In this document: piece after piece, positions 1-64,000 of the stretch | How positions within the stretch are numbered: the stretch's first letter is position 1 | Layout of the letters: each line of letters opens with the position of its first letter | Assembly: GCF_027460265.1 (NCBI RefSeq) | Contig: NZ_JAPZBC010000001.1 | Span: 4,037,501-4,101,500, forward strand | Origin: Streptomyces sp. WMMC940 | Lineage (GTDB): Bacteria > Actinomycetota > Actinomycetes > Streptomycetales > Streptomycetaceae | Length of the DNA stretch: 64,000 bases | Reading direction: 5' to 3' | Translations under genes and position numbers: made by a program | The notes under the pieces: model-generated | The model's input: only the letters and a program-made list of their open reading frames with translations | Database searches by the model: none | Told to the model about the DNA's origin: nothing

Positions 1-1021
<1,021 letters not shown>

Positions 1022-1111
1022 CTCAGTTGCTCGCGTCCACTGTGTCAGTTCTGAAGTAACGAACATGCCGGGACCATGTGGATGGTCGGTCGGGTTCGAC
1101 ATCTTCATAGA

Positions 1112-1231
1112 GTTTCGGTGGTCATAGCGTTAGGGAAACGCCCGGTTACATTCCGAACCCGGAAGCTAAGCCTTTCAGCGCCGATGGTACTGCAGGGGGG
1201 ACCCTGTGGGAGAGTAGGACACCGCCGAACA
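1112..1231 (+). rRNA. 5S ribosomal RNA
   Basis: The sequence starts gtttcggtggtcatagcg and ends accgccgaac. The 5' and 3' ends are complementary and form helix I. Length is about 119-120 nt, and the conserved loop C segment ccgaacccggaag is present. It lies directly downstream of 23S and upstream of a strong terminator, so it is the last gene of this rrn operon. Confidence 0.96.
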
Positions 1232-1240
1232 ATTTTTGAA

Positions 1241-1281
1241 GCCTCAACCCCCGGGTGAAAACCCGGGGGTTGAGGCTTTTT
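1241..1281 (+). terminator. Rho-independent terminator of the rrn operon
   Basis: A perfect 16-bp stem (gcctcaacccccgggt at 1241-1256, its complement at 1261-1276) is capped by a gaaa tetraloop and followed by ttttt at 1277-1281. It starts about 10 bp after the 5S end. This is a textbook intrinsic terminator, stronger than most in such GC-rich genomes. Confidence 0.95.
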
Positions 1282-1419
1282 CGCGTTCCGGGGCTGATCC
1301 CGCCTCCGCGGTCCTGGATTGCGACTGGCCGAGGCCCCCGAGGCCGGGCGGGCCGGCCGGACCTCCGAGGCATCGAAATCTCCTTGGCGTACCGTCGTCG
1401 CCCCCGCGAGGATCGGGGC

Positions 1420-1971
1420 ATGGACCACATCATTCGCGCCGTACGAGTCGGCGAGTGGGAGAAGGCCCGGGAGATCCGGCTGGCCGCCCTCCAGGACCCC
1501 GCGGCACCGATCGCCTTCCTGGAAACCTACGAGCACGCCGTGGGCAGGCCCTCGGAGTACTGGCAGGACCGCACCGACACCGCCGCGTCAGGGGTGGGCT
1601 TCCGCCAGTTCATCGCGGAGGACTCCGAGGGGCGCTGGGTCGGCACGGTGACCGTGATGGTCGAAAGCCCTGCGGACGAAGTGCGGTTCGGCGAGGCGGC
1701 CGAGGTCGACCAGACGCATCTCGTCGGGGTGTTCGTACGGCCGGAGGCTCGGGGAACCGGTGTCACGGAACTGCTGTTCCGGGCTGCAGTCGAGTGGTCG
1801 TGGGCGCTGACCGAGCCGTCGGTCCAGCGGGTCCGATTGTATGTGCACGAGAGGAACGGCCGGGCGGCGGCCTTCTACCGGCGGTTCGGGTTCGTGCCGA
1901 GCGGCGACTCCGTTCCGGTGCCTTCCGACCCCTCGGCCAGGGAGTTCGAGTACGAACTGCGCCGAACCTGA
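1420..1971 (+). CDS. GNAT family N-acetyltransferase
   Basis: A 183-residue protein that looks like a single GNAT domain, which transfers acetyl from acetyl-CoA to an amine; the substrate cannot be predicted. The C-terminal half has the family features: strand-forming 'HLVGVFVRPEARGTGV' (acetyl-CoA pyrophosphate loop R/Q-x-x-G-x-G/A, here RGTG) and the late 'RLYVHERNGRAAAFYRRFGF' segment with the conserved N, Y and GF. The start was chosen at ATG 1420 because the domain begins with MDHIIRAV and a gcgagg-type ribosome site precedes it. An in-frame start upstream would run back into the rrn terminator. It is a monocistronic gene between the rrn terminator and a convergent secretion operon. Confidence 0.88.
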   Translation: MDHIIRAVRVGEWEKAREIRLAALQDPAAPIAFLETYEHAVGRPSEYWQDRTDTAASGVGFRQFIAEDSEGRWVGTVTVMVESPADEVRFGEAAEVDQTHLVGVFVRPEARGTGVTELLFRAAVEWSWALTEPSVQRVRLYVHERNGRAAAFYRRFGFVPSGDSVPVPSDPSAREFEYELRRT

Positions 1972-2077
1972 GGACCGTCCCGCGATCCCGGCGGGCGCGG
2001 AAAACGGATTGAGGGACGGCCCTTGGTGCGGTGTCAGCCGACGCCCGCCCGCCCGAATCGGCGCTGGTTCCCGGTGC

Positions 2078-3712
2078 CTACCCGCGCTGGTGAGCGTTCG
2101 GGCTGTGCCCCGCGTCGGGTGCCGTCAGTGGCTGCGGCCAGCGGGCACGGCCCTGTTCGCGGGAACGCAGCAGTGCGAGGGTCGGCATGCCCAGCACCGG
2201 GCCCGTGGCCAGCAGCTCCGGCAGGAGCGGTAGCGGGGCGACGGCGGCGACGTCGTCCAGGACGAGAGCGAGTGGTGGGTCGAGCCGACCGTCGGATGAC
2301 CGTGCGGCCATGCGGCGGCCGTGCTCGACCACGCTTGAGGCGAGTGCGGTGAGGAGCGGCATGGCCCCCGGGCGGGTGCGTGGGTCCTCGATTGATTCAC
2401 CCACCACATAGAGCGTGCCCCCCTCGACCACGAATGATTCCAAGGTGAGCGAATCTGTTCGGTTCGGGGTGCAGGCTTCGCGGATGTGGACGGAGGAGAG
2501 GGCGGACAACGTACGGGCCGTCAGTTCCTGGGCGATCTCCCGGCGTTCACGGTGCGATGTGAGGGCCGACTCCAGCAGGCCGGCGAGGCCGGAGGCGGCC
2601 TTCTGGTGCGTGCGGAGGATGCGTACCGGCTCGTGGGCGCCACTGCCCTGGGCCCAGCGGTGAACCTGCTTGAACGGGCGCCCGTCCACGGCGGCGGCGT
2701 GCAGCCAGCAGCGCAGGAGCGTTTCGGCGGTGTCCGCGACGGCCTCGTCCAGACGGGAGCGGGGTCTTACGGGAGCGAAGAGGGCCGCCGCCCGGCTGGC
2801 CGCCGTTGCCGGGTCCTCACAGCCGGTCGTCGGGGACCAGTGCAGCCGGGCGGGCGTGTCGCAGAGATGGCCCGGATCGTAGACGAGGGCAGGGCCGAGT
2901 TTGGCCCTGGCGTCCTTGGTCTCCGACCAGACGGTCGGGTCGGACGTGACGACGAGCGCGGGGCCGGCGGCGTCGCGGATCGCCTGGACGGCGGAGGGGC
3001 GCCGGACGGAGGGGCCTCCGTAGAGGACGTACGGGCGCCGGGGATCCGGGACACCCGCTGGTTCCGGTGGGGGCAGGACGGCGGGCACGGAGGGCTCGGG
3101 AGGTGCCGTGGCCGCGCCGTGCTCGACCGGCACCGAGGCGTGCGCGGCTTGGGCGGAGGGCGCCCCTTCGCCCCGGAGGGTCGTAGGGGTCGTACCGGCC
3201 CCGGCCACCGTCCCTGCGGCTGCGGGGGTGTCCTCGGGGACGGCCGTGGTGGGACGGGAACCCGGCCGGTCCGCGACCGTCGCCGGTACCGCCCCGGCCG
3301 GGCCGGCCCTGTCCGTCTCGCCGACCGCCTGGCCGCGCGAGCGGACCGCGCGCCATCGGGCCAGCGTGCCGAGGACGAAGACCGTCAGCACGACGAGCGT
3401 CATCAACTGACCGATGAGCAGCCCCCAGAACAGCCCGTAGCCGGAAAGCTGGGCGGGCGGCGTGGCGGGCCAGGCCGCGGCCAGGTCATGGGGTTCGGAC
3501 ACCAGGCCGCGTATGGCGAGCGGGGTGTTCGTGAACGTCACGCCGTCCGGCCAGGAGCCGTGTGCGAACAGGCCCGCGAGGCCCGTCGCCGTCCAGACCA
3601 GCAGGGTCAGCCCGATGAGGAAGCCCAGGACGCCCACGAGCAGGCCGTCGGGGATGCCCCGTTCCTCGTGCGGCTGCAGGCGCCCTGCGCCGTGTCGCGG
3701 GTCCCGCGCCAT
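2078..3712 (-). CDS. VirD4/TraG-like coupling protein with degenerate Walker A
   Basis: A 544-residue protein and the last gene of the type IV secretion-like operon. Two N-terminal membrane segments (about residues 24-50 and 93-115) are followed by a Pro/Ala/Thr-rich linker (about 120-230) and a cytoplasmic domain resembling VirD4/TraG T-DNA-type ATPases. Recognisable pieces are 'PALVVTSDP', 'GPALVYDPG' and a Walker B-like 'LALVLDDVAAVAPLPLLPELL' followed by 'GPVLGMPTLALL'. The expected P-loop (GxxGxGKT/S) is replaced by 'YGGPSVRRPSAV', with no Lys-Thr/Ser pair, so canonical ATP hydrolysis looks lost. The gene begins 3 bp after the VirB4-like gene stops. In conjugation systems VirD4 recruits substrates to the channel; here the role is inferred only. 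Related Streptomyces proteins are often labelled 'type VI secretion protein', which is misleading. Confidence 0.72.
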   Translation of the reverse strand: MARDPRHGAGRLQPHEERGIPDGLLVGVLGFLIGLTLLVWTATGLAGLFAHGSWPDGVTFTNTPLAIRGLVSEPHDLAAAWPATPPAQLSGYGLFWGLLIGQLMTLVVLTVFVLGTLARWRAVRSRGQAVGETDRAGPAGAVPATVADRPGSRPTTAVPEDTPAAAGTVAGAGTTPTTLRGEGAPSAQAAHASVPVEHGAATAPPEPSVPAVLPPPEPAGVPDPRRPYVLYGGPSVRRPSAVQAIRDAAGPALVVTSDPTVWSETKDARAKLGPALVYDPGHLCDTPARLHWSPTTGCEDPATAASRAAALFAPVRPRSRLDEAVADTAETLLRCWLHAAAVDGRPFKQVHRWAQGSGAHEPVRILRTHQKAASGLAGLLESALTSHRERREIAQELTARTLSALSSVHIREACTPNRTDSLTLESFVVEGGTLYVVGESIEDPRTRPGAMPLLTALASSVVEHGRRMAARSSDGRLDPPLALVLDDVAAVAPLPLLPELLATGPVLGMPTLALLRSREQGRARWPQPLTAPDAGHSPNAHQRG

Positions 3713-3715
3713 CGG

Positions 3716-5122
3716 TCAGGCCACCGTGGACTCGGAGGAGTCCAGCCGCCGCTGCTGCCGTTCGATGAAGGCCGCGCGCTGCTCCGCCTCCTGTTCCGCG
3801 GCGCGGACGTCCTCGGGGAGGGAGGACTCCGTCATCGCCCGGTCCGTGTAGACCAGGGGGCGTTCGGCTTCCGTCACCAGGTGTTTGACGACCTGCACGT
3901 TGCCGTTGACGTCCCAGACCGCGATACCGGGGGTGAGGGTGGGGATGATCTCCACCGCCCACCGGGGCAGTCCGAGTACCCTGCCCGTGGCCCGGGCCTC
4001 GTCCGCCTTCTGGGCGTAGATCGTGCGGGTCGACGCCATCTTGAGGATGGCGGCGGCCTCCCGGGCCGCGGCGCCGTCGACCACGTCGCTGAGGTGGTGG
4101 ACGACCGCCACGAAGGACAGGCCGAGGCGCCGGCCGAACTTCAGCAGCCGCTGGAAGAGCTGGGCGACGAAGGGGCTGTTGATGATGTGCCAGGCCTCCT
4201 CGACGAGGAAGATGCGCTTCTTCCGGTCGGGGCGGATCCAGGTGTGCTCCAGCCATACGCCGACGATCGCCATGAGGATCGGCATGGCGATGGAGTTGCG
4301 GTCGATGTGCGACAGGTCGAAGACGATGAGCGGGGCGTCCAGATCGATGCCGACGGTCGTCGGGCCGTCGAACATGCCGCGCAGGTCACCGTCGACGAGC
4401 CGGTCGAGGACCAGGGCCACGTCGAGGCCCCAGGCCCGTACGTCGTCGATGTCGACGTTCATCGCCGCTGCGGACTCGGGCTCCGGGTGGCGGAGTTGCT
4501 CGACGATGTCGGTGAGCACCGGTTGCCGGTCGGTGATGGTCTCGTTGACGTACGCGTGCGCCACCTTGAGCGCGAAGCCCGCGCGTTCGTCGAGGCCGTG
4601 ACCCATGGCGACCTCGATGATGGTGCGCAGCAGCGCGAGCTGTCCGGTGGTGGTGATCGACGGGTCGAGGGGGTTGAGGCGGATACCGTCGTCCAGGGCG
4701 GCCATCGGGTCGAGCCGGATGGGAGTTATTCCCAGCTCCTGGGCGATGAGGTTCCATTCGCCGACGCCGTCCTCGCCCTGGGCGTCGAGGACGACGACCT
4801 GGCGGTCGCGGAAGCGGAGCTGGCGCAGGACGTACGTCTTCTCCAGCGCAGACTTGCCGTTTCCGGACTCGCCGAGGACCAGCCAGTGGGGGGCGGGGAG
4901 CTGCTGTCCGTACAGCTGGAACGGGTCGTAGACGTAGCCCTTGCCGCTGTACACCTCGCGGCCGATGATCACGCCCGAGTCCCCGAGGCCGGGCGCGGCG
5001 GTCGGCAGATAGACGGCCTGTGCCTGGCCCGTGGAGGTGCGTACGGGCGAGCGGGTCGTCTCGACCTTCCCGAAGAGGAAGGACGTGAAGGACTCGGTGA
5101 GGACGGACAGCGGGTCTCGCAT
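3716..5122 (-). CDS. VirB4/TraE-like secretion ATPase
   Basis: A 468-residue cytoplasmic ATPase corresponding to the C-terminal motor half of VirB4. Walker A is intact (GESGNGKS, residues 84-91). A Walker B-like strand 'KRIFLVEEAWHII' and the downstream 'RRLGLSFVAVVHH' sensor strand are typical of VirB4, which powers assembly of and transport through type IV secretion channels. It lacks the VirB4 N-terminal domain. The preceding gene (SCO6880 family) probably supplies that part as a separate membrane protein. The gene is 43 bp downstream of that partner and 3 bp upstream of the VirD4-like gene, so the three should be co-translated from one mRNA. Confidence 0.82.
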   Translation of the reverse strand: MRDPLSVLTESFTSFLFGKVETTRSPVRTSTGQAQAVYLPTAAPGLGDSGVIIGREVYSGKGYVYDPFQLYGQQLPAPHWLVLGESGNGKSALEKTYVLRQLRFRDRQVVVLDAQGEDGVGEWNLIAQELGITPIRLDPMAALDDGIRLNPLDPSITTTGQLALLRTIIEVAMGHGLDERAGFALKVAHAYVNETITDRQPVLTDIVEQLRHPEPESAAAMNVDIDDVRAWGLDVALVLDRLVDGDLRGMFDGPTTVGIDLDAPLIVFDLSHIDRNSIAMPILMAIVGVWLEHTWIRPDRKKRIFLVEEAWHIINSPFVAQLFQRLLKFGRRLGLSFVAVVHHLSDVVDGAAAREAAAILKMASTRTIYAQKADEARATGRVLGLPRWAVEIIPTLTPGIAVWDVNGNVQVVKHLVTEAERPLVYTDRAMTESSLPEDVRAAEQEAEQRAAFIERQQRRLDSSESTVA

Positions 5123-5165
5123 CGGATGAGGGCCCCTATCGGCGCGTGTCGGTGCGTGTCAGCCG

Positions 5166-6719
5166 CTATCGGCGGATGCCGGTGGCGAACGGCAGCGTGT
5201 TCACAAAGGCCCGGTGGTGCTCGCGGTCGCACCACTCCAGCTTCAGGTACGACTTGCCCGCCGAGGCCCTGATCGTGCGCTTGTCCCTGGCCAGGGCCTC
5301 GGGCGTACGCGACGACACAGTGATGTACCCGACGAGGTTGACGCCTGCCGCGCCGCTGGCGAGATCTTCACCCCGCTGGTCGAGTCGGCCGTGTGCGGCG
5401 ATGTCGCGGGGGTCGACGGTGCGGTTCATCTTCGCGGCGCGACTGGCCTCGGCCTCGTCGTTGGTCTTCTCGGTGAGCATGCGCTCGATGGCGACCTCCG
5501 TGGGTTCGAGGTCCATGCAGACGGCCACGGTGCGGATCACGTCCGGGGTGTGGACGAGCAGCGGGGCGAGGAAGTTGACGCCGACGGGGGTCATCGGCCA
5601 CTCCTTCACCCAGGCCGTGGCGTGGCACCAGGGGGCACGGGTGGCGGACTCGCGGGTCTTGGCCTGGAGGTAGGTGGGTTCCACCGCGTCGAGTTCGGCG
5701 GGCCAGGCGTTGCGCTTGGTCATGGCCTGGATGTGGTCGATGGGGTGGTCCGGGTCGTACATGGAGTGCACGAGGGAGGCGAGCCGGGCCTGGCCGAGCG
5801 GCTGGCGGACGCGGATGTCGGCCTCGGCGAGGCGGGCGCAGATGTCGGTCAGTTCGCGCGCCATGACGACGGCGAGGCCGGCGTCCTTGTCGAGGCGGCC
5901 GGCGCCGGTGGCCTGGCGGGCGGCGCGGGCCATGGTGTGGGCCTCGGCGGCCAGCTCGCGGCTGTAGTGCATACAGGCGACCAGGTAGGCGCGGTGCTGC
6001 TCGCTGGAGGTGGAGACCATCGACTGGAGCTGGTCGTAGGACTGCTGGAGCCAGACGGGGGAGCCCGCCTCGCCGCGCTGGGCGACGTCTTTGGCGTGGG
6101 CGTCGGGGTCGGCGGGCAGGGTGCGGGCGAGCATTTGAAGCCGCGTCACGAAACCGTCGCCGTTGGCGACGTGCTTCAGCAGCGTGCCGAAACGGTCCAC
6201 CAGGGCTTCCTGGTCCTCGCTGTCGCGCAGTCCGACACCGGGGCCCTCGATCTCGATGGCTGCGGTGACGGTGCGCCGGTCGGCGTGGAGCAGTACGGCG
6301 ATCTCGTCGGGGCCGAAGGGGGCGGCGAGCCAGTTGATGCGGCCGATGCCGGGCGGGGGGCCGATCTCCACCTCGCGGCCGTCGACGCGGGTGCCGGCCT
6401 CCATGGCGCCGGAGCGGTAGACGGTGCCCTGGCGCAGTGTGCGCTTGTAGCTGCGGTTGATCTCGTACCAGCGGTAGAAGGTGCGCTGCTTGTACGGCAT
6501 GTACACGGCGGCCAGCGCGAGCAGGGGGAAGCCCGTGAGCAGCACGATGCGCAGGGACAGGACGGGCACCAGCAGTCCGCTCATCATGCCGAGGAACGCG
6601 CCGGCGATGATCAGGACGATCTCGCCCGTCTCGCGGTTCTTGCCGATGATCGCGTTCGGCCGGGCCCGGCCGATGAGATACGTGCGGCGGGGCGCGATGG
6701 CCGGGGACTGCGTCGTCAA
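5166..6719 (-). CDS. SCO6880-family membrane protein of a type IV secretion-like system
   Basis: A 517-residue protein resembling the SCO6880/PrgI-like family found with actinobacterial VirB4 ATPases. Two hydrophobic segments near residues 34-50 and 55-72 are followed by a basic stretch (YKRTLRQG) and a long soluble domain without nucleotide-binding motifs. The soluble part is plausibly equivalent to the N-terminal half of VirB4, split off as its own polypeptide. Its ATG overlaps the stop of the upstream TrbL-like gene in an ATGA arrangement, implying translational coupling. Function in the complex is inferred from family and position. Confidence 0.72.
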   Translation of the reverse strand: MTTQSPAIAPRRTYLIGRARPNAIIGKNRETGEIVLIIAGAFLGMMSGLLVPVLSLRIVLLTGFPLLALAAVYMPYKQRTFYRWYEINRSYKRTLRQGTVYRSGAMEAGTRVDGREVEIGPPPGIGRINWLAAPFGPDEIAVLLHADRRTVTAAIEIEGPGVGLRDSEDQEALVDRFGTLLKHVANGDGFVTRLQMLARTLPADPDAHAKDVAQRGEAGSPVWLQQSYDQLQSMVSTSSEQHRAYLVACMHYSRELAAEAHTMARAARQATGAGRLDKDAGLAVVMARELTDICARLAEADIRVRQPLGQARLASLVHSMYDPDHPIDHIQAMTKRNAWPAELDAVEPTYLQAKTRESATRAPWCHATAWVKEWPMTPVGVNFLAPLLVHTPDVIRTVAVCMDLEPTEVAIERMLTEKTNDEAEASRAAKMNRTVDPRDIAAHGRLDQRGEDLASGAAGVNLVGYITVSSRTPEALARDKRTIRASAGKSYLKLEWCDREHHRAFVNTLPFATGIRR

Positions 6720-8086
6720 CGCCCTCCACCTCCTGTGCTTCCTGTGCTCGTGCCGGTGGTGCTGCCGGAGTTCCTGCGGTGGCTGTGCGGGGTGCTGCCC
6801 GGGCCTCCGCTACGGGGCGGAGGCGCGGCGGAGGGGACGGATCCGCCGCCCCCGCCCGCGGCACCCGTTCCGGCCCCGCGTGCGCTGTGGGCGGCCACTC
6901 CGCCGGCGACCGGGCTCGGGGCGCTGCCGCCTCCCGAGCCGCCCCCGCCCTGCTGGTGGGTGCGGCTGCTGTGGGTCTTGATGCCCTGCGAGACGAGGGC
7001 GGCGGGTGAACTGATGACGGCGGCGGCCTTGTTCTCGGCGCCGTTCTGGAGTCGGTTGTTGCGGGACGCGGCGATCTCGTCGCCGAACCCGGGAACGAAA
7101 CGGTAGATCATCGCAGACGCGAAGATCGCGAGCAGGATGATGGCGAGTCCCGTGACGACGGCGGAGAACGAGTCCGGACCGTCGTCCGCGGACAGTGCCC
7201 CGGCGAGGCCGAGGACGATGACGATGACCGGCTTGACCAGGATCACCGCGATCATGATCCCGGCCCAGCGGCGGACGTGGCCCCACATGTTCTTGTCCAC
7301 GAGCCCCGAGTACACGACGACGCCGAGCAGGGCGCCGACGTACAGCAGGACGGCGCGGAGGAACAGCTCCAGGTAGAGGACGCCGGCGGCGACGATCGTC
7401 ACCAGTGACACGACGATCAGCATGATCGGCCCGCCGCCGATGTCGTCGCCCTTCTGCAGCGCCTCCTTGAACCCGCCGAAGAACACGTCGGTCTGGCCGC
7501 CGGTGCCCTGGGCGATCACGTCGGTGATCGAGTCGGTCGCGGAGACGAGTGTGTAGAGGATCAGCGGGGTGAAGGCGGAGGCGAGGACCGTGAGCCAGAG
7601 GAAGCCGATGGCCTCGGAGACGGCGGTGGTGAGAGGGACGCCGCGGATGGCGCGCTTGGCGACCGCCAGCAGCCAGAGGAGGAGGGTGAGGAAGGTGGCG
7701 GCGGCGAAGACCACGGCGTACTGGCCGAGGAAGGTGGTGTTGGTGAAGTCCACTTCGGCGGTGGACTTCACGGCCTTGGAGAGGGTGTCCACGACCCAGG
7801 CCGCGGCGTCGGCGCACCCGCGGGCGAGGGAGGAGAGGGGGTCGAGGGCGCCGGCGGGGTCGGGGGATACCGAGCTGCCCGGGTCGCCCCCGCGTTCCCC
7901 CTCTTCGCAGTAGCGCTTCGCATGACCGCTGAGGTAGCGGCAGGCCTCGACGTCGCCGCTGGGTGAGGGCGTCGGAGTGGGCGCCGCGGCGACCCGTCCT
8001 GCGAAGAGGAAGGTGGCGGCCTGCAAGCCTGTGAGCAGCGCCATGGCCGAACCGGCACGGGTAAGGAACCGAGAGCTACCGGGCAT
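6716..8086 (-). CDS. TrbL/VirB6-like polytopic membrane protein
   Basis: A 456-residue protein with a cleavable-looking signal sequence (hydrophobic residues about 14-34, then AAAPTPTP), a short exported segment with paired cysteines, and five to seven membrane helices between about residues 120 and 325. A Gly/Ser/Pro/His-rich low-complexity cytoplasmic tail follows. This is the layout of TrbL/VirB6 inner-membrane channel proteins of type IV systems. Its ATG overlaps the end of the VirB8-like gene by 11 bp, and its stop overlaps the SCO6880-family start. The low-complexity tail (GGGGSGGGS-type) is a likely site of length variation. Confidence 0.75.
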   Translation of the reverse strand: MPGSSRFLTRAGSAMALLTGLQAATFLFAGRVAAAPTPTPSPSGDVEACRYLSGHAKRYCEEGERGGDPGSSVSPDPAGALDPLSSLARGCADAAAWVVDTLSKAVKSTAEVDFTNTTFLGQYAVVFAAATFLTLLLWLLAVAKRAIRGVPLTTAVSEAIGFLWLTVLASAFTPLILYTLVSATDSITDVIAQGTGGQTDVFFGGFKEALQKGDDIGGGPIMLIVVSLVTIVAAGVLYLELFLRAVLLYVGALLGVVVYSGLVDKNMWGHVRRWAGIMIAVILVKPVIVIVLGLAGALSADDGPDSFSAVVTGLAIILLAIFASAMIYRFVPGFGDEIAASRNNRLQNGAENKAAAVISSPAALVSQGIKTHSSRTHQQGGGGSGGGSAPSPVAGGVAAHSARGAGTGAAGGGGGSVPSAAPPPRSGGPGSTPHSHRRNSGSTTGTSTGSTGGGGR

Positions 8087-8906
8087 ACGTGAACCCTCCG
8101 AACTCCTGTACGGCCTGGCTGATCTCGTCCGAGGTCGAGGCGGTGACGTCCCCTGGGACTGGGGCCGGACCGTCCTTCTCGGAGTCCTGGACGACCTTCC
8201 AGTCGGTGTCGGTCCACTTCAGGTCGAACGTCCAGGTCTTCCATGTCGTGCGCACCGGATCGGTCGAGCCCTCGCCCGACATGCCGATGAGTCCCGTGTA
8301 CCAGACGGAGACCTTCGCGGCGTCGTCGGAGAATGCCTCGACCTTGGTACCCACCGGGATCGTCCGGGAGACGAACGTGCTTCCCTCGGGGGGGTTCCCT
8401 TCCGGGTCCAGTCCGAGCTTCTCGAGGAAATCGGCCGAGTACGCGGAATCCTGAGGTCCCTTGAGCTTCGCCGCGGCTTCGGGCGTGTAGATGCTGTCCA
8501 CGATCCTGTGGCGACTGGCCCGCTGGAACATGTCGACCGAGCCGAGGGCGACGGCATAGTTCGATGCCGCGCTCTGTGCCCCCTGTTCGTCCCTCGCGTA
8601 CCCCGCGGGGATGCCGGCGTGCTTGCCCGCTACCGGGCGGATGCCCGTTGCCGCCGTCGGGGCCGTGCCCTTGGCCGTGTCGGTGGTTCTGGGGGAGTCC
8701 GTGCCGTCGCCGCGGTTGGCGAAGGCGATGGCGGCGACGAGGAGGACGACCACGCCGACGACCGTGACGAGGGAGCGGGAGTTGCGGGTGGGCCGGCGGG
8801 CGCCGCCGTAGACGTCGCTGGTGCCGCCCTCCGGGAGGCGGGTGCGGGTCTGGCCCGTGCCGCCGGCGCCGCCGCCGAAGCCGTCGGTCTCGTCGTCGTA
8901 GCTCAT
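8076..8906 (-). CDS. VirB8/TcpC-like bitopic membrane protein
   Basis: A 276-residue protein with a Gly/Thr-rich cytoplasmic N-terminus, one membrane helix (about residues 45-64, LVTVVGVVVLLVAAIAFAN) and an extracytoplasmic domain of about 200 residues. The C-terminal part (W-Y-T-G...W-K-T-W-T-F-D-L-K-W...D-W-K-V) has the alternating pattern of an NTF2-like fold. This architecture matches VirB8/TcpC assembly factors of type IV secretion systems. Assignment rests on topology and operon position rather than a diagnostic motif. It is followed with an 11-bp overlap by the TrbL-like gene and preceded by the pilin-like pseudogene after about 170 bp. Confidence 0.6.
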   Translation of the reverse strand: MSYDDETDGFGGGAGGTGQTRTRLPEGGTSDVYGGARRPTRNSRSLVTVVGVVVLLVAAIAFANRGDGTDSPRTTDTAKGTAPTAATGIRPVAGKHAGIPAGYARDEQGAQSAASNYAVALGSVDMFQRASRHRIVDSIYTPEAAAKLKGPQDSAYSADFLEKLGLDPEGNPPEGSTFVSRTIPVGTKVEAFSDDAAKVSVWYTGLIGMSGEGSTDPVRTTWKTWTFDLKWTDTDWKVVQDSEKDGPAPVPGDVTASTSDEISQAVQEFGGFTYAR

Positions 8907-9074
8907 GCCGCGTGCGCCCCCTCAGCCGTGTGCCTTGCCGTGCCGTAGTACGACGGTAGCCCTGCTGTTCTCGGTACGGGCGGGGTGTGATGACTCGACA
9001 TCAGGGGGACGCAACCTCTGCCGGTGGGCGCGACGGACGGGTGGTGTCGGTGACGGGCGATGCGGTACGGAGGG

Positions 9075-9393
9075 TCAGACGGCCATCCCGTACACGATGG
9101 TGAACAGGGTCCCCAGTGACCCGATGATGAAGACGCCTGTCAGGGCCGGCGACGATCAGGCCCTTGCCCTGTTCCGCGCTGAAGGTGTCGCGGAGGGCCG
9201 TGGCGCCGATGCGCTGCTTCGCGGCTCCCCAGATCGCGATGCCCAGGCAGAGCAGGATGGCGACGGCCATCACGACCTCGATCATCACGCGGGCCTCGTT
9301 CCCGAGGCCGCCGAAAGGCCCCCAGTTCGGGGCGATTCCGCCGATGATGGTGGTGATGTCGCCCTTTTCAGCCGCCAGGTACATATAACTCAC
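9075..9393 (-). pseudogene. VirB2/pilin-like two-helix membrane protein, frameshifted
   Basis: The intact start frame encodes a short soluble N-terminus and a first membrane helix (MIEVVMAVAILLCLGIAIW), then the basic hinge AAKQRIGATALRDTFSAEQGKG. After GLIVAG the frame breaks: one extra base in the ggg run at 9143-9145 (ccc on the coding strand) sends it into nonsense ending at 9001. Removing one base gives LTGVFIIGSLGTLFTIVYGMAV and a TGA at 9075, an obvious second membrane helix and a protein of about 105 residues. The start is GTG 9393 or, more likely by spacing, ATG 9384. Size, two helices and position as first gene of the operon suggest the pilin/VirB2-like subunit. It is either a genuine pseudogene or a sequence error. 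Confidence 0.72.
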
Positions 9394-9752
9394 CGCCCCT
9401 GTTGGGTAGTTGTCCGCCCCTGCCGCACGGCACAGGCCATCGCTCTATCTTCGCTGATGAAACCGTCCGCGTGCGCCGACTTGGCGGCTCTCTTTGCACG
9501 ATCCGCGCACGGATGCCGGTCCGGCCGCTCTGACCTGCGGTGGCTCATGGGGCCAGGTCGGGCGTGAGGACACGTTTCGTCACTCTGTGTATCACGGAGC
9601 GTGACTCCGGGCAATGACTGTCGTTGTGGCACCCAAGGTGTGAATCCGGCGCCGGGGGCGCTCGCCGGTGCGCGACGGGAGTGGCTGGCGGGGGGTCATG
9701 AGCGCGGGGCGGCGCCGGAGTGCGACGCCGCCCCGTACCTGTGTGGGGTCGG
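9394..9752. other. Intergenic region upstream of the secretion-like operon
   Basis: No convincing gene in these 359 bp. It separates the first gene of the minus-strand secretion operon from the 47-aa peptide gene and should contain the operon promoter. The only structure noticed is an imperfect inverted repeat near 9578-9603 (tcactctgtg...cacggagcgtga). I could not assign a promoter with confidence. Confidence 0.4.
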
Positions 9753-9896
9753 TCAGCGGTTGGCGACCATGTAGCCGAGCAGCCCGATGGCCACGGCGAT
9801 GAGTGCGATGACGGTCACGGCGGCGATGGTTCCCCCGGCGTCGCCGTTGCGGCCCGCCGTCTTGACGCCGGTCCCCGTGTTCTGAAGGTTCTGCAC
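9753..9896 (-). CDS. Small single-pass membrane protein (47 aa)
   Basis: A 47-residue peptide read from GTG 9896: a polar, Asn/Gly-rich N-terminus, then one hydrophobic helix (TIAAVTVIALIAVAIGLLGYM) and a short VANR tail. A good ribosome site (aggag, 7 nt before the GTG) fixes the start and separates it from longer chance frames covering the same bases. It lies between the thioesterase gene and the secretion-like operon, in the same direction as both. The function is unknown; association with the membrane secretion complex is only a positional guess. Confidence 0.72.
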   Translation of the reverse strand: MQNLQNTGTGVKTAGRNGDAGGTIAAVTVIALIAVAIGLLGYMVANR

Positions 9897-10054
9897 GTGT
9901 TGCTCCTGGTGCTGGTCGTCCCGACGTCGGTCGAACGGCGGGATGGTCCACAGCCTTCCCGGCTGCGTGACACAGCGTAACCATAGCTGGTCCAGACCAC
10001 TTTTCCGGGGTCGGTCGGGAGCCGGATCGTGCCGGCCCCTCCCGATGGCCGGCT

Positions 10055-10846
10055 TCAGCGAGGGGCGACGAAGAGGCTCTGGGCGCTGCGGCCGATCGGG
10101 CCCTTCTCGTCGTGCAGCCGGGCGTCCGCCAGGCCGATGCCGGCCGGGTCGACGCTCGTGCGGGCCTCGACGCAGACCCATTCGCCGGCCGGGTGCCGGT
10201 GCAGATGGACCGTCAGATCGGCGTTGACGAAGACATGGCGCTCGAAGTCGAGGACGTTGCTGATGCCGTTGCCGGAGTCGGCGGCGACCAGGACGCGGTC
10301 CAGGGGGCGGATCTCCTCGCCCGCGACGAGCGGCATCCTCATCCGCATCCAGCAGGTTCCGGGGCCCTGTTCCCGGAAGGTCCCCTCGGTGAACCGGGTC
10401 TCCATGGACGTGTGGTAGCCGACGTCCCACGGCACGGCGAAGAAGGGCGTCTCGGCGGTCTCCCCGGGCGACGGCATCTGCGGTCCCTCGGCGACCGCCG
10501 GTCCCGGCTCGGCGAGCGTGCGGACGCGCAGGCCGCGGGCGAACATCACCGGCGCCCCGTCCTCGGGCGCCAGCGCCGCCTCGACGAGCTCCACGCCGCG
10601 CCCGGCCCGCAGGACGGTCGTGGTGACCTCCAGCGGCCGGATCGGCACGGGGCGGACGATCTCGTACGTCATGCGCGCGAGCCGCATGTCGGTGCGTGCG
10701 CCCGGCCGCTCCTCCATGGCGCGGCCGAGCAGCGCGGCCGGCGGGCCGGCGTGCTGCGATCCGGCCTCCCAGGGGCCGCGGGTGTGCTCGGTCGGTGCGA
10801 AGCGGTGCTCGGAGATCCGCTCGTAGAACGCCTGGTGTTCCCCCAT
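10055..10846 (-). CDS. Thioesterase family protein (double hotdog)
   Basis: A 263-residue protein resembling TesB-like acyl-CoA thioesterases: two hotdog-type halves with 'RMTYEIVRPVPIRPLEV' in the first and 'VLVAADSGNGISNVLDF' in the second, the latter being the conserved block that carries the catalytic Asp in TesB relatives. The start was placed at ATG 10846 (MGEHQAFYERI), where the domain begins; codons upstream are Arg-rich and atypical. It probably hydrolyses an acyl-CoA, substrate unknown. The gene diverges from the lytic transglycosylase gene. Confidence 0.8.
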   Translation of the reverse strand: MGEHQAFYERISEHRFAPTEHTRGPWEAGSQHAGPPAALLGRAMEERPGARTDMRLARMTYEIVRPVPIRPLEVTTTVLRAGRGVELVEAALAPEDGAPVMFARGLRVRTLAEPGPAVAEGPQMPSPGETAETPFFAVPWDVGYHTSMETRFTEGTFREQGPGTCWMRMRMPLVAGEEIRPLDRVLVAADSGNGISNVLDFERHVFVNADLTVHLHRHPAGEWVCVEARTSVDPAGIGLADARLHDEKGPIGRSAQSLFVAPR

Positions 10847-11074
10847 GACGGGCCGCCTCTCGCAGACATGTGTACGAGCCACACGCTACCTGCGGGTAAC
10901 CGGCCGGGACAGCCCCCGGCGCACCCTCCGCCCGGCAGCCCGGCCCCGCCCGGCGGCCCTCCGGCCGGCGCTCGCCGACGTGCTTCACCGACCCCCTCGT
11001 GCGCCCCCTGAACCGGGTCCTCCCCACCTACACTGACGAGCGGTGGACTGCCGTGCGGCGGAGGGTGATTGACG

Positions 11075-12085
11075 GTGCGTAAGGCGTGGCTCGTCGCGGG
11101 CGGGGCCGTCGGGCTCTGTCTGAGCTTCCTCGCCCTGCTCGTCGTCGGGACCTTCTCCGCTGCCGCCGGGCTCGGGGGCGGCGCGAAGGGGGCCGTGGCG
11201 CTGGCCAAGGGAGCCGTGCCGGCCCTGTACCAGCCGCTGGTGCAGAAATGGGGCAATCTCTGCCCGGCCATCAACCCGGCGCTGCTCGCCGCGCAGCTGT
11301 ACCAGGAGTCCGGCTGGAACCCGCGGGCGCGGAGCCATGCCGCCGCACAGGGCATCGCCCAGTTCATCCCCGGCACCTGGGCGGCGCACGGCGTCGACGG
11401 TGACGGTGACGGCGACCGCGACGTATGGGACCCGGCGGACGCCATCCCTTCGGCCGCGTCGTACGACTGCAAGCTCGCGGGGTACGTGAAGAAGGCGCCC
11501 GGCGACCCGACGGACAACATGCTCGCCGCGTACAACGCGGGTGCGTACGCCGTGATCAAGTACGGCGGAGTGCCGCCGTACAAGGAGACGCGGAACTACG
11601 TGAAGGTCATCCGGACGCTGGAGAAGAGCTTCGCCAGGCCGGTGGGGCGGGTGGAGCCGTCGCGGCAGGCGGCCGGGGCCATCCACTTCGCGCAGCAGAA
11701 GCTCGGCACGAAGTACCTCTGGGGCGGGAACGGGACACCGGAGCAGGGCGGCCGGTTCGACTGCTCCGGCCTGACGCAGGCCGCGTACCGCACCGTCGGG
11801 ATCGAGCTGCCGCGCGTGGCCAACGACCAGTACAACGCGGGGCCGCATCCGTCGAGGGGCGAACTGCTCCCCGGGGACCTGGTGTTCTTCTCCGACGACC
11901 TGACCAACTCACGGGCGATCAGGCACGTCGGGCTGTACGTCGGCGGGGGCTATATGATCAATGCTCCGTACACCGGGGCGGTGATCCGGTTCGACAGGAT
12001 CGACACCCCGGACTACTTCGGTGCGACGCGGGTGACCAAGGACGGTGCCGAGGCGCTGCCGACTCCGCCACGGCCCGCCGTCTGA
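11075..12085 (+). CDS. Bifunctional lytic transglycosylase / NlpC-P60 peptidoglycan hydrolase
   Basis: A 336-residue exported or membrane-anchored cell-wall enzyme. After an N-terminal hydrophobic helix (about 4-28) comes a lysozyme-like transglycosylase domain, with the probable catalytic Glu78 in 'QLYQESGWNP' and the 'AQGIAQFIPGTW' and 'AAYNAGAYAV' motifs. A C-terminal NlpC/P60 domain follows, with Cys230 (FDCSGL) and His284 (RHVGLYVG). Two-domain proteins of this type act as VirB1-like wall-opening factors in Gram-positive type IV systems, which fits its place beside the secretion operon. GTG 11075 is preferred because GGAGGG lies 9 nt upstream; a TTG at 11069 is too close. A tacact -10 sits at 11029-11034. 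Confidence 0.9.
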   Translation: MRKAWLVAGGAVGLCLSFLALLVVGTFSAAAGLGGGAKGAVALAKGAVPALYQPLVQKWGNLCPAINPALLAAQLYQESGWNPRARSHAAAQGIAQFIPGTWAAHGVDGDGDGDRDVWDPADAIPSAASYDCKLAGYVKKAPGDPTDNMLAAYNAGAYAVIKYGGVPPYKETRNYVKVIRTLEKSFARPVGRVEPSRQAAGAIHFAQQKLGTKYLWGGNGTPEQGGRFDCSGLTQAAYRTVGIELPRVANDQYNAGPHPSRGELLPGDLVFFSDDLTNSRAIRHVGLYVGGGYMINAPYTGAVIRFDRIDTPDYFGATRVTKDGAEALPTPPRPAV

Positions 12086-12333
12086 CGGCCGGCTGACGGG
12101 ATGTCGGCCGTGCCCGTGGCTCCCCGTCGAGCCCCGGCCCGGACGGCGACGGCGCATCACTCTTCGATAACGTCATGGTGATCGTTTCGTGGAAAGAGGA
12201 ACGTAAGCGCGGAGCGGGTCGTTCCCTGGACCGGAGCAGTACGTACACACCGCACCGACCACGGGGGTCTCGGAATGCGGCGCACACGGGCGTGCGCCGC
12301 GGCTGGCGACACACAGGCAAGGGGCCGCAGCAG

Positions 12334-13047
12334 ATGGCTGGACTCGCACTCGACGGCGTGAATCCGGATGTCGGCCTGCTCTACGACATCAACGGACTGG
12401 CCCGGTCGGCTCCGCCGTGGTTCGACCGCGTCATGGGATTCGTCGGCGAGTACGCCATCATGCTCGCCCTCGTCCTGGTGGCGCTGTGGTGCTGGTGGAG
12501 CGTGCGCCGACGCGGCACGGCCGAGGACTCGGTGGCCGGGGTCGCCGCGCTGGTCTGGGCGCCCCTGGCCGCCGGAGTCGCCCTGCTGGTCAATGTGCCG
12601 ATCCGCGGTTTCGTGGAACGGCCGAGACCGTTCCTGGACCACCAGGGGCTCGAGGTCCTGGTCGCCGGCAAGACCGACTTCTCCTTCGTCAGCGACCACT
12701 CCACGATGGCGATGGCCATCGGCGTCGGGGTGTTCGTCGCGAACCGGCGCTTCGGGTTCGCGGCGATCGGCCTCGCGCTCGCCGAGGGCTTCTGCCGGGT
12801 GTACATGGGCGTCCACTACCCGACCGACGTCGTCGGCGGGTTCGCGCTCGGCACGGCCGTGGTGCTGCTCCTCGCCCCGCCGGCGCAGGCCCTGCTCACC
12901 CCGCTGGTGTCGGCGGTCTCCCGCTCGGGTGTCGCGGGTCGGCTCGTACGGTCGCGCCGGGCGGTGACGTCGGACGACCAGCAGCACGAGATGCTCGACA
13001 TCCCGGAGCCCGTCGCCCGGCCCGGGCGCAACGACCTGGCGGCGTAG
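12334..13047 (+). CDS. PAP2-family phosphatase (undecaprenyl-diphosphatase-like)
   Basis: A 237-residue integral membrane protein of the PAP2 superfamily, with about five membrane segments. The three active-site blocks are present as variants: 'RGFVERPRP' (motif 1, Arg-Pro), 'FVSDHSTMAMA' (motif 2, with SDHS where many members have PSGH) and 'CRVYMGVHYPTDVVGG' (motif 3, catalytic His and Asp). Bacterial relatives dephosphorylate undecaprenyl pyrophosphate or other lipid phosphates at the outer face of the membrane. ATG 12334 was chosen for its aaggggcc ribosome site; upstream in-frame codons are low-complexity. The tail after residue 200 is charged and cytoplasmic. Confidence 0.85.
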   Translation: MAGLALDGVNPDVGLLYDINGLARSAPPWFDRVMGFVGEYAIMLALVLVALWCWWSVRRRGTAEDSVAGVAALVWAPLAAGVALLVNVPIRGFVERPRPFLDHQGLEVLVAGKTDFSFVSDHSTMAMAIGVGVFVANRRFGFAAIGLALAEGFCRVYMGVHYPTDVVGGFALGTAVVLLLAPPAQALLTPLVSAVSRSGVAGRLVRSRRAVTSDDQQHEMLDIPEPVARPGRNDLAA

Positions 13048-13362
13048 CCGGCCGGGGCCTCCGGCGCGCTCGCCCGGCCCCGGATACCCCGACTTCCCCG
13101 GCCCGCCCGCCGGTTCAGGACCCTCTCCACTCTCCCGGCCCGCCGGCCGCCCCGGCCCCTGTCGTCCTGGTGACCGGTTCGCCGGCCGCCCGGGCCCTGC
13201 CCTCGTCGTCCTCTCGCCCCGTGCGCCGGCCCCGCGACTTCCCGGCGTGAGCGACGGTCCCGGCCTCTCCGGACCGGCGGGACCGGCACGTGCGGTCGGG
13301 CCCGCGGCCGATCGCCCCCCGGCGTCAGGGCGGTTGGGGGTGCCGGGCGGGCCGAGTGCTGC
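13048..13362. other. GC-rich intergenic region
   Basis: 315 bp without a gene I can support. The sequence is almost pure G/C-rich tracts (repeated ccggcc/gcccgg words). Short open frames here have no ribosome sites and no recognisable protein character. It separates the PAP2 gene from a small minus-strand gene. Confidence 0.4.
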
Positions 13363-13518
13363 TCAGGCCCCGGCGGGTGTCGCCGCCTCATGCGCCCTCG
13401 CATCGGTGCGGGCGCGTTCCCGGGAGCGCCGGGCGGGTCCCGTCCAGCCGCAGGAGCAGCAGGCCAGCGCGAACGAGCCCCGCTCGACGGTCGTGGTGTG
13501 GTGGGCGGACGTGCGCAC
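13363..13518 (-). CDS. Small conserved-type Cys-rich protein (51 aa)
   Basis: A 51-residue peptide from GTG 13518. Its core 'ALACCSCGWTGPARRSRERARTDA' (shown by positions 18-41) carries a C-x-C pair and the GW-x-GPARRSR pattern seen in small hypothetical proteins that recur in Streptomyces genomes, which is the main reason to call it a gene. The start is uncertain because the GGAAGG upstream abuts the GTG with no spacer. It is divergent from the downstream lipoprotein gene, sharing a 60-bp intergenic region. Function unknown. Confidence 0.5.
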   Translation of the reverse strand: MRTSAHHTTTVERGSFALACCSCGWTGPARRSRERARTDARAHEAATPAGA

Positions 13519-13578
13519 CCTTCCACGGTACCGGTCGTTATGCGGGGCAGCGGCGAGCGTGTTGGGGGTTGACAGGCG

Positions 13579-14406
13579 ATGGTGGTGCAGCAGCACTGGC
13601 TCAGGCGCGGCGCATGTGCCGCTGCCGCCGTGATGGGTGTGACCGGGACCGCGGGCTGTTCGGGCGGCGGGGACGCCGTCGCCGACGCCCGAGCCGGTGC
13701 GGATCCCCTCCTCAGTGTCAGGAAGGCCGCCGACGTACTGGTCGAGGCCGGTACGGCGAAGGCCCGTACCGCCATGGAGACGGCCGCCGGCGGGACCCGG
13801 GTCACCATCCGCGGCGAGGGTGGGTACGACTTCCGGCGCTCCATGGGCCGGCTGCGCGTGGTCCTCCCCAAGGACCCGGCCGGTTCCAGCGGTCATCGGC
13901 CGATCACCGAACTGCTCGCTCCCGGCGCCCTGTACATGAAGGACCGCGGTGCCGGGGTGCCACCGGACAAATGGGTCAGGGTGGACACGACCACGCTGAC
14001 GGACGGCAACCTCGTCACCGGCGGTGCGACCGACCCGGCCGCCGCGGCCGAGTTGCTGCGCGGAGCGCGGAGCGCGACCGTCGTCGGGCACGAGGACCTG
14101 GCGGGGGTGCGGGTCACCCACTACCGCGGCACCGCGGACCTCGCGCACGCCGCGAGGTCCGCGTCCCCGCACGCGCGGGGGGCGCTCGCCGCGGCGGCGA
14201 AGGGGTTCGCCCAGGACGCCGTGCCCTTCGACGCCTATCTCGACTCCGAGGGGCGGCTGCGCAAGGTGCGCCACCAGTTCAGCTTCGCGAACCAGGGCAG
14301 AACGGTCGCCGTGGCCTCCACGACCCTGCTGTACGAGTTCGGTGCCCCCGTCGTGGTGCGGCTCCCCGACCGGGGCGACATCTACGCCGGCCGCGTCCGG
14401 ATGTAG
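13579..14406 (+). CDS. Putative lipoprotein, LppX/LprAFG-like
   Basis: A 275-residue predicted lipoprotein: positively charged N-terminus, hydrophobic h-region and lipobox TGTAGC with the lipidated Cys at 27, followed by a Gly-rich spacer. The mature part (VRKAADVLVEAGTAKARTAME..., then alternating strands and a 'LDSEGRLRKVRHQF' segment) resembles actinobacterial LppX/LprG-type lipoproteins, whose fold carries a lipid-binding cavity, but this is by pattern only. Two possible starts lie 3 bp apart (ATG 13579 and GTG 13582). It would be anchored to the outer face of the cytoplasmic membrane. Confidence 0.72.
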   Translation: MVVQQHWLRRGACAAAAVMGVTGTAGCSGGGDAVADARAGADPLLSVRKAADVLVEAGTAKARTAMETAAGGTRVTIRGEGGYDFRRSMGRLRVVLPKDPAGSSGHRPITELLAPGALYMKDRGAGVPPDKWVRVDTTTLTDGNLVTGGATDPAAAAELLRGARSATVVGHEDLAGVRVTHYRGTADLAHAARSASPHARGALAAAAKGFAQDAVPFDAYLDSEGRLRKVRHQFSFANQGRTVAVASTTLLYEFGAPVVVRLPDRGDIYAGRVRM

Positions 14407-14499
14407 GCACCGGGGGGTCGGTAAATGGTCCGGACGTGCCATGCGCGGCGTGTGTCCCGCTCCCTACGCTAGGAAGCCGACACCGGCCGGAAGGGGTGA

Positions 14500-14673
14500 A
14501 TGCACGTGGCTCCCGCCAGTACGCCGACAGTGCAGGACCACATCGCCCTCGCCGAGATCGAGTTGTGCGGTGAGTTGATGATCGCGGCCTCGGCGGTGGA
14601 CGGGGAGCGGCTCAGCCCCGACCGGATCGACGAGGTGTTGAACGTCCATGTGATCGCGGCCGACGGCGAGTGA
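14500..14673 (+). CDS. Small acidic protein (57 aa)
   Basis: A 57-residue acidic peptide (core 'IALAEIELCGELMIAA', then 'ERLSPDRIDEVL'), predicted helical. The ggaagggg ribosome site lies just upstream of ATG 14500; GTG 14506 is an alternative. A -10-like tacgct is at 14465-14470. I recognise it as a type of short conserved hypothetical protein in Streptomyces but know of no function. It stands alone between the lipoprotein gene and convergent csoR. Confidence 0.65.
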   Translation: MHVAPASTPTVQDHIALAEIELCGELMIAASAVDGERLSPDRIDEVLNVHVIAADGE

Positions 14674-14718
14674 GGCCGGTCGGCACGACCGCCGGGACCG
14701 GCCTCGGGCGGGCGGGGG

Positions 14719-15069
14719 TCACGTCCGCATCATGCGGGCGATCGCCTTCGTCGCCTCCTCGACCTTCGCGTCGATCTCGTCGCCGCCCTTGAGCGCGGCA
14801 TCGGCGACGCAGTGGCGCAAGTGCTCCTCCAGCAGCTGCAGCGCGAAGGACTGCAGCGCCTTCGTGGAAGCGGAGACCTGCGTGAGTATGTCGATGCAGT
14901 ACGTGTCCTCGTCGACCATGCGCTGCAGTCCGCGGATCTGGCCCTCGATCCGGCGCAGCCGCTTGAGGTGCTCGTCCTTCTGTTTGTGGTAGCCGTGGAC
15001 GCCCTGGTCGTGGCTGGATTCCTCGTGAGCCGTGACCGGAAGTCCGCCGGCCGTGTCCGTGGTCGTCAT
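14719..15069 (-). CDS. csoR: CsoR-family copper-sensing transcriptional repressor
   Basis: A 116-residue helical DNA-binding regulator of the CsoR/RcnR (DUF156) family. The Cu(I)-binding triad is intact: Cys58 (DTYCIDIL), His83 and Cys87 (EEHLRHC). The spacing of 25 and 4 residues is the same as in characterised S. lividans CsoR. The N-terminal extension is His-rich. Family members dissociate from operators on binding Cu(I), derepressing copper efflux genes. Here the gene stands alone, without copA or copZ nearby, and its own start lies 25 bp from a palindromic operator, consistent with autoregulation and distant targets. Confidence 0.92.
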   Translation of the reverse strand: MTTTDTAGGLPVTAHEESSHDQGVHGYHKQKDEHLKRLRRIEGQIRGLQRMVDEDTYCIDILTQVSASTKALQSFALQLLEEHLRHCVADAALKGGDEIDAKVEEATKAIARMMRT

Positions 15070-15093
15070 CGGTCCTCCCGCAGACCTGTCCGG

Positions 15094-15112
15094 TATACCC
15101 CTCGTGGGTATA
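15094..15112. promoter_or_regulatory. Probable CsoR operator
   Basis: Perfect inverted repeat tataccc-ctcgt-gggtata, 25 bp upstream of the csoR start. Cu-type CsoR operators are AT-flanked C/G-tract palindromes of this kind (TAC(C)C...GGGTA), so it is very probably the csoR autoregulatory site overlapping its promoter. Confidence 0.82.
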
Positions 15113-15258
15113 TGGTACCGATCCCTGACGGTTCGGGCAGGGCCCCGTGCTGCTGTCTCTTCTCGATGGGCGACACTGAGGGGACGCCGGTTAGCCGTGG
15201 CCGGACGATGCGCCTAGCATCAGCCTGACCGAAGACCCAGTACCCCCGAGGACCCCAC

Positions 15259-15879
15259 GTGCGATTTCGTCTGACCCCCAGGGAGACGAGCTTCTATGAC
15301 ATGTTCGCCGCGTCCGCGGACAACATCGTCACGGGCTCGAAGCTCCTGATGGAACTGCTCGGAGCGGACGGTCCCGCCCGGGCCGAGATCGCGGAACGAA
15401 TGCGCGCAGCGGAGCACGCCGGGGACGACGCCACCCATGCGATCTTCCATCAGCTGAACTCCTCGTTCATCACGCCCTTCGACCGTGAGGACATCTACTC
15501 CCTCGCGTCATCGCTGGACGACATCATGGACTTCATGGAGGAGGCCGTCGATCTGGTCGTCCTCTACAACATCGAGGAGCTGCCGAAGGGTGTCGAGCAG
15601 CAGATCGAGGTGCTGGCCCGGGCCGCGGAGCTGACGGCGGAGGCCATGCCGCACCTCCGGACGATGGACAACCTCACCGAGTACTGGATCGAGGTGAACC
15701 GTCTGGAGAACCAGGCGGACCAGATCCACCGCAAGCTCCTCGCGCACCTCTTCAACGGCAAGTACGACGCCATCGAGGTCCTCAAGCTCAAGCAGATCGT
15801 CGACGTTCTCGAGGAGGCCGCGGACGCGTTCGAGCACGTGGCCAACACGGTGGAGACCATCGCGGTCAAGGAGTCCTGA
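15259..15879 (+). CDS. PhoU-like/DUF47 accessory protein of the Pit transporter
   Basis: A 206-residue, nearly all-helical protein of the DUF47/PhoU-like family, which forms helical bundles binding metal clusters through repeated Glu/Asp. Acidic repeats 'HAGDDATHAIFHQL' and 'ENQADQIHRKLLAHLF' occupy equivalent positions in two bundle halves. The gene lies 6 bp upstream of pit, the common arrangement in bacteria, and probably modulates or stabilises low-affinity phosphate import. The GTG start at 15259 begins MRFRLTPRE; a candidate -10 (tagcat) is at 15215-15220. Confidence 0.88.
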   Translation: MRFRLTPRETSFYDMFAASADNIVTGSKLLMELLGADGPARAEIAERMRAAEHAGDDATHAIFHQLNSSFITPFDREDIYSLASSLDDIMDFMEEAVDLVVLYNIEELPKGVEQQIEVLARAAELTAEAMPHLRTMDNLTEYWIEVNRLENQADQIHRKLLAHLFNGKYDAIEVLKLKQIVDVLEEAADAFEHVANTVETIAVKES

Positions 15880-15885
15880 GCGGAC

Positions 15886-16884
15886 GTGGACACCTTTGCG
15901 CTGGTCGTGACCATCGGGGTCGCGCTCTTCTTCACGTACACCAACGGCTTCCACGACTCGGCGAACGCGATCGCCACCTCCGTGTCGACGCGTGCCCTGA
16001 CCCCGCGTGCCGCCCTGGCGATGGCCGCGGTGATGAACCTCGCGGGCGCGTTCCTCGGCAGCGGCGTCGCCAAGACCGTCAGCGAGGGCCTGATCGAGAC
16101 GCCCAAGGGCGACCGGGGCATGGGCATCCTGTTCGCGGCGCTGGTCGGCGCGATCATCTGGAACCTGATCACCTGGTACTTCGGTCTGCCCTCCTCGTCG
16201 TCGCACGCCCTCTTCGGCGGCATGGTGGGTGCGGCGCTGGCCGGCGGAACCGAGGTCATCTGGGGCGGGGTGCTCGACAAGGTCGTCATCCCGATGTTCG
16301 TCTCGCCCGTGGTGGGTCTGGTCTTCGGCTACCTCGTGATGACCGCGATCATGTGGATCTTCCGGCGGGCCAACCCGGCGAAGGCGAAGCGGGGCTTCCG
16401 CATAGCCCAGACCGTGTCCGCGGCGGGCATGGCGCTCGGCCATGGCCTCCAGGACGCGCAGAAGACCATGGGCATCGTGGTGATGGCCCTGGTCATCGCC
16501 GATGTCGAGGACTACGGCGACCCCATTCCGGTGTGGGTGAAGGTCGCCTGTGCGGTGATGCTGTCGCTCGGTACGTACGCGGGCGGCTGGCGCATCATGC
16601 GGACCCTCGGCCGCAAGATCATCGAACTGGACCCGCCGCAGGGGTTCGCGGCGGAGACGACCGGTGCGTCGATCATGTTCGGCTCGGCGTTCCTCTTCCA
16701 CGCGCCGATCTCCACGACGCATGTGATCACCTCGGCGATCATGGGTGTCGGTGCGACGAAGCGGGTGAACGCGGTGCGGTGGGGCGTCGCGAAGAACATC
16801 GTGATGGGGTGGTTCATCACGATGCCGGCCGCGGCGTTGGTCGCCGCGCTGAGCTTCTGGATCGTGAACCTGGCCTTCGGCTAG
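15886..16884 (+). CDS. pitH: Low-affinity inorganic phosphate transporter, Pit family
   Basis: A 332-residue polytopic membrane protein of the PiT family, which imports metal-phosphate complexes with cations. Both signature repeats are visible: 'TNGFHDSANAIATSVST' near residue 20 and 'GHGLQDAQKTMGIVVMAL' in the second half. About ten membrane helices are expected. The GTG start is 6 bp after the PhoU-like gene, so the two form an operon, as in other streptomycetes where this pair is the low-affinity partner of the neighbouring pst system. Confidence 0.94.
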   Translation: MDTFALVVTIGVALFFTYTNGFHDSANAIATSVSTRALTPRAALAMAAVMNLAGAFLGSGVAKTVSEGLIETPKGDRGMGILFAALVGAIIWNLITWYFGLPSSSSHALFGGMVGAALAGGTEVIWGGVLDKVVIPMFVSPVVGLVFGYLVMTAIMWIFRRANPAKAKRGFRIAQTVSAAGMALGHGLQDAQKTMGIVVMALVIADVEDYGDPIPVWVKVACAVMLSLGTYAGGWRIMRTLGRKIIELDPPQGFAAETTGASIMFGSAFLFHAPISTTHVITSAIMGVGATKRVNAVRWGVAKNIVMGWFITMPAAALVAALSFWIVNLAFG

Positions 16885-16927
16885 TGCGGCGTGGGGCCGC
16901 GCAGTCCGCGGTGTGACGTCTCGCGTG

Positions 16928-16957
16928 CGCCGCGTCCCGTTCGGGGGCGCGGCGTTT
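16928..16957 (+). terminator. Probable terminator of the PhoU-like/pit operon
   Basis: Stem cgccgcg (16928-16934) pairs with cgcggcg (16948-16954), extended inside by ccc/ggg around a gttc loop and followed by ttt. It begins 44 bp after the pit stop codon. Confidence 0.6.
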
Positions 16958-17144
16958 CGCTGCGCCCGGCCGGTGTGTCCGTCCTCGAACTCCCCCGGGC
17001 CTTCGTCCGGTGGGCCCGTCGGGCCGAGGGGCGTGCCGGCCCGCGCCGGGCGTGCGGCGTCCGATGGCGGAGGGGCGGGTCATGGGCGTACGCGTGACGC
17101 CCCGGGCACGGGAGGCGGTCCCGCGGACCGCCGGGCGGCAAGAC

Positions 17145-17176
17145 GTCGGCCCCCGCTCGGATGAGAGGGGGCCGAC
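17145..17176. terminator. Probable terminator of the pst operon (minus strand)
   Basis: Perfect 10-bp inverted repeat gtcggccccc/gggggccgac around a 12-nt loop, 54 bp downstream of the pstB stop. There is no T-tract, as usual for Streptomyces hairpin terminators. The rest of the 345-bp gap between pit and pstB (16885-17229) holds nothing else I can support. Confidence 0.6.
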
Positions 17177-17229
17177 CGTTCGCCCTGCGGTGGCACCGCC
17201 ATGCAGCACCGCGGGGCAGTACGGGGTGC

Positions 17230-18006
<777 letters not shown>

Positions 18007-18035
18007 TACTCAGTCACTTCCAAATCGCCGCGCGC

Positions 18036-19106
18036 TCAGCGGCCGGTCTTCGGGGCCTTCCAGCGGGCGATGCCGCGGGCCACCAGGTTGAGGATCATGA
18101 CGAAGGCGATCAGCACCAGGGCCGCTGCCCAGGCGCGGGAGATGGAGGCGTCGGTGCCGACGGCGTACTGCTCGTACACGTACAGCGGCAGGGACGCCTG
18201 GGCGCCTTCGAAGGGGTTCGGGTTGATCAGCTTCGTACCGAAGACGAGCAGCAGCACGGGAGCCGTCTCACCGGTGATGCGGGCCACCGCGAGCATGACG
18301 CCCGTGGTGATGCCGCCGATCGCGGTCGGGAGGACCACCTTGAGGATCGTCCGCCACTTGGGGACGCCCAGCGCGAGCGAGGCCTCGCGCAGCTCGTTCG
18401 GGACGAGCTTGAGCATCTCCTCGGTGGAGCGGACGACGACCGGCATCATCAGGATGGCGAGCGCCAGCGCGCCGGCGAATCCGGAGGGCCCGAAGCCCAG
18501 CATCAGATTCCAGGTGGCCAGGACGAACAGACCCGCGACGATGGACGGGATGCCCGTCATGACGTCGACGAAGAAGGTGACGGCCTTGGCCAGCTTCCCA
18601 CCGCCGTACTCGACGAGGTAGACCGCGGTGAACAGGCCGACCGGGGCGGCGATCAGAGTGGCGATGAGGACCTGCTCGATCGTGCCGAGCAGAGCGTGGT
18701 ACACCCCGCCGCCGGTCTCGGCGTCGAGAACCGCGTTCATGGAGTGGCTGAGGAAGTACGGGTCGAGTACTTCCAGGCCGTTGCTGATCGTGACCCATGA
18801 CAGGGAGACGAGCGGGACGACGGCGAGGACGAAGGCGACCCAGACGATGCTGGTGGCGACGCGGTCCTTGGCCTGGCGCCTGCCTTCCACCTTCGTGGTG
18901 ATCAGATAGCTGGCGAGCACGAAGAGCAGCGCAGCCAGCAAGCCCCACTGTGTTCGGCTCTGCCAGCCGGCGGCCATGCCGAGGCCGACGCCCGCGGCAG
19001 CGGCGCCGACGGCGATGGCCGGCTGGGCCCAGCGGGGGAGCCGGGCGTGGGAGAGGTGGTTCACGCGCGCGGTCGTGACCGGCCGATCCTGGACGAGGTG
19101 GCTCAT
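18036..19106 (-). CDS. pstA: Phosphate ABC transporter permease PstA
   Basis: A 356-residue integral membrane permease. ATG 19106 (MSHLVQDRP) was chosen because it overlaps the pstC stop in an ATGA junction. The C-terminal half carries the binding-protein-dependent transport fold, with the cytoplasmic EAA-type loop 'ELREASLALGVPKWRTI' that docks PstB. Two extra N-terminal hydrophobic segments (about 30-65) lengthen it relative to E. coli PstA, which is usual in actinomycetes. Confidence 0.95.
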   Translation of the reverse strand: MSHLVQDRPVTTARVNHLSHARLPRWAQPAIAVGAAAAGVGLGMAAGWQSRTQWGLLAALLFVLASYLITTKVEGRRQAKDRVATSIVWVAFVLAVVPLVSLSWVTISNGLEVLDPYFLSHSMNAVLDAETGGGVYHALLGTIEQVLIATLIAAPVGLFTAVYLVEYGGGKLAKAVTFFVDVMTGIPSIVAGLFVLATWNLMLGFGPSGFAGALALAILMMPVVVRSTEEMLKLVPNELREASLALGVPKWRTILKVVLPTAIGGITTGVMLAVARITGETAPVLLLVFGTKLINPNPFEGAQASLPLYVYEQYAVGTDASISRAWAAALVLIAFVMILNLVARGIARWKAPKTGR

Positions 19107-20092
19107 GCGTTGGCCCCCGAGTACTCCTTGCGACGGGCGATGATCCACCGGGCCGCGCCGTTGACCAGCAGGGTGATGACGAAGAGAACGAGACCGGAGG
19201 CGATGAGGGCGTCGCGGCCGAACTCATTGGCCTCGTTGAACTTCGAGGCGATGTTCTGGGCGAAGGTGCCGCCGCCCGGGTCGAGCAGATGGCCGGAGAT
19301 CAGGAAGCTCGGGGAGAGGACCACGGCGACGGCCATGGTCTCGCCGAGCGCGCGGCCCAGTCCGAGCATGGAGGCGCTGATGATGCCGGAGCGGCCGAAG
19401 GGGAGCACCGACATGCGGATGACCTCCCAGCGGGTGGCTCCGAGGGCGAGTGCGGCCTCCTCGTGCATCTTCGGGACCTGGAGGAAGACCTCACGGGTGA
19501 CATTGGTGATGATCGGCAGGATCATGATCGCCAGCAGGATGCCGACGGTGAACAGGTTGCGCGCGGGGCCGTCACCGGACTTGTCGAAGATGTACGTCCA
19601 GCCCATGTACTCGTCGAGCCACTGGTTGAGGCCGTCGAGATAGGGGACGAGGAAGATCGCGCCCCAGAGGCCGTAGATGATGCTCGGCACGGCCGCGAGC
19701 AGGTCCACGATGTAGGCGAGCGGTGCTGCGAGCTTGCGCGGCGCGTAGTGCGAGATGAACAGCGCGATGCCGACCGCGACGGGTACGGCGATGGCCATGG
19801 CGATGACCGAGGAGACGATCGTGCCGAAGGCCAGGACGGCGATGCCGAAGACCGGCGGGTCACCGGCCGGGTTCCACTCGAAGGTGGTGAGGAAGTTCCC
19901 CTGGTCCTTCGAGATGGCGAGGAAGGCACGGTAGCTGAGGAAGCCCGCGATCGCGGCCATGATCAGCAGCAGGGTGATGCCGGAACCACGGGACAGGCCC
20001 AGGAAGACACGGTCTCCCGGGCGGGTCCTGGGCTTGGCTGCTGCGGCCGGCCGCGGTGGAGGCGGCGTGTCGGTCTGAGTGGTGGTTGCCAT
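19103..20092 (-). CDS. pstC: Phosphate ABC transporter permease PstC
   Basis: A 329-residue membrane permease with an N-terminal Pro/Ala-rich cytoplasmic leader (TPPPPRPAAAAKPRTRPGD), six or so membrane helices and the EAA-type coupling loop 'MHEEAALALGATRWEVI'. ATG 20092 follows a ggag ribosome site by about 8 nt. It pairs with PstA to form the channel for phosphate delivered by PstS. It lies 99 bp downstream of pstS, a gap that often lets pstS be expressed in excess. Confidence 0.95.
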   Translation of the reverse strand: MATTTQTDTPPPPRPAAAAKPRTRPGDRVFLGLSRGSGITLLLIMAAIAGFLSYRAFLAISKDQGNFLTTFEWNPAGDPPVFGIAVLAFGTIVSSVIAMAIAVPVAVGIALFISHYAPRKLAAPLAYIVDLLAAVPSIIYGLWGAIFLVPYLDGLNQWLDEYMGWTYIFDKSGDGPARNLFTVGILLAIMILPIITNVTREVFLQVPKMHEEAALALGATRWEVIRMSVLPFGRSGIISASMLGLGRALGETMAVAVVLSPSFLISGHLLDPGGGTFAQNIASKFNEANEFGRDALIASGLVLFVITLLVNGAARWIIARRKEYSGANA

Positions 20093-20191
20093 CAATGGTT
20101 TCTCCGGTCTGCGGAGCCGTGAGGCTCCCGGCGGCGGTGCACCGGATGCCGGGGCCGGCCCGTCGTGGTGGACGGACCGGCCCCGGTCGGG

Positions 20192-21328
20192 TCAGGACAG
20201 GGTGGGGACGATCTCGCGGACCTTGGCCGCGATCTCGGTCGGCAGCGGCGCGTAGCCGGCGTCCGAGAGGACCTTCTGGCCCTCGTCGCTGACGGTGTAG
20301 TTCAGGAACGCCTTCAGCGCGGGCAGGGTCTCCGTCTTGTTGCCCTTGTCGCAGGCGATCTCGTACGTGACCAGGATGATCGGGTAGGCGCCGTCGGCCT
20401 GGGTCTTGTAGTCGAGGCTGAGGGCGACGTCGTTTCCGGTGCCCTTGACCTTGGCGGCGGCGATGGCCTTCGAGGCGTTCTCGGTGGTGGCCTCGACCGG
20501 GGCGGAGGCGCCGGTGTCGAGCTTGACCGTGCTGATCTTCTGGGCGGTCGCGTAGGACAGTTCGAAGTAGCCGATCGCGCCCTCGGTGCCCTTGACGGAG
20601 GAAGCCACACCGGAGGAGCCGCTGGCGGCCTGGCCGCCGGGGGCCTCCCACGACTTCGACTTCGGGTCGTGCTTCCACTCGGCCGGGGCGGCCTCGCTGA
20701 GGTACTTGTGCAGGTTCTGGGTGGTGCCGGACTCGTCCGAGCGGTGGAACGCCTGGATCGTGGTGCCGGGGAGGCTGACGCCCGGGTTGAGCTTGGCGAT
20801 CGCCGGGTCGTTCCACTTCTTGATCTTCGTGTCGAAGATCTTGGCCAGGGTGGGGGCGTCGAGGACGAGGTTGTCCACGCCGCTGAGGTTGTAGCCGATG
20901 GCCACGGGGCCGCCCACCATCGGCAGGTTGATGCCCTGGCCCGTCTTGCAGACCTTCTTGGACTCCTCGACCTCCTCCGGCTTCAGCGCGGAGTCGGAGC
21001 CGGCGAAGGCCACCTGGCCCTGGGTGAACTTGGTGATGCCACCGCCGGAGCCGATGGCCTGGTAGTTGACCTCGACGCCGGAGCAGGCCGCCTGGAAGTT
21101 CTTCACCCAGAGGTCCATGGCGTTCTTCTGTGCGGTCGACCCCGCCGCCAGGAGCTGGCCCTTGGCGTCGTCGCACTTGATGTTCGACGCGGCGGTCGTC
21201 TTCTCGCCGGCGCCGCCGGTGCCGCCGGTGTTGTCGTCCGAACCACACGCCGTGAGGACCAGGGCGCCGGACACGGCGAGGGCGCCGAGCGCGGTGGCGC
21301 GAAGCCCGTTCTTGCGCTGAAGCTTCAC
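20192..21328 (-). CDS. pstS: Phosphate-binding lipoprotein PstS
   Basis: A 378-residue lipoprotein: signal sequence ending in lipobox LTACG with Cys28, a Gly/Thr-rich linker, then a periplasmic-binding-protein fold. The phosphate-loop motifs typical of PstS are present: 'LLAAGSTAQKNAM', 'QAIGSGGGI' and 'FHRSDESGTTQNLHKYL', which supply the Ser/Thr/Asp/Arg contacts. The GTG start follows a gaaggaa ribosome site. It is the first gene of the pst operon, directly behind PHO boxes, and so should be strongly induced by PhoP under phosphate starvation. Confidence 0.96.
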   Translation of the reverse strand: MKLQRKNGLRATALGALAVSGALVLTACGSDDNTGGTGGAGEKTTAASNIKCDDAKGQLLAAGSTAQKNAMDLWVKNFQAACSGVEVNYQAIGSGGGITKFTQGQVAFAGSDSALKPEEVEESKKVCKTGQGINLPMVGGPVAIGYNLSGVDNLVLDAPTLAKIFDTKIKKWNDPAIAKLNPGVSLPGTTIQAFHRSDESGTTQNLHKYLSEAAPAEWKHDPKSKSWEAPGGQAASGSSGVASSVKGTEGAIGYFELSYATAQKISTVKLDTGASAPVEATTENASKAIAAAKVKGTGNDVALSLDYKTQADGAYPIILVTYEIACDKGNKTETLPALKAFLNYTVSDEGQKVLSDAGYAPLPTEIAAKVREIVPTLS

Positions 21329-21464
21329 TTTCGGGTGTTCCTTCCAGAAGCCGCCGGGTCGCGGACGGGGCTCGGTCTGCCTCGTCGTTCTACGGCGGCG
21401 TGTGTCGGGGTGGGTGGCGCGGCACTCTGCCGGTCACCGGGTAAGCCCGAAATTAGGCAGATCA

Positions 21465-21504
21465 GGTGAAGCGGCCGACGGGGCGTGGTGAACGGGAGGT
21501 GAAC
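21465..21504 (-). promoter_or_regulatory. PHO box array upstream of pstS
   Basis: On the coding (minus) strand the PhoP direct-repeat core gttcacc occurs at 21498-21504 and 21487-21493, spaced exactly 11 bp. A third close match (cttcacc) lies two turns of 11 bp further on at 21465-21471, leaving one degenerate unit between. Streptomyces PhoP binds 11-bp direct repeats of this sequence. An AT-rich tract (taattt, near 21450-21456) downstream could be the -10. The rest of the 363-bp gap (21329-21691) shows nothing else clear. Confidence 0.9.
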
Positions 21505-21691
21505 CCTGCCGGACAAAGAAGTTCCGCCTTTATCGGGGCGTGACCTTGGGCCTCGGCGGGCAGGGCGTCGCGGGATCCGGCCCGGCGATGTCGCGGGCGG
21601 GCTGCGGCCGGGGCGGTACGCGCCCCGCCGCAGTGGTGGTGCCGGTGTGCGGTGGGTTTCGCGGGTTCGGGACGGAACGCGGTTTCCCTGG

Positions 21692-22120
21692 TCAGCGGGT
21701 GCCGATGGCCTTCAGCAGGGCGTCGACGAGGGTCCGGTCGCGCGGTTCGGTGATCCGGCGGCGGGCGGCGTCCGGGGGCAGCCAGGCGATGCGGTCGACC
21801 TCGTGGCCGGGGGTGAAGTCACCGGGCGAGGGGGCTTCGGCGGCCCAGTAGCTGACCTGCTTGGGGCGGCCGGCGACGAGGTAGCGGACCGTCGGCAGGA
21901 CCGGGCCCGGCACCCCCTGGTGTCCGGTCTCCTCACGGACCTCGCGCAGCGCCCCCTCGAGTGCCGGCTCGCCCCGCTTGAGCTTGCCCTTCGGGTGCGA
22001 CCAGTCGTCGTACCTGGGGCGGTGGACCAGGCAGATCTCGATTCCCCCGGCCGTCTGCGGGGAGCGGCGCCACAGGACGCAGCCGGCCGCGAGGACGGTG
22101 CCGTCGGGGGCGGTGCTCAT
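21692..22120 (-). CDS. Nudix hydrolase
   Basis: A 142-residue Nudix enzyme with an intact box: G-x5-E-x7-REVREETG within 'GKLKRGEPALEGALREVREETG' (residues about 46-67). It also has the preceding 'RYDDWSHPKGK' typical of MutT-like NTP or dinucleoside-polyphosphate hydrolases. ATG 22120 overlaps the CHAD gene stop (ATGA). Coupling to ppk and a CHAD protein suggests a role in polyphosphate or polyphosphate-nucleotide turnover rather than plain MutT-type sanitation, but that is inference. Confidence 0.88.
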   Translation of the reverse strand: MSTAPDGTVLAAGCVLWRRSPQTAGGIEICLVHRPRYDDWSHPKGKLKRGEPALEGALREVREETGHQGVPGPVLPTVRYLVAGRPKQVSYWAAEAPSPGDFTPGHEVDRIAWLPPDAARRRITEPRDRTLVDALLKAIGTR

Positions 22121-23238
22121 GGCGCGGCCAGCGCGTGCTCGTCCCGGGGCCCGTCCTGTCCGGGGGGCGCTTCCCGCCATGTCCGCTGGAAGGCGAAGCG
22201 GGCGGCCTCGACCTCGTGGCGCTGGTCGGCGTGGAGCACGCCGAGGGCGTACGCGGTGGCCGGTGCGATACGGGGCGTGCGGGCGGCGGAGGCGGCGGCC
22301 GCGGCCGCCTCGGCGGCGTCGCGGTGCCGGTCGAGGGTGCGGCCCGCTGCGGTGAGCCGCCGACCGGGGCAGGTGCCGTCATCCGCGTACAGCACCTCCT
22401 GGGCGTAGCGGTGGAGCCGCAGCAGGTGCCGCACCTGGTGCCACGGGGCGTCCTGCGCCTCGCCCGCGGAGGCGGTGGCGAGGCCGTGGACCAGGGCCTC
22501 CGCGTTGTACGGGTGGGCCGCGCGGGTCAGCGGCAGTGCGGTGACCGCGTCGAGCAGCCTGCGCTCGGCGACCTCCGCGTGCGCCGCGAGGGCGGCGCCG
22601 GGCGCCCCGGCGGGCGGGGCCAGCGGTACCTCGGAGGCGAGCAGGGCGACGGCGTCCGCGACCGCGTGGAACCGTGAGGAGCCGAGCGCCTGGAGGGCGG
22701 CGGAGTGGGCCCGGGTGCGGCCGAGCGTCAGCTGCCGCTCCAGCAGCGCCCCGGCGCGGGCGCCGCCCACGGTGAGGGTGCCGCGGCCGGGCCGTTCGGC
22801 GGCGGGCGGCCCCTCGGAGGGAGCTGTCGGAGAGCCGTCCGCGGGTGCCCCGGCCCGGGCGTCGCCGTCCGCGGCCCGGGCCGCCGGCACCGGCTGGGTG
22901 CCCGAGAGCCGGGCCAGGGCGTCGAGCAGCCGGGTCAGCCGTGCCGTACAGGCGTGTTCCTCGGCGAGGACCCCGGACAGCCAGGCGAGCTCGGTGCGCA
23001 GTTGGTCCGCCCAGGCCTGGTCCAGCAGGGGACGGAAGGTGTGGAGGGTGCCGCGGATGCGGCGTGCGGCCCGCCGCAGGGACCGGACGGCCTCCGCCGC
23101 GCCCTGCGTGTCCGCACCGCTCTCGCCGTGCAGTCGCAGACTGCGGAGGAAGCCGCCGGCCTGTTCCTGCAGATATCCGGCCAGGACCTGTTCGGCGCCG
23201 GCCCCCCGCGGCGCCAGGGGAAGGTCATGGTTGTGCAC
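22117..23238 (-). CDS. CHAD domain protein
   Basis: A 373-residue helical protein with the CHAD pattern: repeated conserved His and Arg/Lys on amphipathic helices ('[23 protein letters not shown]', '[21 protein letters not shown]' and, later, '[16 protein letters not shown]'). CHAD domains bind inorganic polyphosphate through these basic faces. A disordered Ala/Pro/Gly segment (about 118-155) interrupts the domain. The gene overlaps ppk by 14 bp and the Nudix gene by 4 bp, so polyP synthesis, binding and possibly nucleotide clean-up are translated as a unit. Confidence 0.9.
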
Positions 23239-25447
23239 GCCGGCGCCTCCGGGCGTCTATGAGCATCTCCTGGATGTGCCGCAGTGGTTGTCCGTCCGCG
23301 TCCGTGGCATGACGGCTCCACTCGCCGTCCGGACCGAGGTGCCAGGACGAGGTGGAATCGGACATGCCGGTCTCCAGCAGCCGGGTCAGGGCCGCGCGGT
23401 GAGCCGGGTCGGTGACCCGGACGAGTGCCTCGATACGGCGGTCGAGGTTGCGGTGCATCATGTCGGCGCTGCCGATCCACACCTCGGGTTCGCCGCCGTT
23501 GCCGAAGGCGAAGATCCGGGAGTGCTCGAGGAAGCGCCCGAGGACGGAACGGACCCGTATGTTCTCGGACAGGCCGGGGACGTCCGGCCGGATCGCGCAG
23601 ATCCCGCGGACCCAGACGTCCACCGGCACACCGGCCCGGGACGCGCGGTACAGGGCGTCGATGATCGCCTCGTCGACCATCGAGTTGACCTTGATGCGGA
23701 CGTACGCGGGACGGCCGGCCCGGTGGTGGACGATCTCCTTGTTGACCCGGGCGACGAGTCCGTCGCGCAGCGACTTCGGGGCGACCAGCAGCCGGCGGTA
23801 CGTCTCGCGGCGCGAGTAGCCGGAGAGCCGGTTGAACAGGTCGGAGAGGTCGGCGCCGACCTGCGGGTCCGCGGTGAGCAGCCCCAGGTCCTCGTACAGC
23901 CTGGCGGTCTTGGGGTGGTAGTTGCCGGTGCCGACGTGCGAGTAGCGGCGCAGGACGTCGCCCTCCTGGCGCACCACGAGCGACAGCTTGCAGTGGGTCT
24001 TCAGGCCGACGAGGCCGTAGACCACGTGGCAGCCCGCCTCCTCCAGCTTCCGGGCCCACTTGATGTTGGCCTGCTCGTCGAAGCGTGCCTTGATCTCCAC
24101 GAGGACGAGGACCTGCTTGCCGGACTCGGCGGCGTCGATCAGGGCGTCCACGATCGGGGACTTGCCGGAGGTCCGGTACAGCGTCTGCTTGATCGCGAGG
24201 ACGTCCGGGTCGGCCGCCGCCTGCTCCAGGAAGGCCTGGACGGAGGTGGAGAAGGAGTCGTACGGGTGGTGCAGGAGTACGTCCCGCTCCCGCAGCGCGG
24301 CGAAGATGTCGGGCGCCGACGCCGACTCGACCTCGGCGAGGTCGCGGTGGGTGCCGGCGATGAACTTCGGGTACTTCAGCTCGGGCCGGTCGAGCGACAC
24401 GATCCCGAACAGGCCCGTCAGGTCCAGCGGGCCGGGCAGCGGGTAGACCTCGGACTCGGAGATCTTCAGCTCCCGGACGAGCAGGTCCAGCACGTACGGG
24501 TCGATGGACTCCTCGACCTCCAGCCGGACCGGCGGGCCGAAGCGCCGGCGCAGCAGCTCCTTCTCCAGGGCCTGGAGCAGGTTCTCGGCGTCGTCCTCCT
24601 CGACCTCCAGGTCCTCGTTCCTGGTCACCCGGAACATGTGGTGCGCGAGCACCTCCATGCCGGGGAACAGCTCCTCCAGGTGGGCCGCGATGACGTCTTC
24701 CAGTGGCACGTACCGCTGGGGCGAGGCCTCCAGGAAGCGGGACAGCAGCGGCGGCACCTTCACCCGGGCGAAGTGGCGGTGGCCGCTGACCGGGTTGCGG
24801 ACGACCACGGCGAGGTTCAGCGACAGGCCCGAGATGTACGGGAAGGGGTGCGCGGGGTCCACGGCCAGCGGGGTGAGCACCGGGAAGATCTGCTGGCGGA
24901 AGAGGGTGAACAGGCGGGCCTGTTCCTTCTCCGTGAGCTCGGGCCAGCGGATGAGGTGGATGCCCTCGTCGGCGAGGGCCGGGGCGACGTCCTGCTGGAA
25001 GCAGGCGGCGTGCCGGGCCATGAGCTCGCGGGAGCGGTTCCAGATCAGCTCCAGGACCTCGCGGGGCTGCAGCCCGGAGGCGGAGCGGGTGGCGACGCCG
25101 GTCGCGATGCGGCGCTTCAGTCCGGCCACCCGGACCATGAAGAACTCGTCCAGGTTCGAGGCGAAGATCGCCAGGAAGTTCGCCCGTTCGAGGAGGGGTG
25201 TGGCGGGGTCCTCGGCGAGTTCCAGGACCCGTTCGTTGAACGCGAGCCAGCTGCGCTCGCGGTCCAGGAAACGGCCCTGGGGCAGCTCCGCGTCCTCCGG
25301 TTCGGCCTCATAGGCGTCGAGGTCGGCGTCGATGTCGGGCTCCAGGTCGGAGACCGGGCCGGACACCGTGTGGGGGCGGTGCGCGGCGATGGATCCGACG
25401 GACGGCTGGGCGTTCTGGACCGGTACCTCGGCGGGCTGCTGACTCAT
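23225..25447 (-). CDS. ppk: Polyphosphate kinase 1
   Basis: A 740-residue PPK1, which reversibly makes long-chain polyphosphate from ATP. Domains in order: N domain ('[20 protein letters not shown]'), head domain and the two PLD-like catalytic domains. Active-site blocks include '[22 protein letters not shown]', carrying the phosphorylated His, and '[19 protein letters not shown]' with the second essential His. ATG 25447 (MSQQPAEVP) is the natural start; the acidic N-terminal extension before RFLDRE is typical of Streptomyces PPK. Its promoter region lies next to a dead transporter remnant. Streptomyces ppk is known to be PhoP-controlled, but I see only weak PHO-like units (gttaccg, attcagc) near 25570-25595. 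Confidence 0.97.
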
Positions 25448-25690
25448 GGACCCATTGTTCCGCGCAAAGGGGTGACCGGGCGCGCCGGAGCGGGGCCTGG
25501 TGGGGTGGGAACGCCCGTTCCGCGGGGCGGGGGGCACAGCGGGCTGCATTCCGTGAGGGTTGCAAGGGTCGCTGAATGGCCGGTAACGAGAACATGTCGT
25601 ACGGGATACCCGCCGGGCATCTCGTGTCGTGCCACCGCCCGCGCGGTGGTGGTGACCCCCGTCCACCACGCCCGCGCGGGCGGCGAGTTG

Positions 25691-26235
25691 TCAGCCGTGC
25701 CGCCGGCGCAGCACCCGGAAGGCCGCGTACGTCGCCACGGCGGCGAGGGCCAGGACGATGCCGGTCTCGACGAGCTGGATCGGCCAGAAGTGCGAGGGCG
25801 GATGGGTCCTGGCGAAGTCGGTGACGCCCGTCCCGCCGCCGTCGCAGGGTCCCGGTAGCCGGGGCACATCACCGAGGAGGTGCGCTCGCCCGCCGGGCCG
25901 AGGCTTCCGGCCTCCACCCACCAGGTGTCGCGGGGGTGGGGCAGGGGCCGGCCGGTGAGGGTCTCCGTCGGCCAGAGGGTATGCCGGACGGTGCCGAGGA
26001 CGAGCATCACCGTCCCGGTCACCGGGCCCGCGACGCCCATCGCCGCGAAGGCGCGGTGGACCAGCAGGCCCAGCACCTGGCGCCGCGCCAGGAGGTCGGG
26101 GTCCGCCGTCGGCTCGTCCGGGAGCAGGACCTCGGCTCGCTTGCCGAGGGTCAGGGCGCGCGACGCGGGTGCGCTGTCCGCCGGACAGGGCCCGCACTCG
26201 GGTCGCCGGCGTCGGCGACCCGCCGGCCCCGCGCG
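25691..26235 (-). pseudogene. Decayed ABC transporter: ATPase and permease fragments
   Basis: Reading 5' to 3' on the minus strand: an ABC signature 'ALSGGQRTRVA' ends at a frameshift. In the next frame comes 'ALTLGKRAEVLLPDEPTADPDLLARR', a Walker B/D-loop block with Pro where hydrophobic residues are normal. That frame runs without a stop straight into permease-like sequence ('LVHRAFAAMGVAGPV', 'VRHTLWPTETLTG', 'TWWVEAGSLGPAGE'). A second frameshift near 25830 restores a permease C-terminus, 'PPSHFWPIQLVETGIVLALAAV...RVLRRRHG'. This is the debris of an ATPase-permease pair fused by a deletion. Intact ABC genes are expected at this place in relatives, from my memory of S. coelicolor. Confidence 0.72.
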
Positions 26236-26246
26236 GTACGGGCCGC

Positions 26247-27173
26247 TCAGGTCTCCGTGCGGTACATCAGGTCCACCTCGTGCGTGGTGAACCCGAGCCG
26301 TTCGTAGACCCGCAGGGCCGCCGGGTTGTCCGCGTCGACGTACAGCATGGCCGTCGGTACGCCCTGTGCCGCGAGATGGCGCAGTCCGACCGCCGTCAGG
26401 GCCTTGCCGAGGCCGGTGCCCTGGGCGTCGGGGCGGATACCCAGTACGTACACCTCACCGAGCTGGTCCTCGGCGTGGAGCTTCGTCCAGTGGAAGCCGA
26501 CGATCTCGCCCCCGCGCTCGGCGAGGAAGAAGCCCTTGGGGTCGAACCAGGCCTCCTCCTTGCGGTCGTCGAGGTCGCGCTGGGTGACCGAGCCCTGCTC
26601 GGGGTGGTGGGCGAAGGCGGAGGCGTTGACCGCGAGCCAGGCGGCGTCGTCCTGGCCGGGGACGAAGGTGCGGACCGTCACGCCTTCCGGAAGGATCGGT
26701 TCCGCGATGTCGAGCGGGCTCAACGGGCGCCTCAGCTGGCGCAGTTCGCGGAACAGGGTCAGGCCGAGCACCTGGGCGAGATGGCGGGCCGCGGACTTGC
26801 CGCCGTGCGCCCACATCCGCAGCCGCTTGCCGGACGCGCCGAGCAGCGCGTTCCCGAGGGCCCGGCCGTGGCCGCGGCCGCGGTGCGCCGGATGGACGAC
26901 CAGCTCGGCCGCGGGGGCCTCCACCGGGTCGGTTCCCTCCAGTTGGGCGTATCCGCGGAGGTCCCCGGCGACGGTGAGCACGAAGTGCCGTACCCCCTCG
27001 CGCCGGCCGTGGCGCAGATACAGCCGGCCCTGTTCGGAGACGGCCTGGACTCCGTCGGCGCGGGCGGCGACGGACAGCAGGCCGAGCACGTCGTCGGCCA
27101 GCTCGGGGGTGAGCTCGTCGAGGGTCTTGATCTGCCGGCCGGGCTCGATGGCTGCGGGAGCTGCGTCAGTCAT
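26247..27173 (-). CDS. mshD: Mycothiol synthase
   Basis: A 308-residue tandem-GNAT enzyme that acetylates Cys-GlcN-Ins to give mycothiol, the actinobacterial thiol. The active C-terminal GNAT domain has 'EVYVLGIRPDAQGTGLGKALTAVGL' (acetyl-CoA loop QGTGLG) and 'MLYVDADNPAALRVYERLGF'. The N-terminal half is the degenerate GNAT domain, with 'VVHPAHRGRGHGRALGNALL'. Length is typical for MshD. It is transcribed away from the 5'-nucleotidase gene. Confidence 0.95.
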   Translation of the reverse strand: MTDAAPAAIEPGRQIKTLDELTPELADDVLGLLSVAARADGVQAVSEQGRLYLRHGRREGVRHFVLTVAGDLRGYAQLEGTDPVEAPAAELVVHPAHRGRGHGRALGNALLGASGKRLRMWAHGGKSAARHLAQVLGLTLFRELRQLRRPLSPLDIAEPILPEGVTVRTFVPGQDDAAWLAVNASAFAHHPEQGSVTQRDLDDRKEEAWFDPKGFFLAERGGEIVGFHWTKLHAEDQLGEVYVLGIRPDAQGTGLGKALTAVGLRHLAAQGVPTAMLYVDADNPAALRVYERLGFTTHEVDLMYRTET

Positions 27174-27251
27174 ACGACGAGGGTACGGCGCGGCGCCGAA
27201 CCGGATCGGATACCAGCTCGTAACCCGCTACCCCCTGTCGCGCTACGCGCG

Positions 27252-27281
27252 TTGACTCTAGGCTGCCCGGCTGAGGACAGT
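27252..27281 (+). promoter_or_regulatory. Candidate promoter of the 5'-nucleotidase gene
   Basis: A ttgact -35-like hexamer at 27252-27257 is followed, after 17-18 bp, by ggacagt as a weak -10. A gtttcacgctgaact stretch just downstream resembles one PHO-type unit but lacks a second in phase. The hexamers were judged by eye only. Confidence 0.35.
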
Positions 27282-27310
27282 CGTTTCACGCTGAACTGAC
27301 AAGGGGACAG

Positions 27311-29137
27311 ATGCCAGCGACATCGCACCAGAAGCGTCGCCGCGTACTCGCGGCCGCCGCCGGACTGACCACCGTCGGCGCACTGGTCGCCGCGATGCCC
27401 GCCGGGGCTCACGAGCGCGGCAAGGGACACGGCCACGGCCACGGACACGGTTACGGCCGCACCGTCGACGTCCAGCTGCTGTCCTTCAACGACCTGCACG
27501 GCAATCTGCAGCCGCCCGCAGGTTCGGCGGGCCGGGTCACCCACACCAACGAGGACGGCACCACCCGCACCATCGACGCGGGCGGCGCCGAGTACCTCGC
27601 CACGCATCTGCGCGAGGCGCGCAAGGGCAACAGGTACTCGATCACGGCGGCGGCCGGCGACATGGTCGGCGCTTCGCCGATGCTCTCCGGTCTCTTCCAC
27701 GACGAGCCGACCATCGAGGCGCTCAACAAGCTGAAGCTCGATGTGACCTCCGTCGGCAACCACGAGTTCGACGAGGGCGCCAAGGAGCTCGCCCGGCTGC
27801 AGAACGGCGGCTGCCACCCGGTCGAGGGCTGCTACGAGAAGAAGGCCAACGGCAAGCCGAAGACCTTCCGCGGGGCGGACTTCCCGTACCTCGCGGCCAA
27901 CGTCACCAACGAGAAGTCCGGCCGCCCGGTCCTGGACCCGTACTTCGTCTGGGAGAAGAACGGGGTGAGGATCGGCTTCATCGGCGTCACCCTCGAGGGC
28001 ACCCCGGACATCGTCAGCGCCGAGGGCATCAAGGGCCTGAAGTTCGGCGACGAGATCGAGACGATCAACAAGTACACCAAGGTGCTGGAGCGCAAGGGCG
28101 TGAAGTCGATCGTCGCGCTGCTGCACGAGGGCGGCGCGCCGGCCTCCGGCTCGTACAACTACGACTGCGACAGCCCCGGCCCGGGCGACGGCATCTCCGG
28201 CCCGATCGTCGACATCGCCAAGAAGGTCAGCCCCCAGGTCGACGCCCTGGTCACCGGCCACACCCACCAGGCGTACGCGTGCACGATCCCGGACCCCTCC
28301 GGCAAGCCGCGCACGGTCACCTCGGCCGCGTCGTTCGGCAAGCTCTACACCGACACGACGCTCACGTACGACCGCCGCACCCGCGACATCGTGCGCACGT
28401 CCGTCGCGTCCGCCAACCACGTCGTCACCCGTGACGTGCCCAAGGCGGCGGACATGACCCGGCTCATCGACCGCTGGAACACGCTGGCGGCCCCGATCGC
28501 CAACAGGCCCGTCGGCCACATCTCCGCGGACATCGAGAACCCCGCCGACTCGCCCGAGCGTCCGGCCGGCAACCTGATCGCGGACGCCCAGCTGGAGGGC
28601 ATGGCCCCGGCCGACAAGGGCGGTGCGCAGCTCGCGCTGATGAACCCGGGCGGCATCCGCGCCGGCCTGGTCCACAAGGCGTCCGGCAGCGAGGGTGACG
28701 GCGTCGTGACCTACGGCGAGGCCTTCACCGTGCAGCCGTTCACCAACATGATGACGGCGGTCGACCTTACCGGTGCCCAGCTGATCACCGCGCTCCAGCA
28801 GCAGGTCAGCGGCCCCAACCAGGCCGCGCCGAAGATCCTCCAGGTGTCGGAGGGCTTCACCTACACCCTGGACATGACGAAGACCGGTGCCGACCGGATC
28901 GTGACGGGCTCGGTGAAGCTGAACGGTGAGCCGATCGACCCGGCGAAGACCTACCGCGTCGCGATGAACGAGTTCCTCGCGGGCGGCGGCGACGGCTTCG
29001 CCGTGCTGAAGGAGCACAAGAACAAGCTGGTGGGCGCGTCCGACCTGGACCTGCTCAACGCCTACTTCGCCGCGCACTCCAGCCCGAGTGCCCCGCTGGC
29101 GCCGCCGGCCACGGGCCGGATCACGGTCGTCAGGTGA
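27311..29137 (+). CDS. Secreted 5'-nucleotidase / 2',3'-cyclic phosphodiesterase family metallophosphatase
   Basis: A 608-residue exported enzyme with a signal sequence (KRRRVLAAAAGL...AMPAGA; twin-Arg-like KRRR) and a His/Gly-rich spacer (residues about 36-50) before the catalytic domain. The metal-binding motifs of calcineurin-like 5'-nucleotidases are all present: 'SFNDLHGN', 'GDMVGASP', 'GNHEFDEG', 'ALLHEGG' and 'GHTHQAY'. The C-terminal nucleotide-binding domain contains 'NPGGIRAGL' and 'EFLAGGGDGF'. It probably scavenges phosphate and nucleosides outside the cell, fitting the nearby phosphate genes. A clear aagggg ribosome site precedes ATG 27311, and a strong terminator follows. Confidence 0.93.
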   Translation: MPATSHQKRRRVLAAAAGLTTVGALVAAMPAGAHERGKGHGHGHGHGYGRTVDVQLLSFNDLHGNLQPPAGSAGRVTHTNEDGTTRTIDAGGAEYLATHLREARKGNRYSITAAAGDMVGASPMLSGLFHDEPTIEALNKLKLDVTSVGNHEFDEGAKELARLQNGGCHPVEGCYEKKANGKPKTFRGADFPYLAANVTNEKSGRPVLDPYFVWEKNGVRIGFIGVTLEGTPDIVSAEGIKGLKFGDEIETINKYTKVLERKGVKSIVALLHEGGAPASGSYNYDCDSPGPGDGISGPIVDIAKKVSPQVDALVTGHTHQAYACTIPDPSGKPRTVTSAASFGKLYTDTTLTYDRRTRDIVRTSVASANHVVTRDVPKAADMTRLIDRWNTLAAPIANRPVGHISADIENPADSPERPAGNLIADAQLEGMAPADKGGAQLALMNPGGIRAGLVHKASGSEGDGVVTYGEAFTVQPFTNMMTAVDLTGAQLITALQQQVSGPNQAAPKILQVSEGFTYTLDMTKTGADRIVTGSVKLNGEPIDPAKTYRVAMNEFLAGGGDGFAVLKEHKNKLVGASDLDLLNAYFAAHSSPSAPLAPPATGRITVVR

Positions 29138-29157
29138 CCGGCTGAGCCCTGCGCATG

Positions 29158-29200
29158 CCGAGGGGCGGCGGACCACCGGTCCGCCGCCCCTCGGCTCTTT
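29158..29200 (+). terminator. Strong rho-independent terminator
   Basis: A perfect 17-bp stem (29158-29174 with 29178-29194, starting ccgaggggcgg) has a 3-nt loop and is followed by ctcttt. It lies 20 bp after the 5'-nucleotidase stop. Confidence 0.93.
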
Positions 29201-29308
29201 CCGCGGTTCCCGCCCGACCCATTCTGTGTCATGGGCATGTCTGCCATCATCCGGGTGCCGACCGCGACCCCCCCCACATCGCGGAGGCCGACGAAGGGGA
29301 AGGCGAGC

Positions 29309-30184
29309 ATGTCCTTGACCAGACGTGGTTTCCTCACGGGCGCGGCAGTGGCCTCCGCGTCCGTTCTCATCGGCGTGCCCGGCCCGGCGGCGGCCGCGCC
29401 GCGGCGGGCGCTCGGCCCGCAGGACTGGATGTCCGGCTTCGACGACGCGAGGGCGCTGCGGACGCTCACCATCCCCGGCACCCACGACTCCGGCGCCCGC
29501 TTCGGCGGCCCCTGGTCGGAGTGCCAGAACACCACCATCGCCCAGCAACTGGACTCGGGGATCCGCTTCCTGGACGTACGCTGCCGGGCCATCGACGGTT
29601 CGTTCGCCATCCACCACGGGCCCTCGTACCAGAACATGATGTTCGGCGACGTCCTCGTCGCCTGCCGCGACTTCCTGCGCGCGCACCCCTCGGAGACGGT
29701 CCTGATGCGGGTGAAGCAGGAGTACTCGGGCGAGAGCGACGCCACCTTCCGCGCCATCTTCGACGACTACCTCGACGTACGGGGCTGGCGCTCGCTGTTC
29801 CACATCGGCAACGCCCTCCCCGCCCTCGGCCGGGCGCGCGGCAGGGTGGTCCTGATCGCCGACAACGGGGGCCTGCCCGGACCGAAGTGGTGGGACGGCG
29901 GCGTCTTCGACACCCAGGACGACTGGAACGCCCCGCCGTGGGACAAGTACCCCAAGGTGGAGGCTCATCTGCGCAAGGCCGTCGCGCAGCCCGGCAAGCT
30001 GTTCGTCAACTTCGTCAGCACCTCGGCGTATCTCCCGCCGAGGTGGAACTCCGACGATCTCAACCCCCGTGTCCACCGCTTCCTGGACGGCACGGCGAGC
30101 GGCTGGAAAGGGCTCGGAATCGTCGTGCTCGACTTTCCCGACACCCGGTCAGGGCTGGTCGACTCGCTCATCCGGCACAACTGA
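29309..30184 (+). CDS. Secreted phosphatidylinositol-specific phospholipase C domain protein
   Basis: A 291-residue Tat-exported protein: twin-arginine signal 'TRRGFLTGAAVAS', cut near APAAAA, then a PI-PLC X domain. Catalytic histidines are recognisable: His59 in 'TIPGTHDSGA' and the His102-His103 pair in 'FAIHHGP'; 'FLDVRCR' carries the conserved Asp-Arg. Bacterial enzymes of this class cleave phosphatidylinositol to cyclic inositol phosphate without calcium. ATG 29309 was chosen for the signal peptide and the aaggcgag ribosome site. Its last 36 bp overlap the 3' end of the convergent histidine kinase gene. Confidence 0.9.
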   Translation: MSLTRRGFLTGAAVASASVLIGVPGPAAAAPRRALGPQDWMSGFDDARALRTLTIPGTHDSGARFGGPWSECQNTTIAQQLDSGIRFLDVRCRAIDGSFAIHHGPSYQNMMFGDVLVACRDFLRAHPSETVLMRVKQEYSGESDATFRAIFDDYLDVRGWRSLFHIGNALPALGRARGRVVLIADNGGLPGPKWWDGGVFDTQDDWNAPPWDKYPKVEAHLRKAVAQPGKLFVNFVSTSAYLPPRWNSDDLNPRVHRFLDGTASGWKGLGIVVLDFPDTRSGLVDSLIRHN

Positions 30185-31582
30185 CGGCGCCTCCGGCGGC
30201 GGGGTGGGCGCCCCCGGCAGACGGATCACCGCCACGGTGCCGCCGCCCTCCGCCGGGCGCAGCTCCACCTCGCCGCCCGCCTGCCGCACTGTCCTGGCCA
30301 CGATCGACAGACCCAGGCCGGAGCCGGGCAGCGCGCGGGCGGACGGGGAACGCCAGAACCGTTCGAAGACGTAAGGGAGTTCCTCCGGCGGCACCCCGGG
30401 TCCGTGGTCGCGCACCGTCAGCACTCCGCGGTCCAGCCCCACCTCGACCACTCCGCGCGGCGGCGAGAACTTCACCGCGTTGTCCAGCACGTTGACGACG
30501 GCCCGCTCCAGTGCCGCGGGCTCGGCCCGTACGTACCAGGGCCGCAGCTCGGCCTCGATCCTCAGCTCGGGACCGCGCAGCCGGACGCGCTCCAGCGCGG
30601 TCCGGGCGGTGTCGTGCAGGGCGACGACCCGGACCGGGCCGGGCGTCGCGCTGTCCGGCCGGGAGAGCTCCTGCAGATCGCCGATCAGCGAGGCCAGCTC
30701 CGACATCTGTGCCTTCACGGAGGCCAGCAGCGCCGCCCGGTCGTCGGGCGGCAGGGCCCGGCCGGTCCGTTCGCTGCGGACCAGCAGGTCGATGTTGGTC
30801 CGCAGTGAGGTCAGCGGTGTGCGCAGCTCGTGTCCGGCGTCCGCGATGAGCTGGGCCTGCCGGTCGCGGGAGGAGGCCAGCGCGGCCGTCATCTGGTTGA
30901 AGGAGCGCGACAGGCGGGCGATCTCGTCCTCGCCCTCCACCGGGATCCGCACGGTCAGGTCCTCGGTGCGGGCGACGTGCTCGACGGCGTCGGTGAGCCG
31001 GTCGACGGGCTTCAGACCGGTGCGGGCGACCCACAGTCCGGCGGCGCCGGCGGCGACGACCCCGGCGCCCGCGAGGAAGGTGAGGAGGAGGGCGAGTCGG
31101 TTCAGTGCGGTGTCGATCTCGTGGAGGGGGCGGGCGACCATGACGGTGACCTGTCCCCGGCCGTTCGGCGCGTCGTTGAGGGTGTGCACCCGCACCTCGT
31201 CGCCGTCGTCCGTGGTGCTGCCGTGCAGGACGTCCCGCTTGAGGCCCCGCGCGACCGCGATGTCCTTGGGCTGCACCTTCACCGGCTCCGAGTACGGCGT
31301 GACACAGCGCGTGCCGTCGGGTCCGATGACCTGGATGTACGCGAACGCCTTGCGCTCGGCGGCCTGGGCGCGGGCCGGGGTCCGGCACGCCGCCAGGGCG
31401 GTCGCGATCGAGTCGGGGGGCGCCCCCGTGTTCCGCAGCGAGGTGTCGAGCTCGTCGCGCAGCTGCGCCCGTGCCAGCAGCCAGCAGGCGACGGCGACCG
31501 CCGCCACCGCGGCCGCCACGGCCGTCGCCGTCAGCAGCGCGAGCCGCGACCGCAGCGGGAGGGCACGGAACCTGCGGATCAC
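30149..31582 (-). CDS. Sensor histidine kinase, MprB-like
   Basis: A 477-residue membrane kinase: TM1 (about 14-38), an extracytoplasmic sensor of about 120 residues with two Cys, TM2 (about 163-186), a HAMP linker, dimerisation domain with phospho-acceptor His251 ('[13 protein letters not shown]') and an HATPase domain (N box '[11 protein letters not shown]', G1 'DHGPGVP', G2 'GSGLGLSIV'). Together with the response regulator and the HtrA-like protease downstream it resembles the mycobacterial MprAB-PepD envelope-stress module. The ATGA overlap with the response regulator makes the pair translationally coupled. Convergent overlap with the PI-PLC gene is 36 bp. Confidence 0.93.
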
Positions 31583-32304
31583 TCCGGGGACCCCTCCCGC
31601 AGGGCGTAGCCCACCCCGCGGACGGTGTGGACCAGGCGCGGCTCACCGGCCGCCTCGGTCTTGCGGCGCAGGTACATGACGTAGACGTCCAGCGAGTTGG
31701 AGCTCGGCTCGAAGTCGAAGCCCCAGACGGTCTTCAGGATCTGCTCACGGGTCAGCACCTGCCTCGGGTGCGCCAGGAACAGCTCCAGCAGCGTGAACTC
31801 GGTACGGGTCAGCTCGACCCGGCGCGGGCCCCGGGTGACCTCGCGGGTGGCCGGGTCCATCCGGAGATCGGCGAACGACAGCACCTCGCCGGCCTGCCCG
31901 CCGGTCCCGGCGGGCGCGTACGAGCTGCGTCGCAGCAGTGCCCTGATCCGTGCGAGCAGTTCGTCCAGCTCGAACGGCTTCACCAGGTAGTCGTCGGCCC
32001 CGGCGTCGAGGCCCGTGACGCGGTCGCCGACGGTGTCCCGGGCGGTCAGCATCAGGATCGGCAGGGTGGAGCCGGCTGAGCGCAGCCGGCGCGCGGCGGT
32101 CAGTCCGTCCATACGGGGCATCTGGATGTCCAGGACGATCAGGTCCGGCCGGTACGAATCCACCTTGGCGAGCGCGTCGGCACCGTCGACCGCGACCTCG
32201 GTGGCGTAGCCCTCGAACGCGAGGCTGCGCTGGAGGGCGTCGCGTACCGCCGGCTCGTCGTCGACGACGAGGACGCGTCCGCCGTCATCCGGAGTGGAGT
32301 TCAT
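31579..32304 (-). CDS. OmpR-family response regulator, MprA-like
   Basis: A 241-residue regulator with a receiver domain (acidic pocket Asp15/Asp16, phosphorylation site Asp59, Lys109) and a C-terminal winged helix-turn-helix ('[31 protein letters not shown]', with recognition helix '[15 protein letters not shown]'). It is the first gene of the two-component operon, 20 bp downstream of the protease gene stop, and probably controls that protease and itself, as MprA does. Confidence 0.94.
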
Positions 32305-32324
32305 GGCCCCAGCCTCGCACGCGC

Positions 32325-33371
32325 TCAGGACCCGCCGCCGGAGCGGAGGCTGTCCAGGTCCGCCTTGACGGTGTCGACGGGGATGGCGAACCCGAGCCCC
32401 ACGCTGCCCGCGGTCGAACCGTTCGCCGAGCTCGGCGCGTACATGGCGGAGTTGATTCCGATGATCTCGCCGTTCATGTCGATCAACGCGCCGCCGGAGT
32501 TGCCGGGGTTGAGGGAGGCGTCGGTCTGGATGGCCTTGTAGGTGGTCCTGGAGTCGCCGGTGTCCCCGTTGAACTCCTGGCCGCCGAACTCGAAGGGCCA
32601 GTTCTCCCGCGGGTCCTGCCGCCCCTGCCCGCGACCCTCGTCCTTGGCGACGGTCACGTCCCGGTCGAGGGCCGAGACGATGCCGCTGGTCACGGTGCCG
32701 GTGAGGCCCTCGGGGGAGCCGATCGCGACGACCTCGTCGCCGACCTTCACTGCGCCGGAGTCGCCGAGGACGGCCGCCTTCAGGCCCTTGGCCCCCCGCA
32801 GCTTGACCAGCGCGAGGTCCTTGCCGGGGTCGGTGCCGACGACGTCCGCGGTGTACGCCCTGCCGTCGTCGAGCCGGACCTTGACGGTGTCCGCGCCCGC
32901 GATCACATGGTTGTTGGTCACGATCTCGCCGTCCGCGGTGATGATCACTCCAGAGCCGGTGGACTTGCCGGAGCCGGTCGAGGCGTTGATCTCCACGATG
33001 CTGGGGGAGACGGCCTGCGCGACACCGGCGACGGTGCCCTTGCTGCTCTGGGACACCGTCGTTCCGACGACGTCGTCGGGCGTGCCGGGCGCGCTGCCCC
33101 CCGTGAACCGTTCCACGAGGGTCGCCGCCCCGCCGCCGACGGCCGCGGCCACGATCGCCACGGCCGCCATCAGCGCGACGGGCCGCTTGGCGCGAGCCCG
33201 GTGGGCGGGGACGGGCGCCGCCACTCCGAGGGCGTGCGCCGCCCGACCCGCCGGCGGAGCGTGCGGGGGCGGCGGCGGGTACGCCCCGTCGCCGGAGCCC
33301 GCGTACGGGTGCGGAGGGTACGCGTGCGTGGGATGGGTGCCGTCGTCGCCGCTGCGGTAGTGGTCCGTCAT
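32325..33371 (-). CDS. HtrA/PepD-like serine protease lacking a PDZ domain
   Basis: A 348-residue membrane-anchored trypsin-like protease. A Pro/Tyr/His-rich cytoplasmic N-terminus (1-60) and one membrane helix (about 65-84) precede the protease domain, with catalytic His155 ('NNHVIAG'), Asp185 ('GKDLALVKL') and Ser292 ('NPGNSGGAL'). The protein ends at residue 348, right after the protease fold. The C-terminal PDZ domain of typical HtrA/PepD is missing, so substrate sensing must differ. ATG 33371 (MTDHYRSGD) was chosen; further upstream codons are not protein-like. It lies 20 bp upstream of the response regulator gene in the same direction. Confidence 0.88.
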
Positions 33372-33595
33372 GGTGACGACTCTCGGGCCACTACGTGAGA
33401 GTGCGCTGAGGGCGCCCTGAGAAGCCCGACAGAAGCCTGTATGCCCCATAAGGGAGGGCTGCGAAGTGGGGGAGCCGCGCCCCGGCCGAGGGGCACCGGT
33501 GCCGTCGGCCGGGGCACCGCCATGCCCCGGCCGGGACGCACCAGGACCCGCGGTGCCCGGACCACCCGCCCCCGGCAGGTCGCCGGGTCCGCGGA

Positions 33596-34621
33596 TCAGC
33601 CGCCGCAGCCGCAGGAACGGCGCACGATCAGGGCCGAGGGGAACTGCTTGACCCGCTCCCGCCGCGATCCGACCACCCGCAGCCCGTCGTCCAGCACCAG
33701 GTCGACCGCCGCGCGTGCCATCGCCGGCCGGTCGGAGGCGATCGTCGTCAGCGGGGGATCGGTCAGCGCCGCCTCCTTGACGTCGTCGAAGCCCGCCACC
33801 GCCAGCTCACCGGGCACGTCGATCCGCAGCTCACGGGCCGCCCGCAGCACACCGATCGCCTGGTCGTCCGTCGCGCAGAAGATCGCCGACGGCCGGTCGG
33901 GTCCGGACAGGAGGTCCAGGGCGACGCGATAGGCGTCGTAGCGGTTGTACGGCGCCGAGAACAGCCGGCCCTCGGTGGACCGCCCGGACTCCAGCATCGC
34001 CCGCCGCCAGCCCTCGACGTGGTCGGCAACCGGGTCGCCCACCGCCGGGGTCTCCTCGACCCCGCCCAGGCACGCCACGTAAGCGTGCCCGTGCTCCAGC
34101 AGGTGCCGGGTCGCGAGCTGCGCGCCGCCGATGTCGTCCGTGACGACGGCGACGTCGTCGATCGCCTCGGGGCGCTCGTGGAGCAGCACCACCCGGGCGT
34201 CCCAGGCCTCGATCTCCGCTGCGGCCCGCTCGCTCGGACCCTGGCTGACCAGGATCAGCCCGGCGACCCGCATGCCGAGGAAGGCCCGCAGATAGTGGAC
34301 CTCGCGCTCGTCGCGGTAGTCCGAGTTGCCGACCAGGACCATCTTTCCGCGGTCGGCCGCGGCCCGCTCCACCGCGTGCGCCATCTCCGCGAAGAACGGC
34401 TGGCGGGCGTCCGGCACGATCATGCCTATGAGGTCGGTGCGCCGCGAGGCCATCGCCTGGGCGACCCGGTCGGGCCGGTAGCCCAGCTCCTTGATCGCGG
34501 CGAGTACGCGCTCGCGCGTGGCCGGGGCGACCGGCCGGGGTCCGTTGTTGATGACGTAGCTGACGACAGCGGTCGAAGTACCCGCCAGTCGCGCCACGTC
34601 GTCCCGCGTCACCTTGGCCAC
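33596..34621 (-). CDS. LacI-family transcriptional regulator
   Basis: A 341-residue repressor: N-terminal LacI helix-turn-helix ('[21 protein letters not shown]') and hinge helix ('[13 protein letters not shown]'), then a periplasmic-binding-protein-like effector domain ('[22 protein letters not shown]', '[10 protein letters not shown]', '[25 protein letters not shown]'). The C-terminus ends SCGCGG, an unusual double-Cys tail. The effector is presumably a sugar, but no transport operon is adjacent, so the target is unclear. It starts with GTG 34621, 23 bp after the glnR stop, so it may be co-transcribed with glnR. Confidence 0.92.
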
Positions 34622-34644
34622 GCGCGCAGTCTACGCGTGGTGAC

Positions 34645-35457
34645 CTACCTCTGGGCAGGGCGTACGGCGGCCTCGACGTTCGCGGCGTTCCCGGCGTCCT
34701 CGGCCACGTCCGCCGCGGGGGCGGCGGACCCGGCGGACGCCTTCTTCGCCTTGGCCGCTGCCGCCTCCTCCGCCGCGCGCTCGGACTTCTCCGGCGTGAC
34801 GAAGCGGTAGCCCACGTTGCGCACGGTGCCGATCAGGGACTCGTGCTCGGGGCCGAGCTTGGCGCGCAGCCGCCGTACGTGGACGTCGACCGTGCGCGTG
34901 CCGCCGAAGTAGTCGTAGCCCCAGACCTCCTGGAGCAGCTGGGCCCGGGTGAAGACCCGGCCGGGGTGCTGGGCCAGGTACTTCAGCAGTTCGAACTCCT
35001 TGAAGGTCAGGTCCAGGACCCGGCCCTTCAGCTTCGCGCTGTACGTCGCCTCGTCCACCGACAGGTCACCGTTGCGGATCTCCATGGGGGAGTCGTCGGT
35101 GGTGAGCTGCTGGCGACCCATCGCCAGCCGGAGCCGGGCCTCCACCTCGGCGGGGCCGGCCGTGTCCAGCAGCACGTCGTCGATGCCCCAGTCGGCGGTG
35201 ACGGCCGCCAGACCGCCCTCCGTGACGACGAGCACGAGCGGGCAGCCGGGCCCGGTGGAGCGGAGCAGCTGGCAGAGACTGCGCACCTGGGGGAGGTCGC
35301 GCCGGCCGTCGACCAGGATCACGTCGGCGCCCGGGGTGTCGACGAGGGCCGGGCCCTCCGCCGGGGCCACGCGTACGTTGTGCAGCAGCAGGCCGAGGGC
35401 GGGAAGCACCTCCGTGGACGGCTGGAGGGCGTTGGTCAGGAGCAGCAGAGAACTCAT
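34645..35457 (-). CDS. glnR: Global nitrogen regulator GlnR
   Basis: A 270-residue orphan OmpR-type regulator. The N-terminal receiver is atypical but keeps Asp50 ('VILVDGRRD'), the residue that stabilises the GlnR homodimer without normal phosphorylation. The C-terminal winged helix has '[53 protein letters not shown]', a near-signature for GlnR (residues about 150-202). A charged Ala/Lys-rich tail follows. GlnR activates or represses glnA, amtB, nir and other nitrogen genes. There is no partner kinase beside it, as expected. The 286-bp gap to the divergent hydrolase should hold its promoter. Confidence 0.95.
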
Positions 35458-35743
35458 CGCGCCCCACCTGCCCCGGCCGTCTCCCCGGCCCGGGTCGTCG
35501 TTTCTCGGTCGTGCACGGTTCGCTCGCCCATAACGTCGGTTCCTCCTCGTCCCTGCGAGAGGGGGTCCCTCCCACGCCCGAAGACCGCGGGGGAGTGTGC
35601 GGCAACTGCTTCTTGCCCGGCCGCGGCGCCCGCGCCCCGGGTTCCGCGATCGTTTCGTTCACCTGTCTGTAACAACGGCCTGGAAACACAAAAGGACCCG
35701 GGGGCTGCGTCGCCCGGATCCTCTGCCAAGCAGAATAGCCCAC

Positions 35744-36703
35744 ATGACATCCGTGTCGGAGGGCCGATTTCACAGTGTGGATGTTTCCTCGATCACCCCG
35801 GGTCCCCTGCGCGCAACGCTGAGGACCGCCGACGGGGTCCTCGTGGAGGCCCTCCACGAGCCCCGCACGGACCGGTCCCACGGGACGTCCGGAAGCGGTC
35901 CCACGGCCGTGGACGCCGGCACGGCGATCGTCGTGGCGCACGGCTTCACCGGTTCGGTGGACCGTCCCGCGGTGCGCCGGGCGGCTCGTGTCCTCGCCCG
36001 CCGGGCGGCGGTCGTCACCTTCTCCTTCCGCGGGCACGGCCGGTCCGGTGGGCACTCGACCGTCGGCGACCGCGAGGTGCTGGACCTGGCGGCGGCGGTC
36101 GCCTGGGCGCGGTCCCTGGGGCACCGGCGCGTCGTCACGGTCGGCTTCTCGATGGGCGGCTCGGTGGTGCTGCGGCACGCGGCTCTGTACGGGGCGGCCT
36201 TCGCCGGACAGGCGGGGGAGCGCGCCGCGGCGGACACCGGCGACGGTGTCGACACGCGTGGCGTGCGGGGGCGGTCGTACGGGGACGCCGGTGGGCCGCG
36301 GCCGGCGCCCGACCCGTCCGCGGGCCGTACCGACGCCGTCGCGGCCGTGAGCGCGCCGGCCCGCTGGTACTACCGGGGGACGGCCCCGATGCGCCGGCTC
36401 CACTGGGTGGTCACCCGGCCGGTCGGCCGGTTCGTCGGGCGCTACGGCCTGCGCACCCGCATCCATCCCGAGGACTGGGACCCGGTGCCGCTCTCCCCGG
36501 TGGAGGCCGTGCCGCTGATCGCCCCGACCCCGCTGCTGATCGTCCACGGCGACCGCGACCCGTACTTCCCGCTGGACCACCCCCGGATGCTGGCCGCGGC
36601 CGGACCGTCCGAGCTGTGGCTGGAACCGGGCATGGGACACGCGGAGAACGCGGCCGACGAAGCGCTCCTGGGGCGCCTCGCGGACTGGCTCGTCCGCGCA
36701 TAG
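35744..36703 (+). CDS. Alpha/beta hydrolase
   Basis: A 319-residue alpha/beta-hydrolase. 'IVVAHGFTGS' forms the oxyanion region and 'TVGFSMGGSVV' the nucleophile elbow with Ser137. 'LLIVHGDRDPYFP' supplies the acidic residue and 'EPGMGHAEN' the catalytic His. An insertion of about 60 residues between the nucleophile and cap (residues about 150-205, Gly/Asp/Arg-rich) is unusual and probably disordered. The start ATG 35744 lies 7 nt after a cagaat -10, so the mRNA may be leaderless. It is followed by the MoaD-like gene after 42 bp. The substrate cannot be predicted. Confidence 0.87.
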   Translation: MTSVSEGRFHSVDVSSITPGPLRATLRTADGVLVEALHEPRTDRSHGTSGSGPTAVDAGTAIVVAHGFTGSVDRPAVRRAARVLARRAAVVTFSFRGHGRSGGHSTVGDREVLDLAAAVAWARSLGHRRVVTVGFSMGGSVVLRHAALYGAAFAGQAGERAAADTGDGVDTRGVRGRSYGDAGGPRPAPDPSAGRTDAVAAVSAPARWYYRGTAPMRRLHWVVTRPVGRFVGRYGLRTRIHPEDWDPVPLSPVEAVPLIAPTPLLIVHGDRDPYFPLDHPRMLAAAGPSELWLEPGMGHAENAADEALLGRLADWLVRA

Positions 36704-36745
36704 CCCATGATGGACAGTCGACGAGCCGGAGAGAGGAGTGCCGTG

Positions 36746-37000
36746 ATGGCAGCGGGGACCATCCGCTACTGGGCCGCGGCCAAGGCCGCCGCCGGGGTGG
36801 CCGAGGAGGCGTACGCCGCGGAGAACCTGGCCGAGGCGCTGGAGGCCGCCCGTGAGAGGCACCCGGGCGAGCTCGTGCGCGTACTCCAGCGGTGTTCCTT
36901 CCTCGTCGACGGCGCGCCCGTCGGGACCCGCGGGCATGAGACCGTACGGCTGGCCGAGGGCGGCACGGTCGAGGTGCTCCCGCCGTTCGCAGGAGGGTGA
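36746..37000 (+). CDS. MoaD/ThiS-family sulfur-carrier protein
   Basis: An 84-residue ubiquitin-fold protein ending PPFAGG. The terminal Gly-Gly is adenylated and thiocarboxylated in this family to carry sulfur for molybdopterin or thiamin synthesis. The central 'CSFLVDGAPVG...VRLAEGGTVEVLPPFAGG' block is typical of MoaD-like proteins. GTG 36743 or ATG 36746 both lie a proper distance after gagagga. No moaE or thiG is adjacent, so the acceptor pathway is open. Confidence 0.87.
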   Translation: MAAGTIRYWAAAKAAAGVAEEAYAAENLAEALEAARERHPGELVRVLQRCSFLVDGAPVGTRGHETVRLAEGGTVEVLPPFAGG

Positions 37001-37010
37001 ACCGCACAGC

Positions 37011-38210
37011 ATGAGCAGCGATCAGCAGCATCCGTACGGCACGCACGACCCCTACGGGCAGAACCCGCCGGACCCCCACGTCACCCAGACGTGGGAGGGG
37101 CAGACCTGGGACACCCAGTACCAGCCGGTCGTCGAACCCGGGCAGCACGCCCCGTACCCGCACGCCCCGTACCCGCACGGCGCCCAGCACTCGCAGGCCG
37201 CCGCGGAGACCTCGTACCTGCCGCCGGTGGGCGCGGCGCCGGGGGCGTACCCGCTGCCGCCGGAGACGCCGGCCGCTCCCGCCGCCGGCCCGGCTCCGGC
37301 CGGCCCCTCCGTGGCCCCCGTCCCGGGCGCGCCCGTGGCCTACGGGCCGCAGGGGGCCTCGTACGGACCGGTCGCCCCATCGCCGACCGCTCCCGTTCCC
37401 CCCGGCGGACCCGAGCCCGCCTACGGCACGCCCACCACCCTGGGCAACGCCCGCGTCACCGACGCCCAGCGCGCCCGCGCCGAGGGCCGGTCGCCGATCA
37501 TCCCGCCCGGGATGCAGCCCGCAGGTCTCACGGCGCTCACCGGCCTGCTGCTCGCGGCGACCGCCGGCATCTCGCCGTACCTGCTGCTGATCCCTCTGAT
37601 CGCGCTGCAAGGCCTCACCGCGGCCGGCTGGTTCCGGCTGAACGGCATGTGGCCCGCCCGCCAGGGCATCGCGCTCGCCTTCGCCGGCGGTCTCGTCGCC
37701 GACGCCGTGCTGCTGGCCGTGGGCCGGGAGCACGCCCCGGCCGCGCTCGTCGGCGCCCTCGGCGTCTGGGTGCTCCTCACGCTCGTGCTGCAGCTGCGCA
37801 GCCACGCGGCCCCGGACGAGCGGATGTACGGGCTCATGGCGACGATCGCCTCGGCTGCGCTGACGATCGTGGCGGCCGGGTTCCTCGCCGCCGCCCCGGA
37901 CGCGGTCGCGGCAGGCGGCGCGGCGGTCGCCGTCGCGGCCCTGGCCCGGGCGCTCCCGCTCCCCGGAGTCGCCTCGGTGGCCGTGGCCCTGCTGGGCGCC
38001 GCGGGCGCGGGGATCGCGGCCGGCGCGGTCACCGGGGCGGGTGCGGAGGCCGCGCTCCCGGCCCTCGGCGCGGGGGTCTGCGCGCTCGTCGGCCTGCGGG
38101 TGGCGAGCTACGACTACCCGTCCCGCTTCGTGCACATGACGGCCGGTGTCGCGCTGCCGCTCACCGCCGCGGCGCCGATCGTCCACCTGCTGGGCCGTGC
38201 CCTCGGCTGA
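37011..38210 (+). CDS. Membrane protein with disordered N-terminus
   Basis: A 399-residue protein. The first 145 residues are Pro/Tyr/His/Gly-rich and low in complexity (repeated 'HAPYPH' units) and are probably cytoplasmic and disordered. The rest forms about seven or eight hydrophobic helices ('LTALTGLLLAATAGISPYLLLIPLIALQG' onwards) with few charged loops. It starts 10 bp after the MoaD-like gene. I know it only as a conserved hypothetical of streptomycetes near glnR; no function can be assigned. Confidence 0.82.
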   Translation: MSSDQQHPYGTHDPYGQNPPDPHVTQTWEGQTWDTQYQPVVEPGQHAPYPHAPYPHGAQHSQAAAETSYLPPVGAAPGAYPLPPETPAAPAAGPAPAGPSVAPVPGAPVAYGPQGASYGPVAPSPTAPVPPGGPEPAYGTPTTLGNARVTDAQRARAEGRSPIIPPGMQPAGLTALTGLLLAATAGISPYLLLIPLIALQGLTAAGWFRLNGMWPARQGIALAFAGGLVADAVLLAVGREHAPAALVGALGVWVLLTLVLQLRSHAAPDERMYGLMATIASAALTIVAAGFLAAAPDAVAAGGAAVAVAALARALPLPGVASVAVALLGAAGAGIAAGAVTGAGAEAALPALGAGVCALVGLRVASYDYPSRFVHMTAGVALPLTAAAPIVHLLGRALG

Positions 38211-38313
38211 GGCCTGGTCCGGTCCGGACGGGAACCATTAGCGTGCCCCCGGACGTCGATCATTGAGTCCGTCTCCGTCCGGGGCGGCCGCGACAGGGGT
38301 GGGAGAACCAGGC

Positions 38314-39003
38314 GTGCGCGCACTGCGAATACTGCTGATCACCGCGGTGATCCTCGGCGGGCTCTTCGTCGCCGCCGACCGGCTGCTGCTCAACTACGCC
38401 GAGTCGGAGGCCGCCGAGAGGGTCAAGGCGCGCCAGGGCCCGTCCGGGACGACGGAGGTGTCGATCGCCGGCTTCCCGTTCCTGACCCAGGTCGCCGGCA
38501 AGGAGCTCGAGCGCGTGGACGTCACCGTCCGGGGCATCGAGGCCGGCGCCAACGGGCGCCGGGTCGTCGTCACCGAGATGTCGGCCGCCCTGCACGACGT
38601 GCGACTCGGCGCGGACTTCTCCAGCGCGACGGCGACGACCGCGACCGGCACGGCCCGCATTTCGTACGCCGATCTCGCCGCGGCGGCGGACGAGGACGTC
38701 ACTCTGGCCTACGGCGGGAACGGCAAGGTGAAGGTCACCGGCTCGGTCGGCATCCTCGGCCGCACGATCTCCCGCAGCGTGGTGTCCACCGTCAGCCTCG
38801 TCGACGGCGACACGATCCGGGTGCGCGCCGACAGGGTGCCCGGGGAGGGCATACCGAGGCTCGAGGACCTGATCCGGGGGAAGACCGACTTCGACCGTGG
38901 GATCAGCGGGCTGCCGCAGGGGATGGAGCTGGAGAAGGTGCAGGCGGAGGAGAACGGCCTCGTCATCACCGTCTCGGGCCGGGACGTTCCGCTGGCCGGC
39001 TGA
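38314..39003 (+). CDS. LmeA-like DUF2993 family protein
   Basis: A 229-residue exported or membrane-tethered protein starting at GTG 38314, after a gggag ribosome site. One N-terminal hydrophobic helix (LRILLITAVILGGLFVAAD) is followed by a soluble DUF2993 domain with typical blocks 'VSIAGFPFLTQVAGKELERVDVTVRGI' and 'GLPQGMELEKVQAEENGLVITVSG'. In mycobacteria the family member LmeA affects lipomannan maturation, apparently through lipid binding; in Streptomyces the role is not known to me. Confidence 0.82.
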   Translation: MRALRILLITAVILGGLFVAADRLLLNYAESEAAERVKARQGPSGTTEVSIAGFPFLTQVAGKELERVDVTVRGIEAGANGRRVVVTEMSAALHDVRLGADFSSATATTATGTARISYADLAAAADEDVTLAYGGNGKVKVTGSVGILGRTISRSVVSTVSLVDGDTIRVRADRVPGEGIPRLEDLIRGKTDFDRGISGLPQGMELEKVQAEENGLVITVSGRDVPLAG

Positions 39004-39213
39004 GCCGCCGCGCCGTCGCCCGGGTGCCGATGCTCCGAGTGGCCGGATGCTGAGACGGTCGTGTCCGGTCCGCAGAAGCCGTCCCGACGGCGGACCCCGC
39101 CGGTGGCGCCGGGCGCCTCGACGGAGGTCACCCATTCCACCTTTCGGACGATCGTGTCTCAGAATGCGACACGCCGGTGACACGGCCGCCGACTCGTCCC
39201 TACGATCGGACCC

Positions 39214-39294
39214 ATGAAGCGACAGGCGGATCTCACGAAGCGGCGGGCAGTCGACCTGTGCCGTGTCGCCGCCATGCTCTGTCGCGCCATCTGA
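39214..39294 (+). CDS. Cys-containing leader peptide upstream of the sulfurtransferase genes
   Basis: A 26-residue peptide beginning MKRQADLTKRRAVDLCRVAA and ending MLCRAI. Arg/Lys-rich peptides with this layout and clustered Cys codons are recognised as putative leader peptides ahead of sulfur-assimilation genes in Streptomyces. Two Cys codons (tgc at 39259, tgt at 39280) fall in its second half, and a small ggaag...cttcc hairpin follows at 39297-39312. Ribosome stalling at Cys codons when cysteine is scarce would be a plausible way to tune the downstream sulfurtransferase. The remaining 39004-39213 and 39313-39447 hold no other gene; gtgtc...gacac at 39154-39172 could be an operator. Confidence 0.7.
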   Translation: MKRQADLTKRRAVDLCRVAAMLCRAI

Positions 39295-39447
39295 GCGGAA
39301 GCGTCGACTTCCGTATTCCCCGGGCCCTCTGACCTGCCACGGATCAGGGCCAACCCTCGTGCCTGACGCCCTTGCGGCGCACCCGCACAACCCCGCGCGA
39401 CACCCCAGCGCACCACCCGCCGCACACTGCCCCGGAGGAGAAACAGC

Positions 39448-40293
39448 ATGAGCCGCAGCGACGTCCTGGTAGACGCCGACTGGGTCGAGGCCCGCCTGGA
39501 CGACCCGAAGGTCGTCGTCGTCGAGGTCGACGAGGACACCTCGGCCTACGACAAGAACCACATCAAGAACGCCGTCCGGATCGACTGGCAGAAGGACCTC
39601 CAGGACCCGGTCCGCCGTGACTTCGTGGACCAGGCCGGCTTCGAGAAGCTGCTGTCGGAGAAGGGGATCGCGAACGACGACACGGTCGTCCTCTACGGCG
39701 GCAACAACAACTGGTTCGCCTCCTACGCGTACTGGTACTTCAAGCTCTACGGCCACCAGGACGTGAAGCTCCTCGACGGCGGACGCAAGAAGTGGGAGCT
39801 CGACTCCCGCGACCTCGTCGACGGCTCCGAGGTCCCGCAGCGCCCGGCCACCGAGTACCGGGCCAAGGCCCAGGACACGACCATCCGCGCCTTCCGCGAC
39901 GACGTCGTCGCCGCCATCGGCAGCCAGAACCTGGTCGACGTCCGTTCGCCCGACGAGTTCAGCGGCAAGCTGCTCGCCCCGGCCCACCTGCCGCAGGAGC
40001 AGTCGCAGCGCCCCGGCCACGTGCCGAGCGCCCGCAACATCCCGTGGTCGAAGAACGCCAACGACGACGGCACCTTCAAGTCGGACGACGAGCTCAAGGC
40101 CCTCTACGCCGAGGAGCAGGTCGACCTGGCGAAGGACACCATCGCCTACTGCCGCATCGGTGAGCGCTCCGCGCTGACCTGGTTCGTCCTGCACGAGCTG
40201 CTCGGTGTGGAGAACGTCAAGAACTACGACGGCTCGTGGACCGAGTACGGCTCCCTCGTCGGCGTGCCGATCGAGCTCGGCGCGAACAAGTAA
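39448..40293 (+). CDS. Thiosulfate sulfurtransferase (tandem rhodanese), CysA/SseA-like
   Basis: A 281-residue protein with two rhodanese domains. The N-terminal one is inactive-looking; the C-terminal one has the persulfide-forming Cys235 in the loop CRIGERS ('TIAYCRIGERSALTWFVL'). The CH2A-type 'VVVVEVDED' and 'VDVRSPDEF' blocks mark each domain. It transfers sulfane sulfur from thiosulfate or related donors to thiol acceptors. It is translated from a good ggagga site and followed after 42 bp by the SseC-like gene, the same pair as CysA2-SseC2 in M. tuberculosis. Confidence 0.95.
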   Translation: MSRSDVLVDADWVEARLDDPKVVVVEVDEDTSAYDKNHIKNAVRIDWQKDLQDPVRRDFVDQAGFEKLLSEKGIANDDTVVLYGGNNNWFASYAYWYFKLYGHQDVKLLDGGRKKWELDSRDLVDGSEVPQRPATEYRAKAQDTTIRAFRDDVVAAIGSQNLVDVRSPDEFSGKLLAPAHLPQEQSQRPGHVPSARNIPWSKNANDDGTFKSDDELKALYAEEQVDLAKDTIAYCRIGERSALTWFVLHELLGVENVKNYDGSWTEYGSLVGVPIELGANK

Positions 40294-40335
40294 GCCCCGG
40301 ACCTCCGGACCCCTCGAGCGTAAGGACAGAAAAGC

Positions 40336-40623
40336 ATGTGTGGAGCGAAGGCCGGCGGCCCCGACGCCTCGACGATCAAGCCCGGTGAGACCACCATCCA
40401 GGGTCAGGTGACCCGCGACGGCGAGCCGGTCACCGGCTATGTGCGTCTGCTGGACTCGACCGGCGAGTTCACCGCCGAGGTCCCGACCTCGGCGACCGGA
40501 CAGTTCCGCTTCTACGCGGCCGAGGGGACGTGGACCGTGCGCGCCCTCGTCCCGGGCGCCACGGCGGACCGTACGGTCGTCGCGCAGACGGGTGGCCTCT
40601 CCGAGGTGGCCATCGCCGTCTGA
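40336..40623 (+). CDS. sseC: DUF1416/SseC-like protein
   Basis: A 95-residue beta-rich protein (DUF1416) beginning MCGAKAGGP. The invariant Cys2 next to Gly is a feature of this family and a possible sulfur acceptor. The rest resembles a small carboxypeptidase-regulatory-like beta sandwich ('TIQGQVTRDGEPVTGYVRLLD', 'GEFTAEVPTSATGQFRFYA'). Always paired with the tandem rhodanese in actinobacteria, it probably works with it, though the biochemical role is not established. A terminator follows 21 bp after its stop. Confidence 0.87.
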   Translation: MCGAKAGGPDASTIKPGETTIQGQVTRDGEPVTGYVRLLDSTGEFTAEVPTSATGQFRFYAAEGTWTVRALVPGATADRTVVAQTGGLSEVAIAV

Positions 40624-40644
40624 CGGCAGTCGACGGAAACCGGC

Positions 40645-40701
40645 CGAAGGGCCGCACCCCAGGGGGTTGGACGCTTTCCTGGACGTGGGTGCGGCCCTTC
40701 G
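40645..40701 (+). terminator. Terminator of the sulfurtransferase operon
   Basis: Perfect 15-bp inverted repeat (cgaagggccgcaccc at 40645-40659, complement at 40687-40701) around a 27-nt loop, directly behind sseC. The loop is long and there is no T-tract, but the stem is very stable. Confidence 0.8.
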
Positions 40702-40735
40702 TGCCGTCGTGGGCGGCGGGACCTACGCTGGGGGT

Positions 40736-41011
40736 ATGTACGCGCGGCGCCGTCACGCCTACTTCCTGCTCATGGGCGGATGCCTCGTCCTCTTCGTGTC
40801 CGCCTGGGCCTTCGTACGCCTCTGGTCGGTACCGGTCGCCGTCGGCATGTGCGTCGTCGCCATGGTGATCCCTCCGCTCGCCGCGGTGGTGGCGAACCGG
40901 CGCGGTCCCGAGGACCGCTGGTGGGACGACCCGTCCGGAGACCCGCAGTCCGACGAGTGGTGGGACGAACTGGACGGGAAGAGGAAGCCGGGCTCGGGCC
41001 CGCGCCCGTGA
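40736..41011 (+). CDS. DUF3099 family small membrane protein
   Basis: A 91-residue protein with two membrane helices (about 8-28 and 30-52) and an acidic, Trp-rich cytoplasmic tail ('EDRWWDDPSGDPQSDEWWDEL'), the hallmark of DUF3099 proteins in actinobacteria. ATG 40736 lies 6 nt after a tacgct -10 (40724-40729) with no ribosome site, suggesting a leaderless transcript. Function unknown. Confidence 0.83.
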   Translation: MYARRRHAYFLLMGGCLVLFVSAWAFVRLWSVPVAVGMCVVAMVIPPLAAVVANRRGPEDRWWDDPSGDPQSDEWWDELDGKRKPGSGPRP

Positions 41012-41090
41012 CACGCGGCGTCGAGCCCGCCCGACGCCCGCTGCCCGACCCCGTTCGTTCCTGCTGCCCGATCCCGGGGCCCGGCACCCT

Positions 41091-41453
41091 TCAGTAGACG
41101 AGCGCCTGCGTGCCGTCGGCCGTCGCCTCGCTGACGAAGACCTGCGCGCCCGCGATCCGTACGCCTTCGATCACGTCCTTCTCGGTGATCTCGCGGCGCG
41201 CCGCGCACTGCGTGCAGAGGGTGATCCGCCCCGCCGCCAGGATCGAGTCGATCAGGTCCGGCAGCGGCGCCGCGTGCGGCAGCTCGAACTCCCCGGCCCG
41301 GCCCGGCAGGGCGAACCACGACGACTCCCCCGTCAGCCAGAGCGAGACCTCCACCCCGCTGGCCACGGCGACGGCGGCGACCGTGAAGGCCTGCGAGCAG
41401 CGTTCGGGGGCGTCGGCCCCGGCGGTCACCTTGATCACGAGCTTCTTCGCCAT
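41091..41453 (-). CDS. DsrE-family protein
   Basis: A 120-residue DsrE/YchN-like protein: N-terminal 'LVIKVTAGADAPERCSQAFTVAA', then 'VEVSLWLTGESSWF' and a Cys pair in 'ITLCTQCAARREI' at the usual sulfur-handling position. DsrE-type proteins shuttle sulfur or act as small oxidoreductases. Its proximity to the sulfurtransferase pair is suggestive, though it is transcribed convergently to the DUF3099 gene. ATG 41453 (MAKKLVIKV) is preferred to an upstream ATG with poor context. Confidence 0.85.
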   Translation of the reverse strand: MAKKLVIKVTAGADAPERCSQAFTVAAVAVASGVEVSLWLTGESSWFALPGRAGEFELPHAAPLPDLIDSILAAGRITLCTQCAARREITEKDVIEGVRIAGAQVFVSEATADGTQALVY

Positions 41454-41836
41454 ACGCCGAACTGTAATCGGCGCGGCCACAACCCATGGCCACGCCCCGT
41501 GATCGGGGGCGCGGGCCAGTTGTATGAGCGCGGACGAACGAAATGCGCGCCTGCAGGTCTCGTGGAGGACCCTTCCGGCACTGCGCGGAACACAGTCGGA
41601 ACCTGCCGCACGGGGACGTCATGGTCGGCAACGACGTCTTCGACAGCGCCGTCGTCGCCGGTGACACGGCCGTGCTGATCGTCCGCTCCCGAAGGCGAGG
41701 CCCTTTCCGTACCCTCCCACCAGACCGTCGTCCTGCAGAACCGGCTGCTGGGCCGACCTCGCAGAGAGGGCCGTGTCCCCGCCCACTAAGCTGGGGTGCG
41801 GCCCGATCTGCCTTCGCGCTCACCCGAGGAGCACCC
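41454..41836. other. Intergenic region, possibly with degraded coding sequence
   Basis: 383 bp between the DsrE gene and a 32-aa peptide gene. A plus-strand frame at about 41600-41690 reads 'GDVMVGNDVFDSAVVAGDTAVLIV', which looks protein-like, but then turns Arg/Pro-rich. It has no good start and merges in frame with the small downstream gene. It may be a gene remnant or chance. I assign no function. Confidence 0.3.
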
Positions 41837-41935
41837 GTGATTGTTTTCTTCGAACTTCTGCTGGTCCTGGTGTGTGTCGGCGTGCTCGCCTTCACCGGCC
41901 TGGCCGTGAAGAAGCTGTACCAGGGCCAGCGCTAG
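41837..41935 (+). CDS. Small single-pass membrane peptide (32 aa)
   Basis: A 32-residue peptide: MIVFFELLLVLVCVGVLAF forms one hydrophobic helix, followed by a positive tail KKLYQGQR. The gaggag ribosome site, 7-8 nt before GTG 41837, supports translation and separates it from a longer chance frame. It ends 31 bp before the nitrobindin-like gene, so the two may share an mRNA. Function unknown. Confidence 0.68.
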   Translation: MIVFFELLLVLVCVGVLAFTGLAVKKLYQGQR

Positions 41936-41966
41936 TCCCGTATCCCACTGACCGACAGAGCCAGCC

Positions 41967-42539
41967 ATGATCGAGATCCCGTCCGACCTCAACCCCGACC
42001 TCGTGCCGCTCGCCTTTCTCCTCGGCACCTGGGAAGGCGCGGGTGTGTCCGACTTCCCCGGCTCGGAGAAGTGCAACTTCGGCCAGTCCGTGACCTTCAG
42101 CCACGACGGCCGGGACTTCATCGAGTACGTCTCGCACAGCTGGGTGCTGGACTCCGAAGGCAGGAAGGTCCGCCCCCTGGAGAGCGAGTCCGGCTACTGG
42201 AGGATCGACAAGGACCGGAAGGTCGAGGTCGTCATGGTCCGCGACCAGGGCGTCGTGGAGATCTGGTACGGCGATCTGGCGGACAAGAAGCCGCAGATCG
42301 ACCTGGCCACGGACGCCGTCGCGCGCACCGCCGCCTCCCCGCAGTACTCCGGAGGCAAGCGGCTCTACGGCTACGTCAAGGGCGACCTGATGTGGGTCGG
42401 CGAGAAGTCCACCCCCGAGGTGCCGTTGCGGCCGTACATGTCGGCGCATCTGAAGAAGGTCGTCACGCCCGAGCAGGTCGAGGCCTGGGCCAAGGACCTC
42501 GGTGACCTGCCGGACGACGGCATCGCCTTCTTCAAGTGA
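41967..42539 (+). CDS. Nitrobindin/THAP4-like (FABP-family) beta-barrel protein
   Basis: A 190-residue lipocalin-like barrel. The N-terminal 'LVPLAFLLGTWEGAGVSDFPGSE' is the family signature (LLGTW-x-G-x-G), and 'ESGYWRI', 'VEVVMVRDQGVVEIWYG' and the final 'YMSAHLKK' follow in family order. Nitrobindins bind heme b through a His near the C-terminus; His in 'SAHLKK' is the candidate. The physiological role in Streptomyces is not known. It starts at ATG 41967. Confidence 0.85.
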   Translation: MIEIPSDLNPDLVPLAFLLGTWEGAGVSDFPGSEKCNFGQSVTFSHDGRDFIEYVSHSWVLDSEGRKVRPLESESGYWRIDKDRKVEVVMVRDQGVVEIWYGDLADKKPQIDLATDAVARTAASPQYSGGKRLYGYVKGDLMWVGEKSTPEVPLRPYMSAHLKKVVTPEQVEAWAKDLGDLPDDGIAFFK

Positions 42540-42700
42540 CGTCCCGGCGGTGACGTCCCGTCCTTCGGCGACTCCCGCGTGCGTCGAGCACCCCTCGTGA
42601 TCGGCGGCACGGGTAGCCCTCATCGCACGCCCCGCGGCTCCGGCGGAATCCAGGGGCGCGGACGGGTCGCCGTCCCTCCGCGCCCCCGCTCCGGGCTGCC

Positions 42701-42706
42701 TACACT
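42701..42706 (+). promoter_or_regulatory. -10 element of nur (leaderless promoter)
   Basis: tacact lies 6 nt before the GTG start of nur, the spacing that places the transcription start at or next to the start codon. No ribosome site is present. Leaderless mRNAs are common in Streptomyces. Confidence 0.6.
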
Positions 42707-42712
42707 GGACGC

Positions 42713-43150
42713 GTGGTGAGCACCGACTGGAAGAGTGATCTGCGGCAGCGCGGTTACCGGCTGACCCCGCAGCGCCAGCTCGTCCTCGAAGCCGTCGACG
42801 CGCTGGAGCACGCGACGCCCGACGACATCCTCGTCGAGGTGCGCAAGACGGCCTCCGGGGTGAACATCTCGACGGTCTACCGGACCCTGGAGCTGCTGGA
42901 GGAACTGGGCCTGGTCTCGCACGCCCACCTCGGGCACGGCGCCCCCACCTACCATCTGGCCGACCGGCACCACCACCTCCATCTGGTCTGCCGCGACTGC
43001 GGGGACGTGATCGAGGCGGACGTCGACGTCGCCGCCGGGTTCACCGCCGATCTCCGCGAGAAGTTCGGCTTCAACACCGACATGAAGCACTTCGCGATCT
43101 TCGGCCAGTGCCGGAAGTGCGCGGGGAAGGCCGCCGGCGGGCAGTCGTAG
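42713..43150 (+). CDS. nur: Nickel-responsive Fur-family regulator Nur
   Basis: A 145-residue Fur-type repressor: winged helix 'RQRGYRLTPQRQLVLEAVDAL...NISTVYRTLELLEELGLV', then a metal-binding dimerisation domain. The His-rich run 'YHLADRHHHLHLVCRDCG' and the late 'HFAIFGQCRKC' give two CxxC pairs (structural Zn) and the His cluster that forms the Ni site in Nur. Sequence and neighbourhood match Nur rather than the Fe (DmdR) or Zn (Zur) members. Nur represses sodF and nickel uptake when Ni is present. Start is GTG 42713 or GTG 42716. The ygfZ-like gene follows 10 bp later. Confidence 0.9.
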   Translation: MVSTDWKSDLRQRGYRLTPQRQLVLEAVDALEHATPDDILVEVRKTASGVNISTVYRTLELLEELGLVSHAHLGHGAPTYHLADRHHHLHLVCRDCGDVIEADVDVAAGFTADLREKFGFNTDMKHFAIFGQCRKCAGKAAGGQS

Positions 43151-43160
43151 GCTTGGGGCC

Positions 43161-44141
43161 ATGCAGCGACATTCAACGATCAGCCCTCTGCTGTCCCTGC
43201 CCGGCGCCGTTCCCGCCGAGGGACGCGACGAAGGTGTCGCGGCCCACTACGGCGATCTGTTCCGTGAGCAGCGTGCCCTCGCCGACGGCACCGGTCTCGT
43301 CGACCTCTCGCACCGCGGCGTGATCACCGTCTCCGGGAAGGACCGGCTCGGCTGGCTGCATCTGCTGCTCACCCAGCACGTCAGCGAGCTCCCCGCCGGG
43401 GAGGCCACCGAGGCCCTGATTCTCTCGGCGCACGGACACATCGAGCACGCGCTGTACCTCGTGGACGACGGCGAGACGGTGTGGGCGCACGTCGAACCGG
43501 GGACGCAGGAGGCGCTCCTCGCGTACCTGGAGTCGATGAGGTTCTTCTACCAGGTGGACGTCGCGGACCGTACGGACGAGTTCGCGCTCGTGCATCTGCC
43601 CGCCGGTTCGATCGCGGAAGTCCCGGAGGGCGTGGTCGTACGGGAGACCCCGCAGGGCCGCGACCTGTTCCTGCCGCGTGTCGCGCTGGAGTCTTACGCG
43701 GCGGCCAACGGCCCGGCGATCGGCGTCCTGGCGTACGAGGCCCTGCGCGTGGAGGCCCACCGGCCGCGGCTGGGCTTCGAGACCGACCACCGCACCATCC
43801 CGCACGAGGTCGGGCTGATCGGGCCCGCCGTGCATCTGCAGAAGGGCTGCTACCGGGGGCAGGAGACCGTGGCGCGCGTCCACAACCTGGGGAAGCCGCC
43901 GCGCCGGCTGGTGTTCCTGCACCTCGACGGCAGCGAGGTACATCTGCCGGGGCACGGCACGCCGGTCCGGCTGGCCGCGGACGGCGAGGAGGGCCGCCAG
44001 CTCGGCTTCATCACGACCTCGGCCCGCCACCACGAGCTGGGGCCGATCGCCCTCGCCCTGGTGAAGCGGAACGTACCGGTGGACGCGGAGCTGCTGGCCG
44101 GGAGCACGGCCGCGGCCCAGGAGGTCGTGGTCGAGCCGTAG
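43161..44141 (+). CDS. ygfZ: YgfZ/GcvT-domain folate-binding protein
   Basis: A 326-residue protein with the T-protein fold and the YgfZ signature motif 'KGCYRGQETVARVHNLG' (K-G-C-Y-x-G-Q-E), whose Cys is needed for folate-dependent support of Fe-S cluster assembly or repair. 'GLVDLSHRGVITVSGKDRLGWLHLLLTQ' is the typical N-terminal block. It probably forms an operon with nur (10-bp gap). Confidence 0.92.
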   Translation: MQRHSTISPLLSLPGAVPAEGRDEGVAAHYGDLFREQRALADGTGLVDLSHRGVITVSGKDRLGWLHLLLTQHVSELPAGEATEALILSAHGHIEHALYLVDDGETVWAHVEPGTQEALLAYLESMRFFYQVDVADRTDEFALVHLPAGSIAEVPEGVVVRETPQGRDLFLPRVALESYAAANGPAIGVLAYEALRVEAHRPRLGFETDHRTIPHEVGLIGPAVHLQKGCYRGQETVARVHNLGKPPRRLVFLHLDGSEVHLPGHGTPVRLAADGEEGRQLGFITTSARHHELGPIALALVKRNVPVDAELLAGSTAAAQEVVVEP

Positions 44142-44200
44142 GGGCCCACCCGGGCTGCGCGGCTCCCGCGGAGCGCGTCGCCCGGACCGGGGCGTCCGCA

Positions 44201-44626
44201 CTACACCTCCAGCAGCACCGTGAACGGTCCGTCGTTGGTGAGCGAGACCCTCATCCGCGCCCCGAACCGGCCCGTCTCCACCCGTGCGCCCAGCTCCCGC
44301 AGCCGCGCCACCACCTCGTCCACGAGCGGCTCGGCGATCTCGCCGGGTGCGGCGGCGTTCCAGGTGGGGCGGCGGCCCTTCCGGGCGTCCCCGTAGAGGG
44401 TGAACTGGGAGATCACCAGCAAGGGGGCGTTCACGTCCGAGCAGGACTTCTCGCCTTCGAGGATCCGCACCGACCAGAGCTTCCGGGCGAGTTGCGCCGC
44501 CTTCTCGGGCGTGTCCTGGTGGGTCACCCCCACCAGGACGCACAGCCCCTCGCCGACGATCTCTCCCACGGTCTCACCGGCCACCACGACGCTCGCGCCG
44601 TCGACCCTCTGCACCACTGCACGCAT
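44201..44626 (-). CDS. dtd: D-aminoacyl-tRNA deacylase
   Basis: A 141-residue Dtd, which removes D-amino acids mischarged to tRNA. Both active-site motifs are intact: '[15 protein letters not shown]' (SQFTL-x-G) and the C-terminal '[13 protein letters not shown]' (NxGPxT cross-subunit motif). '[15 protein letters not shown]' is the standard N-terminus, so ATG 44626 is chosen. It is divergent from rsiG. Confidence 0.96.
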
Positions 44627-44772
44627 ACAGACCAACCTATCGGGGGCTGAACGGGTGCAGACCGCCTGCAGGGGCACCGTTCGTAATGGCACGATGCACG
44701 GAGTCGGTGCATCCCCTCGGCCCTCCGGGCCCGGGGAGACCTCATGCACCGGTCGAGGGGACTGATTCACGC

Positions 44773-45423
44773 ATGAGCACACCTGGCGCCGGGCAGTCGC
44801 CCGGTCCCGTACAGATGACCCGCGGTGCCTGCTCGGGGGCCGGCACCGCCCGCCCGCCCGCGCAGCGCACCGGAGAGAGCTGTCCCGACTCCGGCGTGCG
44901 CGATCTCGCTGTCCTGCGGCTGCCGGAGCTGCGGGCCCTGCGCAAGGAGTCCCAGCGGGACGAGGCCGATCTGAGCTATGTACGACGGCTGCTGCAGGGC
45001 CGGATCGACATCCTGCGCGCGGAGCTGTCCCGGCGTTCGGCGCCGCCGTCGCCGCTGCATCCCGCCGCGGCGTCCGGTCCGGACGGGTCCGGTCCGGACG
45101 CCGCGGTGGTCGACCGGCTCTCGCGGATCCTCGCCGACCCGCCGTCGCGGCGCGGCAGTTCGGCCCGACACGTCACCCTGTCCGTGCCGCGCGGCGAGGA
45201 GTACCGGCTGCTGGCCGCGGAGATGCTCTCCGAGGTCGAGCTGTCCGACCTGGAGGCGCGCACGGACGACGAACTGCGCGCGGCGATGGGGCGGCTCGCG
45301 GACTACGAACAGGAAGTCTCCGGACAGCGGCAGCAGTTGCAGCGCACCGCGGACGACTGCAGCGCGGAGATCGCCCGCAGGTACCGTGAGGGCGAAGCGC
45401 AGGTGGACGACCTGCTCACCTGA
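44773..45423 (+). CDS. rsiG: Anti-sigma factor RsiG (c-di-GMP-dependent, acts on WhiG)
   Basis: A 216-residue protein with two antiparallel helices each carrying the RsiG c-di-GMP motif E(x3)S(x2)R(x3)Q(x3)D. Copy 1 is E64-S68-R71-Q75-D79 (in '[16 protein letters not shown]'); copy 2 is E179-S183-R186-Q190-D194 (in '[16 protein letters not shown]'). Both are exact. In Streptomyces RsiG holds the sporulation sigma factor WhiG inactive when two c-di-GMP molecules are bound between the helices, linking second-messenger level to spore formation. The N-terminal 40 residues and the Ser/Pro/Gly linker (90-110) look disordered. whiG is not in the window. Confidence 0.95.
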
Positions 45424-45539
45424 CGCCGGGCCGGCCGGACGGGCCCTGGCCGACCCCGTCCGCCGGGTGGGCCGGGGCTCGCGGAGGGCGCCCGTAATCC
45501 CTGCGACGAGCGGGGGCGGGGCGGCATAGCGTGGGTGTC

Positions 45540-46790
45540 ATGAGCCCAGATGTGCGCCCCGTCACCGAGCCCGAGATCGCCGACTGGCTGCGCGCCTGCA
45601 GGACCGGTTTCCTGCAGCCCCCGGTGGTGAGCGAGGAACTGGCCGCCGACCGGCTGCCGCACTTCGATCTGCCGCGGGTGCAGGGTGCCTTCGAGGCGGG
45701 CCGCTGTGTCGCGACGTACCGTTCCTACACCCAGCAGCTCACGGTCCCGGGCGGCGCCGCCGTGCCGGCGAACGCCATCTCGAACGTCACGGTCTCGCCG
45801 ACGCACCGTCGGCGCGGCCTGCTCACCAGGATGATCACGGTGGATCTCGCGGCCGCGAAGGAGCGTGGCGAGATCGTGTCGACGCTGATCGCGGCCGAGT
45901 TCCCGATCTACGGTCGGTACGGCTTCGGTCCCGCGGCCTGGTTCACGGAGTGGAGCGTCGACGTGGCGCGCACCGGGCTCGACCCGCGCTGGTCGGGCCC
46001 CGGGGACGGCGGCCGGATCGATCTGGCCGACGGCGAGGAGGTCCGCAAGTTCGGCCCCGAACTGTACGACCGCTTCCGTCCCGGCCGGGCCGGGGCGACC
46101 GACCGCGACGAGCGCTGGTGGCAGGTCAACACGGGCGCGGCCCAGGTGGGGCCGGAGCCCTGGAAGGAGCCGTTCTACGCGGTGTACCGCTCGGCGGCCG
46201 GTGAGGTGGAGGGCTTGGTGGTCTACCGGGCCGAGGACTCCGGCTGGTCCGACGCCGGGCAGCCGGACACGGTGCTGGAGGTCGAGAAGCTGATCGCCGT
46301 GTCACCCGCCGCCGAGCGGGCCCTGTGGCACTTCGTGTGCTCGGTGGACTGGGTCACCACGGTGAGGACGGGACGACGGGCGCCGGACGATCTGCTTCCG
46401 TTGCTGCTGCCCGATCCGCGCGCCGCCCGGACCGTCACCTGCGCGGACTTCCTGTGGGTGCGGGTGCTGGACGTCGCACGGGCGCTGGAGGCGCGTACGT
46501 ACGACACCCCCGGCACGCTGGTGCTGGACGTGCACGACCCGCTGGGCCTGGCCGGCGGCCGGTTCCGGCTGGAGGTGGCGCCCGGAGGCGCGGCGCGGTG
46601 TTCGCCGACCGGGCTGCCGGCCGATCTCTCCATGGACCTGGGGGCGTTGGGGTCGCTGTACCTGGGGGACGAGTCGGTGCTGCGGCTGATGGCGCTGGGT
46701 CGGGTGACGGAGGTGCGCGCGGACGTGGCGGCCCTGGCGGACGCGGTGTTCCGGGCACGGCGGCGGGCCTGGTGCCCGGACATGTTCTGA
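45540..46790 (+). CDS. Eis-like GNAT family N-acetyltransferase
   Basis: A 416-residue protein with the Eis three-part layout: N-terminal GNAT domain ('[20 protein letters not shown]', acetyl-CoA loop RRRGLL), a second degenerate GNAT region, and a C-terminal SCP2-like domain ending CPDMF. The free C-terminal carboxylate serves as the catalytic base in Eis. Eis enzymes acetylate several amines of aminoglycosides and of host or bacterial proteins; the natural substrate here is unknown. ATG 45540 lies 7 nt after tagcgt, suggesting a leaderless mRNA. Confidence 0.88.
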
Positions 46791-46901
46791 GCACCGGACC
46801 GGAGCCGGACGAGCCCGACCGGGCGTGGGCCCGGCGTACGCCGGGGCGGTGCGGCACCGGATCCTGTCGAACCGGACGGGCGGCGGGACCGCCCGCCGGC
46901 G

Positions 46902-47069
46902 TCATACCGAGGCGGAGTGCAGCAGCAGTGCCAGCACGACGCTGCCCACGCCGGTGCACGCGGCGTTCCTGGCGCGCAGACCGAAGCTGAGCAGTCCCAG
47001 GCCGATCGCGCCCATGAGGCCGAACCGCCACTGGACGAATTCCTCGAGGGCGAAGGCGATGAGTGGCAT
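46902..47069 (-). CDS. Small two-helix membrane protein (55 aa)
   Basis: A 55-residue protein (MPLIAFALEEFVQWRFGLMG... then 'CTGVGSVVLALLLHSASV') with two short hydrophobic helices and a basic turn (LRARN). A perfect aaggagg ribosome site stands about 9 nt before ATG 47069, which argues strongly for translation and against the longer frame that continues upstream. It is transcribed divergently from the GntR gene and could be under the same operators. Function unknown. Confidence 0.75.
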   Translation of the reverse strand: MPLIAFALEEFVQWRFGLMGAIGLGLLSFGLRARNAACTGVGSVVLALLLHSASV

Positions 47070-47159
47070 GGCAGGTCCCTCCTTGGGGTCGGGGAGGAGC
47101 GCAGTCGTCGAAGATCGGCCAACTCGGGGCGGTGCGGGATCACTTCGACCATGTCTTGC

Positions 47160-47175
47160 GAGTTGGCGCCAACTC
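47160..47175. promoter_or_regulatory. Probable GntR operator between divergent genes
   Basis: Perfect 16-bp palindrome gagttggcgccaactc. Around it are further agttg/caact half-sites: agttgt near 47183, acttgg near 47192, and the interrupted palindrome aactc-cggaa-gagtt at 47233-47247, which is 14 bp before the GntR start. Repeated AGTT/AACT half-sites upstream of a GntR gene suggest an autoregulated promoter region also serving the 55-aa gene. Confidence 0.65.
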
Positions 47176-47260
47176 AATTGAAGTTGTCCCCACTTGGCAA
47201 TGTCGACTAACCAGTGTTCGGTAACTCCCCATAACTCCGGAAGAGTTGTAGCGTCGAGTT

Positions 47261-48148
47261 GTGAACCACGAGAACGACACGGTGAACGGAAGAAAGCCGA
47301 CACATCACGACATCGCCGATGTGTTGCGCGGCCGGATCGACAGCGGTGCGCTCCGGCCCGGTGATCACATGCCCACGCAGTCCCAGCTCGTCCAGGAGTT
47401 CGGCGTGGAGCGCGGCATCGTACGGCAGGCCCTCAGGCTCCTCCAGGAGGACGGTCTCCTCACCCATGTCACCCGGGGCGCCCCGGCGCGGATCGCCGAG
47501 CGCCCGGACGACGCGGGCGACGGCGAGGACGTCCGGCCCCAGCCCACGATGGTCGCCCTGGCGCCGCAGCTGGCGAAGGCGTTCTCGGTGCCGGAGGTGC
47601 GCATAGACGCCCTGTGCCTCACGGCCGAGACGCTCATGCTGGCCCTGGCGGAACCGCTGCGGCTGATCCACGAGGGGCGGATCCGGCCCGAGTCGGTCGA
47701 GGTGCGGCTGCTGCTGCCCGACCGCAACATCCACCTCGCCTTCCCGACGTCCGTCGCCGACACGGACGAGGACGACCTGGTCCACCAGCGCTGGCTCGCG
47801 CAGCGCAACGCCCAGGGCATGGTGCTGCGCCACAACCTCCAGGCGCTGCGCGTCTCCCACGGCATCGACGTCACGGTCGCCTTCCGCGCGCTGCCGTTCA
47901 CCCCGCCGGTGAAGCTCTACGTGCTCAACGGCACCGAGGCCCTCTTCGCGTACTACACCGTGACCAGGCGGGAGGAGGAGATCGAGGCGACCACCGTGGA
48001 GATGTTCGACACTCTCGGCACGCAGTCCCTCCTCTTCCCGTTCGACGTCGGGAACGGGCCCCGGGACACCGCTTTCGTGGAACAGTCGAGCAAGTGGTTC
48101 GACGCACTCTGGAACACCATCGCCATGAACCTGACACTCTCTTCGTGA
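47261..48148 (+). CDS. GntR-family transcriptional regulator
   Basis: A 295-residue regulator: N-terminal winged helix-turn-helix ('HHDIADVLRGRIDSGALRPGDHMPTQSQLVQEFGVERGIVRQALRLLQEDGLL', residues about 15-67) and a C-terminal effector domain that is not a typical FCD or UTRA domain. That domain looks alpha/beta ('VEVRLLLPDRNIHLAFP', 'PVKLYVLNGTEALFAYYTV'), so the ligand cannot be guessed. It is the first of three same-strand genes, overlapping the HAD gene start by one base (TGATG), which implies coupling. Confidence 0.88.
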   Translation: MNHENDTVNGRKPTHHDIADVLRGRIDSGALRPGDHMPTQSQLVQEFGVERGIVRQALRLLQEDGLLTHVTRGAPARIAERPDDAGDGEDVRPQPTMVALAPQLAKAFSVPEVRIDALCLTAETLMLALAEPLRLIHEGRIRPESVEVRLLLPDRNIHLAFPTSVADTDEDDLVHQRWLAQRNAQGMVLRHNLQALRVSHGIDVTVAFRALPFTPPVKLYVLNGTEALFAYYTVTRREEEIEATTVEMFDTLGTQSLLFPFDVGNGPRDTAFVEQSSKWFDALWNTIAMNLTLSS

Positions 48149-48888
48149 TGACTGATGCGGCACTCGACGAACAGGCGGCGCACGTGGCGGAGACCATCGA
48201 GGATCTGATCAAAGGGGCCGACCACGTCCTCTTCGACTTCGACGGCCCCATCTGCCGCCTCTTCGCCCGACACCCCGCCGCAGGCGTCGCGGAGAGCCTG
48301 GTCGGCTGGCTGGACCGGCACGGCGGCGAGGTGCGGCTCACGGACGTGCAGCGGGCCGCCCAGGACCCGCACGACGTACTGCGGGCGGTGGGCCGGCTGC
48401 ACCCGGGCAGCGACGTGGTCGAGGGGCTGGAGCGGGAGCTCACCCGCCAGGAACTGCTCGCCACCCGGAGCGCCTGGCCGACCGCCTACGCGGACCCCCT
48501 GATCCGCACGTGGAGCGCGGTCGCGTCCGGACTGGCCGTCGCCACGAACAACTCGCCCCGGGCGGCCGAGGAGTACCTCACCGTGCGCGGTCTGAGCGAG
48601 TGCTTCGCCCCCCACATCCACGGCCGTGCCCCGGACCTCGACCTCCTCAAGCCCGACCCGGACTGTGTGCTGCGAGCGCTGGACTCCCTCGGTGCGACCC
48701 CGGCAGGCACCCTGATGATCGGAGACACCCCCTCGGACCTGTTGGCGGCCCGCGCCGCGGGCGTCAGCTTCCTCGGCTACGCCCAGGGCGCCGGCCGTGC
48801 GGAACGACTCCGCGCGGCCGGCGCCGCGGTGATCGTGGACTCACTGGAACCGCTGCTCGCGATCGTCCGGCGTCGCCGCGCACCCTAG
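48148..48888 (+). CDS. HAD-superfamily hydrolase
   Basis: A 246-residue haloacid-dehalogenase-like phosphatase. Motif I is 'VLFDFDGPICRLF' (DxD nucleophile Asp), motif II 'AVATNNSP', motif III Lys in 'LLKPDPDCV' and motif IV 'MIGDTPSDLLAARAAG'. A C1-type helical cap lies between motifs I and II, as in beta-phosphoglucomutase or phosphoglycolate phosphatase types. It is coupled to the GntR gene and followed after 195 bp by an aminoglycoside-phosphotransferase-like gene; the trio probably handles one small phosphorylated metabolite. Confidence 0.9.
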   Translation: MTDAALDEQAAHVAETIEDLIKGADHVLFDFDGPICRLFARHPAAGVAESLVGWLDRHGGEVRLTDVQRAAQDPHDVLRAVGRLHPGSDVVEGLERELTRQELLATRSAWPTAYADPLIRTWSAVASGLAVATNNSPRAAEEYLTVRGLSECFAPHIHGRAPDLDLLKPDPDCVLRALDSLGATPAGTLMIGDTPSDLLAARAAGVSFLGYAQGAGRAERLRAAGAAVIVDSLEPLLAIVRRRRAP

Positions 48889-49083
48889 TGCTGTGACGGG
48901 AACGAACCGGCCGCGGCGGCCACCGCGCCCCCGAGCGCCCTCGCGGGGGCGGCTCCCTCACCCGCACGGGGCATTCGAGGGCGCCGTGGTGGGGCGGGGA
49001 GGCGCGTGCGTGGGACGGGAGGGTCCATGAGGCGGTAGCGTGCACTCCTCACTTCGGTACCACCGGGCAAGAGGGCTGCGGCC

Positions 49084-50208
49084 ATGGGCGAACCGATGTC
49101 CGCCGCACGTCGGCGAGCCATCGCCCTGAGCCGTGACGAAAACCGGGTCGAGGGGCCGATCGAGGGCCATCACCACGAGACGTATGTGATCCCCTTGCCG
49201 CCCGAGGTGGCCGGGGCCCTCGGTGTGGACGGCACGGTGCGCTGGAAGTGCCGTGAGCCCAAGCCGGGACTCCTCTGGTTCGACCGCAGGTGCTTCGCGT
49301 CCGAGGAGCGGTTGATCGGGGAGCTCCGCGGACGGGTGGGCGGCGTGCCCGAGATCGTCGAGGTCGAGGGCGTGCCGCTGCAGCGATTCGTGGAGGGCGT
49401 CACACTCGGCACGCGGTACGGGCGCGAGGGGTGGCTGCCCTGGGAGGTCGTCGGGCAACTCCTCCGGCTGTTCACCGAGTTGGTGGCGATCCGGCCGGTC
49501 GACCTGGATCTCGAACGGAACTGCCATCCGGCCGACCGGCCTCGGGACGGAGACACCGCGGGCTTTCTGCGAGGGCTGATCCGGTTCGTCGAAACCCGGG
49601 TCTACCAGGACAACGAGTCGGAGTACGGGGACCTGTTCGAGGGCCTGGGCGTCACGGACGGCTCCCTGCGTCGGCTCCGGGACGGCGCCGAAGGGCTGCG
49701 TCAGCGCCCCTTCTGCCTCCTGCACGGGGATCTCCACCGGGAGAACCTCGTCCTGGACGCCCATCGGACGCTCTGGACGATCGACTGGGAGCTCGCGATC
49801 GCCGGTGATCCCCTCTACGACCTGGCCACCCATCTCCATCTGGCCGGCTACCCGGACCGGCAGGCCGCGGCGGTCGCCCGGGACTGGGCGCGCCGGGTGG
49901 AGCGGGTTCGGCCGGGTGCCTCACGGGGGTGGCGGCACGACCTGAAGCTGCTGTTGGCCTTCAAGGAGGCCCAGTCGGTGTTCACGGACATCATCCGATC
50001 CGCACTGACCGTGCGCGGCCCGGCCCCCGACACCGGCTCCGGGGCCGAGAGGGCGCGGCTGGAGGAGACGGCAGGGCGCCTGCACCGGGTCATGCTGCGC
50101 GGCGCCGGTCCGCTCGGGCTGGGCTCCGTGCCCGAGCCGTGGCAGATCGCCGACGCCTTGCAGGCCTGGTGCAAGCGCCGCTCTCAGCTCCCCTCGTCTT
50201 CCCCTTGA
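49084..50208 (+). CDS. Aminoglycoside phosphotransferase (APH)-family kinase
   Basis: A 374-residue small-molecule kinase of the APH/choline-kinase fold. The catalytic loop is 'FCLLHGDLHRENLVLD' (HGDxHxxN) and the metal-binding segment 'TIDWELAIAGDPLYDLA' (DWE in place of DFG). The N-lobe has 'DGTVRWKCREPKPGLLWFDRRCF', with Lys-Arg as candidate ATP contacts. Resistance function should not be assumed; many chromosomal APH-like kinases phosphorylate sugars or vitamins. The neighbouring HAD phosphatase suggests a kinase/phosphatase pair. Confidence 0.85.
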   Translation: MGEPMSAARRRAIALSRDENRVEGPIEGHHHETYVIPLPPEVAGALGVDGTVRWKCREPKPGLLWFDRRCFASEERLIGELRGRVGGVPEIVEVEGVPLQRFVEGVTLGTRYGREGWLPWEVVGQLLRLFTELVAIRPVDLDLERNCHPADRPRDGDTAGFLRGLIRFVETRVYQDNESEYGDLFEGLGVTDGSLRRLRDGAEGLRQRPFCLLHGDLHRENLVLDAHRTLWTIDWELAIAGDPLYDLATHLHLAGYPDRQAAAVARDWARRVERVRPGASRGWRHDLKLLLAFKEAQSVFTDIIRSALTVRGPAPDTGSGAERARLEETAGRLHRVMLRGAGPLGLGSVPEPWQIADALQAWCKRRSQLPSSSP

Positions 50209-50351
50209 GCAGCGCAGACCCGCCCGCGGGTCCCACGGCCGGCAGTCCCCGCGCACCACGCCGGCGCTGTCCACGGCGAGTCGCCACCGGTCGGTCAGTC
50301 CTTCCGCGCGAGTTCGAGCCGTGCGCCCGGGGCCGCCGTTTCCCGCCGCGG

Positions 50352-51194
50352 TCAGCGTGCCGCGGCGTCGAGCGCGGGTATCAACTCCTTCTCCTCGTAG
50401 GCGAGATGCGCCTAGAGATCCTCGGTGAGCCGTCCGACTTCGGCCTGAACGAGTGCGGGCTCGGTGTCGTCCGCCGTGACGGCGCGGCGCAGTTCGTCCA
50501 GGAGTGCCGCGATCCTCCCGTGCTCCTCGCGCAGCCGGTCCATGACCGGTGCGAGTTCCTCGTGCCGGCCGGCGAGGAAGGGGAAGAGGGCGGTGTCCTC
50601 GCCGGTGTGGTGGTTGTGCAGGCCCTGGCAGAGGGTCAGGCAGTTGATCCGGAGCTGAGCGCCGAGCCTGGGACCGGACGTGGCGATCTCGTCCCGGATG
50701 AGGGAGAGTTCGCGCCGGAAGGCGTCGTGGACCGCCTTGATGGCCTCGCCCATGGACGTGGTGCCCATGTTCGGCGGGCCGTTCTCGACCGACTCGAGCG
50801 CGACCACCGGGATCACGCGCTCGGTCCTGGCCTGGTACTCGGCCCAGCCGGGATCCGCCTCCGCGGCGCGGGCGAAGGCGCGGTCGCGCTCCTCTCCGTC
50901 GAGCACCACGGCGTGGGCCTCGTAGGTGAAGACGCCGTCCTCGACGGTGAGCCGGGGGTTCGCGAGGATGTTGTGGTACCAGTCGGGGTGCTTGGGCGAG
51001 CCGCCGGCGGAGGCGACGACGAGCACGCGTTCGCCGCCGTCGGCGAGGTAGCCGACGGGAGTGGTGTGCGGTGCGCCGGATCGTGCCCCGGTGGTCGTGA
51101 GAAGGAGCAGCCGGGCTCCCTCGAAACAGCCTCCGACGCGGCCGCGGTTGGCGCGGAACTCATCGATGACCTGCTGATTGAAATCGTTCGGCAT
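50352..51194 (-). pseudogene. F420-type nitroreductase fused to hemerythrin domain, amber-truncated
   Basis: ATG 51194 opens a frame of 260 residues. Residues 1-130 match deazaflavin (F420)-dependent nitroreductases of the Ddn type ('LLLLTTTGARSGAPHTTPVGYLADG...HPDWYHNILANPRLTVE'). Residues 140-260 are a hemerythrin-like four-helix domain ('GLHNHHTGEDTALFPFLAGR', 'LREEHGRIAALLDEL'). The frame stops at TAG 50412-50414, but the same frame continues for 19 codons, 'AHLAYEEKELIPALDAAAR', to TGA 50352. That segment holds the last iron-ligand helix (His, Glu). One G-to-T change of a GAG codon would explain the amber codon. Called pseudogene; a truncated nitroreductase could still be made. Confidence 0.72.
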
Positions 51195-51748
51195 TCTCTG
51201 CTTTCTGCTTGTGGCTTCTTGTGCCTTCCCGGTTTTCGGGCACGGCGAATTCACCCCTGGAACGGCGTTCGGGTCGCTGGGGTGGATGGCGGAGTGACGC
51301 GTCACACGCGGATGCCGCGGAGGCGTACGAGCGTCGCGAGGCGTACGGGGATACGGGCGATGCGATACGTCCGGGCACGGTACGTGCGTCATGCGTACGG
51401 GCCGCGGGCGTGCAGGTCCGGGGCGGATGCGCATGCGGGTGTGCGGGCCCGGCGGCCGTGCGGGCTTACGCGCGTGTGCGCGAGCGCGCGGCGCAGTTCG
51501 GTGTGCGCATCGGTTCCGAGGACGGCGTGGACGTATCGCGTCGCGGAAAGCGGAAAAGGCGGGCCTCTCGCCCGCCCCGGCATCATGCCGAGGCCGGGTG
51601 CCCTACTCGTTCGTGGCCCATGGCCGACCCGGCAGTCACGCGCACAGATTAATGCCCAACGGGCCTGTGGGCGATACCGATATCCGTCGGCGGGTGCATC
51701 CGGCGCGCACCCGCTGCCCGTCGTCCTGGTCGCCCGCCCCTCGTGTCC
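51195..51748. other. Intergenic region rich in cgtacg/gtgcg words
   Basis: 554 bp without a supportable gene. The stretch 51320-51500 is full of gcgtacg and gtgcg repeats, so several frames stay open by composition, but none has a ribosome site or protein-like segments. It contains the promoter region of the nitroreductase-hemerythrin gene and a minus-strand terminator at 51553-51576. Confidence 0.4.
51553..51576 (-). terminator. Terminator of the AraC-VOC operon
   Basis: On the minus strand ggcgggc, loop gagag, gcccgcc is followed by ttttcc. It is a compact 7-bp stem with a short T-tract, about 170 bp downstream of the VOC gene stop. Confidence 0.65.
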
Positions 51749-52165
51749 CTACTCGGCGCGCGGCTGGTTGAACCGGAGCATGTTCCCGGCCGGGTCGCGG
51801 AAGGCGCAGTCGCGGACGCCGTACGGCTGGTCCATGGGCTCCTGGAGCACCTCGCCGCCCGCGGCGCGGATCCGTTCGAACATGGCGTCGACGTCGTCGG
51901 TCCGGAAGATGACGCCGCGCAGCATGCCCTTGGCCAGCAGCTCGGCCACCGCCTGGCGGTCGGCGTCCGTGGCGTTCGGGTCCGCGAGCGGCGGCTCGAG
52001 GACGAGCTCCACGTCCGGCTGCGAGGGCGAGCCCACGGTCACCCAGCGCATGCCCTCGAACCCGACGTCGTTGCGCACCTCGAGGCCGAGCGCGTCGCGG
52101 TAGAAGGCGAGCGCCTTGTCGTGGTCGTCGACGGCGATGAAGCACTGTGAAAGCTTGATGTCCAT
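51749..52165 (-). CDS. VOC-superfamily (glyoxalase/bleomycin-resistance-like) protein
   Basis: A 138-residue vicinal-oxygen-chelate protein: two beta-alpha-beta-beta-beta repeats, 'IAVDDHDKALAFYRDALGLEV' in the first and 'VDAMFERIRAAGGEVLQEPMDQPYGVRDCAFRDPAGNMLRF' in the second. Metal-ligand positions in the second repeat appear as Asp/Glu. Such proteins bind or isomerise small ligands. It lies 10 bp after the AraC gene in the same operon and is likely its target. Confidence 0.9.
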   Translation of the reverse strand: MDIKLSQCFIAVDDHDKALAFYRDALGLEVRNDVGFEGMRWVTVGSPSQPDVELVLEPPLADPNATDADRQAVAELLAKGMLRGVIFRTDDVDAMFERIRAAGGEVLQEPMDQPYGVRDCAFRDPAGNMLRFNQPRAE

Positions 52166-52175
52166 GCCTGTCACG

Positions 52176-52613
52176 CTACGGACCGGCGGGGCCGGCCGCT
52201 TCTCCGTTCCTGACCGGCCTGGTGTGGATCTTCGCGATGCAGGCCGGGATGGCGGATCCGTGGTCGTGGTCGCGGGCCCGGTACGCACTGGGGCTCTCGC
52301 CGACCAGCTCGGTGAACCGCGAGCTGAAGGAGCCCAGCGAGGTGCAGCCGACCTCCATGCAGACCTCCGTCACGGACAGGTCGCCGCGCCGCAGCAGCGC
52401 CTTGGCCCGCTCGATCCGGCGGGTCATGAGATAGCTGTAGGGCGTCTCGCCGTAGGCGGCCCGGAAACTGCGCGAGAAGTGCCCCGCCGACATCAGGGCG
52501 ATGCGTGCGAGCGCCGGTACGTCCAGGGGTTGGGCGTAGTCGCGGTCCATCGCGTCACGGGCCCGGCGCAGCCTGACGAGGTCGGAGAGGGGTACACGGG
52601 ACACAGTGGACAC
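52176..52613 (-). CDS. AraC-family transcriptional regulator (DNA-binding domain only)
   Basis: A 145-residue regulator that is little more than an AraC DNA-binding domain: two helix-turn-helix motifs ('LDVPALARIALMSAGHFSRSFRAAYGETPYSYLMTRRIERAK' and 'LSVTEVCMEVGCTSLGSFSSRFTELVGESPSAYR'). No N-terminal ligand-binding domain is present, as in MarA/SoxS types. It starts at GTG 52613. The Tn7-like element is inserted 97 bp upstream of this start and may have separated it from part of its original promoter region. Confidence 0.9.
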   Translation of the reverse strand: MSTVSRVPLSDLVRLRRARDAMDRDYAQPLDVPALARIALMSAGHFSRSFRAAYGETPYSYLMTRRIERAKALLRRGDLSVTEVCMEVGCTSLGSFSSRFTELVGESPSAYRARDHDHGSAIPACIAKIHTRPVRNGEAAGPAGP

Positions 52614-52625
52614 CGTACAGACCGC

Positions 52626-52653
52626 CCGGAAGCCGGAAGCCGGAAGCCGGAAG
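52626..52653 (+). repeat. Heptanucleotide tandem repeat (ccggaag)4
   Basis: Four perfect copies of ccggaag lie immediately upstream of the AraC start codon. Slippage here could change spacing in the AraC leader or promoter. Confidence 0.9.
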
Positions 52654-52709
52654 ACGTGTGTACGCGTGACCGCGCCCCTTACCGCAGCGGGGCCTCCGAC
52701 GCGGCCGCG

Positions 52710-52714
52710 CCGCC
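52710..52714. repeat. Left target-site duplication (ccgcc)
   Basis: Five bases ccgcc directly abut the left TG end of the Tn7-like element and are repeated exactly at 58289-58293 after its right CA end. A 5-bp duplication is the norm for Tn7/Tn5053-type transposition. Confidence 0.88.
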
Positions 52715-52725
52715 TGACCCGTCTC
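52715..52725 (+). repeat. Left terminal inverted repeat of the transposon
   Basis: tgacccgtctc; the right end reads tgacctgtctc in reverse complement. Similarity continues inward with a one-base gap (gaagt shared, 52731-52735), so this is also the outermost TnsB-like site, L1. Confidence 0.85.
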
Positions 52726-52765
52726 AGTAGAAGTGGGCCATCCTGAGGTTCCGACCTGCGGTGGT

Positions 52766-52812
52766 TCAGGTTGACTGAGACGGCGAGGGGCGGCTTGTCT
52801 CAGTCAACCTGA
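52766..52812. repeat. Perfect 16-bp inverted repeat in the left end (TnsB-like sites L2/L3, possible terminator)
   Basis: tcaggttgactgagac (52766-52781) and its exact complement (52797-52812) flank a 15-nt spacer. Each arm matches the internal right-end repeats (cagattga..gag), so they are probably TnsB-binding sites in opposite orientation. The same hairpin covers the stop codon of the DUF6228-like gene and could terminate the tns operon transcript. Confidence 0.8.
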
Positions 52813-53267
52813 CCATCGATGGCTCCGGCGAGGAAGTGCCGGACATCGGATGCCAGGGAGGCCATCTGCTCTCCGCCCTCCAGCCAGGTGGTCACTGAGG
52901 CGCTCCATCCGCCGGCGGCGCTGGGCCACGGGCGCAACGTCCAGGTCAGCCCGACGTGGCCACCCGATCGGAAGACCGCCGAGACCATCAGGTCTTTGTC
53001 GTCCGTCCGCCAGCTGCGTTCGCCGTCCCATCCGCGGTAGTCGGCGGCCAGTTCTTCCAGGAACGGGGCGAGGTCGCTGTCCCAGATCCAGGCCACTACC
53101 TCGTTGGCGCGGGCAGTCAGGCCTGGAGCCCAGAGTTCGACGGCGTAGTGCACGGAGTCGGTGTCGAAGCTGAACCGGTCACAAAACCTCACACCGACCG
53201 ATGGGTTCTCCTGGCAGTGGATAGTCAGGCCGGGCTTGTCGTCGATGTCGCTGTCAGCGGAGGTCAT
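52800..53267 (-). CDS. DUF6228-like protein, fifth gene of the transposon
   Basis: A 155-residue acidic, soluble, beta-rich protein. The block 'FLEELAADYRGWDGERSWRTDD' (residues about 69-90), followed by 'GHVGLTWTLRPW', is what I associate with DUF6228 proteins, small actinobacterial proteins of unknown function often found singly. It starts inside the end of tniQ (14-bp overlap), so it is co-translated with the transposition genes, in the slot where Tn7 has target-selection genes. Its stop codon falls in the L3 repeat. It may be cargo, an accessory transposition factor or an immunity-type protein; the sequence does not decide. Confidence 0.68.
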   Translation of the reverse strand: MTSADSDIDDKPGLTIHCQENPSVGVRFCDRFSFDTDSVHYAVELWAPGLTARANEVVAWIWDSDLAPFLEELAADYRGWDGERSWRTDDKDLMVSAVFRSGGHVGLTWTLRPWPSAAGGWSASVTTWLEGGEQMASLASDVRHFLAGAIDGQVD

Positions 53268-54249
53268 GGGGGAACGCTAGGCCAGCATCGCGTTCAACGT
53301 CATCGGGATTCTCCCGCCCGGCATCGCTCTCGACCTGGGCTGACAGGGACAGAGCCGTGCCGGTGCGGCCGTCGGCCGGGTGTTCTGCAGCCTCTTGGAT
53401 GGTGTCTGCGATGACGCGGAGTTGGTGGACGAACCAGGGCTTGGCCGCCGTGCGTAGGGGTCTTTCATTGGGGAGTCGCCGTGTGAACTCGGCATGGAAG
53501 GCCCGGAAGTCGTCTTCGCTGCTGGACATGGCCAGGCTGCGCCAGTGCGGGGCGGCGTAGAGGACCATGGTTTTGACGATCTCCGGATAGACCGCGGCAT
53601 AGCGTTTGGGATCCCAGGGCCGGACGCTGCGCTCAGGGCGAGGCTGGAGCCGGGCGAGGCGGTGCGAGCGTTCGCTGATCCGGTAGCCGTGCCGCAAGAG
53701 GGTGTGCCAGAAGCGGGAGCTCTGTTCGTAGCAGGTGTTGAGCACGTGGGGGCCATAGCGGCGAAGGAGCCGGTAGTGGCGCCGCTGGGCGGCGACGATC
53801 TCCGGTAGATCGGCGAGGTCGAACTGGTAGGCGGGGGCTTCGACGGCCCGGCCGATCCAGAGGCGGTGGGGGAGGCAGACCTGGTCGTGGTGTTTGGACA
53901 TCCAGATCATGACGCCTTGGTCCTGGTTGCCCGTCCTGCGGGCGACGCACCGGCGGCAGGCCCACCGGGGAGTCGCTTCGAAGGATCCCTTCGGGACGTT
54001 CCATGCCTGTGGCTCCCAGCGAGGGATCGCGTACTCGATCGCGGTGCGGGTTTGTCCGCTGAGGACGCTGAGCTGGCCGATCGGATCCAGACGGGAGGCC
54101 AGCCAGTGGGAGGGCCGCTGGATGCGCTGGATGGGCATCGCGTTCGCTGCGGCGAGCCGGGCCAGGAACGAGGCCTCGGTCTCCTGCGGGAAGGGCTTGA
54201 GCGGACGTGGCAGCGGGCGGAAGACGACGGGTTCGAAGCGCGCGCTCAT
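53254..54249 (-). CDS. tniQ: TniQ-family target-selection protein
   Basis: A 331-residue TniQ. The N-terminal domain begins with the family's 'RPLPRPLKPFPQETEASFLARLAAANAM' (P-x-P-x-E-S-x-x-S/A-x-L-x-R-L pattern). A zinc-finger-like set follows: Cys98-x2-Cys101 ('WACRRC') and Cys125-x2-His128 ('VCLPHRLW'). TniQ proteins connect target DNA to the TnsC filament; Tn7 TnsD is a long member. This one has a modest C-terminal extension (about 200 residues after the zinc site) that could bind a specific site. ATG 54249 overlaps the tnsC stop (ATGA). Confidence 0.88.
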   Translation of the reverse strand: MSARFEPVVFRPLPRPLKPFPQETEASFLARLAAANAMPIQRIQRPSHWLASRLDPIGQLSVLSGQTRTAIEYAIPRWEPQAWNVPKGSFEATPRWACRRCVARRTGNQDQGVMIWMSKHHDQVCLPHRLWIGRAVEAPAYQFDLADLPEIVAAQRRHYRLLRRYGPHVLNTCYEQSSRFWHTLLRHGYRISERSHRLARLQPRPERSVRPWDPKRYAAVYPEIVKTMVLYAAPHWRSLAMSSSEDDFRAFHAEFTRRLPNERPLRTAAKPWFVHQLRVIADTIQEAAEHPADGRTGTALSLSAQVESDAGRENPDDVERDAGLAFPHDLR

Positions 54250-55292
54250 CCGGCTGCCCTGCGTGGTTCGGGCGGGGAGTCGGATTGGCTGTTGTGGTCG
54301 ATCCGGATGCCCCGCAAAGCAGCTTTGGTGATGCGCTCGCCGCCGTCGAGGATGGCGGAGATCGCCGCAGCCCGGATCAGGTGGGAGAGGCTTCCGATCA
54401 TGCCGCCGGTCCGCTGGTGCAGGTATTTCGCGAGCTGAACCAGGGTTCCGGTCTGATGGTGGTGCAGGCGGAGGGTCTGCTCCAGGGAAGCGACCAGCGC
54501 CTGCCACTCGGCGTTGAGAGGGAAGGCGCCGGTGCGGACCAGGATGCAGCGGCCTCCCAGCTGCTTGCCGCGAATCCCGGTGAACAGCCCGCACTTCTCC
54601 ACGTTGATCCCGGCATAGACGAACGTCGCAGGCAGGTGCTCGGTGAAGTACTTCAGATGATCGGAGAGGTCCTCGCCGGCGGTGGTCGCGTGGTTGAGCA
54701 GGTGGATCTCGTCGACCAGCACCAGCTCCGTGCGGGCCTCGATCATCACCTGGCAGACGGCACTGGTGACGTCGATGGTGTTGTGCCGCGGGCTGATCAC
54801 GGGCAGGCCGAGGAACCGGGCGAACTCCATCGCGAGTTTGCGCGGGGATCCCTTGGGCGGGGCGGTGATGTAGACCACCGGGATGCGGTCACTGCCCGGG
54901 TAACGCTGCCGGATGCGGAGCTCATGGGTGCGGCCGAGCTGCTTGAGTGCGGTGGTTTTCCCCGTCGTCCACTCCCCCGAGACGATCATCCCGCGGCGGG
55001 CGCCGTGCTCGCGCTGGTTCAGCAGGGTCAGCAGCCGCCCCTGGTGGGCGATCTCCCTGACCGTGGAGGTGTGCACGACCTGGAGCTCGGAGTGGTAGGC
55101 GATGCGGGCCTCGTCGTAGGCCTCCCGCAGCTGCGGGGACAAGGCCTGCCGCTGCTGCTCGGGCAGCAGCTCGAAGACGGCCGGATCGGCCTCCACGAAG
55201 CGCCGCCAGCCCTCCAGACGGGTGGAGGGATCGGTCCAGTCATCGGGTAGCCCCGTTTCCTCTCCGCCCGGAGCCTCGGCGTTCACCACCAC
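54246..55292 (-). CDS. tnsC: TnsC/TniB-like AAA+ ATPase
   Basis: A 348-residue AAA+ regulator of transposition. Walker A is 'GEWTTGKTT' (G106...K112-T113), Walker B 'ELVLVDEIHLL' (Asp194-Glu195), and 'VYAGINVEKCGLF' sits at the sensor I position. TnsC/TniB proteins form ATP-dependent filaments on target DNA, recruit transposase and give target immunity. The start is GTG 55292, or GTG 55289 one codon on, overlapping the end of tnsB by up to 10 bp. The C-terminal 'QRTGGMIGSLSHLIRAAAISAI' block is typical of TniB. Confidence 0.92.
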   Translation of the reverse strand: MVVNAEAPGGEETGLPDDWTDPSTRLEGWRRFVEADPAVFELLPEQQRQALSPQLREAYDEARIAYHSELQVVHTSTVREIAHQGRLLTLLNQREHGARRGMIVSGEWTTGKTTALKQLGRTHELRIRQRYPGSDRIPVVYITAPPKGSPRKLAMEFARFLGLPVISPRHNTIDVTSAVCQVMIEARTELVLVDEIHLLNHATTAGEDLSDHLKYFTEHLPATFVYAGINVEKCGLFTGIRGKQLGGRCILVRTGAFPLNAEWQALVASLEQTLRLHHHQTGTLVQLAKYLHQRTGGMIGSLSHLIRAAAISAILDGGERITKAALRGIRIDHNSQSDSPPEPRRAAG

Positions 55293-57379
55293 TTCTCGGC
55301 CTCCTTGCGCGCGTCGAAGATCTCCAGCGGGACGACGTCGGCAAGCTCGCCAACGTCTTCGTGTGCCGGTTCCGCCTGTGGTTCCGGCTCTGACGCGGGT
55401 GCCGGCCGGGGCCAGGCGGGTTCGCTGGTGGCCCGGGTGCGGGCGGCGACCTTGCGGTTGCGTCGCCGGGCTGACCGGCCCGGCGTCTCTGCCCGACGGC
55501 CAGGCTCGTGATCGGGCCCGTCCGCGGCCCGGTCCAGCAGTTCCGCGGCAACCTGCGCGACCGCCTCCTCGTTCGGCCTGCGTTGCCCGCGTTCAGCCAG
55601 GATCTGGTGGGCCCGATCGAAGACCAGCTCGCCCATCGGGACGGGCGAGGTGCGCAGATGGCGCCAGATCGCGGTGATCCAGCCCGTGCCGTGGTGGTCG
55701 CGTACCCAGACACGGGAGATGTCGTAGGGGTCGTAATGGACTTCCCAGAGCTTGCCGCCCGGACCGGCTCCCGAGGACTGGCCCCGGAAAGGGCCGAGCG
55801 CCGGAGCGTCGTAAGTGCGGTTGTTGATCCGCACCCCGCTGCGGCCGACGACCCGCCACTCACGGGGCATGAGTTGGATGTACTCCTGCGGGCTGAGCGC
55901 AATGGACACGTATCCAGCTGCCGACACCAGCGCGGCGTACTTCTCGTTCGGGCTCAGCGGACGGTCTGGCATCAGCGGATCCCGAAGACCGTCATGCGGC
56001 CTGACCTGCCAGACGGCGACAACCCATTCCTGCAAGAGTTCCTGGAGCTCGTGGATGGACCAGGCCGCCTGCGCGGCCGGGTCCTTGCCCCGCATCTCCG
56101 CACTGCGGCCGGTGTAGCCGGTCACGTACTGAGCGAACATCGTCGCCACCGACCCCAGCGTCCGCTCGATGTGCGGCTTGTCGGTCGGGGTGTCCGGGTG
56201 CGCGGGCTGGAAGGAGATCCCCAGGTGCCGACAGGCATTGCGGAAGTTGTCCGAGATGAACGCCTTGCCGCGGTCACTGACCACCGTCTCCGGGACGATC
56301 ACAGGCTTCGCGGCGGCCTTGGCCAGCCGCTCGTCCAGCGGCAGCAGCGAGGCATAGGGCAGCACCGACCGCGACATGCGCAACGCGTCCGACCAGCCGG
56401 GCCGCATCGGCTCCGGTGTCATCGCCCGGGCCAGCAGCAGCGCGGCGTCCACCGCCTTCGTCGACGGCCGCAGCACCACCGCCGCCAGCGTCCTGGTCGC
56501 CAGATCCACCAGCCCGGTCAGCTCGCAGCGGTCCACCGTCCCGTCATCGTGGACGACCATCACGTCCAGCGGAGTCGAGTCGATCTCCATCACCTCACCC
56601 GGCCGGGCCGCGGTCAGCAGCCCGAACATCCGCTTCGGCTGCTTGCCCACCGACCTGCGCGTGCGAGCCGACCCCAGCAGGTGCCGCCCCGTGGAAACCG
56701 CCTCCAGCAGCCGGTAGAACGTCGCCCTGGACGGCATCGGGACCTCTCCGGTGCCGTGCTCGGCCGCCAGGCGGCGCTCGACCTGGCGCCGCAGCACCTG
56801 CGCGGACACCGTGGCCTCGCTGGTCCGGCTGTTCACGACCCGCTCGATCGCGGACACCACCCGCGGATCGGCCCGGCCCGTGCCGGTCGCGGGCTTGAGC
56901 AGCCGCCGGTCCACCAGACCCGCCACCCCCTCACGCTCGAAACGGGCGCGCAGCCGCTGGAGGGTGCTCAGGCCTACCTCCTCACCGGCCTCGTGCAGTT
57001 CGGCGAGCTTGGTCAGCTCGCGCTGACGCACCGAGTGCACCTCCGGGTCGTACTCGGCCCGCACCGTTGTGCCCGGATCAGCGTCCGGGCGGCCCGTCAT
57101 CAGCTCGGTCAGATGCCGCTGCCACCACCGGGCCCGCTCCACCACCTCCTCCGGCAGCCCGTCAAGCACCCCCTCCTCGGGCAGCGGCGGGCGAGCCGGG
57201 CCGGTGCTGAGCACGGTGAAGCCATCGGAGGCGAGCAGATGTCCCAGCAGCACGACGCTCGCGGCCTGGGCGTCATCGACCAGGCGTACCGATGTGCCGT
57301 GCAGGGCGGCGACGATGTGCTCACGCCCGTCGTAACGAACCCGGTCACCCAGCGACAGCAGCTTCGGGCGCGTCGGCAT
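55283..57379 (-). CDS. tnsB: TnsB/TniA-like DDE transposase
   Basis: A 698-residue transposase of the Mu/TnsB/TniA retroviral-integrase-fold family. An N-terminal helical DNA-binding region with helix-turn-helix segments ('LSTLQRLRARFEREGVAGLVDRR' and 'PSRATFYRLLEAVSTGRH') leads to the catalytic core with Asp267 ('EVMEIDSTPLDV'), Asp369 ('TVVSDRGKAF') and Glu405 ('DKPHIERTLGS'), a D,D(35)E spacing. A Mu-C-like beta-barrel ('RVVGRSGVRINNRTYDAP') follows, then a Lys/Arg- and Pro-rich tail likely to contact TnsC. It joins the 3' ends to target DNA. ATG 57379 lies 35 bp inside tnsA. Confidence 0.95.
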   Translation of the reverse strand: MPTRPKLLSLGDRVRYDGREHIVAALHGTSVRLVDDAQAASVVLLGHLLASDGFTVLSTGPARPPLPEEGVLDGLPEEVVERARWWQRHLTELMTGRPDADPGTTVRAEYDPEVHSVRQRELTKLAELHEAGEEVGLSTLQRLRARFEREGVAGLVDRRLLKPATGTGRADPRVVSAIERVVNSRTSEATVSAQVLRRQVERRLAAEHGTGEVPMPSRATFYRLLEAVSTGRHLLGSARTRRSVGKQPKRMFGLLTAARPGEVMEIDSTPLDVMVVHDDGTVDRCELTGLVDLATRTLAAVVLRPSTKAVDAALLLARAMTPEPMRPGWSDALRMSRSVLPYASLLPLDERLAKAAAKPVIVPETVVSDRGKAFISDNFRNACRHLGISFQPAHPDTPTDKPHIERTLGSVATMFAQYVTGYTGRSAEMRGKDPAAQAAWSIHELQELLQEWVVAVWQVRPHDGLRDPLMPDRPLSPNEKYAALVSAAGYVSIALSPQEYIQLMPREWRVVGRSGVRINNRTYDAPALGPFRGQSSGAGPGGKLWEVHYDPYDISRVWVRDHHGTGWITAIWRHLRTSPVPMGELVFDRAHQILAERGQRRPNEEAVAQVAAELLDRAADGPDHEPGRRAETPGRSARRRNRKVAARTRATSEPAWPRPAPASEPEPQAEPAHEDVGELADVVPLEIFDARKEAEKWW

Positions 57380-58124
57380 CCCAGCCCACCTCCCCCACGG
57401 TCGTGGGCGCCAGCCGCACCCGCGACGCCGCCGACAAACGCCCCGTTCGCATCTCCGCAGTCAGCTCGCGGCGCCAGAGCAGGTGATAGAGCACCGGCAG
57501 CACCGCGAGCGGGTCACCGACGGCCCGCGCCCCCGCCAGCAGCCCCAGCGGCTCGCGGAACACCGCCAGCAGAGCGCCGGCCACCGGCTCCCGCCGCACC
57601 CTGGGATGCCGGTAACCCGACAACCACCGCAGATTCGCCGCCAGCACCGGATCCAGAACACCGACCCGTTCGTAGTCCCAGCCGACCCGGGCGCACGCCT
57701 CAGCCGTGGCCTCGAACTTCGCCGCGTCCTCAGGCTCGATCCGCTCATCCGGGCGCACGTCCACCGCCACGGCCGTGCCGTCCTGGCGACGTACGAAGTA
57801 GTCCGGCGTGTGCCGGATCCGACGACCCTGGCCGCCGTACCGCCACGACAACTGGAACGGCTGCGAGGCCACCGCCACCACGTCCGGGTCGGCATCCAGC
57901 CGCATCAGGTGCCCGAGTTCCACCCACGACTCGTAGCCCACCAGGTCGGAGCAGGTCGCGGCCCAGTACCAGCCCGAGAAGTTCCGCTGCCCCCGGTACG
58001 ACGGGAACGCACGCACCTGCCCGGCCGCCTCGAACCGGTCTCGCCACATCACCTCAAGCGGTCCACCGCGCGACTCACCCCGGGCATCGACGTACTCCAG
58101 CCAGAAGTCCTCCGCCTCCACCAC
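57345..58124 (-). CDS. tnsA: TnsA-like endonuclease subunit
   Basis: A 259-residue TnsA, which cuts the 5' strands so that the element leaves by cut-and-paste. The restriction-endonuclease-like core shows Glu65 ('GYESWVEL'), Asp108 ('IRHTPDYFVRR') and 'AVAVDVRPDERI' (Asp122-x-Arg124). Classical TnsA has Q/E-x-Lys at the last position, so the catalytic lysine is replaced by arginine here. The C-terminal 'WLSGYRHPRV' and helical domain probably bind TnsB/TnsC. It starts at GTG 58124, 59 bp from the innermost right-end repeat. Confidence 0.87.
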   Translation of the reverse strand: MVEAEDFWLEYVDARGESRGGPLEVMWRDRFEAAGQVRAFPSYRGQRNFSGWYWAATCSDLVGYESWVELGHLMRLDADPDVVAVASQPFQLSWRYGGQGRRIRHTPDYFVRRQDGTAVAVDVRPDERIEPEDAAKFEATAEACARVGWDYERVGVLDPVLAANLRWLSGYRHPRVRREPVAGALLAVFREPLGLLAGARAVGDPLAVLPVLYHLLWRRELTAEMRTGRLSAASRVRLAPTTVGEVGWDADAPEAAVAG

Positions 58125-58182
58125 GCACCCCCACTCGGCGCTGACCAGGTGGAACGACCGTAGGGCCCGGAGGAGGCCCGTA

Positions 58183-58288
58183 CCTCAGATTGATCGAGGC
58201 GCAGCGGCAGATGCCCGAGATTGAGCGAGACGCGCGACCGGATGCCTCACGAAGACCGGGACTGCCTCAACTTCGCAGAGACAGGTCA
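58183..58288 (+). repeat. Right transposon end with three TnsB-site-like direct repeats
   Basis: R1 cctcagattgatcgaggc (58183-58200), R2 cccgagattgagcgagac (58214-58231) and terminal R3 cctcaacttcgcagagac (58265-58282) point the same way, each ending gag(a/g)c. R3 continues to the TG/CA terminus aggtca. R1 and R2 also match the left-end arms tcaggttgactgagac. Several same-orientation TnsB sites in one end are characteristic of Tn7-like elements. The 5' region of tnsA and its promoter lie between R1 and the gene. Confidence 0.82.
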
Positions 58289-58293
58289 CCGCC
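58289..58293. repeat. Right target-site duplication (ccgcc)
   Basis: Exact copy of 52710-52714, directly after the right CA terminus. Confidence 0.88.
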
Positions 58294-58330
58294 GTCCGGT
58301 TCCCGCTCGGCCGCACGAGTGATGGAGCGC

Positions 58331-58358
58331 ACTTTTGCAAGCACGTGCTTGCAAAAGT
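58331..58358. promoter_or_regulatory. Perfect 28-bp palindrome, probable operator of the XRE regulator
   Basis: acttttgcaagcac is followed directly by its exact reverse complement, with no spacer, 27 bp before the XRE start codon. The length, perfection and AT-content stand out in this GC-rich DNA. Position over the expected promoter argues for autoregulation by the XRE protein. The transposon's right end is only 42 bp upstream. Confidence 0.85.
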
Positions 58359-58385
58359 TAGCGGCGATGGCGCACCATCGGAACC

Positions 58386-58820
58386 ATGGCATCCCTCAAC
58401 GTCGGCAGTCTCGGTGACTATCTCCGCGAGCAGCGGCGCAACGCGCAGCTGTCGCTGCGGCAGCTCGCCGACGCCGCCGGGGTGTCCAATCCGTACCTGA
58501 GCCAGATCGAGCGCGGGCTGCGCAAGCCGAGCGCCGAGGTGCTGCAGCAGGTCGCCAAGGCGCTGCGGATCTCGGCCGAGACGCTGTACGTCCGGGCCGG
58601 GATCCTCGACGAGCGCGAACGGGACGAGCTGGAGACGCGGGCGGTCATCCTGGCCGATCCCTCGATCAACGAGAGGCAGAAGCAGGTGCTGCTGCAGATC
58701 TACGAATCGTTCCGCAAGGAGAACGGCTTCGGCGCCGATACGGATAAGGACACCTCTGAGGACGGCCCCCGCACGGCCGCAGGAAGTGGTGCCGACCAAC
58801 CCTCATCACCCGAAGTCTGA
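58386..58820 (+). CDS. XRE-family transcriptional regulator
   Basis: A 144-residue protein with an N-terminal Cro/CI helix-turn-helix ('LGDYLREQRRNAQLSLRQLADAAGVSNPYLSQIERGLRKPSAEVLQQVAKALRI', residues about 9-62), a short helical middle and an acidic Ser/Asp-rich tail. It precedes the HbhA-like gene by 34 bp and the DUF2516 gene; Rv0474-Rv0475-Rv0476 in M. tuberculosis is the same order, so the linkage is ancient in actinobacteria. It probably binds the 28-bp palindrome at its own promoter. Confidence 0.92.
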   Translation: MASLNVGSLGDYLREQRRNAQLSLRQLADAAGVSNPYLSQIERGLRKPSAEVLQQVAKALRISAETLYVRAGILDERERDELETRAVILADPSINERQKQVLLQIYESFRKENGFGADTDKDTSEDGPRTAAGSGADQPSSPEV

Positions 58821-58854
58821 ACCGACGAATCTGCGATCCGGGAGGACCACAGTC

Positions 58855-59487
58855 ATGGCCATCACCGATGACCTGCGCAAGACCCTCACCGACCCGACCC
58901 CCCTCTACTTCGCGGCCGGCACGGCCGACCTGGCCGTGCAGCAGGCGAAGAAGGTGCCCGCGCTGATCGACCAGCTGCGCGCCGAGGCGCCCGCCCGTAT
59001 CGACGCCGTACGGGAGACCGACCCGAAGGCCGTACAGGCGAAGGTGGTGGCTCAGGCCCGGGAGGCCCAGGCCACCGTGCAGGCCAAGGTGACCGAGGTG
59101 CTCGGGAACCTGGACACCGATCTGAAGAAGCTCGGTGAGAACGCGCAGGACCTAGCGCTGCGCAGTGTGGGCGTGGCCGCGGAGTACGCGGTCCGGGCCC
59201 GCGAGACCTACGAGAAGGTCGCCGAGCACGGTGAGCAGGCCGTGAAGTCGTGGCGCGGCGAGGCCGCGGAGGAGATCGCCGAGATCGCCGTCGCCGTCGA
59301 GCCCAAGGCGGAGCCGAAGCCCAAGGCCGAGGCGCCGAAGGCCACCAACGGAGCGGCGAAGACCCAGGCCGCCCCGAAGCCGGCGGCCAGGGTCGAGGAC
59401 AAGAAGCCGGCGCCGCCGGTCGCCAGCAAGCCCGCGCCCCGCAAGCCCGTGGCCAAGAAGTCCACCAGCCCGCAGGCCGGGAAGTAG
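58855..59487 (+). CDS. HbhA-like helical protein with Lys/Ala/Pro-rich tail
   Basis: A 210-residue protein similar in layout to mycobacterial HbhA (Rv0475): an N-terminal amphipathic helical region of about 140 residues ('DPTPLYFAAGTADLAVQQAKKVPALIDQLR...', long coiled-coil segments) and a C-terminal tail of repeated Pro-Lys-Ala units (about 150-210) like the heparin-binding repeats. No signal peptide. In mycobacteria the protein is surface-associated and binds heparan sulfate; in Streptomyces the role is unknown and may be in lipid inclusions or envelope. ATG 58855 follows a ggaggacc ribosome site. Confidence 0.85.
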   Translation: MAITDDLRKTLTDPTPLYFAAGTADLAVQQAKKVPALIDQLRAEAPARIDAVRETDPKAVQAKVVAQAREAQATVQAKVTEVLGNLDTDLKKLGENAQDLALRSVGVAAEYAVRARETYEKVAEHGEQAVKSWRGEAAEEIAEIAVAVEPKAEPKPKAEAPKATNGAAKTQAAPKPAARVEDKKPAPPVASKPAPRKPVAKKSTSPQAGK

Positions 59488-59537
59488 CGGTACCGCCCCA
59501 CGCGCTGCCTCGCGGCCGCGGGCGGGGCGCACATCCC

Positions 59538-59570
59538 ACGGGCCGGGCACCTTCGAGGTTCCCGGCCCGT
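59538..59570 (+). terminator. Probable terminator after the HbhA-like gene
   Basis: Perfect 10-bp stem acgggccggg / cccggcccgt around a 13-nt loop, 51 bp after the stop, followed by tgtg. Confidence 0.7.
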
Positions 59571-59644
59571 TGTGCGGGTACGTTGGCCTTGTCCTGGCCG
59601 TACCGTGGTCGTGACGCGTTTCAATCCACTAGGCGGTGCACAGC

Positions 59645-59977
59645 ATGTTGCTCGAGGGATTCGGCACGATTCTCTGGCTGCTCAATCTGGCCATGCTCAT
59701 CCTCGCCCTGGTCGCGCTGGGGTTCGCCGCCGTCGCCCGTGAGGACGCGTACCGTGCGGCCGGCAAGCAGTCGAAGATGTTCTGGCTGATCCTGCTCGGT
59801 GTCACGGTCGCCGTGAACGTCTTCGTGCCGATGCTGTTCCTGCAGATCGCCGGGCTGATCGCGACGATCGTCTTCATGGTCGACGTTCGCCCCGCGCTCC
59901 AGCAGGTGTCCGGCGGCGGTCGGCGCGGCGGCTCCAGCAGCGACGGGCCGTACGGCCCCTACAACGGCGGACGGTAG
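59645..59977 (+). CDS. DUF2516 family membrane protein
   Basis: A 110-residue protein with three hydrophobic helices (about 6-27, 45-63 and 66-84), the motif 'REDAYRAAGKQSKMFWLILLG' and the conserved 'VDVRPALQQV' near the end, matching DUF2516 (Rv0476-like). The tail is Gly/Ser/Tyr-rich. ATG 59645 is chosen for its aggcgg site; GTG 59636 is an alternative. It closes the conserved XRE-HbhA-DUF2516 cluster, though a terminator before it suggests its own promoter. The 275 bp after it hold nothing I can support. Confidence 0.85.
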   Translation: MLLEGFGTILWLLNLAMLILALVALGFAAVAREDAYRAAGKQSKMFWLILLGVTVAVNVFVPMLFLQIAGLIATIVFMVDVRPALQQVSGGGRRGGSSSDGPYGPYNGGR

Positions 59978-60252
59978 GGCGGTCGGGGCGCCCGTCCACG
60001 GCGGGCGATCCGGCCCTCCTTGCGCGCCGCCTCCATGTCGTCGGCGGTCAGGGCGCGCGCCAGGCCCTCGCCGGATTCCCGCACGCGTGCCGACCCCCCT
60101 CACGGGAGGGCTCCGCGCTCGTCCGTGTCCACGGTGGAGATCGGTCCGTGGCGCCCGGCGGGACCACCCACGTCACGCGGGACCCCAGGGCGCCCAGATG
60201 CGCTCGGAGCGCCCCTGGGCAAGCGCCCGGAGGCCCGTCCCCCGGGCGGGAA

Positions 60253-61551
60253 TCAGCCGTCTGCCCGGTCGCGGTCCAGCAGCAGCACGGCCACGTCGTC
60301 GGTGAGGTCGCCGCCGTTGAGCTCGCGCACCTCCGCCACCGCGGCCTCCAGCAGCGCCTCGCCGCTGAGCCCGGCCGCCAGCTGCCGGTTGATCATGTCG
60401 ACCATGCCGTCCTGACCCAGCCGGTCGCCGCCCGGTGCGGTCCGGCCCTCGATCAGGCCGTCCGTGTACATCATCAGGCTCCACGCGGCGCCCAGCTCCA
60501 CCTGCCGGCGCGGCCAGCGGGCGCGCGGCAGCAGACCCAGGGCCGGGCCGCCGTTCTCGTACGGGAGCAGCCGCGCGGGCCGGCCCCTGCGGACGATGAG
60601 CGGGGACGGGTGCCCGGCCAGGCACAGCCCCGCACGCCGGCCGTCCGCAGCGATGTCGACCGTGCACAGGGTCGCGAAGATCTCGTCGCTCTCGCGCTCG
60701 TGCTCCAGAACCTGCTGGAGCGTGGAGAGCAGCTCGTCGCCGCACATCCCGGCGAACGTCAGCGCCCGCCAGGCGATGCGCAGCTCCACGCCCAGGGCGG
60801 CCTCGTCGGGGCCGTGCCCGCAGACGTCGCCGATCATCGCGTGGACCGTGCCGTCCGGGGTGCGGACCGTGTCGTAGAAGTCACCGCCGAGCAGGGCGCG
60901 CGAGCGTCCCGGGCGGTAGCGGGCCGCGAACCGCAGATCGCTGCCCTGCAGCAGGGGCGTGGGCAGCAGCCCCCGCTCGAGCCGGGCGTTCTCCTGCGCC
61001 CGCAGCCGCGACTCGGCGAGCTTCACCTGGGCGCTGTCGGCGCGCTTGCGCTCGACGGCGTAGCGGATGGCCCGGCTGAGGACCCGTCCGTCCAGCTCGT
61101 CACGGTGCAGGAAGTCCTGTGCCCCGACCCGTACGGCCTCGGCGGCGCGCTCGGCGTCGGCGTCCGCGGTCAGCGCCAGCACGGCGTGCTTGGGCGCGAT
61201 GCGCAGGACGTGCCGCAGCACGGCGAGCTCGTCGCCCTCGGCGCGGTCGCGGGCGGAACCGGGAAGCGCGAGGTCGACGAGGATGCAGTGGACGTCGTCC
61301 GTGAGGAGCCGCTCGGCCTCGGTGAGGTTGCGGGCGGTGCGGATGCGTACCCGCGTACCGGCGGCACCGAGCAGTTCGGGGACGGTGAAGGTGCCCGCCG
61401 GGTCGTCCTCGATGACGAGGAGCGTGAGGTCGCCCCCGCCCGCGGACTCCGAGACGGGGTCGGCGGTGACGGGACCGGTGACGGGCGTCGCGGCGATGGG
61501 GCCTACGGTGACTGGTGAGCCGGTCCGCTGGCGCGGAACGGGTACGGGCAT
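60253..61551 (-). CDS. Receiver domain-SpoIIE-type PP2C phosphatase
   Basis: A 432-residue cytoplasmic signalling protein. A Val/Thr/Pro-rich N-terminal leader (1-40) is followed by a response-regulator receiver (acidic 'VIEDDP', phospho-acceptor Asp93 in 'ILVDLALPGS'), a short coiled coil ('AESRLRAQENARLERGLLP') and a PP2C/SpoIIE (RsbU-like) phosphatase domain with metal-binding Asp in 'GGDFYDTV', 'IGDVCGHGPDEAAL' and 'GGDLTDDVAVLLL'. Such proteins dephosphorylate anti-anti-sigma factors and so release alternative sigma factors; the partner kinase is not adjacent. ATG 61551 follows ggaagga. Confidence 0.92.
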   Translation of the reverse strand: MPVPVPRQRTGSPVTVGPIAATPVTGPVTADPVSESAGGGDLTLLVIEDDPAGTFTVPELLGAAGTRVRIRTARNLTEAERLLTDDVHCILVDLALPGSARDRAEGDELAVLRHVLRIAPKHAVLALTADADAERAAEAVRVGAQDFLHRDELDGRVLSRAIRYAVERKRADSAQVKLAESRLRAQENARLERGLLPTPLLQGSDLRFAARYRPGRSRALLGGDFYDTVRTPDGTVHAMIGDVCGHGPDEAALGVELRIAWRALTFAGMCGDELLSTLQQVLEHERESDEIFATLCTVDIAADGRRAGLCLAGHPSPLIVRRGRPARLLPYENGGPALGLLPRARWPRRQVELGAAWSLMMYTDGLIEGRTAPGGDRLGQDGMVDMINRQLAAGLSGEALLEAAVAEVRELNGGDLTDDVAVLLLDRDRADG

Positions 61552-61796
61552 CGGTGTGTTTCCTTCCCTCCCCCCGAGGGCGCGGTGGGTCGACGAACGA
61601 CGTCCCACCAGACGGGGACCATAGCGGTAGCGGGGGGTTCGGGGGAATGGCGTTCCGGGAAGAGTGGATGGCATATGCCGCGCATCAGGGCGTAGTTGCT
61701 CCGCGGCTGATGACGAACGTCACGCGGTGCAGGTGAGCCGGGTCACGCAACTCCCGCGTGACCCGGCTCACTCCGTCCTTTTTGTTGTGGTTCCGC

Positions 61797-62837
61797 TCAC
61801 TTGTCCGGGCGGACGACCCCGAGGATCGCCATCGAGCCCGCACCCGCCAGTGTCACGTTCCGCCCGGGACGGGGCGCGTGGACGATCGCGCCGTCGCCCA
61901 CGTACATCCCCACGTGGCTGGCGTCGGCGTGGTAGATGATCAGGTCGCCCGGCCGCATGTCCTTGATGTCGACGCGCGGCAGCAACCGCCACTGCTCCTG
62001 CGAGGTGCGCGGGATACCGCGCCCGGCGGCCGCCCATGCCTGCGAGGTCAGTCCGGAGCAGTCGTAGGAGCCCGGCCCCTCCGCACCCCACACGTACGGC
62101 TTGCCGATCTGCTCGGTCGCGAAGGCGACCGCGGCCTTGCCCTGCTCGCTCGCGCGGCCGTTGATCTCCTTGAGGACGCCTGAGCCCAGCCAGGCCGTCT
62201 GTGCCCGGTGCGCGGCTTCCTGCTCCAGCTTCTGCAGTCGCGCCAGCTCTTCCTTCCGGAGCCGTGCCTCTATCTGCCGGGCTGCGGCGATCTGCTTGTT
62301 GATCTCCTTCTTGTGCTTCTCCTTCTTGACCCGGTTCGCCTCCAGCAGCGCCCACTGGGCGCTGGCCTCCTTGCTGTAGGCCCGCAAGTCGGCCTGGGTG
62401 CGGTTGAGTTCGCCGAGGAGGTCCTTCGTCGCCTTGCCGCCCGCCTTGATGCGTCCGGCGGCGTCGAGGAAGAGCTGCGGATCGTCGGTGAGGACCAACT
62501 GCGCCTCGGGCGGCAGTCCACCGCCCCGGTACTGGGCGCGGGCCGTGGCGCCGGCCCGGTCCTTGAGGTCGTCGATCCTGGCCTGCCCCTTGGCGATCTC
62601 CTGGGCCAGTTTCACGATCTGCGCCGACTGCCGGTCGGCCTGCTCCTCGGCCAGGTTGTACGCGTCCGTGGCCGAAGCGGCCTTGCGGTAGAGCTCGTCG
62701 AGCTCCTTGCGCACTTCTTCGAGGTTCTTTCCGGGAGGCTCGGGCGGCTGGGGCGCGGCGAGGGCCTGGCCCGGCGCGGCCAGCAGCGTCACGGCGCTCA
62801 CCACCGTGATGGCGGCCGCGTAAAGGCGTCGGTTCAC
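61797..62837 (-). CDS. Secreted NlpC/P60 endopeptidase with coiled-coil domain (RipA-like)
   Basis: A 346-residue exported cell-wall hydrolase: signal sequence (1-28, cut after AALA), a long coiled-coil domain (about 38-215, heptads rich in Glu/Lys/Ala/Leu) and a C-terminal NlpC/P60 domain with Cys260 ('GSYDCSGLTSQAW') and His308 ('ADASHVGMYVGDG'). It cleaves D-Glu-mDAP-type peptide bonds in peptidoglycan, as RipA does. The coiled coil probably docks over the active site to restrain it. GTG 62837 is preceded by ggaggggg. A tttac-cgtca-gtaac element 50 bp upstream may bind MtrA. Confidence 0.93.
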   Translation of the reverse strand: MNRRLYAAAITVVSAVTLLAAPGQALAAPQPPEPPGKNLEEVRKELDELYRKAASATDAYNLAEEQADRQSAQIVKLAQEIAKGQARIDDLKDRAGATARAQYRGGGLPPEAQLVLTDDPQLFLDAAGRIKAGGKATKDLLGELNRTQADLRAYSKEASAQWALLEANRVKKEKHKKEINKQIAAARQIEARLRKEELARLQKLEQEAAHRAQTAWLGSGVLKEINGRASEQGKAAVAFATEQIGKPYVWGAEGPGSYDCSGLTSQAWAAAGRGIPRTSQEQWRLLPRVDIKDMRPGDLIIYHADASHVGMYVGDGAIVHAPRPGRNVTLAGAGSMAILGVVRPDK

Positions 62838-63383
62838 AAGTCCCCCTCCGGACAACGCCAGACGACTCTCGTCCCTCTAAATATGATTTACCGTCAGTAA
62901 CTTACGGCTTTCGACGCGATGGTGCCATGACCCGCGCCAAAGCGACAGGGTCAGACCGCCCCGGTCCTGTCTGTCACCCGTCCGCAGTCCGGGTCGTCAC
63001 CCTTCACGCACCCCCCTGTTCCTGCGGATGGACCAGCCGTGGATCACTTCCACCCCTCCGACGAACGAACCCCGGGCCGCGTTCCCGATCCGGGCACGGC
63101 ATTCCCGGGTGCGCCTTCGCGCCCTGCGCGTGCGCCCCCACGCCCTGCCTGTCAGGAACGGCCCCGCGCCCGCCTGGGGCAAACGGCCCCCGCGCCCTGC
63201 CTGTCGGGAACGGAGCGCAGCCCGTTGCCCGTGCCCCCTTCATCGCCCGTGCCCCGCTCATGCCCCGTTCCGGCGGTGGGCCGTCCCGGCGGCGGTCCCT
63301 TCCGGCGGCGCTCCCTGTGCGGCCGGGCCCCGTTCGTCGTCGGAGCTCCGTTCGCCAGCGCCTCGCACACACGAGGAACCCGT
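62838..63383. other. Intergenic region upstream of the NlpC/P60 gene
   Basis: 546 bp with no gene I can support. The AT-rich segment 62876-62905 contains tttac-cgtca-gtaac (62887-62901), resembling spaced GTnAC sites used by MtrA ahead of wall-hydrolase genes, and a plausible promoter. Between 63110 and 63330 the DNA is compositionally repetitive. A 21-bp direct repeat (cgccctgcctgtc(a/g)ggaacgg) occurs at 63141-63161 and 63193-63213. Long open frames here are compositional. Confidence 0.4.
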
Positions 63384-64000
63384 TCAGACGGAACCAGGCG
63401 CCAGCGCCGACCACTTGACGGTCACCTCGCCCTGCCGCCACCGTCGACGCCCGTCCGTCCGGACGTCCGTCAGCGGCCAGTCCGCGGCCAGCGAACGCAC
63501 GGACCTGATCCAGCGCTGCCGCGCACCGAGCGAGGCGTACGGCGCGGCGGCCGCCCACGCCCGGTCGAAGTCCCGCAGGAACGCGTGGACCGACTCGCCC
63601 GGCACATTGCGGTGGATCAGTGCCTTGGGAAGCCGTTCGGCGAGGTCGGAAGGCCGTTCCAGCGAGCCGAGGCGGGTGGCGAAGGTGACCGTCCGCGGGC
63701 CCTCCGGGTCGAGCGCCACCCACACGTGCCGGCGGCCGATCTCGTCACAGGTCCCCTCGACCAGCAGGCCGCCGGGGGCGAGGCGGGCGCACAGCCGCTG
63801 CCACGCCTCGGCGACCTGCTCCTCGTCGTACTGACGGAGCACGTTCGCCGCCCTGATGACCAGCGGGCGGACGGGGCCGGGCAGCGGAACCTCGAAACCT
63901 CCGTGCACGAAGCTCAGCCCGTCCCGCCTGTACGGGCGGGCCGCCTCCACCCGGGCGGGCTCGATCTCGACGCCCACCACCCGGGTGCGGGGTTCCGCGG
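63384..64000 (-). CDS. Class I SAM-dependent methyltransferase-like protein, 5' end outside window
   Basis: The C-terminal 205 or so residues of a protein whose start lies beyond the window. 'RVVGVEIEPARVEAARPY' (the acidic loop after strand 2, where ribose hydroxyls of SAM bind), then 'FVHGGFEVPLPGPVRPLVIRAANVLRQYDEEQVAEAWQRL' and 'LAPGGLLVEGTCDE' match strands 3-5 of the Rossmann methyltransferase fold. The target is unknown. It stops at TGA 63384. Confidence 0.78.
   Translation of the reverse strand, partial: AEPRTRVVGVEIEPARVEAARPYRRDGLSFVHGGFEVPLPGPVRPLVIRAANVLRQYDEEQVAEAWQRLCARLAPGGLLVEGTCDEIGRRHVWVALDPEGPRTVTFATRLGSLERPSDLAERLPKALIHRNVPGESVHAFLRDFDRAWAAAAPYASLGARQRWIRSVRSLAADWPLTDVRTDGRRRWRQGEVTVKWSALAPGSV

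Follow-up and report, generated by a model that had tools for sequence, protein, structure and literature searches.

A recently inserted Tn7-like transposon beside a recurrent palindromic site upstream of an XRE-family gene in Streptomyces

Tn7 proper inserts downstream of glmS by means of TnsD and has TnsE as a second selector. Elements of the Tn5053/Tn402 family lack TnsA, are replicative and carry a resolvase. To our knowledge, the choice of insertion sites by short selectors of the single-TniQ type is poorly understood. The passages of Benler et al. (2021, PMC8649781) cited here describe an Actinobacteria-dominated clade 2 of Tn7-like transposons, none of which had been experimentally characterized as of 2021; the resolvases of this clade, where present, are almost exclusively of the tyrosine type, and branches of it lack tnsA.

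Here, we analyzed a Tn7-like element within the window, i.e., the whole stretch of 64,000 nucleotides of the Streptomyces sp. WMMC940 genome under study, and compared it with relatives from other genomes (loci are denoted L, genomes G and database hits H). Relatives were encoded in 133 stretches detected by a scan of named genomes, from which we retained the best 79 distinct loci; 18 of these loci, with TnsB at least 68% identical (L032-L049), constitute the close clade. We consider it likely that the element is an intact cut-and-paste Tn7-like transposon that its TniQ steers to a safe site, beside a unique XRE operator. A first-pass annotation of the window had described the element but overlooked what we regard as the main point, namely, that the element targets a conserved operator site of the chromosome.

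The element, its ends and its genes

The outline proposed in the first-pass annotation was recovered in the sequence, including the coordinates (Table 1), the exact CCGCC duplications and the TGACC(C/T)GTCTC ends, the 11-bp terminal inverted repeats being identical at 10 of 11 bases. The element has the inverted ends and 5-bp target duplication expected of Tn7-like transposons in the broad sense. The boundaries are supported independently, because megablast matches end precisely at query base 5574 in 7 of 13 plasmid records (H3, H5-H9 and H11), and because 7 of the 16 close-clade loci examined, the window counted, have both ends and a perfect 5-bp duplication that is not the same in any two of them. 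A TnsB search of the host genome detected a single copy.

As previously reported, tnsA, tnsB, tnsC and tniQ are all open on the minus strand, and their diagnostic residues are in place. TnsB is a DDE transposase with a Mu-type C-terminal domain, and its triad D267/D369/E405 aligns with that of Tn7 TnsB, which we take to be D273/D361/E396. TnsC is a TnsC-family ATPase (TniB/AAA_22) with intact Walker motifs, GEWTTGKT and LVLVDE. In TniQ, the zinc residues C98, C101, C125 and H128 are invariant across the 37 homologues of alignment A1, hand-chosen from 74 TniQs. Its assignment to the TniQ/TnsD selectors is by homology: PF06527 was matched by 26 of the 37 aligned homologues, the window's own TniQ had no Pfam match, three TniQ chains ranked top, weakly, in a fold comparison, and Foldseek with the TniQ model gave no match at E <= 0.001. 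TnsA scored 292 bits against NF033179 TnsA_like_Actin (cut-off 110). The catalytic PD-(D/E)xK residues of Tn7 TnsA are presumably E63, D114 and K132; among 73 aligned TnsA rows, the Asp was present in all 73, the Glu in 72, and the Lys132 position was occupied by Arg in all 73. Genes resembling DUF6228 are found repeatedly in or close to elements of the XRE clade (the window, L032, L035 and L043) and are a possible shared cargo.

Two further claims, that the element is unusually compact and that TGACC ends are its distinguishing mark, did not survive comparison. The seven delimited siblings measure 5,053 to 10,134 bp and an Arthrobacter relative 4,967 bp, so that the element is compact, but ordinarily so, and the ends of the family follow a pattern near TGTCC.GTCTCA, which has TGACC among its variants. 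A separate group with TGACC ends is ruled out, since siblings have TGTCC or TGACG ends.

In the left ends of the window element, L037 and L044, a perfect 16-bp inverted repeat is located at approximately bases 52-98, and versions of 13-17 bp are present in the left ends of L046, L047 and the Arthrobacter element L071; in total, 6 of the 13 left ends inspected had an inverted pair, at approximately bases 48-102. We regard it as a putative pair of TnsB-binding sites, in contrast to the TnsB sites of Tn7, which are all direct. Also noted by eye, at approximately bases 37-50 of the left ends of the window element, L037, L044, L046, L047 and L071, was a conserved stretch resembling TGACCtGCGGTG.

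Table 1. Coordinates of the element, its genes and the adjacent host features in the window
Feature	Position	Strand	Remarks
AraC-family gene	52176..52613	-	host left neighbour
Target-site duplication CCGCC, left copy	52710..52714	n/a	sequence read
Whole Tn7-like element, 5,574 bp	52715..58288	- (operon strand)	right end is the tnsA side
Left terminal inverted repeat	52715..52725	+	TGACCCGTCTC
Perfect inverted repeat, 16 bp	52766..52812		putative inverted TnsB-binding pair; arms 52766-52781 and 52797-52812
Cargo gene, DUF6228	52800..53267	-	155 aa
tniQ	53254..54249	-	331 aa; predicted target selector; zinc residues C98 C101 C125 H128
tnsC	54246..55292	-	348 aa; TniB/AAA ATPase
tnsB	55283..57379	-	698 aa; D267/D369/E405
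tnsA	57345..58124	-	259 aa; NCBIfam TnsA_like_Actin
Putative subterminal TnsB-binding repeats, right end	58182..58232	-	about 58212-58232 and 58182-58201; by eye
Right terminal inverted repeat	58278..58288	-	TGACCTGTCTC, minus-strand reading
Target-site duplication CCGCC, right copy	58289..58293	n/a	sequence read
Palindrome, presumed operator and presumed attachment site	58331..58358		ACTTTTGCAAGCACGTGCTTGCAAAAGT; 20-bp core starts 46 bp from right end
XRE-family regulator gene	58386..58820	+	operator upstream is the shared landing site

A recurrent landing site upstream of the XRE gene

The insertion is recent, as had been proposed. Among the genomes found to have the locus, the nearest (G050, with flanks approximately 94% identical) lacks the element, and an unbroken intergenic stretch runs from its AraC-like to its XRE-like gene, the junction bases reading CCG-C and not exactly the anticipated CCGCC. 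G015 (L007) likewise lacks the element, its junction being too diverged for base-by-base alignment. Neither the termini in relatives lacking the element nor other end positions elsewhere, the two outcomes that the first-pass annotation had named as contrary to its reading, were seen. Its description of an intact, TnsA-bearing and recent Tn7-like element stands, with cut-and-paste transposition probable, and the setting apart of the element by its TGACC ends and small size is not supported.

Members of the wider family have also moved recently. G041 carries a related element in two copies (L164, 3364-9383; L165, 3301-11023) that are 100% identical over 5,296 bp and have duplications of their own, CCGTG for the copy that lies near the XRE gene, on the largest contig, and ACCGC for the one on a 146-kb contig. 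The element near the XRE gene is located approximately 110 bp from the operator and perhaps sits behind a remnant of another element. The second copy (L165) contains a nested insertion of approximately 1.7 kb.

In 13 of the 18 close-clade loci, the XRE gene begins 86-115 bp beyond the right end and is always oriented the same way, and the right (tnsA) end is 36-65 bp from the palindrome TTGCAAGCnnnnGCTTGCAA, with one changed base in one of them (L032, first base C). The palindrome, with the layout TTGCAAGC-4-GCTTGCAA, lies between the right end and the XRE gene, 49-51 bp from the XRE start, and is presumably the regulator's own operator. L135 and L136 show the same XRE arrangement, and L145 is a remnant. 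Across 19 insertions beside the operator, namely, the window, the 13 close-clade loci, L135, L136 and the second-lineage loci L080, L090 and L166 (see below), the distance between the right end and the palindrome was 36-65 bp, with a median of 46; L137 and L138, the flanks of which repeat those of L035 and L037, were left out of this count. Among the remaining close-clade loci, L036, L042 and L043 seem to abut the left end of another element, with the XRE gene present further out in L042 and L043, and this apparent stacking suggests that the site remains usable after a first insertion. L038 is located upstream of a parA-type gene (about 7033-7091), and L048 is at a contig end.

The duplications at the XRE operator in the close clade were GGCGG (equivalent to CCGCC of the window), CCGGC, CCGGG, CACCG, TCTGC and ACCTC. 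Because both the duplications and the distances differ between members, these are separate insertions and not one. That one site recurs while the duplications differ rules out random insertion. When 61 congeneric genomes (own genome counted) were searched for the pattern TTGCAAGCNNNYGCTTGCAA, 47 had exactly one match and the other 14 had none, and its reversed control matched in none of the 61. At least 8 of the 61 (G000, G003, G007, G009, G021, G041, G048 and G065) encode a TnsA-like protein within 3 kb of the palindrome; that of G048 is a remnant, and those of G003 and G041 belong to other lineages.

The same XRE operator is occupied by a second lineage, with TnsB approximately 47-48% identical to that of the window and the TniQs of L080 and L090 placed in another clade. 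Its members are located 45-49 bp from the operator and have perfect duplications (CTGGG in L080, GCCGA in L090 and TCCGG in L166); in L166, two candidate left ends carry TCCGG, and the one with a matching terminal repeat was taken. A strict XRE-operator rule is weakened by the plasmid copies, as an XRE-type operator was found beside the element or fragment in none of the 8 plasmid loci examined (from 13 records). The plasmid copy L171 (7145-7201) lies upstream of parA, as does the contig L038, and these insertions of close relatives possibly represent a second targeting mode. The plasmid copies L172 and L173 are located 35-41 bp from a different palindrome, GATTCACAnnnTGTGAATC.

Sites of other branches and the candidate target signal

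By analogy with Tn7, TnsA and TnsB would cut both strands at each end, in a cut-and-paste transposition that presumably still operates, TnsC would be the connecting ATPase that bridges to the target, and the single TniQ would be the target selector. The element would insert right end first, approximately 36-65 bp upstream of the palindromic operator, leaving both the operator and the XRE gene intact, and TniQ probably reads either the palindrome or the regulator bound there. The operator spacing resembles the 50-60 bp between protospacer and insertion given for CRISPR-associated transposons in the cited passages of Benler et al. (2021, PMC8649781) and so would fit the footprint of a transposition complex between selector and insertion.

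Palindromes are also found near related elements in mycobacteria. GTCACnGTGAC occurred 12 times in 20 mycobacterial loci scanned, 10 times within 160 bp outside a right end, and was absent from the one Kribbella locus in the same scan; the motif was missing from 6 of 16 mycobacterial flanks inspected. The flanking genes differ between loci and are unrelated, and conservation runs symmetrically past the seed with little in the flanks, which suggests that the palindrome is what these sites share, the independent evidence being the conservation outside the seed alone, as the 10 sites were chosen by the seed. Eight mycobacterial genomes contain just 3-12 copies of CGTCACnGTGACG each, counted with CGTCACNGTGACG; the sites of L058, L068 and L070 differ from the counted pattern at one base and so escape it. 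Identical TnsB proteins are present in several mycobacterial species (L060, L061, L062, L065 and L073), pointing to recent spread between them.

Six Streptomyces loci are located approximately 100 bp upstream of a gene that, from its sequence, we take to be lon, and 11-13 bp from a TCGCTnnnnGCGA box, which we liken to ClgR sites. The TnsB clade of this group has 8 rows, two of which (L088 and L103) are located elsewhere, and a target duplication was found in one of the six lon loci (L101). The right flanks of Kribbella L055 and Arthrobacter L071 lie near TTGACATAATGTnnATTATCGGCG, presumably a dif-like sequence. Sites with just two member loci (dif-like, TetR-operator, CGATATATCG and others) serve only as leads; in the TnsB tree, the dif-like pair of rows does not form one clade.

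The site groups follow the trees closely, with 7 changes on the TnsB tree, the minimum for 8 groups, and 8 changes for 9 groups, likewise the minimum, on the TniQ tree, and none of 200 shuffles was as low on either, noting that groups were labelled by the analyst, that 36 of 76 TnsB rows and 32 of 69 TniQ rows have no label, and that near-copies inflate the clustering. In the TniQ tree, the XRE group is supported at 86%. Rows dropped before tree construction were L051, L069, L072 and L079 for TnsB and L043, L051, L057, L072, L099 and L108 for TniQ; the TniQs of L040 (two stops) and L041 (two frames) were also left out.

Tentatively, a whole branch of actinobacterial Tn7-like elements might have host-regulator operators of palindromic form as attachment sites. 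Each TniQ lineage would then recognize a palindrome of its own, or dock on the dimeric regulator bound to it, and two TniQ lineages would have converged on the same operator. Taken over all branches, a general enrichment of palindromes was not found with a crude palindrome score of at least 8, which was reached by 13 of 13 XRE sites (the group where the palindrome was first seen), 2 of 9 mycobacterial sites, 0 of 6 lon sites (the end of L091 is misplaced), 4 of 19 other sites (some ends unsure) and 7% of 1,300 random windows.

It is rather unlikely, although worth weighing, that TniQ reads no DNA and that, instead, TniQ or TnsC docks on a protein already bound to its operator, either the XRE regulator or a different dimer that binds DNA. 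Such docking on a host protein would account for the palindromy common to the XRE operator, the mycobacterial GTCACnGTGAC and the GATTCACAnnnTGTGAATC sequence beside two plasmid copies, and it has a precedent in Tn5053-family elements, which insert at res sites aided by a resolvase; however, the lon sites show no increase in the palindrome score, and the other sites show little increase over random. We give far less credence to a hotspot of DNA structure or accessibility, in which promoters bearing AT-rich palindromes would be favoured just for being open and easily bent: although insertions fall in intergenic zones and, by eye, the operator has a higher A+T content than the DNA around it, there is one site per genome, the orientation is constant and the sites are branch-specific. 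Vertical inheritance of one old insertion upstream of the XRE gene, passed to many Streptomyces without any targeting, agrees with the exclusive presence of the 18 close-clade loci in Streptomyces and with the strong match of the XRE gene region in 25 of 25 genomes of the genus searched, but is largely refuted by the differing perfect duplications and distances, as well as by the unoccupied site in G050 and the second TniQ/TnsB lineage at the same operator, and appears hardly credible.

The natural candidate pairs of selector and site (the XRE operator twice, the mycobacterial palindrome, lon and others) could serve to test what TniQ reads, and the landing site, being single-copy in most sampled congeneric genomes, could be useful for gene placement in Streptomyces.

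Comparison with known systems

The element fits the definition of a Tn7-like transposon and is neither Tn7 proper, nor Tn5053-like, nor, judging by its genes, CRISPR-associated. With Tn7 it shares a TnsA+TnsB transposase, a TnsC ATPase, a selector of the TniQ/TnsD type, 5-bp duplications, a safe chromosomal site and a tnsA-side end that faces the recognized site. Unlike Tn7, it is inserted upstream of the XRE gene and has one selector, a short TniQ, with no TnsE among the five annotated genes; its site is a palindrome outside genes, with looser spacing; its left end has an inverted putative TnsB pair; and its TnsA has Arg for Lys132. Over 75% of its length, the window TnsB shares approximately 25% identity with a plasmid protein (H25) that bears the name Tn7 TnsB. 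When TnsB was placed against Tn7, Tn402 and Mu (35 chosen rows), the end branches, at 4.5-10 changes per column, were too long for an informative placement.

The Tn5053/Tn402 elements (tniABQR) resemble the window element in their TniA, TniB and TniQ homologues and 5-bp duplications, and their preference for res/par loci of plasmids resembles the parA-side copies L171 and L038. The window element differs from them in the presence of TnsA, in its ends and in its target, and no resolvase was detected in the Pfam/NCBIfam matches of its five proteins. As regards CRISPR-associated transposons, none of the five genes encodes a Cas protein, and comparison with Rfam gave no match at gathering scores. 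The NF033179 model, above the cut-off of which the window TnsA scores, names a protein subfamily only and carries no ends, target or mechanism. Finally, the likeness to clade 2, as described in the passages of Benler et al. (2021, PMC8649781) cited here, is one of description and not of tree position: the window branch has tnsA, in the window element no resolvase was found, and what is common to both is the host group and the gene set.
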